This document shows, piece after piece, positions 1 through 45,126 of a DNA stretch of 45,126 nucleotides (positions within the stretch are counted from its first letter, which is position 1; the number at the start of each line of letters is the position of its first letter). The notes beneath the pieces were generated by a model. It made no database searches, had not been told where the DNA came from, and saw only the letters and a program-made list of their open reading frames with translations. The stretch is from Microcaldota archaeon (GTDB lineage: Archaea; Micrarchaeota; Micrarchaeia; Micrarchaeales; CABMGC01), in NCBI GenBank assembly GCA_021848065.1, contig JAJZNA010000025.1, positions 1 to 45,126 on the forward strand, in the 5' to 3' direction. Made by a program: the position numbers and the translations under genes.

Positions 1-101
1 CAGTCTAACTTAGCCTTCTGTTCCTTTGAAGGATACGCCCTGAATTTGTATGCTCTTTTCACGATGACCGCATTTATTACCTCATTAAGATTTATGTGCA
101 T
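1..101 (-). mobile_element. tnpB: TnpB / IS200-IS605 OrfB family protein, N-terminal fragment cut by window edge (possible GTG start at 62)
   Basis: Reverse complement translates as MHINLNEVINAVIVKRAYKFRAYPSKEQKAKLD, matching the TnpB N-terminal pattern 'YKFRxYPxxEQ'. Not in the supplied ORF track because it is truncated. Confidence 0.75.
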
Positions 102-111
102 TCGCTTTCAT

Positions 112-130
112 CCCACCTTTGAAAAGGGGG
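112..130. repeat. Hairpin CCCACCTTTGAAAAGGGGG upstream of TnpB, candidate IS200/IS605 subterminal hairpin
   Basis: CCACCTTT/AAAGGGGG stem with one mismatch, followed by TTTTCC; adjacent to the tnpB start. Confidence 0.45.
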
Positions 131-248
131 TTTTCCCGCTATGAATTTATAAAAAGCATGCAGATGCATGCGTATGTCCGATGAACTATATCTTTGTATA
201 GTTAATGGATTAAATAGCCGATTTTCGCTAGATTCAATAAGGGATTGA

Positions 249-1514
249 ATGGTGCAAAAGGCTTCTATAGTTGGCGTCGGATGTACTAAATTCGGCAGCG
301 TTCTGACGGATCCGGAACTGAAAGGGCTTACATTTCAGGAGATGGTAGCCGAAGCTGCTTTCGAGGCCATGGACGATGCAGGCATAACCCCTGATGAGAT
401 CGATGCCTTTTATGTGGGCAACATGCTGGCCCATACCTCGCAGGTGTACAGCCATGCCACGCTGCTCTCTGATTGGCTGGGCCTGAGGTTCAAGGGAGGA
501 TTTCATTTTGATACTGCATGCTCTACAACAAATACGGGAATAGGCATAGCGTCCAACTCAATAGGGTCTGGTAAGTACAAGAACGTGCTTGTGGTAGGCG
601 GGGAGATACTCTCTTCAGTGCCTGAAAACTACAACCAGCTTACAAGGAAGGGAATAGACGCACAGACCCTTTGGGGATGGACAGATTTCGGGGTGGACCA
701 TGTATATGCGTACCACCATAGCTATGACGTAGCATCTGCATATGGGGCAATACCCACCATGGGATACATGAAGAAGTATGGGCTCAGCTTCGAGCAGATG
801 GACGAGACAATGTATTATGTCAACAAGGCCGTGAGAATGCACGCATCGCTGAACCCCAAGGCGATGATAAGGCAGGACCTTGAGGCACTGGCAAGATCGA
901 AAGGCTACAAGGACTCGTACGAATTCTGGAAGAGCAAGCATAACCCGTTCTTTGCGTGGCCCACAAGGCTCCTGAGCGCACTCAACACTGCGGACGGTGC
1001 ATCTGCGTACGTGATATCCGGGGAGCCGAAGAAGTATGACAAGAAGACGCCTGTTGAAGTGAAGGGCTTCCACTGGACCACCAGCAACTACCCCTGGTAC
1101 GGCACAGATTCTACCACAATGCCGCAGGACGTGATAGCGTTCAGGGAGGCATACAAGATGGCAGGCATACAGCCCAAGGACATAGACTACCTTTACGTTC
1201 ACGACTGCATGCAGATACACCAGCTGGAAGTCTCGGAGATAGCCGGCTACTTCCCCAAGGGCCAGTCGTGGAAGGCATTCATAGAAGGCAGGACCACATA
1301 CAAGGGAGACAAGCCCCTGAACACATCAGGAGGAAGGCATGGGGTCGGACATGCCTTTGAGGCTTCCGCAGGCTCGGAGACGTACCACATAGTCAAGCAG
1401 ATGAGGGGAGAGGCTGGGAAGGTGCAGTTTAGCACCAAGCCAAAGATAGCTGTTCAACACAACCACGGCTACGGCATGCATACCGCAGTCACGGTGTTGG
1501 AGAGAGGGGATTGA
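249..1514 (+). CDS. Thiolase family protein (archaeal acetyl-CoA acetyltransferase-like)
   Basis: 421 aa; nucleophile motif FDTACSTTNTG, HDCMQIHQ, NTSGGRHGVGHAFEASAG, and C-terminal NHGYGMHTAV. Confidence 0.9.
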   Translation: MVQKASIVGVGCTKFGSVLTDPELKGLTFQEMVAEAAFEAMDDAGITPDEIDAFYVGNMLAHTSQVYSHATLLSDWLGLRFKGGFHFDTACSTTNTGIGIASNSIGSGKYKNVLVVGGEILSSVPENYNQLTRKGIDAQTLWGWTDFGVDHVYAYHHSYDVASAYGAIPTMGYMKKYGLSFEQMDETMYYVNKAVRMHASLNPKAMIRQDLEALARSKGYKDSYEFWKSKHNPFFAWPTRLLSALNTADGASAYVISGEPKKYDKKTPVEVKGFHWTTSNYPWYGTDSTTMPQDVIAFREAYKMAGIQPKDIDYLYVHDCMQIHQLEVSEIAGYFPKGQSWKAFIEGRTTYKGDKPLNTSGGRHGVGHAFEASAGSETYHIVKQMRGEAGKVQFSTKPKIAVQHNHGYGMHTAVTVLERGD

Positions 1515-1916
1515 ATGGAGTTCAGGACCGCTAAAAAATTCTACGACAACCTTGCGAAGGGCAAGATATACGGGATAAGGTGCAGGAAGTGCAAGAAGTA
1601 CACATTCCCGCCGCTTCTGCGATGCAGGGAGTGCAGCAGCGAGAGCGTTGAATGGGTGGTGATGAAAGGGACTGGGAAGCTGCACTATTATTCTAGCACA
1701 ATGCTGCCTGCCATAAAGTTCGTTGGCGAGCCGCCTTCGGCGTACGGCCTTGTTGAGATGAGTGAAGGGCCGGTGTTCCTGACAAAGATAAACAATGCAG
1801 ACATATCCTCCCCAGATAGTATAGCCAAAGGAAACAAGGCCCTACCATTGCCAGTGAAGGCCAGGGTGAGGAAGATTGCCGGGATGGACATAGTGACATT
1901 TGATATCAAAAAGTGA
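1515..1916 (+). CDS. DUF35 OB-fold/zinc-ribbon protein (acyl-CoA associated)
   Basis: 133 aa; C-x2-C...C-x2-C ribbon (GIRCRKCKKYTFPPLLRCRECSS) followed by an OB-like region; immediately follows thiolase. Confidence 0.88.
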   Translation: MEFRTAKKFYDNLAKGKIYGIRCRKCKKYTFPPLLRCRECSSESVEWVVMKGTGKLHYYSSTMLPAIKFVGEPPSAYGLVEMSEGPVFLTKINNADISSPDSIAKGNKALPLPVKARVRKIAGMDIVTFDIKK

Positions 1917-1920
1917 TGCT

Positions 1921-2178
1921 ATGCCAAGGAATTACGATAATGTTAACAAGAGGTTCAAGGCCTTAGTAGCTGACATAATGGGCGTTAAGCCGAACACCCT
2001 TAAGGATGGGACTAGGTTCGTTGAGGATCTTCACGCAAAATCGATAGACACCATAGCGCTGACCGCAGCAGCGGAAGGCGAGTTCAAGATAAAATTGACG
2101 CCGGGCGAGGCGAACAGGAACACCACCATAAAGAAGACGGTGGACTGCATAGTCTCCAAGATGAGGGGCAGGGACTAG
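1921..2178 (+). CDS. acpP: Acyl carrier protein
   Basis: 85 aa from the ATG at 1921; FVEDLHAKSIDTIALTAAAEGEFKIKLTPGEANRNTTIKKTVDCI aligns along its length with canonical ACP ([23 protein letters not shown]); Ser retained. Confidence 0.85.
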   Translation: MPRNYDNVNKRFKALVADIMGVKPNTLKDGTRFVEDLHAKSIDTIALTAAAEGEFKIKLTPGEANRNTTIKKTVDCIVSKMRGRD

Positions 2179-2561
2179 GATCTCTTTCTTGAATGCGCCT
2201 TCGATAGGAAGGCAAATGCGATGGCATAGTCTGCACTGAAGGACATGCTTATTAGAAGTTCCTTCCCATTGACGGTCTTTGAAAGGCTCCCGAAGGTGGC
2301 AGCGTACGGCCTTCCGCAGCGCTCATGCTTTATCTCTATTTCATTATCCCCTGTCCAGCCTGTTCCTGCCGCCTTTAGTATTGCCTCCTTTGCTGCGAAG
2401 ATGGCGGCAAGATGCGGAATTGAATTTCCCTTGGATTTGGCATATCCAAGCTCGCTCTTTGTAAATACCTTTTCGGTGAATGCCTTGTGCCTGCATAGTT
2501 GCCTAAGCCGGGTTATATCCACTATGTCAACCCCTATCCCCGACACATCACGCATTCCCAA
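2175..2561 (-). CDS. acpS: Holo-[acyl-carrier-protein] synthase (4'-phosphopantetheinyl transferase, AcpS type)
   Basis: 128 aa; GIGVDIVDITRL, FTKSEL, LAAIFAAKEAILKAAGTG, GRP, SMSFSADYAIAFA motifs. Confidence 0.9.
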   Translation of the reverse strand: MGMRDVSGIGVDIVDITRLRQLCRHKAFTEKVFTKSELGYAKSKGNSIPHLAAIFAAKEAILKAAGTGWTGDNEIEIKHERCGRPYAATFGSLSKTVNGKELLISMSFSADYAIAFAFLSKAHSRKRS

Positions 2562-3684
2562 GCACCTTCAAGGTCTCCCTTGCTATTATGAGCTCCTCAT
2601 CAGACATTACGCTCAGAACCTTTACCCGTGAGCTGCCGGAACTGATAAATGCGTCTGTGCCTATTGCAGCCGTATTCTTTTTGCGGTCCAGCACTATGCC
2701 CAGGGGCTTGAGGTCGGCGCACATCCGCCTCACCAGCGGGGCATTGGCGCCTATGCCTGCAGTGAATGTTATTGCGTCCACCTTGCCAAGTATGCCCACA
2801 TATGCTGAAATGTACTTCTTAACCCTGTAGCAGAATACGTCGATGGCAGCTATGCACCGCTTATCACCACGATAGTAACCTTTGATTATTGAGCGCATAT
2901 CCTTTCCCCTTCCGGACAGCCCCAAGAGGCCGCTTTCCTCATTTAACATTATGTCCACCTCGCGCGGGCTCATGCCAAGCCCTCTTTCAAGGAATATGAG
3001 CACCCCGGGGTCGACATCTCCAGGCCTTGTGCCCATTACCAGCCCCTCCAGAGGCGTGAAGCCCATGCTTGTGTCCACCACCTTTCCATTGCGTATTGCG
3101 GCTATGCTGCATCCGGCCCCGAGATGGCAGGTGATCAGGTTAAGCCTGCTAAGAGGTTTGCCGAGCATCTCTGCCGCCCTCAAGCTTACCCCATAGTGAG
3201 ATATGCCGTGGAAGCCATACCTGCGTATGCCATGGTTTTTGTATAATCCATAGGGCAAGGCGTAGAGGAATGCGCGCTCTGGCATTGTCTGGTGGAATGA
3301 AGTATCGAAAACTGCAACGTTGGGCACTCCGGGCAGCATGCGCCTCATCGCCATGATGCCTTCCAGGTTCACCGGATTGTGTAGAGGCGCCATGGAAGAG
3401 TACTTCCTTATCGCGCCGATAACGCCGCGGTCTATTAGGCGCGATGATGTTATTGGTCCGCCGTGCACCACGCGGTGTCCGATGGCAGATATCTCGGCCA
3501 GGCTTGAGAGCTTTCCGCTTCCTGAAAGGCGGGATGCCATAAGCGCTATCCCTTGTGCATGGTCCCTTATTCCTGAGCCTTTCTCGCCTATGCGCTCGAT
3601 AAGCCCTGATGCAAGCTCGGTTTCGCCTTCAAAAAGCTTGTACTTTATAGAACTGCTTCCGCTGTTCAGGGCAAGTACCTTCAT
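2548..3684 (-). CDS. ackA: Acetate kinase
   Basis: 378 aa; VLALNSGSSSIKYKLFE, HRVVHGG, VFDTSFHQTMPERAFLYALPY, RRYGFHGISH, LITCHLGAGCSI, TAGIGANAP. Confidence 0.97.
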   Translation of the reverse strand: MKVLALNSGSSSIKYKLFEGETELASGLIERIGEKGSGIRDHAQGIALMASRLSGSGKLSSLAEISAIGHRVVHGGPITSSRLIDRGVIGAIRKYSSMAPLHNPVNLEGIMAMRRMLPGVPNVAVFDTSFHQTMPERAFLYALPYGLYKNHGIRRYGFHGISHYGVSLRAAEMLGKPLSRLNLITCHLGAGCSIAAIRNGKVVDTSMGFTPLEGLVMGTRPGDVDPGVLIFLERGLGMSPREVDIMLNEESGLLGLSGRGKDMRSIIKGYYRGDKRCIAAIDVFCYRVKKYISAYVGILGKVDAITFTAGIGANAPLVRRMCADLKPLGIVLDRKKNTAAIGTDAFISSGSSRVKVLSVMSDEELIIARETLKVLGNA

Positions 3685-4685
3685 CTTGCCCCGCCTATTA
3701 GAATCGAAAGCACGGTTATTGCCCCCACTATGTCTTCAGGAGTGGCGCCTCTTGACAGGTCGCTTACAGGCTTGGCAAATCCCTGCAATATGGGCCCGTA
3801 CGCATTTGCGCCTGCCAGTATGTTGACCAGCTTATAAGCGATGTTTCCAGCGTCAAGATCCGGGAATATTAGTATATTGGCTCTGCCGGCAACGGGTCCA
3901 AGCTTCCCGCCCATCTTCCTTTTTGCTGTTGACATGACTAGCGCGGCATCTGCCTGCAATTCCCCGTCTATCATGAGCTTTGGCTCTCGCCTTTTCGCTA
4001 TCTCGACTGCCTTGGCGACCTTTTCCACTTCAGCATGGGATGCACTTCCCTTTGTGGAGAAAGATAGCATTGCCGCCCGCGGAGTCCATCGCAGCAGCCT
4101 CCTTGCAGACTGGCACGTGGCTATGGCAGTATCGGCAAGGGCATTGGGGCACGGGCTTGGATTGACCGAACAGTCGGCAAAGATGAGAACGCCTTTATCC
4201 CCCCCAGCATATCCGGGCACGCTCATTATGAAGAAGCTGGAAGGCATGGTAAAGCCCTTATGCAGGCCTATTATGGACCTGCTCACAGAGATCAGTTCTG
4301 CGGAGGTGTATACTGCGCCGGCTATCAGCCCCTGCGCATCTCCAGCAGCAACAGACATTGCCCCCATGAAAAGAGTGTTCTTCATTATCTTTTCTGACAC
4401 GGATTGCGATGCGTGAAACATGCGGCTATACATGCGCGCATACCTGGCCAGATATGGGCTATGCTCCGGATCTACGATGTCGAATTTTGCTTTCGGTATG
4501 CCCTCCCTGGCTGCCTTTTCTGCCAGGACTTCCCCCCTGCCCATCAGCAGCGGGCGTGTAATATCGGATCTTGATGCAAGCTTCACAGCATGCATTATCC
4601 TGTCGTCCTCTGCTTCGGGGAACACTATCCTGCTCCTGAGCCCAGATGCCCTTTGTTTGAGCGCATCCATGATGGCCAAACACAT
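3681..4685 (-). CDS. pta: Phosphate acetyltransferase
   Basis: 334 aa; RIVFPEAEDDRIMHA, DCSVNPSPCPNALADTAIATCQSAR, MLSFSTKGSASH, DGELQADAAL, NILIFPDLDAGNIAYKLV. Confidence 0.97.
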   Translation of the reverse strand: MCLAIMDALKQRASGLRSRIVFPEAEDDRIMHAVKLASRSDITRPLLMGRGEVLAEKAAREGIPKAKFDIVDPEHSPYLARYARMYSRMFHASQSVSEKIMKNTLFMGAMSVAAGDAQGLIAGAVYTSAELISVSRSIIGLHKGFTMPSSFFIMSVPGYAGGDKGVLIFADCSVNPSPCPNALADTAIATCQSARRLLRWTPRAAMLSFSTKGSASHAEVEKVAKAVEIAKRREPKLMIDGELQADAALVMSTAKRKMGGKLGPVAGRANILIFPDLDAGNIAYKLVNILAGANAYGPILQGFAKPVSDLSRGATPEDIVGAITVLSILIGGAR

Positions 4686-4816
4686 ACCCTATATTATATC
4701 GCGACCCTTAGTTATTAAAACTTTGCAGAGGGACGGAGCTGTGAAAAGGCATGCTGCCTTTGGAATGATCTTCTTTACGCATGCAAGAGCCGTGACGCTT
4801 TTAGCTCTATTAAAAG

Positions 4817-5671
4817 TTATGGATAGTTGTATCCATACGTCCATGAGCTGGTGTACGATACCGCGGCTTGGGTGCTGGTGTGCCCATTTCCCGAATAGTC
4901 ATTCGTATTGCCGTTGAGGGGCCACCAGCCCACGATGTGAAGTGGATCTATGGGCGCTCCGCCAATGCCTGCGCGGTAGAGGGAATTTAGGTCATTGGAA
5001 GAGAGGGAGGTGTTGTACACCTGTATGTTGGAGAGGTAACCATTGAACGCTCTATCCCAACTACCTATTTTTGAATTTGTTAGGCCTATGCAGCCGATGT
5101 AGTGGCCGCTGGGATAGAAATTGTTGTTTATGTATCCGCCAGTAGCCACACCATTCGTCAGCACTAACGCAGTGAACACCCATGTATTTTTGTAGTTTCC
5201 ATAAACTGTCCACGAATTGCCTGCGGAGAGGTTCCTGAGCTCGAAACGCAGGACGTCATCTCGGTATTCTATATCGGCCCACCCATTTGAGGAGAGCCCT
5301 ATGACTCCGGCCATCTGCCCAGTAGAAGGCATGCCTGCATCGTACGACCATCCAGTGATAGTAAGATTGCACACACCGCTTGATGCGAATAAAGAGGGAG
5401 GAGTTATTACAGAATTTTGGCCGTTCAGAAGTGCAACATACATCGGCAGCTCGCCCTGGCACTGGCCCTGGAGAGTCACGGATTCGACGTTACGGACCAC
5501 TTGGCAGGCACCAGCAGTCGCCTTGGGGGCGAAATTGGTGGAATTGAATATGCCAAGCGCGAATAGTGCAACCATTACGATTGCAATTATCAGTATCGCC
5601 CACCCATACGTCATCAGGTACTCCATTGCAGACTGGGCCCTGAAGGCCTTACGACGTAGTTTATGTCCCAT
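4817..5671 (-). CDS. Class III-signal (pilin-like) LamG/concanavalin-like surface protein, copy 1
   Basis: 284 aa; AQSAMEYLMTYGWAILIIA N-terminus; C-terminal IGGAPIDPLHIVGWWPLNGNTNDYSGN. Confidence 0.8.
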   Translation of the reverse strand: MGHKLRRKAFRAQSAMEYLMTYGWAILIIAIVMVALFALGIFNSTNFAPKATAGACQVVRNVESVTLQGQCQGELPMYVALLNGQNSVITPPSLFASSGVCNLTITGWSYDAGMPSTGQMAGVIGLSSNGWADIEYRDDVLRFELRNLSAGNSWTVYGNYKNTWVFTALVLTNGVATGGYINNNFYPSGHYIGCIGLTNSKIGSWDRAFNGYLSNIQVYNTSLSSNDLNSLYRAGIGGAPIDPLHIVGWWPLNGNTNDYSGNGHTSTQAAVSYTSSWTYGYNYP

Positions 5672-5722
5672 TACTCTACCTGAAAACTGATTGCTTCTAA
5701 AGCAATAAATAACTGCCCGCCT

Positions 5723-6610
5723 TCAAGGCGTAGTGTACCCCGAAGTCCAGGCAGAAGTGTATGAAACTTCAGTAGAGTTCCCGTGATTCCCGTTGCCAGA
5801 ATAGTCCTGTGCGTTGCCGTTGAGGGGCCACCAGCCCACGATGTGAAGGGGATCTATGGGTGCGCCGCCAATGCCTTCCAGATACAGCTGTTCTACCTCG
5901 TTTGCAGAAAGAGAAGCGTTGTATATCTGCACGTTCGCCAGCTGTCCTGAGAAGGTATCGCCCCACCAGTTGGAATTGCCACCTATGTATGCGCTGGTGC
6001 ATGTGATGGAATTGCACGTGTCAATTGAAGCTGAATAATACTGCATTTTGTTGTTATAAGCTATGCCCAGCGTAGGGCTATTGTAGGTTACAGCAACAAA
6101 GCTCCAGGTGTCTTGAGGGATGGAAAAGTTTGTAGGTACATCACTGCAGGATCCCCAGAAGTAAAGAGAGCCTTTCTGTAGTATAAGCCCGAATACTGCG
6201 CCATCGGGATTGCAGTTATTCCCACCATAATAGAATATGCCTAAGTTGTTGTAGCTGCTAGGGGCAGCTGTAGGATATACCCATGCGGTCATGGTCCTTG
6301 GGGATTGGCCGTTTGGCAGCTGCCCTGGAACCACATCTACGTTGCTGTTACCTTGGAAATTTGCAACGTACCTGGGCAGCTCGCCCTGGCACTGTCCCTG
6401 GAGAGTCACTGATTCAACATTCCTGACGACTTGGCAGGCGCCTGCATTTGCACGGGGGCCCAAGTTGGCGCTGCTAAATACGCCCAATGAGAAAAGGGCA
6501 ACAAGCACCACGGCTATGATCAGTATCGCCCACCCATACGTCATCAGGTACTCCATTGCAGATTGAGCTTTGTATCCGTGATTAGCGATCCGCATAGAGG
6601 GATTGTTCAT
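5723..6610 (-). CDS. Class III-signal (pilin-like) LamG surface protein, copy 2
   Basis: 295 aa; same N- and C-terminal modules as copies 1 and 3; divergent middle. Confidence 0.8.
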   Translation of the reverse strand: MNNPSMRIANHGYKAQSAMEYLMTYGWAILIIAVVLVALFSLGVFSSANLGPRANAGACQVVRNVESVTLQGQCQGELPRYVANFQGNSNVDVVPGQLPNGQSPRTMTAWVYPTAAPSSYNNLGIFYYGGNNCNPDGAVFGLILQKGSLYFWGSCSDVPTNFSIPQDTWSFVAVTYNSPTLGIAYNNKMQYYSASIDTCNSITCTSAYIGGNSNWWGDTFSGQLANVQIYNASLSANEVEQLYLEGIGGAPIDPLHIVGWWPLNGNAQDYSGNGNHGNSTEVSYTSAWTSGYTTP

Positions 6611-6655
6611 ATAAATATTATATTACTTTTGAAGCGGCACAAGCGCTAGGAGGCT

Positions 6656-7543
6656 TCAAGGCTGTGTGTATCCCGACGTCCAGGCTGACGTGTACGACAC
6701 TCCTGGAGCCTGGCCGTTGTTCGAGTTGCCGCTGTAGTCCTGCGCGTTTCCATTGAGAGGCCACCATCCTACAACATGCAGAGGGTCTATCGGCGCGCCG
6801 CCGATGCCTTCCATGTAGAGCTGCTCGACATCGTTGGCGGAAAGCGAAGCGTTGTATATCTGCACGTCAGATAAGTATCCGTAGTAATTTCCTCCGCCAT
6901 CCATCGCTTCGCCGAAAGCCAGTGTAGATGGCGAGGGAACGTTGCCATTTATTGTAAGACCTGAGAGGTACTTGCCATTGCCGTACAGTGCAGCCTGATG
7001 TCCATCCACGGTAATGGCAAGGAAGACCCAGGATTGCCCGACAGAGGGACACCCTGGACTCTCCCTCTGGTTGGCATATGCAGAGGTGTCAAACCTGAAG
7101 AACACTTCGCTCGCAGTGCCGCAGCCTCTGGCCCCAAGTTCCCACCCATACCCATTGCCATTGTGGTCTTCGAGCACATTTGTATAGCTCCCCTGGGTAG
7201 GATGCACCCATGCTGATGCAGTAAACGAGTTGACACCGTAAGATACATTCCCTATAGCCACCGGCTTGCCTGAGACGTAGGCAACATATTCGGGCATCTC
7301 ACCCTGGCACTGGCCCTGGAGAGTCACTGATTCGACGTTACGGACAACTTGGCAGGCACCAGCAGTCGCCTTGGGGGCGAAATTGGCGGAATTGAATATG
7401 CCAAGCGCGAACAGTGCAACCAGCACCATTGCAATTATCAGTATCGCCCACCCATACGTCATGAGGTACTCCATTGCAGACTGGGCCTTCAAACTATGCA
7501 ATTTGGAGTTTGGGAAGGCACGTGAGCTTATACCCGAAGACAT
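6656..7543 (-). CDS. Class III-signal (pilin-like) LamG surface protein, copy 3
   Basis: 295 aa; same modules; LamG hallmark 'DVQIYNASLSANDVEQLY'. Confidence 0.8.
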   Translation of the reverse strand: MSSGISSRAFPNSKLHSLKAQSAMEYLMTYGWAILIIAMVLVALFALGIFNSANFAPKATAGACQVVRNVESVTLQGQCQGEMPEYVAYVSGKPVAIGNVSYGVNSFTASAWVHPTQGSYTNVLEDHNGNGYGWELGARGCGTASEVFFRFDTSAYANQRESPGCPSVGQSWVFLAITVDGHQAALYGNGKYLSGLTINGNVPSPSTLAFGEAMDGGGNYYGYLSDVQIYNASLSANDVEQLYMEGIGGAPIDPLHVVGWWPLNGNAQDYSGNSNNGQAPGVSYTSAWTSGYTQP

Positions 7544-7626
7544 ACCAGTAACTTAGAGCTGAAAATAATAAAATAGGTGCCTCTAAGCGAATTGAATATT
7601 TGATGCGCTTTTTTCAATACGGCCCA

Positions 7627-8046
7627 TCAATTTTTGGCAGTGCGAGTTGCTTTGGCTTTATTGTTTCCAAATACCAGATGCCCGATAAAACCACCCACTG
7701 CACCAGACACCACATAAAGTACGATCGATAAAATTGCGATGCCAATTGGAGAGGAATAAGCGGTTGGGGTTGTGCCTGTCTGGTTAGCTATCGTGCTGAG
7801 AAGAGGATAGGTCTGCATTATCGAATAAGCCTGTATAAAGCCCACCAAAATTCCGATTATTCCTCCAGACACCACGGCATTCTTGCGTGAGCCTTTTGAT
7901 ACCTGCGCGGAAGCAATGCCTCCGATTATAATCCCAATGAAGCCAAGAACCAGCGAGAGTAAGAAACCTATTACCAAACCTGCAATTATGCCAAATGCAA
8001 TTTTCTTATCGGATGTGTCTTCCATGCTTGGTTTAACAAACTTCAA
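7627..8046 (-). CDS. Small multi-TM glycine-rich membrane protein (DUF5518-like)
   Basis: 139 aa with about 4 hydrophobic helices; TATA-like GTATTTATAACTT about 25 nt upstream of the start. Confidence 0.6.
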   Translation of the reverse strand: MKFVKPSMEDTSDKKIAFGIIAGLVIGFLLSLVLGFIGIIIGGIASAQVSKGSRKNAVVSGGIIGILVGFIQAYSIMQTYPLLSTIANQTGTTPTAYSSPIGIAILSIVLYVVSGAVGGFIGHLVFGNNKAKATRTAKN

Positions 8047-8282
8047 AGTTATAAATACGCAGTGCAGGCTGACAATAGTCTGACCTGTTTCTTGAGCAGA
8101 ATGAATACAGGATAAGCTGGGGCATTATTGGGTGGGGGATACCGTCTCTACACAATAGGGGCATTGGCAGGCGTCACTGCCTGGGGCGAATACGCAGGTG
8201 AATGCAAATTGTTGCAGAAAGGACTTATAAATAGGGAAAACACTGTCTTGGTGTAGATACACCATGATGTGGCATAAAGGCA

Positions 8283-8369
8283 TGCAGGGGATGAGATTTG
8301 AACTCATGCATCCACTAAAGGAAACGGGTCCTAAGCCCGTCGCATTTGACCAAGCTCTGCCACCCCTGC
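8283..8369 (-). tRNA. tRNA-Leu (anticodon UAG)
   Basis: Acceptor GCAGGGG/CCCCTGC, anticodon arm ACGGG-CTTAGGA-CCCGT, class II variable arm, T arm ATGAG-TTCAAAT-CTCAT. Confidence 0.93.
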
Positions 8370-8434
8370 ACCGTAAGCATTATGCCGCAAATCAATATAT
8401 ATTATCATGCAGCGATATTAGTTGATGTGTTTTT

Positions 8435-9736
8435 ATGATAACTGCAAGGTATGTGCGTGAGAACCTTGATGCAATAAGGGAGTCTCTGGCCAGAAGGAAG
8501 GCAGAGTATCCTATTGATGAGATACTGAAGCTTGACGATGATGCGAAGAAGATCACGCAGGAGGCGCAGCAGCTAAGGGCGACGAGGAACAGGGGAAGCC
8601 TTGAGGTCGCTGAGCTCAAGAAGGCGGGAAAGGAGGTTGCTGGATCAAAGATGTCGGAGCTTGCCGCAGTGAAGAACAGGATAGAGGAGATAGAGAAGCA
8701 GCTGCCGGAGTACCAGAACAGGATAGAGTTCCTGCTCATGAACATGCCGAACATACTCCACGAATCTGTGCCTTACGGAAAGGATGACACCGAGAACGTT
8801 GAGATAAAGAAGCACGGAACTGAAGGGCCTAGAAAGAATATCGGGCACGAGGAGGCGCTTAAGAAACTGGGGCTGCTCGACACGGAAAAGGCGGCCGAAG
8901 TGGCTGGATCGCGCTTCTACTACCTTAAGGGAGACCTGGTGATGCTTGAGCAGTCATTGATAAGGTTCACGCTGGACAGGATGATAAAGAAAGGCTACCT
9001 GCCTATAGCGCCACCACTCATGATAAAGAAGAAGTACTACAGGGGTGCAACCGCGTTGGGAGACTTCGAGGAGGTGCTCTACAAGGTGACAGACCCCAAG
9101 GAGGCAGAGGGCAAGGGCAATCTTGAGAGGCTCGATGACGAGCTCTTCCTGATAAGCACATCCGAGCATGCCATAGCAGCAATGCTTGCGAATAATACCT
9201 ACTCCGGAAGCGAGCTTCCGCTCAGGTTCGTGGGCATAAGCCCCAATTTCAGGAGGGAGGCTGGAGCCCACGGAAAGGACACTAAGGGAATATTCAGGGT
9301 TCACCAGTTCTACAAGGTGGAACAATTCGTGGTCTCTAGGCCTGAGGACTCGTGGAAGATATTCGAGGAGATGATGGGCAACGCAGAGGAGATATTCCAG
9401 GCGCTTGGGCTTACATACAGGGTGGTTAACATATGCACAGGGGACATAGGCACCGTGGCCGCCAAGAAGTATGACCTTGAAGTTTACATGCCTTACAGCG
9501 GCAAGTACAGGGAGCTCATATCCTGCTCGAACTGCACGGACTGGCAGTCGCAGAGGCTTGACATAAGATACGATGAGCATGGGGAGAGGAAGTATGCATA
9601 CACGCTTAATTCCACGGCCAGCGGCTCCATAGAGCGTGCCATGGTAGCCATAGTGGAGAACTATCTCAATGATGACGGCACAATAACTGTGCCAGAAGTA
9701 CTTGTGCCGTATATGGGCAAGGACAAGATAGGCTAG
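8435..9736 (+). CDS. serS: Seryl-tRNA synthetase
   Basis: 433 aa; N-terminal coiled-coil arm, class II motifs (SPNFRREAGAHGKDTKGIFRVHQF; ISCSNCTDWQSQRLDIRY; TLNSTA). Confidence 0.97.
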   Translation: MITARYVRENLDAIRESLARRKAEYPIDEILKLDDDAKKITQEAQQLRATRNRGSLEVAELKKAGKEVAGSKMSELAAVKNRIEEIEKQLPEYQNRIEFLLMNMPNILHESVPYGKDDTENVEIKKHGTEGPRKNIGHEEALKKLGLLDTEKAAEVAGSRFYYLKGDLVMLEQSLIRFTLDRMIKKGYLPIAPPLMIKKKYYRGATALGDFEEVLYKVTDPKEAEGKGNLERLDDELFLISTSEHAIAAMLANNTYSGSELPLRFVGISPNFRREAGAHGKDTKGIFRVHQFYKVEQFVVSRPEDSWKIFEEMMGNAEEIFQALGLTYRVVNICTGDIGTVAAKKYDLEVYMPYSGKYRELISCSNCTDWQSQRLDIRYDEHGERKYAYTLNSTASGSIERAMVAIVENYLNDDGTITVPEVLVPYMGKDKIG

Positions 9737-9749
9737 CGGGATGTGCTTA

Positions 9750-10400
9750 ATGGCGGTGAAGGCGCTAGTTATAGACCTTGATGGCACATTGTATCCTCAC
9801 GAAAAGGAGCTGAGCGCAGACATCGCCAGTGCCGAGAGGATAGATAATTATATTGCAAGGCACAGGCTCAGAAAGATAGGAAAGCAGCTTTCCGAAAGGG
9901 AGAGGAAGAGGCTGATAGGGCAGAGGAAGCTTTCCGCACTGATACTAAGAACGTGCGAGGCGTACGATGTCTCCAGGGAGGGGCTGTCCAGATACGCCTA
10001 TGATATAGACCCGGCGGATTATGGCATAGGGAAGGATGCCAGGCTTACACGGCTGCTAGAAAAGGCGGCAAGGAGATACAGGCTATTCCTTTTCACAAAC
10101 GGCTACCCGAACTGGGTAAGGAAGGTGCTCAAGGCAATAGGTATATCAAAGTTCTTCAATCATAAGAACACAGTGCATATGGGAATGCTCATATACGGCA
10201 TAAAGCCGAGTGCGGGTGCATTCAGGGTCCTTGCTGATGCCGCAGGCGTTGACACGGGCGAGATGCTGCTGATAGATGACAGTGCAAAGAACGTTGCGGC
10301 CGCCAAGAGGCTCGGCATGAAGGCCGTACTTGCGCAAGGCAGCGACGGGATGCCCATATACGCTATACTTGAAGAACTTTGCAAAGGCGCGGAGTCATGA
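9750..10400 (+). CDS. HAD-superfamily hydrolase (pyrimidine 5'-nucleotidase-like)
   Basis: ALVIDLDGTLYPHE, LFLFTNGYPNWVRKVL, LLIDDSAKNVAAAKRLGMKAV. Confidence 0.85.
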   Translation: MAVKALVIDLDGTLYPHEKELSADIASAERIDNYIARHRLRKIGKQLSERERKRLIGQRKLSALILRTCEAYDVSREGLSRYAYDIDPADYGIGKDARLTRLLEKAARRYRLFLFTNGYPNWVRKVLKAIGISKFFNHKNTVHMGMLIYGIKPSAGAFRVLADAAGVDTGEMLLIDDSAKNVAAAKRLGMKAVLAQGSDGMPIYAILEELCKGAES

Positions 10401-11590
10401 AGAATGAATATAACATACTAAGGGAGATAAAGAGGCTAAAGACCATAAGGGGTTACGGAACGGAGCTTGTCAGCGTGTACATACCGGCAGGCTTCAACCT
10501 GGCAGAGGAGGTTTCCAGGCTTAGGAACGAACACAGCCAGTCAGGCAACATAAAGTCAAAGTCGGTCAGGAGCAACGTGCAGAGCGCCCTGGACAAGATA
10601 ATGCAGTACCTTAGGCTATACAAGGAGACGCCGAAGAACGGCCTTGCCATATTCGCGGGCAACATATCGGACAATCCGGGCAAGGTGGACATAGAGCTTT
10701 TCTCCATGGAGCCCCCGATACCGCTCAAGATTAACCTTTACAGATGCGACTCCGTCTTCCTGCTGGAGCCTATAGAGACGCTGGTAGGGTCCAAAGACAC
10801 TTACTGCCTGCTCGTTATGGATGGCAGGGAGGCCAGCATAGCCACGCTGAAGGGGTCACACATACAGGTAGTCAAGAAGCTCAACTCCATGGTGCATGCC
10901 AAGGTCAGGAAGGGAGGGCAGTCCGCAGCAAGGTACGAGAGGGTCATAGAGGAGAGCATAGGCCAGTACCACAACAGGGTATCGGACATAATAAACGCAA
11001 CTTACGCTTCAAGCCAGTTCAAGATAAAGGGCCTGGTAGTTGGAGGGCCTGGCCCTGCAAAGGAGAGTTTCATAAAGGACAACACGCTCAACTACCAGAT
11101 CAAGGTCCTTGGGGTGCTTGATACAGGCTACACCGATGAATACGGGCTCCATGAGCTCGTGGAGAAGGCATCGGACCTCCTCAAGGAGCAGGAAGCAGTA
11201 CAGGAGAGGAAGATCATAGAGAGGTTCATGCAGGAGATAGTGAGGAAGGACCTGGCAGTGTACGGGTACGAGGGCACCAAGAAGGCGCTAGAGGCAAAGC
11301 AGGCCAGCACGCTGATACTTAACGATACGCTCCAGCTGGAGGCGGTCACATACAAGTGCAACGCATGCGGAAGCACGATAGAGAGGATGGAGCTTGCAGG
11401 CCACAGGGAGGCCAAGCACGAGGATGGCGGGACGCTCACGATAGTGGCCGTGAAAGACGCCATAGAGGAGCTTATAGACATGGCCGATAAGACCGGGGCC
11501 GAGACCGTCTTCGTCTCAAGCGAGAGTTCGTACGGAAAGGAGTTCATGATGGGCTTCAAAGGTATCGGCGCACTGCTGAGATACCGTTAA
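10397..11590 (+). CDS. prf1: Peptide chain release factor aRF1
   Basis: NIKS motif (SGNIKSKSVR), GGQ motif (KGGQSAARYERVIEE), zinc-ribbon CNACGS; ATG overlaps the upstream stop. Confidence 0.96.
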   Translation: MKNEYNILREIKRLKTIRGYGTELVSVYIPAGFNLAEEVSRLRNEHSQSGNIKSKSVRSNVQSALDKIMQYLRLYKETPKNGLAIFAGNISDNPGKVDIELFSMEPPIPLKINLYRCDSVFLLEPIETLVGSKDTYCLLVMDGREASIATLKGSHIQVVKKLNSMVHAKVRKGGQSAARYERVIEESIGQYHNRVSDIINATYASSQFKIKGLVVGGPGPAKESFIKDNTLNYQIKVLGVLDTGYTDEYGLHELVEKASDLLKEQEAVQERKIIERFMQEIVRKDLAVYGYEGTKKALEAKQASTLILNDTLQLEAVTYKCNACGSTIERMELAGHREAKHEDGGTLTIVAVKDAIEELIDMADKTGAETVFVSSESSYGKEFMMGFKGIGALLRYR

Positions 11591-11695
11591 AAAGCGCGGA
11601 AGGCACCAGACGTACTGCCACTATTCGCTGGTGCGCCCTGCATTTTTAAACGTTGTCGTACAATTAATCTGCGGTGTGGAATCAAGGTGATAGGA

Positions 11696-11944
11696 ATGGG
11701 TCGAAAAGAATTTAGTCTGTACGAGATTGAACAATTCATAAGGGAGGCTGGAGCTGAAAAAGTGACTGAGGATGCTGTAAGGGACCTTGAACGCGAGATA
11801 GAGAAGCTTGCCAACACGCTCGCAAAGAAGGCCAAGGTGTATGCAGAGCACGCGGGGAGGAAGAAGCTGATAAGGACTTCTGATGTGAAGCTTACGCTAA
11901 AGCAGGACTATGTTATGCCTATCACAGGAAGCCGTAAAGCTTGA
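11696..11944 (+). CDS. Archaeal histone-fold protein
   Basis: RKEFSLYEIEQFIREAGAEKVTEDAVRDLEREIEKLANTLAKKAKVYAEHAGRKKLIRTSDVKLTLKQ; AGGTGAT just upstream of the ATG. Confidence 0.9.
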   Translation: MGRKEFSLYEIEQFIREAGAEKVTEDAVRDLEREIEKLANTLAKKAKVYAEHAGRKKLIRTSDVKLTLKQDYVMPITGSRKA

Positions 11945-12959
11945 GCAGAAGCCCTGCAACAACGAAGACGCCTTCGAGAAGGGTAATGTATGCAGATACC
12001 TCGACCTCGTTTGCGCGCTTGAGGTTCATGACAAGATGGGTAAGGCTGTATATCTTTTTTCCATATGGCGCCTTGAAGGTGCCATCCTTCTGCCTTATGC
12101 CAAGATCAGTTACCTTGAATTTCCTGCGCAGATGCAGCACAAACTCTATTATCCATGGCAGGAATACTATTGCTCCGAAGACTTCGGCGTTGCCCATCAC
12201 CATTATTGCAACGAATGTACCGCCAACTGCGTACGTGAAGCTGTCCCCGGGAATTATCTTTGAGCGGTAGAGATTGAACGGGAGGAATCCTAGTATGGAG
12301 ATGAACAGCAATGCAGATAGAAGGGTGCCCATGCTGTTTCCGTACACTAAAGAGTAGATCAGGAGCCCTAGTGCTGCAACAACCGTAGTGCCCGGCTGCA
12401 ATCCATCGAATCCTCCCAGTAGGTTAACGGCGTTTGAGACGAACACCACTGCAAGAGGTATTATCACAAGAGGGTAAAAATATCCGAAAGATACGCTACC
12501 CACAAAAGGCAGCGATATGTGGCTCACTCCGGCATTTATGGCCATGAGCGGAAGAGCCCCTACCAGGGTCAGTATGGGCTTCTGCCACTGCTTAAGCCCT
12601 TTGCGTATGTCCTTCATGTCTGTGGACTGCACCCTCTGCGACTTCACGTTTATGTCATCAAGGAACCCTACCATTGCTATGAGCACTATGGACAATGATA
12701 CGGCAAGAAGCTGCGCAACGTTCAGTATGGGGCGGTAGACGAAGCTGGCACCGAATGTGTAAGTCAATATGCCCAGAGTTATGGCGAATGCCACGGCAAG
12801 TCCGCCGCTGCTTGCTATCCTTATGGCCTTTCCCTTGTTCCTGTCCTCGGCGATTATGCCTGCTCCGTAAAGGTAATCTATCAGGAACTTTGTCCCGAAG
12901 TATGATGCGAACAGCGTTATCGCTGCAGGAACTATTAGGGTAAGATACGAATCGTACAT
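11922..12959 (-). CDS. Polyprenyl-phosphate GlcNAc-1-phosphate transferase-like protein (MraY/WecA/AglH family)
   Basis: 345 aa multi-TM; GFLDDINVKSQ, NAVNLLGGFDGLQPG, IIPGDSFTYAVGGTF. Confidence 0.88.
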   Translation of the reverse strand: MYDSYLTLIVPAAITLFASYFGTKFLIDYLYGAGIIAEDRNKGKAIRIASSGGLAVAFAITLGILTYTFGASFVYRPILNVAQLLAVSLSIVLIAMVGFLDDINVKSQRVQSTDMKDIRKGLKQWQKPILTLVGALPLMAINAGVSHISLPFVGSVSFGYFYPLVIIPLAVVFVSNAVNLLGGFDGLQPGTTVVAALGLLIYSLVYGNSMGTLLSALLFISILGFLPFNLYRSKIIPGDSFTYAVGGTFVAIMVMGNAEVFGAIVFLPWIIEFVLHLRRKFKVTDLGIRQKDGTFKAPYGKKIYSLTHLVMNLKRANEVEVSAYITLLEGVFVVAGLLLKLYGFL

Positions 12960-13030
12960 TGATAGTGTTAAGAAAGATAGCCTATAAAAACGCTTTCAAA
13001 TAAACCTAAATATGCCGGATTGGTGGATGC

Positions 13031-14110
13031 ATGCTCGCCGTTTACGTTTACATCGCCTTCTCAGTGCTCGTCTTCCTTGGAATGTTCGCAATAGACTTCG
13101 CCCCCAGGGAGCATGGAAAGGCAGCTGCCGTGCGCAAGAGGTTCTTTCCGCGCACGCTGGTTATAGTCCCATGCCGCGGAGTGGATCGCGGAATGGAAGA
13201 GAACCTGAAGTCCATAGGCTGGCAGGATTACCCAAACTACGAGGTGGTTGCGGTTGTGGATTCAAAGTCTGACCCAGCCTCGCAGTGCATATCTAAGGCA
13301 GGGATGCGCGCCATTCATTCTGGATACAGAGGAGGGAAGAGCAGCGGAAAGGTCTTTGCCATACTCTTCGCAATCAGGAAGTTCAGGGACTTTGATGTGT
13401 ACGTTATAGCGGATTCCGATATAAGGGTGGAGAAGAACTGGCTTGCAAACCTCGTGGCACCTCTAGCCTCTGGCGCAGTGGGAGTATCCACCTCATTCCC
13501 CAAGTTCGTTCCCGAAGGAGGTGCATGGTCAAAGGTCAAGATGCTGTGGGGATTTGCAGGGCAGGGAATGATGGAATCTAGGAGGACTAGGTTTGGATGG
13601 GGAGGATCGCTTGCTTTCAGGAAGGAATTGATGGACAGGGAGGCCATAAGGATTCTTTCTAGTTCCAAGTATGCAGTTTCTGATGATATTTCGATAACAA
13701 AGGCGGCTAGGGGAAGAGGCCTGGGGATTGCGTACGTGAAGGATGCGCAGCCGCAGGTGCACTCGGCTGACGACCTGCGCACGTTTGCAGAGTGGTCGAC
13801 AAGGCAGACTGCGCTAAGCATACTGGGCTACAGGAACAACCTCTACTTCGGCATAGCGTTCTATTCCGCTGAGATACTGCTCATGGCGTCTGGAATCGCC
13901 CTCTCATATGCAATATCTCCTGTATTCGTGCTTATGCTAGTGCACTTGGCCAAGAGCGAATGGAAGACCATGGAGAGGGCTGGAAGCCTGGACCCGGCCA
14001 TAGCGCTCATGGTGCCTGCCATGCCATTCATATACCTGATCAACCTCGCTGCAGCTGCAAGAATGAAGAAGATAACTTGGAGAGGGAGGAGCTACAGCCT
14101 TAGGAGCTAG
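13031..14110 (+). CDS. Family 2 glycosyltransferase, membrane-associated
   Basis: TLVIVPCRGVDRGMEENLKSIGWQDYPNYEVVAVVDS, DVYVIADSDIRVEKNW, VSDDISITKAARGRG; C-terminal TM segments. Confidence 0.9.
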   Translation: MLAVYVYIAFSVLVFLGMFAIDFAPREHGKAAAVRKRFFPRTLVIVPCRGVDRGMEENLKSIGWQDYPNYEVVAVVDSKSDPASQCISKAGMRAIHSGYRGGKSSGKVFAILFAIRKFRDFDVYVIADSDIRVEKNWLANLVAPLASGAVGVSTSFPKFVPEGGAWSKVKMLWGFAGQGMMESRRTRFGWGGSLAFRKELMDREAIRILSSSKYAVSDDISITKAARGRGLGIAYVKDAQPQVHSADDLRTFAEWSTRQTALSILGYRNNLYFGIAFYSAEILLMASGIALSYAISPVFVLMLVHLAKSEWKTMERAGSLDPAIALMVPAMPFIYLINLAAAARMKKITWRGRSYSLRS

Positions 14111-16652
14111 GCGATGCGTTCGCCCCCATGAAGCGCGTATTGGCTTCTATCATCTCAAGCGTGTTTGCAAGTGCATGTGAGATGTCATCCCTCCAGTTGG
14201 CTTTCGCACTGAAGAATCTGGACACCTCCGCCCGGTCCTTATTGGTATCTAGTCCTGCAAGGTTATCTACATATCTGCCGAGCATGTGGGTTCCGCTAGC
14301 ATGCCTCTTAAGAAGCGACCTCCAGTTGGCCTCGGTCCACTCCAGCATTATCTTCCTTCCTACGGGATTCGATGAGCATATCGCAGGTATGATGTAAGAG
14401 TCCTGCAGCCTTACATTTTCAGAATCGGAATATTCCAGCGACCTTGCCAGCAGGCCCCTGTCCTTGAACATTGCAAGAGCGGCCAGGAGGCGTATCTTCT
14501 CCTCTGGAACGGATTCCCTCTCGTACCTCTTTGTTAGCACGTGTGCAACTCCCTTACCCTCGTTCCATGCGACTATGCGGTACACTGCGCCCCTTATGTT
14601 GGTATCTATCTCGCTACCCTTATCTACGAATGACCAGAACATCTCAGAGGCAATCTTGCCTACGGAGTCGTTGCCAAGCATCGCTGAAGCCATCAGGGCT
14701 GAAGGTCTAAGGAGAGTATCGTGAGGGGCCTCGCCTTTTGCAACCTTCCAGCCGAGCCTGTCCACAAGCTTATTTGAGTATTCAAGCGCAAGCCGGTCTA
14801 CAGACTTGTCCGGGGAGTAGTAGAGCAGGTTATGGAGCCCGTTGAGGTGGCCGAGTATGCTCGCGCTGAGCGGGTACTTGGCATCCATGCAGAAGCTCTC
14901 CACGAAATCCAGGTATCCCTTTACAGGCGTCCTGCCTGACCTGGCGAGGGCGAAGACATCATTCTCTATCCCCCATGAATCTGCAGGGGGCATCTGCCCC
15001 TTCCTTATCCTTTCTCCCAGAATGCTGAGCTCGGGCTCGTCGTAGCTGACGCGGTAGAGCCCATTCTGGCCTGAATTTATCTTGATCCATGGGCTTTTCC
15101 CGGCAGAGATGCGCGCAGCCTTTCCAGCCATGAGGGTTGTGCTCTCCTTGCCCTGCAGGGAGTAGTTGATTGGTATAGGCCAGGTAGACTGGTCCCTTGA
15201 ACCCTTAAGCAGGAAGTACCTTGACTGGCTCAGACTTACCGAACCTCCCCTCCTCGATGCCTGAACAATAGGGTATCCGGGCGTGTCTGTCCAGAACTTG
15301 GCGACCGAATATATGTCCAGCGACTTCCCGCGGCCCTTGGCAGACCTATCCACGGCCTTCCAAAGGTCGTACTTGGTTGCATTTGAATATGAATTTTCGC
15401 GCAGGTACTCCCTGAGGCCGTCCCTGAAAACAGTCTCTCCCGCATAGTGCTCCATCATGTTCAGCACCGTGCCACCCTTCTCGTAGCTTATCTCATCGAA
15501 GAGCTGGTCTATCTCGGACGGAGACCTTACCTGCACGCTTATCGGATGGGTGGACTTGAGCTGGTCAGCGGCAAAGGCCGTGGCGATAGTGTCGCGCAGG
15601 TACTCTATTTTCACGTTCCACTCCGGGAAGACATGGTCATCTGCCTTGGATGCCATGAACGTCGCAAAGCTCTCGTTGAGCCAGAGGTCGTTCCACCAGC
15701 GCATCGTGACAAGGTCCCCGAACCATTGATGCGCAAGTTCGTGGGCTATAACTTCAGCTACGCGCTGCTTCCCAGCAAGCGACGTTTTCTCGTCTGCGAG
15801 AAGTGCGGTCTCCCTGAAGGTTATTGCGCCCCAATTCTCCATGGCCCCTGCTGCGAAGTCTGGGATGCTTATAAGGTCCACCTTTGGAAGTGGATAGGCT
15901 ATGCCAAAATAGTCCTCATAGAACTTTATCAGCTTGATTGCATATTCCAACGGAAGCCTTGCCATCGGCTTGCGTCCTGGAATGGTGAGCACACGTACCT
16001 TGGTCTTGCCGCACATGGCCTCTACGCTGTCATAATTGCCTACGCCCAAATACACAAGGTACGTTGACATCCTTGGCGTCTCCTCGAACCTCACCGCCTT
16101 TGTCTTTCCGTCTAAGGCGGAGGTGCTCCTGATAGGCATGTTCGAGACGCACTCCATCGATTTGCCCACCGTCAGCGTGATATCGAATGTTGCCTTGAAG
16201 GCAGGTTCGTCGAAACATGGGAAGGCATTCCTCGCATTTGCGGCCTCGAACTGGGTAGTCAGGAGAAATCGCTCGGACTTCCCATGCACATACCGGCTCC
16301 TGTAGAAGCCGTACATACGGTCATTGTTTATTCCGGTGAATGCCATGCGTATGGAGATCTTACCGCTGACGGGTGCCTTCAGCTCCAGGCCTATACGCTG
16401 CTTCTCCTTGTAATATCTGACAGTTGCCCCGTTCGCATGGCCGTTTAGGTATACGGCAGCTGAGTTTATCTCAAGCTCGGAGGCATTGAGCAGTATGCTG
16501 CGCGTAGGCTTTTTCACGTCGGCATCTATCTCCACTGTGCCATCGTACTTGAATGTCTTCATGTCGGGCTTGAAGTTGAGGACGTACCTTGAAGGTACGA
16601 CATTGTCTCCAAGCGTCTCGTAGTCTACATTATCTTCAGAATATTCTTTCAT
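14100..16652 (-). CDS. M1 family zinc aminopeptidase (aminopeptidase N / tricorn-interacting-factor like)
   Basis: GAMENWGAITFRE, HELAHQWFGDLVTMRWWNDLWLNESFA. Confidence 0.97.
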   Translation of the reverse strand: MKEYSEDNVDYETLGDNVVPSRYVLNFKPDMKTFKYDGTVEIDADVKKPTRSILLNASELEINSAAVYLNGHANGATVRYYKEKQRIGLELKAPVSGKISIRMAFTGINNDRMYGFYRSRYVHGKSERFLLTTQFEAANARNAFPCFDEPAFKATFDITLTVGKSMECVSNMPIRSTSALDGKTKAVRFEETPRMSTYLVYLGVGNYDSVEAMCGKTKVRVLTIPGRKPMARLPLEYAIKLIKFYEDYFGIAYPLPKVDLISIPDFAAGAMENWGAITFRETALLADEKTSLAGKQRVAEVIAHELAHQWFGDLVTMRWWNDLWLNESFATFMASKADDHVFPEWNVKIEYLRDTIATAFAADQLKSTHPISVQVRSPSEIDQLFDEISYEKGGTVLNMMEHYAGETVFRDGLREYLRENSYSNATKYDLWKAVDRSAKGRGKSLDIYSVAKFWTDTPGYPIVQASRRGGSVSLSQSRYFLLKGSRDQSTWPIPINYSLQGKESTTLMAGKAARISAGKSPWIKINSGQNGLYRVSYDEPELSILGERIRKGQMPPADSWGIENDVFALARSGRTPVKGYLDFVESFCMDAKYPLSASILGHLNGLHNLLYYSPDKSVDRLALEYSNKLVDRLGWKVAKGEAPHDTLLRPSALMASAMLGNDSVGKIASEMFWSFVDKGSEIDTNIRGAVYRIVAWNEGKGVAHVLTKRYERESVPEEKIRLLAALAMFKDRGLLARSLEYSDSENVRLQDSYIIPAICSSNPVGRKIMLEWTEANWRSLLKRHASGTHMLGRYVDNLAGLDTNKDRAEVSRFFSAKANWRDDISHALANTLEMIEANTRFMGANASPSS

Positions 16653-16653
16653 G

Positions 16654-17121
16654 CTAATCTTCCTGAGCTTCCAGATCCTTAATGGACTTTATTATTTCCT
16701 TCTCATGACCCAGAGGAGTCACTTTTGGGAATATCTTAGCTATCCTGCCCTTTTCATCAATTATGTAGGTCTTCCTCAGCGTCCCCGGGCCGAACACCCC
16801 GCGGTTACCATACGCGTCGTACTTCTTGATTGTCTCCCCTGATGCGTCTGAGAGGAGGAGGAATTTAAGCCCGTACTTTTGTACGAATTTGCAGTGCGAC
16901 TCGTATCCATCCTTGCTTACTCCAACAACTGACGCGCCCAGGGAAGCCAGTTCCTTCGTCTTCGAGTTGAATCCTTTTGCCTCGATTGTGCAGCCTGGGG
17001 TGTCGTCCTTTGGATAGAAGTATAGAACAAGATACCTTCCCTTGAATTCGGATATGCTGTGTGGCTTTCCATCAGACCCTTCGAGGCTGAATGATGGAGC
17101 AATAGAGCCTTCTGATAACAT
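16654..17121 (-). CDS. Peroxiredoxin (Bcp/PrxQ type)
   Basis: YLVLYFYPKDDTPGCTIEAKGFN; FGPGTLRKTYIIDEKGRI. Confidence 0.95.
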   Translation of the reverse strand: MLSEGSIAPSFSLEGSDGKPHSISEFKGRYLVLYFYPKDDTPGCTIEAKGFNSKTKELASLGASVVGVSKDGYESHCKFVQKYGLKFLLLSDASGETIKKYDAYGNRGVFGPGTLRKTYIIDEKGRIAKIFPKVTPLGHEKEIIKSIKDLEAQED

Positions 17122-17210
17122 ACCTACCGTTGTGATATCCCAGCAAAAACATATAAAAGTTATTACAGATATAATTATCTGCGGCGGTTTCTCTCAAAAG
17201 CCAGGGTGTC

Positions 17211-17900
17211 TTGACGTTCTCTAAATTTTTAAGCAGTATCCTTGGAGGCAAGAAGGGTAAGGGTAGCGAAGTCACGATAACTTCTGTGAACATAAAGTTC
17301 CTTGGAGGCACGCACAGCCTCGGCGGCCTTACGCCCTCTGGCGAGACGTTCGAGTATGTGATACCCTTCCAGAACAGGATGGGGAGCGATATGCTACCGG
17401 ATAGCCTGAAGGGGCCGAGCGTAAGAATCAGTAAGATAATGCTGGGGCCTCCGTTCGAGCTGGTGAGCGTAGAGCCTTCACTGCCGGTGGATGTGCAATA
17501 TAAGTCAAAGATCTCTTTCAAGCTAAGGATAAAGACGCCTTCGATGGCATACAACGGACCCATGTCAGTGGACTTCGGAAACGATTCGGCAGGGAACATA
17601 GCAGTGAATGTGCACAAAGTCATACTGCGCAGGGGAGAGAACTCTGTTGAGCTGGAGAACTCCGAGATTGTAGCGACAATGCAGAAGTCGCAGGTGTTCA
17701 GAAAGGAGATACAGCTTTACCAGATAATGAGCCTCAACGACACACTGAAGTCCGTTGAAGTTAGCGCTCCGTTCGAGCTGGTGAGCGTAGAGCCTTCACT
17801 GCCGGTGGTAGCAGACAGGAAGGATAGCTACATGATAAGCGTTTATATTAAGGCTCCGCAAGCCAGCTATTCCGGAGATATGGAGATAAGACTGAGTTGA
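17211..17900 (+). CDS. Uncharacterised protein with duplicated beta-rich (Ig-like?) module
   Basis: 229 aa, TTG start; PFELVSVEPSLPV occurs twice; stop overlaps the next gene. Confidence 0.7.
   Translation: MTFSKFLSSILGGKKGKGSEVTITSVNIKFLGGTHSLGGLTPSGETFEYVIPFQNRMGSDMLPDSLKGPSVRISKIMLGPPFELVSVEPSLPVDVQYKSKISFKLRIKTPSMAYNGPMSVDFGNDSAGNIAVNVHKVILRRGENSVELENSEIVATMQKSQVFRKEIQLYQIMSLNDTLKSVEVSAPFELVSVEPSLPVVADRKDSYMISVYIKAPQASYSGDMEIRLS
17449..17490 (+). repeat. Exact 42-bp direct repeat, copy A (copy B 17767-17808)
   Basis: ctccgttcgagctggtgagcgtagagccttcactgccggtgg in both places. Confidence 0.95.
17767..17808 (+). repeat. Exact 42-bp direct repeat, copy B
   Basis: Identical to 17449-17490, offset 318 bp (106 codons). 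Confidence 0.95.
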
Positions 17901-18811
17901 TTATGATGCATTACATAGTATCGGTGCCGCTGAACGAGAATATAGCGTCGTTTATAGGGAAGAAGGGGTCTGAGGAGAGCCTTGTGTTCTACAACAGGAG
18001 ACTGGACGACAAAGTTATCGTAGTGCTGTACCCAAGCAACGATGAAGTGAAGCAGCATTACGCCATAGCAGAGTCGATGCTTCTGTCCGGGCAGATAGTC
18101 ATAAGCACGGCCAGCATAGACAAGCTGTTCGGCGAGGTGATAGTCGCAGCTTCGCTGATAGACAAGCACGTAATACTCACTGACGAGAACGACGTATCAG
18201 GCATACTTGCAGGAGGGATCATGAAGGACTATGAGATCTCTTCAAAGGAAGAGCTTCTGCAGAAAATAACGTCGCGCGCCATAAATGGCGATGCAGGCAG
18301 CGTTCGCGTTGATGTGGACCACATCTTCCCAGTCAAGGGCATAGGGACGGTAGCACTTGGCATTGTAACGGCAGGGAAGGTAAAAGTGCATGACACGCTC
18401 TACTGCACTTCAGGAAAGCAGGTGTCGGTAAAGTCGATACAGAGCCAGGACACGGATATACAGGAGGCAGGAATAGGCACACGAGTGGGCCTGGCACTCA
18501 AGGGAGCTGAACCTGACGACATGGAGAAAGGGGATCTGCTTCTGTCCACACAGGCGGCAAAGGCGAGATCCGCAAAGGCTAGCCTGAAGGTAAGCGCGCT
18601 GGCACACGAGAATGTTGCAGAGCAGTCACGCTACATTTTCGTATCGAACTTTACGCACGTGGTTGTGAAAGTGGTGAAGCTAGGCACAGGAGAGTGCGAG
18701 CTCTCGTTCGAGAAGCCGATATCGATACTCAAGGGAGACAAGTTCTTCCTGATAAGGGACCGGGGACCCAAGATATTCGCCTCCGGCACAGTCCTTGAGG
18801 CAATGGCCTAA
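17897..18811 (+). CDS. SelB/EF-Tu-like translation-factor protein lacking a recognisable GTPase P-loop
   Basis: VDVDHIFPVKGIGTVALGIVTAGKVKVHDTLYCT resembles SelB/EF-Tu domain II; no GHVDHGKT or NKxD motif in the N-terminal half. Confidence 0.8.
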   Translation: MIMMHYIVSVPLNENIASFIGKKGSEESLVFYNRRLDDKVIVVLYPSNDEVKQHYAIAESMLLSGQIVISTASIDKLFGEVIVAASLIDKHVILTDENDVSGILAGGIMKDYEISSKEELLQKITSRAINGDAGSVRVDVDHIFPVKGIGTVALGIVTAGKVKVHDTLYCTSGKQVSVKSIQSQDTDIQEAGIGTRVGLALKGAEPDDMEKGDLLLSTQAAKARSAKASLKVSALAHENVAEQSRYIFVSNFTHVVVKVVKLGTGECELSFEKPISILKGDKFFLIRDRGPKIFASGTVLEAMA

Positions 18812-19377
18812 TATTTATCCCACATCTCCCAGAATTGGTCCAGCAGCTTATCCACCTTATCCTGCTCTTCGGTTACTTCTATGGCCTCCACGTTGCTGTG
18901 CATGCCCTTGTAGGTAAGGTTTGCAGATCCCATGACGGCCTGTCTTTCTGACACATACATCTTTGCATGCACAAATCGGTCTGGCACCTTGAGGTGTATG
19001 CGCCTTGACCTGGATGAGGATGACCGGTACTTCGCCATGCCTATGACTAAAGGTATTGCTGGGGCGAGCAGGGCGTATCCATAGATTCCAAGTGCGATGA
19101 ATGCGTAAAGGAGTGCTGCAGAGAACAGGCCATACACTGCAAGTGTGGGTAGGGACCCTCTGCGCCTTAGTACATGCCTGGCCCCCTCGTCCATGGATGA
19201 CGATATTATGTAGAACTCGGATCTTGAAGCGTTTCTGAAAATCCTCTCGGCATAATACCGGTCCAGATATGGCGAGACGATGTGCATCCTACGGGAGGTG
19301 TCGAGCATGCGGTCGATGTGCCTGTAGCTGTCGCTGCCGTAATGGTACGATGCCCTTTCGCGAGGCAGGCCGAACAT
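18808..19377 (-). CDS. Phospholipase D-like (HKD) protein with a central TM segment
   Basis: MHIVSPYLDRYYAERI and RFVHAKMYVSERQAVMGSANLTYKGMHSNVEAIEV; hydrophobic segment between them. Confidence 0.82.
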   Translation of the reverse strand: MFGLPRERASYHYGSDSYRHIDRMLDTSRRMHIVSPYLDRYYAERIFRNASRSEFYIISSSMDEGARHVLRRRGSLPTLAVYGLFSAALLYAFIALGIYGYALLAPAIPLVIGMAKYRSSSSRSRRIHLKVPDRFVHAKMYVSERQAVMGSANLTYKGMHSNVEAIEVTEEQDKVDKLLDQFWEMWDKY

Positions 19378-19488
19378 GATAGTTCATACATAGGCAAGAT
19401 TAATACGCATGCACCAGCTGGGAGAGGCTGATGGAAGGGGAATAGAAGGCAAAATAGCATTTTAATACATTTCGATGTAACATTAAAA

Positions 19489-20196
19489 GTGATTGGTGGT
19501 TGTGTGAGAAATGAGACCCTTTCGTTCCTTATTGCGGCGTTTGCCATACTGGTAATAGCATCCGTGCTTGCACTTGGTGTTCTTTATCCAAATGGGCTTG
19601 GAGGTGGAAGAGGGAAGTCATACATATCGGTATCAGCTACTGGGTCGGCGTATGGAACGCCGCAGATGGCAACGCTTTACGTGATAATGAACGGCAGCGG
19701 CGCCACTACTGCAATAGCATCCTCCAACCTGTCCCTTACGCTTTCCGAGTTCAATAATTCCATTTCCAAGTATGTGTCAGGCAATCTAAGCAAGGTAACA
19801 ACACAGTCTTACACGCTGCTAAGGTACAACCAGACATACGTGGCAACGGAGATGGTATCGGTGGCACTGCCGGACATGTCCAATGTGAGCCCGGCGATAG
19901 GGGACCTCTCACAGATAAAGAATGTTTACATAAGCAGGGTAAGTTCAAGGCTCACTGGGCAGCAGGAGGCTACGCTTAGAAAGCAGGCATTGCAGTCAGC
20001 CATGCTTAATGCAAGCGAGCAGGCGGCGGCCCTTGCGCCTAACAAGACGCTCACAATATTAAACATCACTGCTGCGCAGCCGTACATATACCCCAACGTG
20101 GCATTCACCTCTGGAGCTGCATACCAGAACCCGCTCTTCTATACAGGCACCGAGACCCTTACGCAGTCGGTTTATGTAATCTACTCATATGGCTAA
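19489..20196 (+). CDS. SIMPL-domain (DUF541) exported protein
   Basis: N-terminal TM, then SYISVSATGSAYGTPQMATLYVIMNGSG and the SIMPL-like C-terminal ETLTQSVYVIYSY. Confidence 0.82.
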   Translation: MIGGCVRNETLSFLIAAFAILVIASVLALGVLYPNGLGGGRGKSYISVSATGSAYGTPQMATLYVIMNGSGATTAIASSNLSLTLSEFNNSISKYVSGNLSKVTTQSYTLLRYNQTYVATEMVSVALPDMSNVSPAIGDLSQIKNVYISRVSSRLTGQQEATLRKQALQSAMLNASEQAAALAPNKTLTILNITAAQPYIYPNVAFTSGAAYQNPLFYTGTETLTQSVYVIYSYG

Positions 20197-20253
20197 AGGA
20201 TAATGGTGGCCTATGCCACCATGGCCCTTTGGCTTTGTGACGCAGCGAATCAG

Positions 20254-21057
20254 TCATACTTCAGACTTTTTATAGGAACCCAGGACCTTGACAAACTTTG
20301 CGCGCTTGCGCAGTTCGGATAATGCCATGACCACTTTAGGATCGCCTTTGTCTCCTTTGAAATCCACGTAGAAATTGTACGACCAGGGATGGCCCACCAC
20401 TGGCCTGGACTGTATGAAAGTGAGGTCGATGCCGTTAGATGCAAATGCCCCTAGGGCATTGAACAGTGCACCGGCAATAGGTCGGGCCGCGAATACTACC
20501 GAGGTCTTTTCTCCGCGAGCCGCTGCCGTCTTCGATACGACCAGGAATCGGGTGTAGTTCTTCTTGTTGGTGGATATGGATCGTGCAAGTATTTTCATAT
20601 GGTATAGTCTTGCAGCATATGGGGAGGCTATGGCAGCTGCATCAGGCATGCCAGTCTCCTTCAGCATCATTACGCTGCCTGCGGTGTCATAGTAGGGTAT
20701 AGATCCGAGGCCGTGACGCTCAAGGTACTCCCTGCACTGGCCCAGAGCCTGAGGATGCGAGTAGACGCGCTTTACCTCTGGCAGTTTGGTGCCCGGATTG
20801 GATATGAGGCAATGGTCTATGCGCATTGTTATCTCTTGCATTATGTTTAGCCTTAGCCCGATAAGATTGTCGTATGTGGCAGTTACCACGCCCTCGATCG
20901 AATTTTCTATTGGCACTATCCCAAGATCGGCCCGCTTCCCCACCGCCTTGAATACCTCGGAGATGTATTTGCAGTGCACGGGAACCATTCCGGCGAATGC
21001 GTTGTATGCTGCCTGCTCAGTGTACGAACCGGCTTCACCATATATGGCAATCTTCAT
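20254..21057 (-). CDS. pheA: Prephenate dehydratase
   Basis: IAIYGEAGSYTEQAAYNAF, GIVPIENSIEGVVTATYDNL, YSHPQALGQCREYL, NYTRFLVV, C-terminal ACT-like domain. Confidence 0.96.
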   Translation of the reverse strand: MKIAIYGEAGSYTEQAAYNAFAGMVPVHCKYISEVFKAVGKRADLGIVPIENSIEGVVTATYDNLIGLRLNIMQEITMRIDHCLISNPGTKLPEVKRVYSHPQALGQCREYLERHGLGSIPYYDTAGSVMMLKETGMPDAAAIASPYAARLYHMKILARSISTNKKNYTRFLVVSKTAAARGEKTSVVFAARPIAGALFNALGAFASNGIDLTFIQSRPVVGHPWSYNFYVDFKGDKGDPKVVMALSELRKRAKFVKVLGSYKKSEV

Positions 21058-21162
21058 GAAATCAGCATTTGCAACGGGATAACCACGGGTGGAATCGCCG
21101 CGTGTGATATGGGATTATGATAAAAGTTATATACCATATCCCTAGTATTATATAAGATATCC

Positions 21163-22140
21163 ATGGCAGGCAACCCTGATACGCGAACGCCTTCGAATGA
21201 AGGCAGGGCAGGCTGGTTTTCAGGAAAGAATCTAATTTCTATAAAGGATTTTAGCAAGGCGCACATAGAGGACATGCTTGATAAGTCAGAGGCCATGCTT
21301 CACTCCCTGGAGAGGCACGAGCGCAGGCTTGACCTCCAGAGCAAGATAATGGCAACTCTCTTCTTCGAGCCTAGCACCAGGACAAGGCTCAGCTTTGAGA
21401 GCGCCATGCAGAGGCTTGGGGGAGGCGCCATAGGCTTTGCGGACGCAAGCACATCATCCAGTGCCAAGGGAGAGACGCTTGCCGACACAGTAAAAATAGT
21501 GTCATCCTATGCAGATATCATAGTCATAAGGCACCCAAAGGCGGGCGCTATGGCCGAGGCGGTGGAGAATGCTAGCGTGCCCGTGATAAACGCGGGTGAC
21601 GGCATAGGAGAGCACCCGACTCAGGCGCTTATTGACCTATTTACTATAAGAATGGAGAAGAAGAGGCTTGGAGGGCTTGACATAGCGCTTGTTGGAGACC
21701 TCAAGAACGGAAGGACAATACATTCACTGGCATACGCACTTGCGATGTTCGGAAACAACCTTACGCTGATAGCGCCCGACGCCCTGCAGATGCCTGAAGG
21801 GATGGTTGAAGACATAAAATCGAGATATCATGTGGAGGTATCCAGGTCTGACTCGCTTGATGAGGCAGGAAGGTGCGAGGTCGTTTACATACCACGCGTG
21901 CAGAAGGAGCGCTTCACAGACATTGATGAGTACCACAGATTTGCCAAATACTATGTAGTGAACAGGGACTTCCTTGAAAAGGCTGACGGAGACCCCATAA
22001 TAATGAGCCCGCTTCCCAGGACCGAGGAGATATCCAGGGACATAGACAACATGAAGAATTCTGTTTACTTCAAGCAGGCATCTTACGGAGTTCCGGTGCG
22101 CATGGCGATCCTTAGCATGATCCTTGAAGGCATCAAGTAG
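21163..22140 (+). CDS. pyrB: Aspartate carbamoyltransferase catalytic subunit
   Basis: FFEPSTRTRLSFESAMQRLGG, SSSAKGETLADTVK, RHPKAGA, GDGIGEHPTQALIDLFTI, MSPLPRTEEI. Confidence 0.97.
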   Translation: MAGNPDTRTPSNEGRAGWFSGKNLISIKDFSKAHIEDMLDKSEAMLHSLERHERRLDLQSKIMATLFFEPSTRTRLSFESAMQRLGGGAIGFADASTSSSAKGETLADTVKIVSSYADIIVIRHPKAGAMAEAVENASVPVINAGDGIGEHPTQALIDLFTIRMEKKRLGGLDIALVGDLKNGRTIHSLAYALAMFGNNLTLIAPDALQMPEGMVEDIKSRYHVEVSRSDSLDEAGRCEVVYIPRVQKERFTDIDEYHRFAKYYVVNRDFLEKADGDPIIMSPLPRTEEISRDIDNMKNSVYFKQASYGVPVRMAILSMILEGIK

Positions 22141-22369
22141 CGTGAAAGGTGTTGGCTTGGATCTTGGCAGGGCAGTTGCCAGGTGCACTTATCAAGATCA
22201 TTTGGGGAGGCTAGAGCTTTAGCCGTTTAATGCAAAACTGCATGTTGGGGAGAAACCAGGCTGCTGGCCCTGCGATGGGGGTTGATTCTTCCTGAAGGTC
22301 AAATCTGGCGATGCTCCATACGGCCCTAACTTCAATTTGATCCCGCATCGGAATGAAAAATGAGAAATT

Positions 22370-22495
22370 CGCCCAGGATGGGATTTGAACCCATAATCCC
22401 CGAAGGGACCGGTTTGCTTGTGTGCATCATCTTGTATCAGCTCTTGAATAAATCAAATTCAAGACCGGCGCAATACCGGATTTTGCTACCTGGGC
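22370..22495 (-). tRNA. tRNA-Ser (anticodon UGA) with a 43-nt intron at position 37/38
   Basis: Acceptor GCCCAGG/CCTGGGC, anticodon stem CCGGT/ACCGG, T arm ATGGG-TTCAAAT-CCCAT; intron about 22415-22457 with bulges AA|T and CA|A around a 4-bp CTTG/CAAG helix. Confidence 0.9.
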
Positions 22496-22577
22496 ACAAA
22501 CTGATATTTTACAGACCAACTTTATAAAGCTTCATTACCTCTTAATTTTGCTATTTGTCCGGTACAGGTGGAATAAC

Positions 22578-22850
22578 ATGGATGACGCGGCGTTTGACAG
22601 GATGCTTAGGATATGCAGGCTAAGGCTTTCGGGAAGCGAGAGGGACAGGATCAAGGCAGATATTGACAAGGTGATCACATATTTCGACACCATAGAGAGT
22701 GTTGACTGCGACGGCTACTCCCCCGCGTACCAGCCAGTGGAGATGCCTGCGCGCACAAGGGAAGACAGGACGGATGTGTTCCGGGAATCTGACAGGCTGC
22801 TGAAGAACTCAAAGACATACAGATTCTACATGGTAGGGCCGAAGATATGA
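22578..22850 (+). CDS. gatC: Asp/Glu-tRNA amidotransferase subunit C
   Basis: Small helical protein with RICRLRLSGSERDRIKADIDKVITYFDTIESVDCDGYSP; directly upstream of gatA. Confidence 0.85.
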   Translation: MDDAAFDRMLRICRLRLSGSERDRIKADIDKVITYFDTIESVDCDGYSPAYQPVEMPARTREDRTDVFRESDRLLKNSKTYRFYMVGPKI

Positions 22851-24196
22851 GAAGCAGCATTGATGAATTTGAAGAGAAGGAGAAGCCTGATGGTTACTAC
22901 GAGCGCACGCTGAAGGAGCTTTCGGACATGAACCAGAAGTTCCACATATTCAGCAGAATGCCCCAAAGCATGGAACATGGTTTCCAATTCAGCGTGAAGG
23001 ACAACATATGCGTAGATGGAGTGGAGTCAAGTGCATCGGCAGAGATACTTGAAGGATACGTTCCACCGTTTGACGCGACTGCCGTGGAGAGGATGCGTGG
23101 CAGGGGATTTTCATTCATAGGAAAGACAAAGATGGACGAGTTCGGATTTGGCACGTTTGGCATAAACTGCGCGGAGCATCCGCTGAATCCGATAAACCCG
23201 GAGTATGTGACAGGAGGATCTAGTGCAGGTGCAGCAGCTGCAACTGCTGTGATGAAATATCATGTAGCTATCGCAGAGTCGACAGGGGGGTCCATTTCAT
23301 GCCCTGCTGCGTTCTGCGGAGTTGTCGGATTCACGCCCACATACGGGCTTGTATCAAGGTATGGGCTGATAGACTATGCAAACTCCCTTGACAAGATAGG
23401 GATAATGGCAAGGCGCTCTGCTGACATAAGGCATGTTTTCGATGTGATTAAAGGAAGTGACAGGTATGACACCACCTGCATAGACCGGGAAGTGAACGCA
23501 GACAAGAGGACAAAGCTCATAATCGTAGATCAGCTAATGCAGAACATTGACCAGGCAGTACTAAGCGCATTTGACAGGTTCACATCGAAGCTTGAGAGCA
23601 GGGGATATGAAGTAGTGCACAGGTCAATACCTTTCATAGAGAAGGCCATACCTGCATATTACATAATATCCACTGCAGAAGCATCCACCAACCTTGCCAA
23701 GTACACCGGCTTCAAGTATGGAAAGAAGACTGAGGACTTCTCGCAAGGATACAACGAGTTCTTTACAGAGGCCAGGTCGAGTTTAGGGACTGAGGCAAAG
23801 AGAAGAGTGATCCTTGGAACTTTCGTTAGGAGTGCAAGCGTCAAGTCCAAGTATTACGAGAAAGCCCTCAGGCTCAGACGCATGCTTATCGAGGCCATGG
23901 GCAATGTGCTGTCAGAAGGGTTCATAATATCGCCGACGATGCCGATAATGCCACCGAAAGTGGAAGAGGCCGCAGGGCTAGACCCTGTAAAGGCGTACAG
24001 CATGGATTCCATAACGGTACCGCCAAACCTGGCAGGATTCCCACACATCTCGTTCCCTTATGATTACTCTGGGGATTTCCCCATGGGCGCGCAGCTGATA
24101 ACTTCCCACTTCAATGACTATGCGCTCATGGATTTTGCAGGAGCATGGGAAGAGGATTTTGAGTACAGGTTCAAATACAACGTTGGTTCTTTATGA
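22847..24196 (+). CDS. gatA: Asp/Glu-tRNA amidotransferase subunit A
   Basis: FSVKDNICVDG, TGGSSAGAAAATA, ESTGGSISCPAAFCGVVGFTPTYGLVSRYGLIDYANSLDKIG. Confidence 0.95.
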   Translation: MRSSIDEFEEKEKPDGYYERTLKELSDMNQKFHIFSRMPQSMEHGFQFSVKDNICVDGVESSASAEILEGYVPPFDATAVERMRGRGFSFIGKTKMDEFGFGTFGINCAEHPLNPINPEYVTGGSSAGAAAATAVMKYHVAIAESTGGSISCPAAFCGVVGFTPTYGLVSRYGLIDYANSLDKIGIMARRSADIRHVFDVIKGSDRYDTTCIDREVNADKRTKLIIVDQLMQNIDQAVLSAFDRFTSKLESRGYEVVHRSIPFIEKAIPAYYIISTAEASTNLAKYTGFKYGKKTEDFSQGYNEFFTEARSSLGTEAKRRVILGTFVRSASVKSKYYEKALRLRRMLIEAMGNVLSEGFIISPTMPIMPPKVEEAAGLDPVKAYSMDSITVPPNLAGFPHISFPYDYSGDFPMGAQLITSHFNDYALMDFAGAWEEDFEYRFKYNVGSL

Positions 24197-25485
24197 AAAT
24201 AGGTTTGGAGGTACACGTAGCGCTGCCGACAAAGTCAAAGCTTTTCTGCAGCTGCAGCCCCATTGCGGAGGAGCCTAACACTGCAGTGTGCCCAATATGC
24301 CTTGGCATGCCTGGTGCAAAACCCATGCTAAACGCGGAGGCGCTGAAGATCTCAGTTGCAATAGCAAGAGCGCTTCATTGCGACATCATAGACAATGCAT
24401 ATTTCATAAGGAAGGTGTACTTCTATCCAGACCTGCCGAAATCATACCAGATAACCCAGCTTGATGGCGCCGTTGGAAGAGGAGGGTACGTCAGGGTAGG
24501 TGGCAAGAAAGTCAGGATAAGGAGGGTGCAGCTTGAGGAGGATCCTGCAAAGGTGGTGCGCGAGGATGAGTACTCACTACTGGACTTCAACAGATCAGGT
24601 GTGCCGCTGAACGAGATTGTGACAGAACCGGACATAGGGAGCGAGGAAGAGCTCAGGGGATTCGTCAGTGAGCTGAGAAGCATACTTTACTATGTGGGGG
24701 TGGACATAGACAGGGAGATGAAGATAGACTTAAACATCTCACTTGATGGGGAGCGCGTTGAGATAAAGAACGTTACCGGAATAAAGAACCTTATAGACGC
24801 CGAAAGGTATGAGTGCAAGAGGCAGGGTGAGATAATCGCGGCTGGTGGCAAGGTCAAAACCGAAACTAGATCGTACAGCGCTGAGGCCATGTCCACAGTA
24901 TCATCGAGAGAGAAAGAGAGTGATGAGGAATACGGATTTATCTATGACCCGGATCTGGTGATGTACCCTGCAAATACCATCCGCACTGATGAGACCCCAA
25001 TAGCAAGCGAGATTGCAGAAAGGTATTCGGCACAGTACGGTACAAATGCCGAAACGGTTAAGGAGCTTGTCATGTTCGACAGGAACGCCCTTAGGCTGCT
25101 TCGCCACGGAGCCGGCAATGGCAAGATAGGCACGGCAATAAATGCCATATCCATGCTTAGGAGGACAGACGCCATGGACATAGATGAGAAGAACTTTGAC
25201 AGGATGCTCGAGTATATGGGGCGAGGGATGCTCCTTAGTGATGATGCGATAAAGGCGCTTAAGGCAGGAAATGATGTGGAGATGTCCGCAGGTGCCGTAA
25301 GTGCTGAGGAGATAGACAAGGCAATAATGGAGGTTGTGGAATCGAGAAAGGACCTCGTCGCGGAGTATTCCACAAACCACAAGGCATTCAACTTCATAGT
25401 AGGCCTGATCCTAAAGAAGTATAAGGTAAGCCCCAGATATGTATCCGAAAGGCTTAGCAAGGTGCTGGAGACAAAGCTTAAATAG
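24193..25485 (+). CDS. gatB: Asp/Glu-tRNA amidotransferase subunit B
   Basis: IGLEVHVALPTKSKLFCSC, VCPICLGMPGAKPMLN, YFYPDLPKSYQITQ, DFNRSGVPLNEIVTEPD. Confidence 0.97.
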   Translation: MKIGLEVHVALPTKSKLFCSCSPIAEEPNTAVCPICLGMPGAKPMLNAEALKISVAIARALHCDIIDNAYFIRKVYFYPDLPKSYQITQLDGAVGRGGYVRVGGKKVRIRRVQLEEDPAKVVREDEYSLLDFNRSGVPLNEIVTEPDIGSEEELRGFVSELRSILYYVGVDIDREMKIDLNISLDGERVEIKNVTGIKNLIDAERYECKRQGEIIAAGGKVKTETRSYSAEAMSTVSSREKESDEEYGFIYDPDLVMYPANTIRTDETPIASEIAERYSAQYGTNAETVKELVMFDRNALRLLRHGAGNGKIGTAINAISMLRRTDAMDIDEKNFDRMLEYMGRGMLLSDDAIKALKAGNDVEMSAGAVSAEEIDKAIMEVVESRKDLVAEYSTNHKAFNFIVGLILKKYKVSPRYVSERLSKVLETKLK

Positions 25486-25513
25486 TTAGGTAATCAGTTT
25501 TATCTGATTTCTA

Positions 25514-27295
25514 ATGGATGAATTTGACTGCGGCAGCATAAACGAGGGTCACATAGGAAAGGAAGTTACAATGCATGGCTGGTGCAGGTACATACGTGAT
25601 CACGGAGGAAAGCTGTTCATAGACCTGGCAGACATACATGGATCGACCCAGCTCGTTTTTGAAAAATCGATTAAAGAGGAGGCGGATAGGCTTGGAAAGG
25701 AGTTTGTGATATCAGCCACAGGAACAGTTGAAAAGAGGGAGCCCGATACTGAAGATGCCACCAACCCTACAGGAAAGGTGGAACTGTACGTAAAATCCAT
25801 GGAGGTGATGAGCCAGTCGCTGGTGCCCCCTTTCGAGCTGATAGAGGAGAAGGAGAAGTTTCTGGCTAATGAGGAGCTTAGGCTAAGATATCGCTACCTT
25901 GACCTGCGCAGAAGGCCGATGATAGCCAATGTGCTGCTCAGGGACAGGATCACCAAAGCTGCAAGGAAGTACTTCTGGGAGAGGGGATTCTTGGATCTTG
26001 AGACCCCGGCCCTAGTCAAGGATAATTACGAGACAGGATCGCGCACGCTGCTTGTGCCTTCAAGGATAGAGAAGGGGAAGTTTTATGCGCTTGCCCAGTC
26101 GCCCCAGATATACAAGCAGATACTGATGGTGTCAGGCATAGACAAGTACTTCCAGATAGCAAGGTGCTTCAGGGATGAGGATCCTAGAGAGGACAGACAG
26201 CTCGAACACACGCAGATAGATCTTGAAGTATCTTTCAAGGACGAAAAATACATACAGGGGACTGTGGAGAAACTGTTCGAACGCATATTCAAGGAGGCCG
26301 TAGGGATAGAACTAAAGACCCCGTTCCAGCACATGACACATGCAGATGCGGTGAGGGACTATGGAAGCGACAAGCCGGACATGCGCTTCGCAAACAAGAT
26401 AGTAGATATAACTGGGGAGCTCGGAGGGATACAGTACAATATACTGAAAAGAATAATAGAGTCCAGGGGATACGTCAAGGCAATAGCCTTTGGCGCCGAT
26501 TTTGACGGGGCTAAAGGAAGGCTTGACAAGAATTTCATGCTCAAGATGATAGACCTTGCAAAGCTCTTCGGCCTGAGGGGGCTAACATGGCTGTATGTGA
26601 AGGGAGGGAGGATACATTCTGAGCCGGAGAGCATAGCAGAATCGCTAGGTACATGCGAAGAGCGCATTAGATCCAGGCTCGGAGCCAAGGAAGGGGACAT
26701 TATCATAATGGGCGCAGACCTTTCGGAGAGGATCCTTCTTGACGCAATGGGAAGGCTTAGGAAAGCGATAGGGGACAAGGTGGGGATTTATGATTCGAAG
26801 TATGCATTCCTATGGGTTGATGAATTCCCTCTTTTCGAGGTGAACGAGGTGACTGGAAAGGCGATGCCGGCGCACAACCCTTTCACTGCGCCAACGGAAT
26901 CCACCATAGGTTTCCTAGACACGGCACCGGAGAAGGTCAGGGGAAGGCAGTACGACCTGGTCCTCAATGGCGAGGAACTTGGCAGCGGCGCGATAAGGAT
27001 AAACGATCCCAAGCTGCAGAGGAAGATAATGAGGATGTTCGGGATGGACGACGAAGCCATAGACAGGAATTTCGGCTTCTTCATCGAGGCATTATCGTAC
27101 GGCACGCCTGTTGAAGGGGGCATGGGGCTTGGGCTGGACAGGATAACTGCAATGCTCGCAGGATCCCAGAACATACGCGACTTCATACTATTCCCCAAGA
27201 GCAAGAAGTTTGAGTCCTCAGTGGACATGTCGCCTTCGCAAGTGAGCCAGAAACGGCTCAAGGAGGATTATGGGCTTGAGTTCAAGGAGACGTGA
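25514..27295 (+). CDS. aspS: Aspartyl-tRNA synthetase, bacterial type (with GAD-like insertion)
   Basis: 593 aa; DEDPREDRQLEHTQIDLEVSF, FLWVDEFPLFE, MPAHNPFTAPTES, GGMGLGLDRITAMLAGSQNIRDFILFPK; length and insertion fit the bacterial form. Confidence 0.95.
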   Translation: MDEFDCGSINEGHIGKEVTMHGWCRYIRDHGGKLFIDLADIHGSTQLVFEKSIKEEADRLGKEFVISATGTVEKREPDTEDATNPTGKVELYVKSMEVMSQSLVPPFELIEEKEKFLANEELRLRYRYLDLRRRPMIANVLLRDRITKAARKYFWERGFLDLETPALVKDNYETGSRTLLVPSRIEKGKFYALAQSPQIYKQILMVSGIDKYFQIARCFRDEDPREDRQLEHTQIDLEVSFKDEKYIQGTVEKLFERIFKEAVGIELKTPFQHMTHADAVRDYGSDKPDMRFANKIVDITGELGGIQYNILKRIIESRGYVKAIAFGADFDGAKGRLDKNFMLKMIDLAKLFGLRGLTWLYVKGGRIHSEPESIAESLGTCEERIRSRLGAKEGDIIIMGADLSERILLDAMGRLRKAIGDKVGIYDSKYAFLWVDEFPLFEVNEVTGKAMPAHNPFTAPTESTIGFLDTAPEKVRGRQYDLVLNGEELGSGAIRINDPKLQRKIMRMFGMDDEAIDRNFGFFIEALSYGTPVEGGMGLGLDRITAMLAGSQNIRDFILFPKSKKFESSVDMSPSQVSQKRLKEDYGLEFKET

Positions 27296-27299
27296 TTAT

Positions 27300-27902
27300 A
27301 TGATAAAGATCATTGTATTCGACATAGGCGGAGTGCTGATAAAATACGACGACAGGATGTATTACAAATACCTTTCAAGGAAGCATGATATAGACAGTGA
27401 TGCGTTCTTCAAGGCAATATCAAAGTACTCCGAACAGGTTGACGCGGGAAAGATAACAACTTCGCAGCTAGAGGAGAAAATGTCGCATGCCATTGGAATA
27501 CCGAAATCTGAGATAGGATATGACAAGTTCTTTCCCAACATAGCAAAGCCGAACAGGCCGGTTGAGAGGCTTGCAAGGAAGCTCTCGGAGAGATATGATA
27601 TCGCAGTGCTTAGCAATGTGAACAAATCAAGGCATACGGCAGTCTTGAACGTTGTTGTTGACGGGAAGGTCTTCAAGCACGAATTCTTATCTTACAAAAT
27701 CGGCGACATAAAGCCCCATCTCAAGGTGTACAGATACATGATCAAGAAACTTGGGGTGAAGCCAGGCGAGATACTTTTTATAGATGACAAGAAGGAGAAC
27801 ATAGATGCTGCTAAGAGGCTTGGCATAAATGGCATAGTGTACCAGAACATAGGGCAGCTGGAAAGGGATGTGAAGAGGGCATTGGGTACGGCCAGGATAT
27901 AG
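27300..27902 (+). CDS. HAD-superfamily hydrolase
   Basis: IIVFDIGGVLIKYDD, AVLSNVNKSRH, GEILFIDDKKENIDAAKRLGINGI. Confidence 0.88.
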   Translation: MIKIIVFDIGGVLIKYDDRMYYKYLSRKHDIDSDAFFKAISKYSEQVDAGKITTSQLEEKMSHAIGIPKSEIGYDKFFPNIAKPNRPVERLARKLSERYDIAVLSNVNKSRHTAVLNVVVDGKVFKHEFLSYKIGDIKPHLKVYRYMIKKLGVKPGEILFIDDKKENIDAAKRLGINGIVYQNIGQLERDVKRALGTARI

Positions 27903-28140
27903 TGCCTAAAGCAAGGCATTTGTCATCCCCATACTTAGTGATAGAAAACATGTCTCTTAAGTAGCTGGGTTAACAATGCAATGCAGCTTATAGCGCAAAG
28001 GTTCCTCTTTCTCTGACCCTTATACAGGGTGTGTGCAGAGATTTATAAGGCAGCTACAAACACGACAACCGGCAAATAACACGCTTGCATATTAAGAGTC
28101 AGGTACTAGCCCCATTCCTGCGTACGTGACACGTACGAGG

Positions 28141-29562
28141 TCATCCGTCCAGATACCGATAGATCTCGGCAGGGTGGGGGAAGGAGGCCATTTCCATGCA
28201 CTCCTTTCGCTTCAGGTCCAGATAGGTTTCAAGGACCTCGTTTCCGAAAACAGGCTTTAGGAAGGCGTTATCGGACTCAAGCTCATCCAGGGCATCGCTC
28301 AGGCTCCTTGGTATCTCACGTACACCTAGCTTCGTGCGCTCCTCCTTGCCCATGTGCCATATGTTCTGTGAAATGACAGGATCTCCAGGATCGGATTTCT
28401 TCTTAACTCCATCCAGGGCAGCCATCAATATCGCAGAGAATGCAAGATAAGGATTTGCAGTAGGGTCCGGAGCCCTGTACTCCAGGCGCTTTGCCTTCTC
28501 GGATCCCTTGAAATATGTAGGCACCCTGACCACCGCACTCCTGTTCGACTTGCTCCATGCAAGGTATACAGGCGCCTCGAATCCGGGTATCAGCCTGCGG
28601 TAGCTGTTCACTGTGGGTGACACTATGGCAGAAAGTGCGCGGGCATGCTCAAGGATGCCACCTATGGCATACCTACCCGTGTCGCTAAGCTCCGCGTATG
28701 CATCCCCCTTGTCATACATGGCGTTCTTCCCATCTAGGGACCAGAGGCTGAAGTGGGTGTGCATCCCGGTGCCATTGTCCCCGTACATGGGCTTTGGCAT
28801 GAACGTGGCTACCGTGGCGTTCCTCCTCGCGACGTTCTTTACCACGTATTTGAGTGTCTGAAGGTTGTCCGCAGTCTTGACCAATGTGGAGTACTTGAAA
28901 TTTATCTCGCACTGGCCAGCAGTTGCTACCTCGTGGTGCGCAGCCTCTATCTCGAATCCAAAGCTGTCCACAAGAGTGTTTATTATCTCGGACCTTATGT
29001 CGCCAAGCTGGTCTACTGGCTCGGCAGGATAGTAGCCTTCCTTGTGCCTTATTATGTATCCGCCATTGCCTTCCCATGGCGCTTCCCTGGCGTGTATCTT
29101 GTATCCTATCCCAGAGCTTGGCATGGCCATGTCCATGCTGACAGAATCGAATATGAAAAACTCAGGTTCAGGGCCAAAATAGCTGCTGTATCCCAGTTCC
29201 TTCTGGTGCTTTTCCGCACTCTCTGCAATGCACCTTGGGTCCCTTTCGAACCTGCCCTCACTGGCGCCGCGGTGAACCTCTGCAAGCATCCTCGCAACGC
29301 CGTTTGACCAGGGTATTAGGCGGACGGTATCGGGTATTGGCACCAGGACCATATCGCTCTCGTATATCTCCGTGAATCCCCTTATGCTGCTTCCGTCCAG
29401 CTTTCCGAATCCCTCGCTGAACGACGCCTTGTCGAACGGGTTTGCCGGAATAGTTATGTGCTGAAGGCTACCGAAAAGATCGGTGAACTGCAGGTCTACC
29501 CATTTCACACCGTGGCCTTTCAAATACCCTATCGCAGCATCTACTTGTTCTTCCGTAGCCAT
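28141..29562 (-). CDS. glnA: Glutamine synthetase type I
   Basis: FDGSSIRGF-like [81 protein letters not shown]. Confidence 0.97.
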
Positions 29563-29725
29563 TTTATCCCCACGAGGAGTAGTAAACCGTGCGCAGTTAA
29601 TAATCTTCACTGCAAATTTCCGCGCCGGGATTATATGGGGAGTGCTATGCACATATTTTAAATTGCTAAGGCCATATATTAGTCCCCGCAGTGCATTTTC
29701 AGGTGTACCGTCGCAGATGCACAGA

Positions 29726-30451
29726 TCACGGCCTATGCCTGTCGCTTATCCTGTTTCCATAAAGGTCGTAAAAGCTTGCATGTGCAAAATCGAATAGCTC
29801 GTTGTTCAGCATGGGTATGTGCTCTTCGGTGCCGTAGCCGACACGGCTGCCTATTATCAATCTGTTGAAAGCTGGCGCGTTCACAAGCCGTATTGCGCCA
29901 TTATATTCCTTGTAGTGCCTGTGCATGCCTTCGCCCACCTCGGCAACAAGCCAGGCCTTGCTGTCAGTGCCATTGACAGAAGCGGCTATGTGGCCATGGC
30001 CGCATGCTATGTATCCCTTTTTAACCGCATCTGCAGAGGGCATGGCATTGCCATGCATCAAGGCGACATCTTCCAGTAGCACCTCCTTGCTGACCTCGAC
30101 ATCGAAACCCATCTCCGCAAGCATAGTGTCCAGGTATGCGTCGTGGTTTCCGCGCGCTATCCTCACCTCGAAGCCTTCGAGGGCGCTGAAGAATTCGCGT
30201 ATGAGCGACTTCTCGGCTAAGGTGACATGGCCTATGCTGTCCTTCACATCCCCTAAAAGCACCAGGGACTTCGAGCGGTTTGCCTTGCATATGGAGACCA
30301 ACTCCTGCGCCATCTTTGCAGTGGCCCTTGGAAAGGATATCTTGGACTCCTCAAACTTCGCTTCGATGCCTATGTGGAGGTCTCCGGCAACCACTACACG
30401 TTCGCCTTCCACCAGAAGGGCAGGCACCCCGTTTATGAATGAGATTGGCAA
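29726..30451 (-). CDS. Metallophosphoesterase (archaeal phosphoesterase family)
   Basis: [67 protein letters not shown]. Confidence 0.93.
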
Positions 30452-30540
30452 ATTATCACATGATGCGCATGGATAATGGCTGCCGCATAGCCTTTATATG
30501 TTCTGGTCGAAGATATCTAATTGGGTCTTGAGGAATTTTG

Positions 30541-31611
30541 ATGGCAAATGGCACAGTTTCCATAGGCAAGATATTCGGAATAGGGATAGAGCTTCACTGG
30601 ATGTTCATACTCCTAATACTCTTCTTCTTCTACATATCGCCCCTGTTCGGGCTGGTATGGGTGCTCCTATTCATATGCGTGCTGATACACGAGCTTTCAC
30701 ACTCGGTAACATCGATCAGGAACGGAATAAATGTAAGCAGGATAATACTCATGCCCATAGGAGGCGCGTCTATAATAGAAGAGACGAAGATTGCTCCGGA
30801 TGTAGAATTCCGCATATCGATTGCCGGGCCGATAATGAGCCTCTTCCTAGGGGGCCTTTTTGGAGTTATGGTAATATTCACCCCGCCAGGGATAATCACG
30901 TTCATAGTGCAGTACCTGTTCCTGATAAACATACTGCTTGGGGTATTCAACATACTGCCTGCATTCCCAATGGACGGGGGTAGGGTGCTTAGGAGCTATC
31001 TGGAGAAGAGGCAGGGAGCATACCGGGCCACCATGAATACGCTAAAAGTAAGCAAGTACTGCGTTGCGCTTATAATAATAGGCACCGTGGCGTTCCTTGT
31101 AATCCCGAGCACGTATGACCTTGCGTACAAGGAGTGGATAGTGATATGGAACCTGCTAATAGTCTTCTTCCTATACCAGGGCATAACCGCGGAGAAGGCC
31201 AACGCCGTGCTAAGGCACGAGACGCGCGGCATGAAGATAACCGACGTTATAAGCAGGAAGTACGCGATGGTGAGTTACAGGATGAGCATAGGGAGGCTCT
31301 ATGGGCTTGTAAGGTCAAGGAAGGAGCACATAATGGTTGCGAAGAAGCCTGACGGCACCTACGCGCTGGTGGATATATTCAACAGACAGGGTGCGAAGAG
31401 TGCCCGCACGGTGGCGGACATGCTCATACCCATCCCCAATATAGGCCCAGACCTGGACCTTGTCGATGCTATAGCAAAAATAGAGACCAACCCCTACAGG
31501 GTGGCTGCAGTAGTGAAGGGGAAGAGGCTGCTTGGGATAGCAACATCGAGCCATATAAACGCCGTTATAACCCTGCATATGGCCAAAAAGCCTGACGAAG
31601 ATGCAACTTGA
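30541..31611 (+). CDS. M50 site-2-protease-like membrane metalloprotease with C-terminal CBS-like region
   Basis: LIHELSHSVTS, NILPAFPMDGGRVLRSYL; C-terminal paired CBS-like repeats. Confidence 0.93.
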   Translation: MANGTVSIGKIFGIGIELHWMFILLILFFFYISPLFGLVWVLLFICVLIHELSHSVTSIRNGINVSRIILMPIGGASIIEETKIAPDVEFRISIAGPIMSLFLGGLFGVMVIFTPPGIITFIVQYLFLINILLGVFNILPAFPMDGGRVLRSYLEKRQGAYRATMNTLKVSKYCVALIIIGTVAFLVIPSTYDLAYKEWIVIWNLLIVFFLYQGITAEKANAVLRHETRGMKITDVISRKYAMVSYRMSIGRLYGLVRSRKEHIMVAKKPDGTYALVDIFNRQGAKSARTVADMLIPIPNIGPDLDLVDAIAKIETNPYRVAAVVKGKRLLGIATSSHINAVITLHMAKKPDEDAT

Positions 31612-31707
31612 GCGTGGCAGGGCGAAAGGCTTGACCTCTGTTTTCCTGACAGCAAAGATTTTAATAGGTTAATATAGTCTAACCTATAGAGGGGCCGGGG
31701 CGGACTG

Positions 31708-34700
31708 ATGTTGTACCTAAAGTCTATTACTCTTGACAAATTCAAGTCTTTCAGGCACGCCGAGCTCCTATTGTCCAAAGGATTCACATGCATAGTGGGG
31801 CCCAACGGCAGCGGCAAGAGCGTCATATTCGACGCACTATCGGTGGCACTGGGGGAACCTTCCCCGCAGCAGCTAAGGGTCACCTCGCTGGGGCAGCTGA
31901 TAAACAACACGGTCAAGCCAAAGCAGGGAGAGTTCGCCAAGGCGCACATAAAGCTTGAGTTCGATGGAGGGGACGAACCAATAACAGTCACTAAGACAGT
32001 AAGGTCGGATTCTAAGACGCTCTACAAGCTCAACGGAAAGACAATGACCAGGAGGGAAGTCATAGAGTTCTTCTCGAAGAACAGCGTGAGGGTGGACGAC
32101 ACCACCACCATAGCGCAGGGCGAGATAGACGGGCTCTCAAAGCTAAATTCCAAGCAGAGGAGGGAGCTGATAGACGTGGCGGCAGGGATAAAGGAATTTG
32201 AGTACAAGAAGACCGAGGCCATGCGTGAACTGGAGAAGGTGGACCAGAGGATAAGCGAGGCAAACGTGATGCTTAGCGAGAGGCAGGGATTCCTCAAGGA
32301 GCTCGAGAAGGAGAAAGAGGCCGCAGAGGCATGGCTGCAGATGGGCAAGAGGGTGAGGCTGCTCACTTACAGCGTGCTCAAGGTGCGTCAGGCGGGGCTA
32401 AAGGCCTCATTTGAGCAGTCCACAAAGGATATGTCAATACTTGATGCTAGGAAGATGGAGCTCTCCGCTAAGAAGGTTGAGATAGGGTCAAGGCGGGACC
32501 AGCTGAACGCAGAGGTGCAGCAGCTGCAGGCAGAGTTCAGCAAGATGAACTCTACGTCCGGGGAGATACGCGCAAGGCTGGAAAACCTCAACAACGAGCT
32601 TGCCAGGCTTGAGGTGGAGATACCAAACCTTGCAAAGTCACTTGACGAGCTGAACTACACGATAACACAGTCCAACGCGGAGCTGAAAGAAGCTACAGAG
32701 AGGATAAAGGAGGATGGTGCACGCGTGCTGGAGCTTGACAAGACAATATCACGGCTTGATGCAGAGATAGGAAAGGCGGTAGAGGTGCCTGATGACGTAG
32801 ACTTCGAGGCAGAGGTCAATGCCCTTGAGGCCCTAATACAGGGCGATGAGAATAAGCTTGTGGAGCTTCAGAACTACATATCAAAGCTCCAGGCTGACAT
32901 TTCGATAGTGCAGTCAAGAAAGGCGGACACGGAGAAGCAGGGAACAGAGCTGATGCAGAGGAGGAATGATATTGCAAGCAGAAAGGAGAAGTCCTCGAAT
33001 GCAGTCACTGATGCCAAGGCCAGGTCGAAGAAATCGGAGGCACGCATAGGCGAGCTTGATGAACAGCGCGCCGAGCTGTCCCGTACCTGTGACAGGACTG
33101 ATGAAGAGATACTGGAACTCAAAAAGCAGCAATGGATGTACTCGCAATCAAGGGACGGGTCGCTTGCGACCAGGCTGTCGGAGAAGTTCAGCCAGTCTGA
33201 CGGATTTTACGGGAAAGCGGCTGGGCTTTGCACATATGAAGGCACTTATGCCACAGCCATAGAGACGGCCGCAACCAACAGGTTCGATTACTACGTGGTG
33301 GACTCCATAAAGTCTGCCAGCGTCTTCATAAACTTCCTCAAGAAGAACGGCCTGGGTAGGGCCACCTTCATACCGATGGCTGAGGTTAGCTCCCCACCAG
33401 TTAGCTCTGTGAGGGCTGATGGGATGAGGCCGCTGCTGGATTTCATAAATTATGACAAGAAATTCGCCAGGGTATTTAGCTACATATTCGGAAACACGTA
33501 CCTCATAAACGACCCAAATGACGCTAAAAGGTTCGGCATCGGGAAGCACAGGTACGTCACCATCGACGGGGAGCTCATAGAGGGATCAGGCATAATATCG
33601 GGAGGATCGCAGAAAGCCAGGGTCTCACTCGCAGCAGTGGAAAGCAGGCTCAAGGCAGTGACAGACGAGAACGAGAAGGCGAAGAAGCTCTACCACTCAA
33701 CAGATTCCGCACTTCAGGCAGAGAGCAAGGAATACGCACTCGTAAACATGCAGATGCAGCAGCTCTCCGCAGACCTCGGCCTGGCATCTAACGAGCTAAT
33801 AGACACTGACAGGAAGATGGCTTCATTGAAGGACCAGCTGGCGGGATTCGATGCCGAAGTGTCCAGACTGTCTAAGGAGGTTGAACAGAAGGACAGGGAG
33901 AAGCTGGAGGTCGCATCGGCCCTTAACAGGAACAAGGACGCAAGGAAGGCAGCATACGACAAGCTTACCGAGGCCACCAGGGGCAGCGCAAACTCGAAGA
34001 AGATGAAGGAGGAGAAGGCACGCATAGAGGCGATGAGGAACGAGGCGCAGGACTGCAGGGTGAAGAGGGGAAGCCTCAACACGGAGATGGGAATGCTTCA
34101 GCAGAAGTGCGGCGTATTGTCAAAGTCCGTAGAGACTAAGAAGGCGCAGCTAAAGGACGTTGGCGAACAGCTAAAGTCAAAGGAGCTTAGGAAGGAAGTG
34201 GTACTCAAGTCCAAGGGAGAGATCGAGCGTGATGCAGCCAGCAAGTCCGAATCAACCAAGAAGGTCATAGCAAGGATACAGGCGATAACGGAGGATGTTG
34301 GCAAGCTTTCTGGAGAGTACGGAAGGCTTGATGCTGAGATAACATCGATAGAGAGGCAGATAACGGAGATACGGATAAGGCGGCAGGGAGTGGAGACCAC
34401 CCTTAACGACATAACAGCAGAGCTCAAGGCATATGACGAGAGCGTGGAGGCGGTGAAGGGCAGGCTCGAGGAGATGAATGCGGAGATAGGCGTGCTTAAA
34501 GGCAAGATAGAGGCGCTTGGAAATGTGAACCAGAAAGCGCCGGAGACGTATGAGGCAAATAAGAAGCTTGTGGAGGAGGCATCCCTCAAGGTATCGACGC
34601 TGCAGACAGAGAAGGAGGCCGTGCTTAGGATGATAGAGGAGATTGATTCGAAGAAGCTCCAGACATTCATGGACATGCTCAATGAAGTGAACAAGGGATT

Positions 34701-35118
34701 CATGAGGCTCTACAACTACGTCTTCCCAGGCAAGGCCTCGATAGTCCTTGAGGATGACAAGGATCCCTTGAACAGCGGCATATTCATAAAGATAAACAAC
34801 GGCAAGTCGGATACACAGTTCATGTCCATGTCAGGAGGGGAGAGGGCGATAATATCGCTCATGCTCCTCTTCGCCATACACATGGGCAAGAAGTCGGCGT
34901 TCTACATATTCGACGAAGTGGATGCAGCCCTGGACAAGGAGAACGCGAAGAAGCTCTCGATGCTGATAAAGGAGATGTCTAAGGAGGCGCAGTTCATAGT
35001 GATAAGCCATAATGACTCGCTGATAGTTAACTCTGACGCTGCCATAGGCGTTGTGAAGACTGAAGGAGAGTCAAAAGCCTATGGCGTGGACGTTGCCAAC
35101 ATAATAAAGAAAGGATGA
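31708..35118 (+). CDS. smc: SMC chromosome segregation ATPase
   Basis: 1136 aa; Walker A GPNGSGKSVIFDALSVALGE, coiled coils, hinge with SGIISGGSQK, signature SMSGGERAIISLMLLFA, Walker B FYIFDEVDAALD. Confidence 0.97.
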   Translation: MLYLKSITLDKFKSFRHAELLLSKGFTCIVGPNGSGKSVIFDALSVALGEPSPQQLRVTSLGQLINNTVKPKQGEFAKAHIKLEFDGGDEPITVTKTVRSDSKTLYKLNGKTMTRREVIEFFSKNSVRVDDTTTIAQGEIDGLSKLNSKQRRELIDVAAGIKEFEYKKTEAMRELEKVDQRISEANVMLSERQGFLKELEKEKEAAEAWLQMGKRVRLLTYSVLKVRQAGLKASFEQSTKDMSILDARKMELSAKKVEIGSRRDQLNAEVQQLQAEFSKMNSTSGEIRARLENLNNELARLEVEIPNLAKSLDELNYTITQSNAELKEATERIKEDGARVLELDKTISRLDAEIGKAVEVPDDVDFEAEVNALEALIQGDENKLVELQNYISKLQADISIVQSRKADTEKQGTELMQRRNDIASRKEKSSNAVTDAKARSKKSEARIGELDEQRAELSRTCDRTDEEILELKKQQWMYSQSRDGSLATRLSEKFSQSDGFYGKAAGLCTYEGTYATAIETAATNRFDYYVVDSIKSASVFINFLKKNGLGRATFIPMAEVSSPPVSSVRADGMRPLLDFINYDKKFARVFSYIFGNTYLINDPNDAKRFGIGKHRYVTIDGELIEGSGIISGGSQKARVSLAAVESRLKAVTDENEKAKKLYHSTDSALQAESKEYALVNMQMQQLSADLGLASNELIDTDRKMASLKDQLAGFDAEVSRLSKEVEQKDREKLEVASALNRNKDARKAAYDKLTEATRGSANSKKMKEEKARIEAMRNEAQDCRVKRGSLNTEMGMLQQKCGVLSKSVETKKAQLKDVGEQLKSKELRKEVVLKSKGEIERDAASKSESTKKVIARIQAITEDVGKLSGEYGRLDAEITSIERQITEIRIRRQGVETTLNDITAELKAYDESVEAVKGRLEEMNAEIGVLKGKIEALGNVNQKAPETYEANKKLVEEASLKVSTLQTEKEAVLRMIEEIDSKKLQTFMDMLNEVNKGFMRLYNYVFPGKASIVLEDDKDPLNSGIFIKINNGKSDTQFMSMSGGERAIISLMLLFAIHMGKKSAFYIFDEVDAALDKENAKKLSMLIKEMSKEAQFIVISHNDSLIVNSDAAIGVVKTEGESKAYGVDVANIIKKG

Positions 35119-35127
35119 GTGGTGTGA

Positions 35128-36189
35128 TTGCCTAGGAAGCAGATTAAGGAAAAGCCTGAAGGGAAGGCAGCCATGAAGTTTTCCCCGCTGTGGGTCCTAT
35201 ACGCACTGCTTGCGCTCACCATACTGGCATACGCAGCCTACAACAATGCGCTGATAGGGATGGTGGCAGTAGCACTGATAGTGGTTACCCTGGCGGTTGA
35301 GTTTAGGACCAGCGTCAAGGAGGAAGGTGCCAAGAAGAGCATATATGAGGTTGGCATAGCGTTGGTGGCCGTGCTTGTGGCGTGGGTGATAGTGAGTTTT
35401 GTGCTTGAGACGTCAAGCCCGCTCAATGTGGTGGCGAGCTGCAGCATGCTCCCCAACCTGCATAGGGGCGACCTTGTGGTGCTGCATGGAATAACAAACA
35501 TGCAGGAGTTCCTGTCGTCACACCATGTGCCTGTGGTCAACATGACAGGGTCAGGCCTCTCAAGCTTCTACAACATAAGCAGGGAATGGCTGGTATACCT
35601 GCCATACTACAGCAACAACCCGTCTTCTTTGGCAGCTTTCAATACCAATCCGTTCACACCGTTCGTAGTTCGCAATGGAAGCTACGAGGTGGGCCTGTAT
35701 GACTTCAGGTGCATCGCATACTACAGCTATAGGGGAGTGTACAGCTACTTCTCACGATGCGAAGTGAACCAGACGTCACAGGAGGGAGCTCCTATAAAGT
35801 ATTTCTACTCGGTTGAGAAGCTATACGCGGCAAACGGCACCGTGAGCAACGTGATAGTCACTGAGTCGATAAAGATAGCAAATGTTACGATCAACGAGAA
35901 CTACAGCAACCCCATAATAGTGTATGCCACTGCCCCCAATGACAGTTATCCCAAGTCTGACATAATACACAGGCTCGTGGCCGCGGTGCGTGATGGGAAT
36001 AACTACTATCTCCTAACAAAGGGCGACAATAACCCGTACTTCGACCTGCAGGTGGCAAACTATCCAGTCAACCAGAGTTCAGTGATAGGATATGTCATCG
36101 GATCGGTGCCTGTGCTGGGATACGTGAAGATATTGCTGAGCGGGCAGATATCGAGCGTTGCGGGATGCAACGAGACAATAGTGAGATAG
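35128..36189 (+). CDS. Signal peptidase I (archaeal S26B/Sec11-like)
   Basis: TTG start; TM segments, SCSMLPNLHRGDLVVLHG, DIIHRLVAAVRDGNNYYLLTKGDNN. Confidence 0.85.
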   Translation: MPRKQIKEKPEGKAAMKFSPLWVLYALLALTILAYAAYNNALIGMVAVALIVVTLAVEFRTSVKEEGAKKSIYEVGIALVAVLVAWVIVSFVLETSSPLNVVASCSMLPNLHRGDLVVLHGITNMQEFLSSHHVPVVNMTGSGLSSFYNISREWLVYLPYYSNNPSSLAAFNTNPFTPFVVRNGSYEVGLYDFRCIAYYSYRGVYSYFSRCEVNQTSQEGAPIKYFYSVEKLYAANGTVSNVIVTESIKIANVTINENYSNPIIVYATAPNDSYPKSDIIHRLVAAVRDGNNYYLLTKGDNNPYFDLQVANYPVNQSSVIGYVIGSVPVLGYVKILLSGQISSVAGCNETIVR

Positions 36190-36192
36190 GCA

Positions 36193-37062
36193 CTATGCAT
36201 GAGACATGCCTTTTACTGCGCTCAAGAAGCCGTGCCTTATTTCATCAGCCATTGAGCGATAAAGTCCTGGAAGCATCTCGACAGGATTGCCAGAAGGGCT
36301 AAAGAGGCGGTTGAATGTTTGCCGGAGAAGTTCAGCATGATAACCAGAGATGTCCCTCAGATGGTCTCCAGGCCCTTTTCCAAACAGGAATTTGAACTGG
36401 TGCAGTGTCATCTCTGCGTATTTTGCAAGGAGCATGGAGCCATGATTGGCAGGGGTGTTAAGGTGCTCCACATCCAACAGCACCCCAATTGCCGAAGAGA
36501 TATCAGTGAAATCAGTTATGTGGACACCTCCTGAGACTATGGAAAGGTCTGCGGCAGGATTGTGCGAATTTTGGTCCATGACTCTGGAAAACATATGTGC
36601 AGACCTCTCCAGGCTTGCAGCGAAGTACATCAGGCGGTGCAGGTAAGTAGTTGCAAGAATAAAAATATCAGGCGCGCCAGATTCGGAGAGTGATCTAATC
36701 GTATTTTTTAGTGCGTGGTTGGATGTCATGTGGAAAAGGTATGTGGGGACATCGTCACAAGGCAAGACGCTAACGTGGCCACTTTCAAGTTCGTACAATG
36801 CAGTTGAAAAGGGGTCATTAGCCGTGACATGTTCGCGGAATAGTTCGGTTAGGATTACCAGGTCCCTTTCATGGTCCCTTAGAAGAGGCGCAAAGGCGCC
36901 TCTAAGAGAGCTGGCCTGCTGCTCCTTTTGTGCCGCATCTAGCCCGTAGCGAAAGGAATATGCATATAGGTGGATAGTGCCTTCAGGGTACCTGAGATTT
37001 GTAAATTTACTCACAGCGCGTGACATAGCTGCCTCGTATGCCCCCATGGGTGTGCACCGCAT
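36193..37062 (-). CDS. Hypothetical, mostly helical protein
   Basis: 289-aa uninterrupted ORF in a space with no competing gene; no recognised motif. Confidence 0.6.
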   Translation of the reverse strand: MRCTPMGAYEAAMSRAVSKFTNLRYPEGTIHLYAYSFRYGLDAAQKEQQASSLRGAFAPLLRDHERDLVILTELFREHVTANDPFSTALYELESGHVSVLPCDDVPTYLFHMTSNHALKNTIRSLSESGAPDIFILATTYLHRLMYFAASLERSAHMFSRVMDQNSHNPAADLSIVSGGVHITDFTDISSAIGVLLDVEHLNTPANHGSMLLAKYAEMTLHQFKFLFGKGPGDHLRDISGYHAELLRQTFNRLFSPSGNPVEMLPGLYRSMADEIRHGFLSAVKGMSHA

Positions 37063-37074
37063 ATTGCCAATACA

Positions 37075-37251
37075 TTACACAATGAACTCGAATTCGGCTT
37101 CCCTCTCGAAGTACTCCCTCTTCTTTAGAAGCAGGAGATAGCCGTCAACGAGCCTGTAGCCCCTGTGCAGGACATCGAACGCATCCACCATGCGCATATC
37201 GCGCGTAAGCCTCACGAAGAAATGGTTGTTTTCGTATCCTGAGAATATCAT
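37075..37251 (-). CDS. Small hypothetical protein (58 aa)
   Basis: Translates MIFSGYENNHFFVRLTRDMRMVDAFDVLHRGYRLVDGYLLLLKKREYFEREAEFEFIV; below the track length cutoff. Confidence 0.5.
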   Translation of the reverse strand: MIFSGYENNHFFVRLTRDMRMVDAFDVLHRGYRLVDGYLLLLKKREYFEREAEFEFIV

Positions 37252-37386
37252 AGCACCACGCCCATTAATTATTCTGGATTTTGTGGTATTTAAACGGGAT
37301 TATTTGAATCAGATTAAACAAATGGGCTTGTTTAAATGCAACATTGTAAGAAGCGCTGACGTCGTAGCGTATGAGTAGCGCGGAAA

Positions 37387-37737
37387 CTATCTTATATTGC
37401 TGAAATCGCCGGTGGTCTTGACCTCAGGCTGCTTGGGCATCTCCTTGCTGGCAAGCTCCTTCTCCATCTTCGCCACGCTGTCCTCAAGGACCTTGGCGAA
37501 GTTCTTGGCGGTGCTCTTGTTAACTATGAATTCACCTATCAGCTGCTTTTTTATGCTGTCTATGAACATGATCCCCACAACCCCTTCCTTCTCCACCTTC
37601 CCGCTCTTATCGTCCTTTACTGCCTTTATCCTTATGCTGACCCCCATCTCATCCGCGAAGACGGGCCTGTCTAGCGGGTTTACGTTAAGCTGTTGTTCCG
37701 GCATAATGGTCATGGCTTGGTTATGGAACCTCGCCAT
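37387..37737 (-). CDS. Conserved-looking small protein (DUF3467-like?)
   Basis: 116 aa; GVVGIMFIDSIKKQLIGEFIVNKSTAKNFAKVLEDSVAKMEKEL; plausible but weak family call. Confidence 0.55.
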   Translation of the reverse strand: MARFHNQAMTIMPEQQLNVNPLDRPVFADEMGVSIRIKAVKDDKSGKVEKEGVVGIMFIDSIKKQLIGEFIVNKSTAKNFAKVLEDSVAKMEKELASKEMPKQPEVKTTGDFSNIR

Positions 37738-37840
37738 AAGGATAAGGCATCCTTGCTTATAAAATACTTTGTGCGTGCCCGGCGACCCTCCAAACTACCC
37801 TATATTATAAACCTTTAACGCCAAATATTGATGGATCAAG

Positions 37841-39088
37841 ATGGCCTCCGATGGAAGGGTAGGACAGAAGGATGAGAGGATACTTGTCCTTGCCATAGAC
37901 ATAGACAATGACCTTTACAGGAAGACAAAGATAGCCGGGCCCTTGATAGGCAGGGCGCAGAACATCAACGGCGCACAGCAGTTAGCCCTGGCAGACCCTG
38001 AGGACCCGGACGCAAACACAATGTTCTACGCAGTAAAGTTCTACGACAGGCTGAAGAAGGATGGATACATAGTCACCATAGCTACGATTACAGGCTCGGA
38101 GTCCGAAGGCTATGACGCAGACAGGGAGGTGGCAAGCCAGCTCTCCCTCGTCCTTGAATCGAACAAGTGCGATGCGTGCGTCCTCATCAGCGATGGGGCG
38201 AGCGACAAGAGAGTGCTGCCGATAGTCCAATCCAGGATAAAGATAAACAGCGTGCAGGTAGTCACGCTCAAGCAGGCCGAGAGCCTTGAGAATACATACT
38301 TCACGGTGCTTGAGAAGCTCAAGGAGCCGCACTACGCCCGCATAATATTCGGACTGCCTGCAGTCTTGCTGCTTCTCTTTGCTATAAGCTACGCCATAGG
38401 CACGGGGTGGGTGCTCCCAGTAGGCCTCATAGGATTTTACCTGCTGGTGAAGGGATTCGGATTCGAAGAGACATTCATAAGCTCGTTCAGGAGCTTCAGC
38501 TTCAGTGTTGACAAGATGAGCTTCGTATTCTATCTTGGGGCCCTTCTTTTCATAGTAATAGGACTGTTCATAAGCGTGGGCAACTACATCAGCGTTACAG
38601 GGGTGCAGGGCAACCAGGGGGCCGCAATTGCACAGGCCATAGAAGGCTTCCTCATAGTGCTGCCCATCATAGTGGCGCTTCTGCTGATAGGCAAGATAAT
38701 AGACGTAAGGCTCAACCACCAGGTATTCAAGACATTCAAGTACGGAGGGTACATGGGATCGGCCATAACTGTATGGATATTGCTTTACTCGCTTACCGCA
38801 TGGCTGGCCGGGCAGATATATTTCAGCCAGTTGCTCCTTTATACTATAATAGCGATAGCCATAGGCGTATCTGTATCGTATTTCACCACCTCGCTCAAGA
38901 GGCTGGTGCTTGCCTCAAGGAACCTAAAAGACAAGCAGGTGGTTAACGAGCTTGGCACAGCCATAGGGAGAGTGTCCAAAGTGGATGCGAAGAAGGGAAG
39001 GATACTGATAAACACCAGCTTCGGGAACCCGATAACGTACGGTGTTGACAGGATAACGGAGATATCTGACAGAGTGGTCATAAAATAG
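37841..39088 (+). CDS. DUF373 family archaeal membrane protein
   Basis: ILVLAIDIDNDLYRKTKIAGPLIGR, LADPEDPDANTMFYAVKFYD, CVLISDGASDKRVLPIVQSR; multiple TMs. Confidence 0.92.
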   Translation: MASDGRVGQKDERILVLAIDIDNDLYRKTKIAGPLIGRAQNINGAQQLALADPEDPDANTMFYAVKFYDRLKKDGYIVTIATITGSESEGYDADREVASQLSLVLESNKCDACVLISDGASDKRVLPIVQSRIKINSVQVVTLKQAESLENTYFTVLEKLKEPHYARIIFGLPAVLLLLFAISYAIGTGWVLPVGLIGFYLLVKGFGFEETFISSFRSFSFSVDKMSFVFYLGALLFIVIGLFISVGNYISVTGVQGNQGAAIAQAIEGFLIVLPIIVALLLIGKIIDVRLNHQVFKTFKYGGYMGSAITVWILLYSLTAWLAGQIYFSQLLLYTIIAIAIGVSVSYFTTSLKRLVLASRNLKDKQVVNELGTAIGRVSKVDAKKGRILINTSFGNPITYGVDRITEISDRVVIK

Positions 39089-39096
39089 GCGTTTTC

Positions 39097-39378
39097 TTGG
39101 ATGGGATATACAAGCTCAAGGTGCATGGGGGCAAGCTAGTGATAGTCAAGATAGGCTATTCGGACAGGATAGAGAGGATACAGATACTTGGCGACTTTTT
39201 CATTCATCCTGAAGAATCCCTTGGGCTCATAGAAGCATCCCTTGTCGGGCTGCCTGCGAGATCCACCAGGGAGAAGCTCTCAGGCGCTGTTAGGGAGGTC
39301 GCCGAGATGGAAGGCATAGAGATGATAGGCATAACGCCCGATGCCATAGCCGAAGCGGCGTTGCTGGCGATGGCATGA
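39097..39378 (+). CDS. lplB: Lipoate-protein ligase accessory/C-terminal domain protein (LplB of bipartite ligase)
   Basis: 93 aa; GGKLVIVKIGYSDRIERIQILGDFFIHPEESLGLIEASLVG; overlaps lplA start. Confidence 0.82.
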   Translation: MDGIYKLKVHGGKLVIVKIGYSDRIERIQILGDFFIHPEESLGLIEASLVGLPARSTREKLSGAVREVAEMEGIEMIGITPDAIAEAALLAMA

Positions 39379-40118
39379 CGTGGAGGATTGTGGGCATTGA
39401 AGAACACGATGCATACATGAACATGTCCATAGATGAGGCCATACTGGAGCATGTGAAGTCCGGAGTGGCCCAGCCTACGATAAGGTTCTACAGGTGGAGC
39501 CCGAGCGCGGTCTCCATAGGCAGGTTCCAGTCCATGCGCGATGAAGTGAATGTAGACAGGTGCGTGGAGCTAGGGGTCACTGCGGTGAGGAGGATAACTG
39601 GAGGAGGAGCGGTGTACCACGATTACTCCGGAGAGCTCACATACAGCGTGATAGCGCCGCAGTCCATGTTCCCTAAGGGCATACGGGAAAGCTACGAAGT
39701 GATATGTGGATGGATAATCAAAGGGTTGGGCAATGCTGGGATAGACGCAAGTTTCGCCCCCATAAACGACATAACAGCAGGAGGCAAGAAGATATCAGGC
39801 AATGCGCAGACCAGGAAGGACGGGGTGCTGCTGCAGCATGGCACAATACTATACAGCCTCGATGTATCCAGGATGTTCTCTGTGCTGAACGTTAGCGCCG
39901 AGAAGATATCCGACAAGATGATAAAGAGCGTGGAGGAGCGCGTTACATGCGTCCTCACGCAGAGGCAGATGAGCTATGATGCATTGTACTCAAACATGCT
40001 TAAAGGCTTCTGCGAGGGAAAGGAGTGGGAAGCTGGAAACCTGTCAGGCGATGAGCTTGATCGCGCGGCGCAGCTCAGGGGAACTTATTCTTCTGATGCA
40101 TGGAACTTTTACAGGTAA
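39375..40118 (+). CDS. lplA: Lipoate-protein ligase A catalytic subunit
   Basis: PTIRFYRWSPSAVSIGRFQ, VRRITGGGAVYHDYSGELTYSVI, GGKKISGNAQTRKDGVLLQHGTILYSLD. Confidence 0.95.
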   Translation: MTWRIVGIEEHDAYMNMSIDEAILEHVKSGVAQPTIRFYRWSPSAVSIGRFQSMRDEVNVDRCVELGVTAVRRITGGGAVYHDYSGELTYSVIAPQSMFPKGIRESYEVICGWIIKGLGNAGIDASFAPINDITAGGKKISGNAQTRKDGVLLQHGTILYSLDVSRMFSVLNVSAEKISDKMIKSVEERVTCVLTQRQMSYDALYSNMLKGFCEGKEWEAGNLSGDELDRAAQLRGTYSSDAWNFYR

Positions 40119-40121
40119 ACT

Positions 40122-40445
40122 GCCCACCCATAAATGGTGTGGGCTTTCATTGAGATGAACAGCATGGAACACCGTTCCACAAAATCTGAACAAATCGCAT
40201 CTGAAAGCTTTGAGAGTCGGTTTACAACGACTCCGCTATTGGAAATCGGGAGTATCACGGAATCAACTCCGCTCCAAGAGCGATTTTGCATGACCTGTTG
40301 CACTTTCGGATTTTACGCCGGCCAGGCAACCCCATATCCTGCATCCATATCCATACGGGATATTTCATCAGATTGTATATGTTTGCACAAATATTTAACA
40401 CTAATTACTCGACAATTCACCCCACCGCTAAATGGCGCGGGCTTC
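40122..40445. repeat. Interval bounded by two similar IS200/IS605-end-like hairpins
   Basis: CCCACCCATAAATGGTGTGGGCTTTC (from 40123) and CCCACCGCTAAATGGCGCGGGCTTCC (from about 40420) in the same orientation. Confidence 0.45.
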
Positions 40446-40503
40446 CTTGTCGGGATTAGGTGAGTTGGCCTTAAGGCGCCAGGCCGCTGCGCGCTGCTTA
40501 GGG

Positions 40504-41373
40504 TCAGGATCTTGATCTTACGATTGAACTTATGAAATACTCTCCGGCCTTATAGGAGCTCCTTACAAAAGGGCCAGATGCGGCGTACTTGAACCCCATT
40601 GAAATGGCAATATCCCTATAGCGGTCAAAGACCTCGGGCCGAATATAGTCGGCTACGGCGAGGTGATGGCCTGGAGGGCGAAGGTACTGCCCCATGGCAA
40701 TGAAGTCCACTCCTGAAGAGCGCAGGTCCCTTAGAGCAGCGGCAACCTCATCCTCCCTCTCGCCTATGCCCAGCATCATTGCGGATTTTGTGTATATGGA
40801 GCTGTCCATCTCCTTGAACTTCCCTAGGACCTCTAGGGACTGCCTGTAGTTTGCCCTCCTATCGCGCACGCTGCTTGACAGCCGCTCCACAGTCTCTATG
40901 TTATGCCCGATGACATCCGGATGGGAATCTGCTATCCTCCTTAGGCATTTATCATCGTTACCAAAATCAGGTATTAGGACTTCTACAAAGGTATTGGGGT
41001 TCTCCTTTTTTATTTCTGTTACGCACCTTGCGAAATGGGAAGAGCCTTGATCCGCAAGGTCGTCCCTGCACACCGAAGTGACCACTATGTACCCGAGCCC
41101 CCATTCCTTCACCAAGGCTGCGAGCTTCTCCGGCTCTTTGACATCTACAGCTGCACCCTTCGCCATCTTGCTTACGGCGCAGAACGTGCAGCCCCTGGTG
41201 CACATGTCGCCAAGGACCATGAATGTGGCTGTGCCTCCGGACCAGCATTCGCTCATGTTCGGGCACTTCGCCTCTACACAGACAGTATGCAGCCCCAGGC
41301 GGTTTATCGAGCCTTTTATAGATGCATATTTCTCAGTAGACGCCGGGCGTATGGCGAGCCATTCTGGAAGCAT
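40504..41373 (-). CDS. lipA: Lipoyl synthase (radical SAM)
   Basis: VEAKCPNMSECWSGGTATFMVLGDMCTRGCTFCAVSK, GLGYIVVTSVCRDDLADQGSSHFA, SAMMLGIGEREDE, GQYLRPPGHHLAV. Confidence 0.97.
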   Translation of the reverse strand: MLPEWLAIRPASTEKYASIKGSINRLGLHTVCVEAKCPNMSECWSGGTATFMVLGDMCTRGCTFCAVSKMAKGAAVDVKEPEKLAALVKEWGLGYIVVTSVCRDDLADQGSSHFARCVTEIKKENPNTFVEVLIPDFGNDDKCLRRIADSHPDVIGHNIETVERLSSSVRDRRANYRQSLEVLGKFKEMDSSIYTKSAMMLGIGEREDEVAAALRDLRSSGVDFIAMGQYLRPPGHHLAVADYIRPEVFDRYRDIAISMGFKYAASGPFVRSSYKAGEYFISSIVRSRS

Positions 41374-41430
41374 TGTGACACATTAGAATTATGGCTCGTT
41401 AAGTATAAATTATTTGTGCGCTGCGCCGCG

Positions 41431-41829
41431 TCATGGGGCGTCTTTGCCAGTATATTGCCCAGTATAGGCGTAATTGCCTAGTTTATCAGTAAGATATAGC
41501 CTAGCATAAGTTAACTCGCTGACGTCAGCGTCGGTCGCCTTGGCGTTTGGTACCGAAATGCGGATTTCAACTTGGCCATCCAGCATAACCACCGAGATTT
41601 CTGCATTTTTGTACGAGAGGTGTTGCTCAATGGTAGTGCGTACATTATCCACTTTAATTCCAAACAGCGGGCTTTCATCATCCATTCTTCTTAAGCACAT
41701 GATGTGAGTTGTCTGTTCAGCGCTGTCTCGCCTTAAGAGCAGAAGGTCCGGAGTAGCATAAATCACATTTGCATCGCGGTCTGGATTTCGCAAGGCTCTA
41801 GTTGCCAAATTATCACAATATGCCCTCAC
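41431..41829 (-). CDS. Hypothetical protein
   Basis: 132-aa ORF in otherwise unoccupied space; no recognised family. Confidence 0.5.
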   Translation of the reverse strand: MRAYCDNLATRALRNPDRDANVIYATPDLLLLRRDSAEQTTHIMCLRRMDDESPLFGIKVDNVRTTIEQHLSYKNAEISVVMLDGQVEIRISVPNAKATDADVSELTYARLYLTDKLGNYAYTGQYTGKDAP

Positions 41830-41937
41830 CTTGCCAGGTATATAAATCGCTTGATTTTTGACAATTTTGCCAAACTTCTTTGTTTATTAGTATACTGTGC
41901 AAATGTGCGTATGTGTATGAATGCGCCTGACTGGAAA

Positions 41938-42486
41938 TCAATGATGACGCAACTCCAGGAATCTCTTGAGCTTGTGCACAGCTATTCCCCGCATAGATAT
42001 TTTGGACTTCTCATCGGTAGTCATCTCCCCGAACGTCTTTTTATACCCCTTCGGTATGAATATGCTGTCCCATCTGAGATTGGCATTTCCGCGCGGGTGC
42101 AAAGCTATAGTACCGCGCACCCTTCCGGAGAATACTTTCACAATTTTGCCATCGCAGAATGCTATGCAGGTCTCGGCATATGCGTCCCTGCTCTTGTACC
42201 TGTCCATGAGCCTACATATGCCCTCGTGCCCGAGGCCCTCAACGAACCACTTGGCGAAGGCGCCTGGAAAACCATTCAGGGAGGCTATGTGTATTCCGGT
42301 GTCATCAACGACAACCGGCTTATTTACCTTTTTATATGCCTCCTTCACCTTCGCGGCGGCGACAGTGCGCACGGAAAGTGCCTGGAGCTCGTCGAGTTCC
42401 ACCTTAGCCATCTTTACCTTGAAACCTATGAGATGCGATAGCTCCATCGCCTTGTGCTTGTTTGAAGTGGCAAAGACTACGTCCAT
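41938..42486 (-). CDS. rdgB: XTP/dITP diphosphatase (Ham1/RdgB)
   Basis: MDVVFATSNKHKAMELSHLI, PVVVDDTGIHIASLNGFPGAFAKWFVE, FSGRVRGTIA, WDSIFIPKGYKKTFGEM. Confidence 0.95.
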   Translation of the reverse strand: MDVVFATSNKHKAMELSHLIGFKVKMAKVELDELQALSVRTVAAAKVKEAYKKVNKPVVVDDTGIHIASLNGFPGAFAKWFVEGLGHEGICRLMDRYKSRDAYAETCIAFCDGKIVKVFSGRVRGTIALHPRGNANLRWDSIFIPKGYKKTFGEMTTDEKSKISMRGIAVHKLKRFLELRHH

Positions 42487-42545
42487 AAAACAAGGTCGCA
42501 TTTAAAGTATTTATATGGAGATGACACAGATAGATGTGTGGTAAG

Positions 42546-42860
42546 ATGGACTTCTCGGAATACCAGAAAAAAGCTAAGAGCACTGCAATATATCCAAGCG
42601 CGTTCAGCATATACTATCCTGCACTGGGGCTGAGCGGAGAAGTTGGGGAGCTGAACAACAAGATAAAGAAGAGGATAAGGGACAATGCTGAACTAGACAA
42701 GGAGGACATGATGAAGGAGCTTGGCGACGTGCTCTGGTATACTGCCGCGCTGGCATCAGACCTTGGCATAGATCTCGAGGATGTGGCGCGCGTCAATGTG
42801 GAAAAGCTTGAAAGGAGGCTGAAGGAAAACAAGATAAGCGGCAGCGGAGACAATAGGTAA
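42546..42860 (+). CDS. MazG-like nucleotide pyrophosphohydrolase
   Basis: YYPALGLSGEVGELNNKIKKRIRD, EDMMKELGDVLWYTAALASDLGIDLEDVARVNVEKLERR. Confidence 0.92.
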   Translation: MDFSEYQKKAKSTAIYPSAFSIYYPALGLSGEVGELNNKIKKRIRDNAELDKEDMMKELGDVLWYTAALASDLGIDLEDVARVNVEKLERRLKENKISGSGDNR

Positions 42861-42877
42861 TGCCGCCAGCTGCTGGG

Positions 42878-43375
42878 TCAGGAGCTATGCCGCTTCTCGA
42901 GCATATCTGCCATTATGCTCCGTCCCTTGATCATGGAAAAAAGTGAGCTTATGTTCAGTACGGTATTCCCGCGGGTGTGTATGCCTAAGTTCTGCAGCAT
43001 TAATGCGTCCTGAGGGGATATGGGATTTATGGAGAGGCTGCCTGAACGTATGTGCCCTGCAGCATCGAAAATGCCTGCGAGATAAGCCGCGGACAGTTGG
43101 TCTGGCTTCTTGAATATATGGCTCTCCCTGGAGGATATGTTTGCGAGCCTCTTAGCCACTCTCGAATGGTAGAAGTAGGCGTGAATCCTGCCATCTGAAT
43201 GCTCAATGAATATCTTCTTTGGATCTATCTCCAGCACCTTAACTGCTATCTCTACGAACTTCTGCTCTATCTCCGGAACTGAGGTCTGCACACCTATGGC
43301 ATTCTTGCGGCTCTCACGGTTCTTAGATGACAATCCTGCAATGTAGCAAATATCCGGAGTCAGTCCTTTTTGCAT
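42878..43375 (-). CDS. LAGLIDADG-fold protein with degenerate motifs
   Basis: 165 aa; CYIAGLSSKNRES and YLAGIFDAAGHIRSGSLSI match the two-helix LAGLIDADG pattern, with acidic residue lost. Confidence 0.65.
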   Translation of the reverse strand: MQKGLTPDICYIAGLSSKNRESRKNAIGVQTSVPEIEQKFVEIAVKVLEIDPKKIFIEHSDGRIHAYFYHSRVAKRLANISSRESHIFKKPDQLSAAYLAGIFDAAGHIRSGSLSINPISPQDALMLQNLGIHTRGNTVLNISSLFSMIKGRSIMADMLEKRHSS

Positions 43376-43464
43376 GATATCACTTCTTGTTGCCTATCTG
43401 CACTTAGGATAGTGTTGGATGAAAAAGGTTAAAAGCAGTGCTGGGCGCACTGCGTTGCCCGTAG

Positions 43465-44127
43465 TCATACGTAATGCTTGTAGCCCAGTATGCAGTACTG
43501 GAGAACTGATGGCGGATAGTTCTTGGGTGCATTAGGGCATTGTGGGATGTATCTCAAGGATTGTATCTGAACCACCGTGCCAGGCGCAGGTGCGGCTATC
43601 ATCTTGTTGCAGCCCTTATCTATGCATATGCCCTCGTGTGCAGGGTTAGGGCTTGCGCCGGATTCATAGAAGAATACTATGCTCCCTTTGGTGACCTGGC
43701 TTTTCTTGGCGAACTTCTTGAGCTTTTTGTCGTGCCATTGCTCCCAAGTTGTCCTGGGGAGATGTATGCCTACCCGCTTGTATACGTACTGCACCAGTCC
43801 CGAGCAGTCGAAGCAGCTTGGGCTGCTTCCGCCCCAGCAGTAAGGCACGCCCAGATACTTACGGGCTATGGCCACTATCCTCTTGTCGCGTTTGTAAACG
43901 CTTATGGAAGAAGACGAAGACGAGGAAGGGGATGCAGTGTGGTTTGCCCGTATTGTAGAATTTTGATAGGATAATAAGGAGGTGTAATTTGCTATTGTCT
44001 GATTCGGTTTCAGCAGTGCGGCGGTTGCCATTGCGGAATATGATAATACCGAAACCAGAACCACTGCAAATACAAATGCGGCCATTGATGCGCGGCCATG
44101 GAACATGCCGAACTTGGTTACGTGCAT
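43465..44127 (-). CDS. Exported NlpC/P60 family cysteine peptidase
   Basis: N-terminal TM/signal; YLGVPYCWGGSSPSCFDCSGLVQYVYKRVGIHLPRTTWEQW...GSIVFFYESG...PAHEGICI. Confidence 0.9.
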   Translation of the reverse strand: MHVTKFGMFHGRASMAAFVFAVVLVSVLSYSAMATAALLKPNQTIANYTSLLSYQNSTIRANHTASPSSSSSSSISVYKRDKRIVAIARKYLGVPYCWGGSSPSCFDCSGLVQYVYKRVGIHLPRTTWEQWHDKKLKKFAKKSQVTKGSIVFFYESGASPNPAHEGICIDKGCNKMIAAPAPGTVVQIQSLRYIPQCPNAPKNYPPSVLQYCILGYKHYV

Positions 44128-44302
44128 GACAGAATTTCATGCATGTAGTCATACTTAAATCTTTTGAGGCAGTTACTGCAATATTTATCAGATTGCCTGA
44201 ATCAGGCAGGAAAAGAAAACGTGAAAGATGTAGTCTTGAGTTTTTATGCGGAAGAGGCTGCAACCAAAAGCATGATGCTTAATGCACACGTGAACATATT
44301 GT

Positions 44303-44320
44303 AAACTTCCTTAGAAGTTT
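44303..44320. repeat. Perfect hairpin directly 3' of 16S rRNA
   Basis: AAACTTC-CTTA-GAAGTTT. Confidence 0.6.
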
Positions 44321-45126
44321 GAGGTGATCTATCCACAGGTTCCCCTACGGATACCTTGTTATGCCTTAGCCCCCCTCACGGAACCTTAGTTCGAAAGCAT
44401 CACGAGGATGCTGCATCACTAAGGCCCCACTTGGATGACTTGGCAGGCGGTGTGTGCAAGGAGCGGGGACATATTCACCGCGCGTTGGTGACACGCGATT
44501 ACTAGGGATTCCAACTTCATGAGGGTGAGTTTCAACCCTCAATTCGGACCTGGACTGGCTTTGGGGGATTAGCGTCCCATTTCTGGGTAGCAACCCATTG
44601 TGCCAGCCTCTGTATGCCGCGTGTAGCCCTGGAGATTCGGGGCATACTGACGTACCGTCGCCCTCTCCTTCCTCCTACTTAAACGTAGGCGGTCTCGACA
44701 GAGTGCCTGACCCATCTCTGGACCAGTAGCAACTGTCAACGAGGATCTCGTTCGTTACCGGACTTAACCGGATAGTTCACACCACGAACTGACGATCGCC
44801 ATGCACCACCTCTCGGCTTGTCAGGTAAGATCTTTAGTCTGACCTTCACACTGCCGTCGCTCCAGGTAATGTTCCCGACGTTGAATTCAATTGAACCGTA
44901 GCATCCACCCCTTGTGTGCTCCCCCGCCAATTGCTTTAAGTTTCAATCTTGCGACCGTACTCCCCAGGCGGCAGACTTAACAGTTGTCCTACGGTACTGC
45001 ACTTATTCGTGATAAGTGCAACACCAGAGTCTGCATAATTTACTGCTAGGGCTACTCGGGTATCTAATCCGATTCGTTCTCCTAGCCTTCGTCACTCACC
45101 GTCGGATGTGTTCTGGTCAGGCGCCT
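44321..45126 (-). rRNA. rrs: 16S rRNA, 3' portion (5' part beyond window)
   Basis: Reverse complement contains GGATTAGATACCCG, AAACTTAAAGCAATTGGCGGGGGAGCAC, CCTTGCACACACCGCC, ATAACAAGGTATCCGTAGGGGAACCTGTGG, GATCACCTC. Confidence 0.98.

Follow-up and report, generated by a model that had tools for sequence, protein, structure and literature searches.

A rare Watson–Crick replacement of the U1406·U1495 mismatch in 16S rRNA helix 44 across most of a Micrarchaeota order

Results

The 16S rRNA gene and its setting

The window, by which we mean the whole 45,126-nucleotide stretch analysed here, comes from a Micrarchaeota genome and ends in the 3′ part of a 16S rRNA gene, which occupies its final 808 bases on the minus strand. 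The Rfam model RF01959 (SSU_rRNA_archaea) matches window 44319–45126 (−) at 758 bits, a match that is incomplete only at the contig end. Contig C13 from this genome carries the 5′ half of the gene; its end and that of the window's contig share 99 identical overlapping bases, indicating one 16S gene broken by assembly; no second 16S copy was found in this genome. The 3′ end of the gene, GAUCACCUC, is intact in the window sequence, as are the decoding adenines, and the gene is a single-copy, functional archaeal rRNA. The features are listed below in E. coli numbering; those of helices 44 and 45 were read from the sequence, and the extent of helix 44 also from its fold.

44319..45126, minus strand: 3′ part of the archaeal 16S rRNA gene (RF01959 model positions 670–1478; truncated by the contig end)
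44358..44448, minus strand: helix 44 with both flanks (1401–1501)
44445, minus strand: U1404 (usually C), partner A1497
44443, minus strand: C1406 (usually U), partner G1495
44441, minus strand: A1408, unchanged
44367/44366, minus strand: decoding adenines A1492/A1493, unchanged
44364, minus strand: G1495 (usually U)
44362, minus strand: A1497 (usually G)
44330..44353, minus strand: helix 45, with closing pair U1506–A1529 instead of U·G

Directly 3′ of the 16S end is a hairpin, AAACTTC-TAAG-GAAGTTT (window 44298–44320, minus strand), which is perhaps the gene's own terminator or a processing stem. No 23S gene lies downstream within the window, and the 16S looks unlinked from the 23S. Elsewhere, a 126-base tRNA match by Rfam (window 22370–22495, minus strand) is absent from the ARAGORN output, so that it is probably an intron-containing tRNA gene.

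Two replaced base pairs in helix 44

A1408, A1492 and A1493 are the parts of the ribosome that read the codon–anticodon helix. In the window's helix 44, U1404–A1497 and C1406–G1495 replace C–G and U·U, and the pairs G1405–C1496 and C1407–G1494 are standard. The four changed bases and their coordinates, as given in the original prediction, proved exact when reread on the minus strand. Modelling of helix 44 had also been proposed there; folding the isolated strand paired both altered positions and yielded four stacked pairs, U1404–A1497, G1405–C1496, C1406–G1495 and C1407–G1494. The model helix with C–G is about 6 kcal/mol more stable than that with U·U, a figure for relative use only.

Pairing and distribution within the phylum

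A pattern with all four positions free was run on 302 genomes of the phylum, of which 168 matched, and both strands of the helix were read for 140 Micrarchaeota 16S sequences. Throughout these 140, 1404/1497 is either C–G or U–A and 1406/1495 either U·U or C–G. Exactly four combined states occur (C–G with U·U, U–A with U·U, C–G with C–G, and U–A with C–G), and a half-changed intermediate at either pair was found in 0 of the 140 sequences. Both sides of each pair thus change together across relatives, as compensatory change would have it. The window's own four-base state is common to all ten sequences of its genus, and over all loci read, in any lineage, a single one of 202 distinct helices carries an unpaired C·U.

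C1406–G1495 occurs in 72 of the 86 sequences from the window's order, which comprises two families; the other 14 keep U·U. The remaining families of the phylum have U·U in 54/54 sequences and C1406–G1495 in 0/54, so that the pair marks the order and was seen nowhere else in the phylum. The changes first noted in this one rRNA are therefore real, paired and compensatory, but they are not peculiar to one organism, C1406–G1495 being order-wide.

Nearly all of these sequences come from metagenome assemblies. The position of the gene at a contig end, split over two contigs, could be taken to favour sequencing or assembly error, a pseudogene or a chimera as the source of the changed bases. Against this stand the agreement of the genus at all four bases, the recurrence of C–G at 1406/1495 over the order in many samples and from many assemblers, the joint change of both members of each pair, the 99-base overlap that marks an assembly break within one gene, and the single gene copy found. 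We give an artefact practically no weight and reject it on the clade-wide paired states. The earlier argument that a two-sided change speaks against sequencing error is thus borne out by the ten genus sequences and by the pairing in 140 of 140.

With the four positions masked in the 16S tree, parsimony places 3 changes at 1406/1495 and 10–12 at 1404/1497, exact counts being unsure because of some long branches that probably stem from introns inside 16S. A single clade of C–G members is not rejected (p-AU 0.66). The switch from C1404–G1497 to U–A is a frequent compensatory one. All four positions had been described as near-universal, which holds for 1406/1495, where change is rare, but not for 1404/1497, which is much less constrained, with at least 10–12 switches. 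By independent pairs on the tree, the swap at 1404/1497 showed no association with that at 1406/1495, in a weak test with few informative pairs; on this ground we set aside the idea that U–A compensates for the stability of C–G.

Loss of N4-acetylation was also considered as a driver. The TmcA_N domain of RNA cytidine acetyltransferase (PF08351) was found in 0 of 302 Micrarchaeota genomes by a search whose control finds it in Haloferax and Sulfolobus. Since the domain is missing phylum-wide, genomes with C1404 included, its absence does not track the helix 44 change, and this loss is not the cause.

Survey across prokaryotes

We scanned one genome per species, 85,462 species in all, for stretches standard in context but with any base other than U at 1406. 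The scan returned 95 stretches, 74 of Micrarchaeota type and 21 others; these counts are lower bounds, as the patterns miss genomes with other anchor changes, and counts from the two collections used overlap and are not additive. Where the base is C1406, the partner is G1495 in 89 of 90 cases. Five of the 95 stretches have A1406–U1495, three of them copies in one Bordetella genome. The original prediction had raised the question of whether the altered states are common in archaea; beyond the order, few archaea or bacteria show the changed 1406/1495 state. U1404–A1497 flips far more often than 1406/1495.

The non-U1406 cases outside Micrarchaeota include a Guaymas archaeon (L110), from a phylum whose four further matching members are canonical; at least nine genomes of a gut-clostridia family (that of G310; loci L258–L260, L283–L309), other members of which have U1404–A1497 or the canonical state; a Dojkabacteria genome; and a bacterium (L050) that carries both pair changes, its order mates being mostly canonical. 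A 197-genome sample of another archaeal phylum gave only a previously found case, with C·U in one of two copies. Unrelated lineages, several of them with genomes of about 1 Mb, thus show variation at the same two pairs, and a few bacteria with small genomes acquired the 1406/1495 change independently.

Some of these cases deserve separate mention. Within the gut-clostridia family, whose genomes are roughly 1 Mb, 1404/1497 and 1406/1495 both vary, always on two sides. Bordetella genomosp. 2 AU8256 has A1406–U1495 in all three 16S copies found (L044, L117, L121); U1406 stands in each of the seven further Bordetella genomes that the pattern matched. The bin of Euryarchaeota archaeon SI053_bin38 (L043) holds one 16S copy with unpaired C1406·U1495 and another that is canonical, which points either to a change halfway through or to a bin of mixed strains.

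Helix 45 and primer sites

U1506–A1529 closes helix 45 in 139 of 140 Micrarchaeota, the remaining one having C·A, and also in each of five members examined from the Guaymas archaeon's phylum; the canonical U·G closes it in nearly all bacteria read. Because this pair is phylum-wide and shared with that second phylum, it predates the helix 44 change, and we rejected the idea that the two arose together. The pair may serve as a marker that unites the two phyla.

The four helix 44 substitutions fall within the binding sites of primers 1406R, 1391R and 1492R. Primer 1492R mismatches the window at three positions, 4, 6 and 17 bases from the primer's 3′ end, the first two of which are explained by the helix 44 pair changes. 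In the order, 85 of 86 sequences show 2–4 mismatches to this primer, versus 1 mismatch in 53 of the 54 sequences from other families. Mismatches of DPANN 16S to common primers have been reported in general terms (PMC8407392), in passages on divergence that are silent on the decoding-site pairs and on how they covary.

Discussion

U1406·U1495 has been called universal in the three domains, with trypanosome mitoribosomes as the exception (PMC3101183). Contrary to that claim, the variant described here is a real, clade-wide and rare one. We claim no new mechanism, C1406–G1495 being already known from trypanosome mitoribosomes and an engineered bacterium; a limited literature search found no published description of natural C1406/G1495 outside trypanosomes, which is not proof of absence. 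In trypanosomatid (Leishmania, Trypanosoma) mitochondrial SSU rRNA, C1406–G1495 likewise stands in place of U·U, but that ribosome is organellar, with changed 1409–1491 pairs also described (PMC3101183), whereas the Micrarchaeota ribosome is cellular and archaeal, keeps A1408 and has U1404–A1497 in addition. The window's pair is of the trypanosome type as a similar state, not by common descent.

Mycobacterium smegmatis engineered to carry the identical base pair is viable; neomycin and paromomycin still act on it, and its resistance to gentamicin and tobramycin, both 4,6-disubstituted, is high (PMC3101183); U1406C/U1495G had almost no effect on its paromomycin MIC (PMC3140962). Together, viability and MIC data indicate that C1406–G1495 is compatible with life and that its drug effect is specific to one class. 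The original prediction that changes at 1406 and 1495 affect aminoglycosides was accordingly too general, standing for gentamicin and tobramycin but not for neomycin and paromomycin. By analogy, ribosomes with C–G would be insensitive to 4,6-linked aminoglycosides and not to neomycin or paromomycin. M. smegmatis is here a laboratory construct, whereas the Micrarchaeota pair is natural, order-wide and usually accompanied by U1404–A1497. An unidentified modified cytidine, N-330, has been placed at 1404 in Haloferax and is reported from archaea as well as many bacteria (PMC2584109); U1404 removes this modification site.

We consider it highly probable that helix 44 of this reduced-genome lineage carries genuine base-pair replacements, heritable and compensatory. 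Within one Micrarchaeota order the U1406·U1495 mismatch just below the decoding adenines has given way to a Watson–Crick C–G, and pair 1404–1497 has switched repeatedly between C–G and U–A; the upper helix then closes as four Watson–Crick pairs from 1404–1497 to 1407–1494. Relaxed constraint, in genomes that are small and reduced, would be a more probable driver than selection, and codon reading should be normal, as A1408, A1492 and A1493 are intact. Change at 1406/1495 does not require a small genome, since larger ones, among them a 5-Mb Bordetella, have A–U pairs there. That U·U has been conserved so long and so nearly universally suggests a function for the mismatch, and pure drift is not certain.

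Selection could have acted through the ribosome itself, a stiffer helix 44 altering A-site dynamics, fidelity or factor binding in a way that suits the lineage. The greater relative stability of the C–G model helix and the retention of C–G over most of the order are consistent with such retuning; the 14 sequences that keep U·U in the same order argue against it, as do the failure to find a partner change, TmcA_N being missing phylum-wide, and the want of support, in a weak test, for a stability trade-off between the two pairs. We regard it as unlikely. Protection from aminoglycoside producers, with C–G fixed as a defence against gentamicin- or tobramycin-like drugs, seems quite improbable: the high resistance of the engineered bacterium (PMC3101183) and the occurrence of A1406–U1495 and C1406–G1495 in unrelated bacteria speak for it, yet C–G gives no protection from neomycin or paromomycin, and no such role was found for the linked U1404–A1497. 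Inherited compensatory replacement under relaxed constraint remains our preferred reading.

U1406·U1495 is thus not universal: most of a Micrarchaeota order lacks it, as do, through separate changes, one member of another archaeal phylum and several bacterial lineages. Sisters with C–G and U·U form natural paired comparisons for the role of the mismatch in decoding, and the many switches at 1404/1497 provide a natural screen for the enzyme that makes N-330 at C1404. The 1492R mismatches 4 and 6 bases from the 3′ end can hide the order from PCR surveys. From the engineered analogue, C1406–G1495 would predict intrinsic insensitivity to gentamicin-type drugs. More tentatively, as something possible rather than probable, U1406·U1495 may be dispensable in cellular ribosomes, such that most of this archaeal order and several bacterial lineages would decode with a fully Watson–Crick upper helix 44, and A-site dynamics, fidelity or drug response might be altered as a result.
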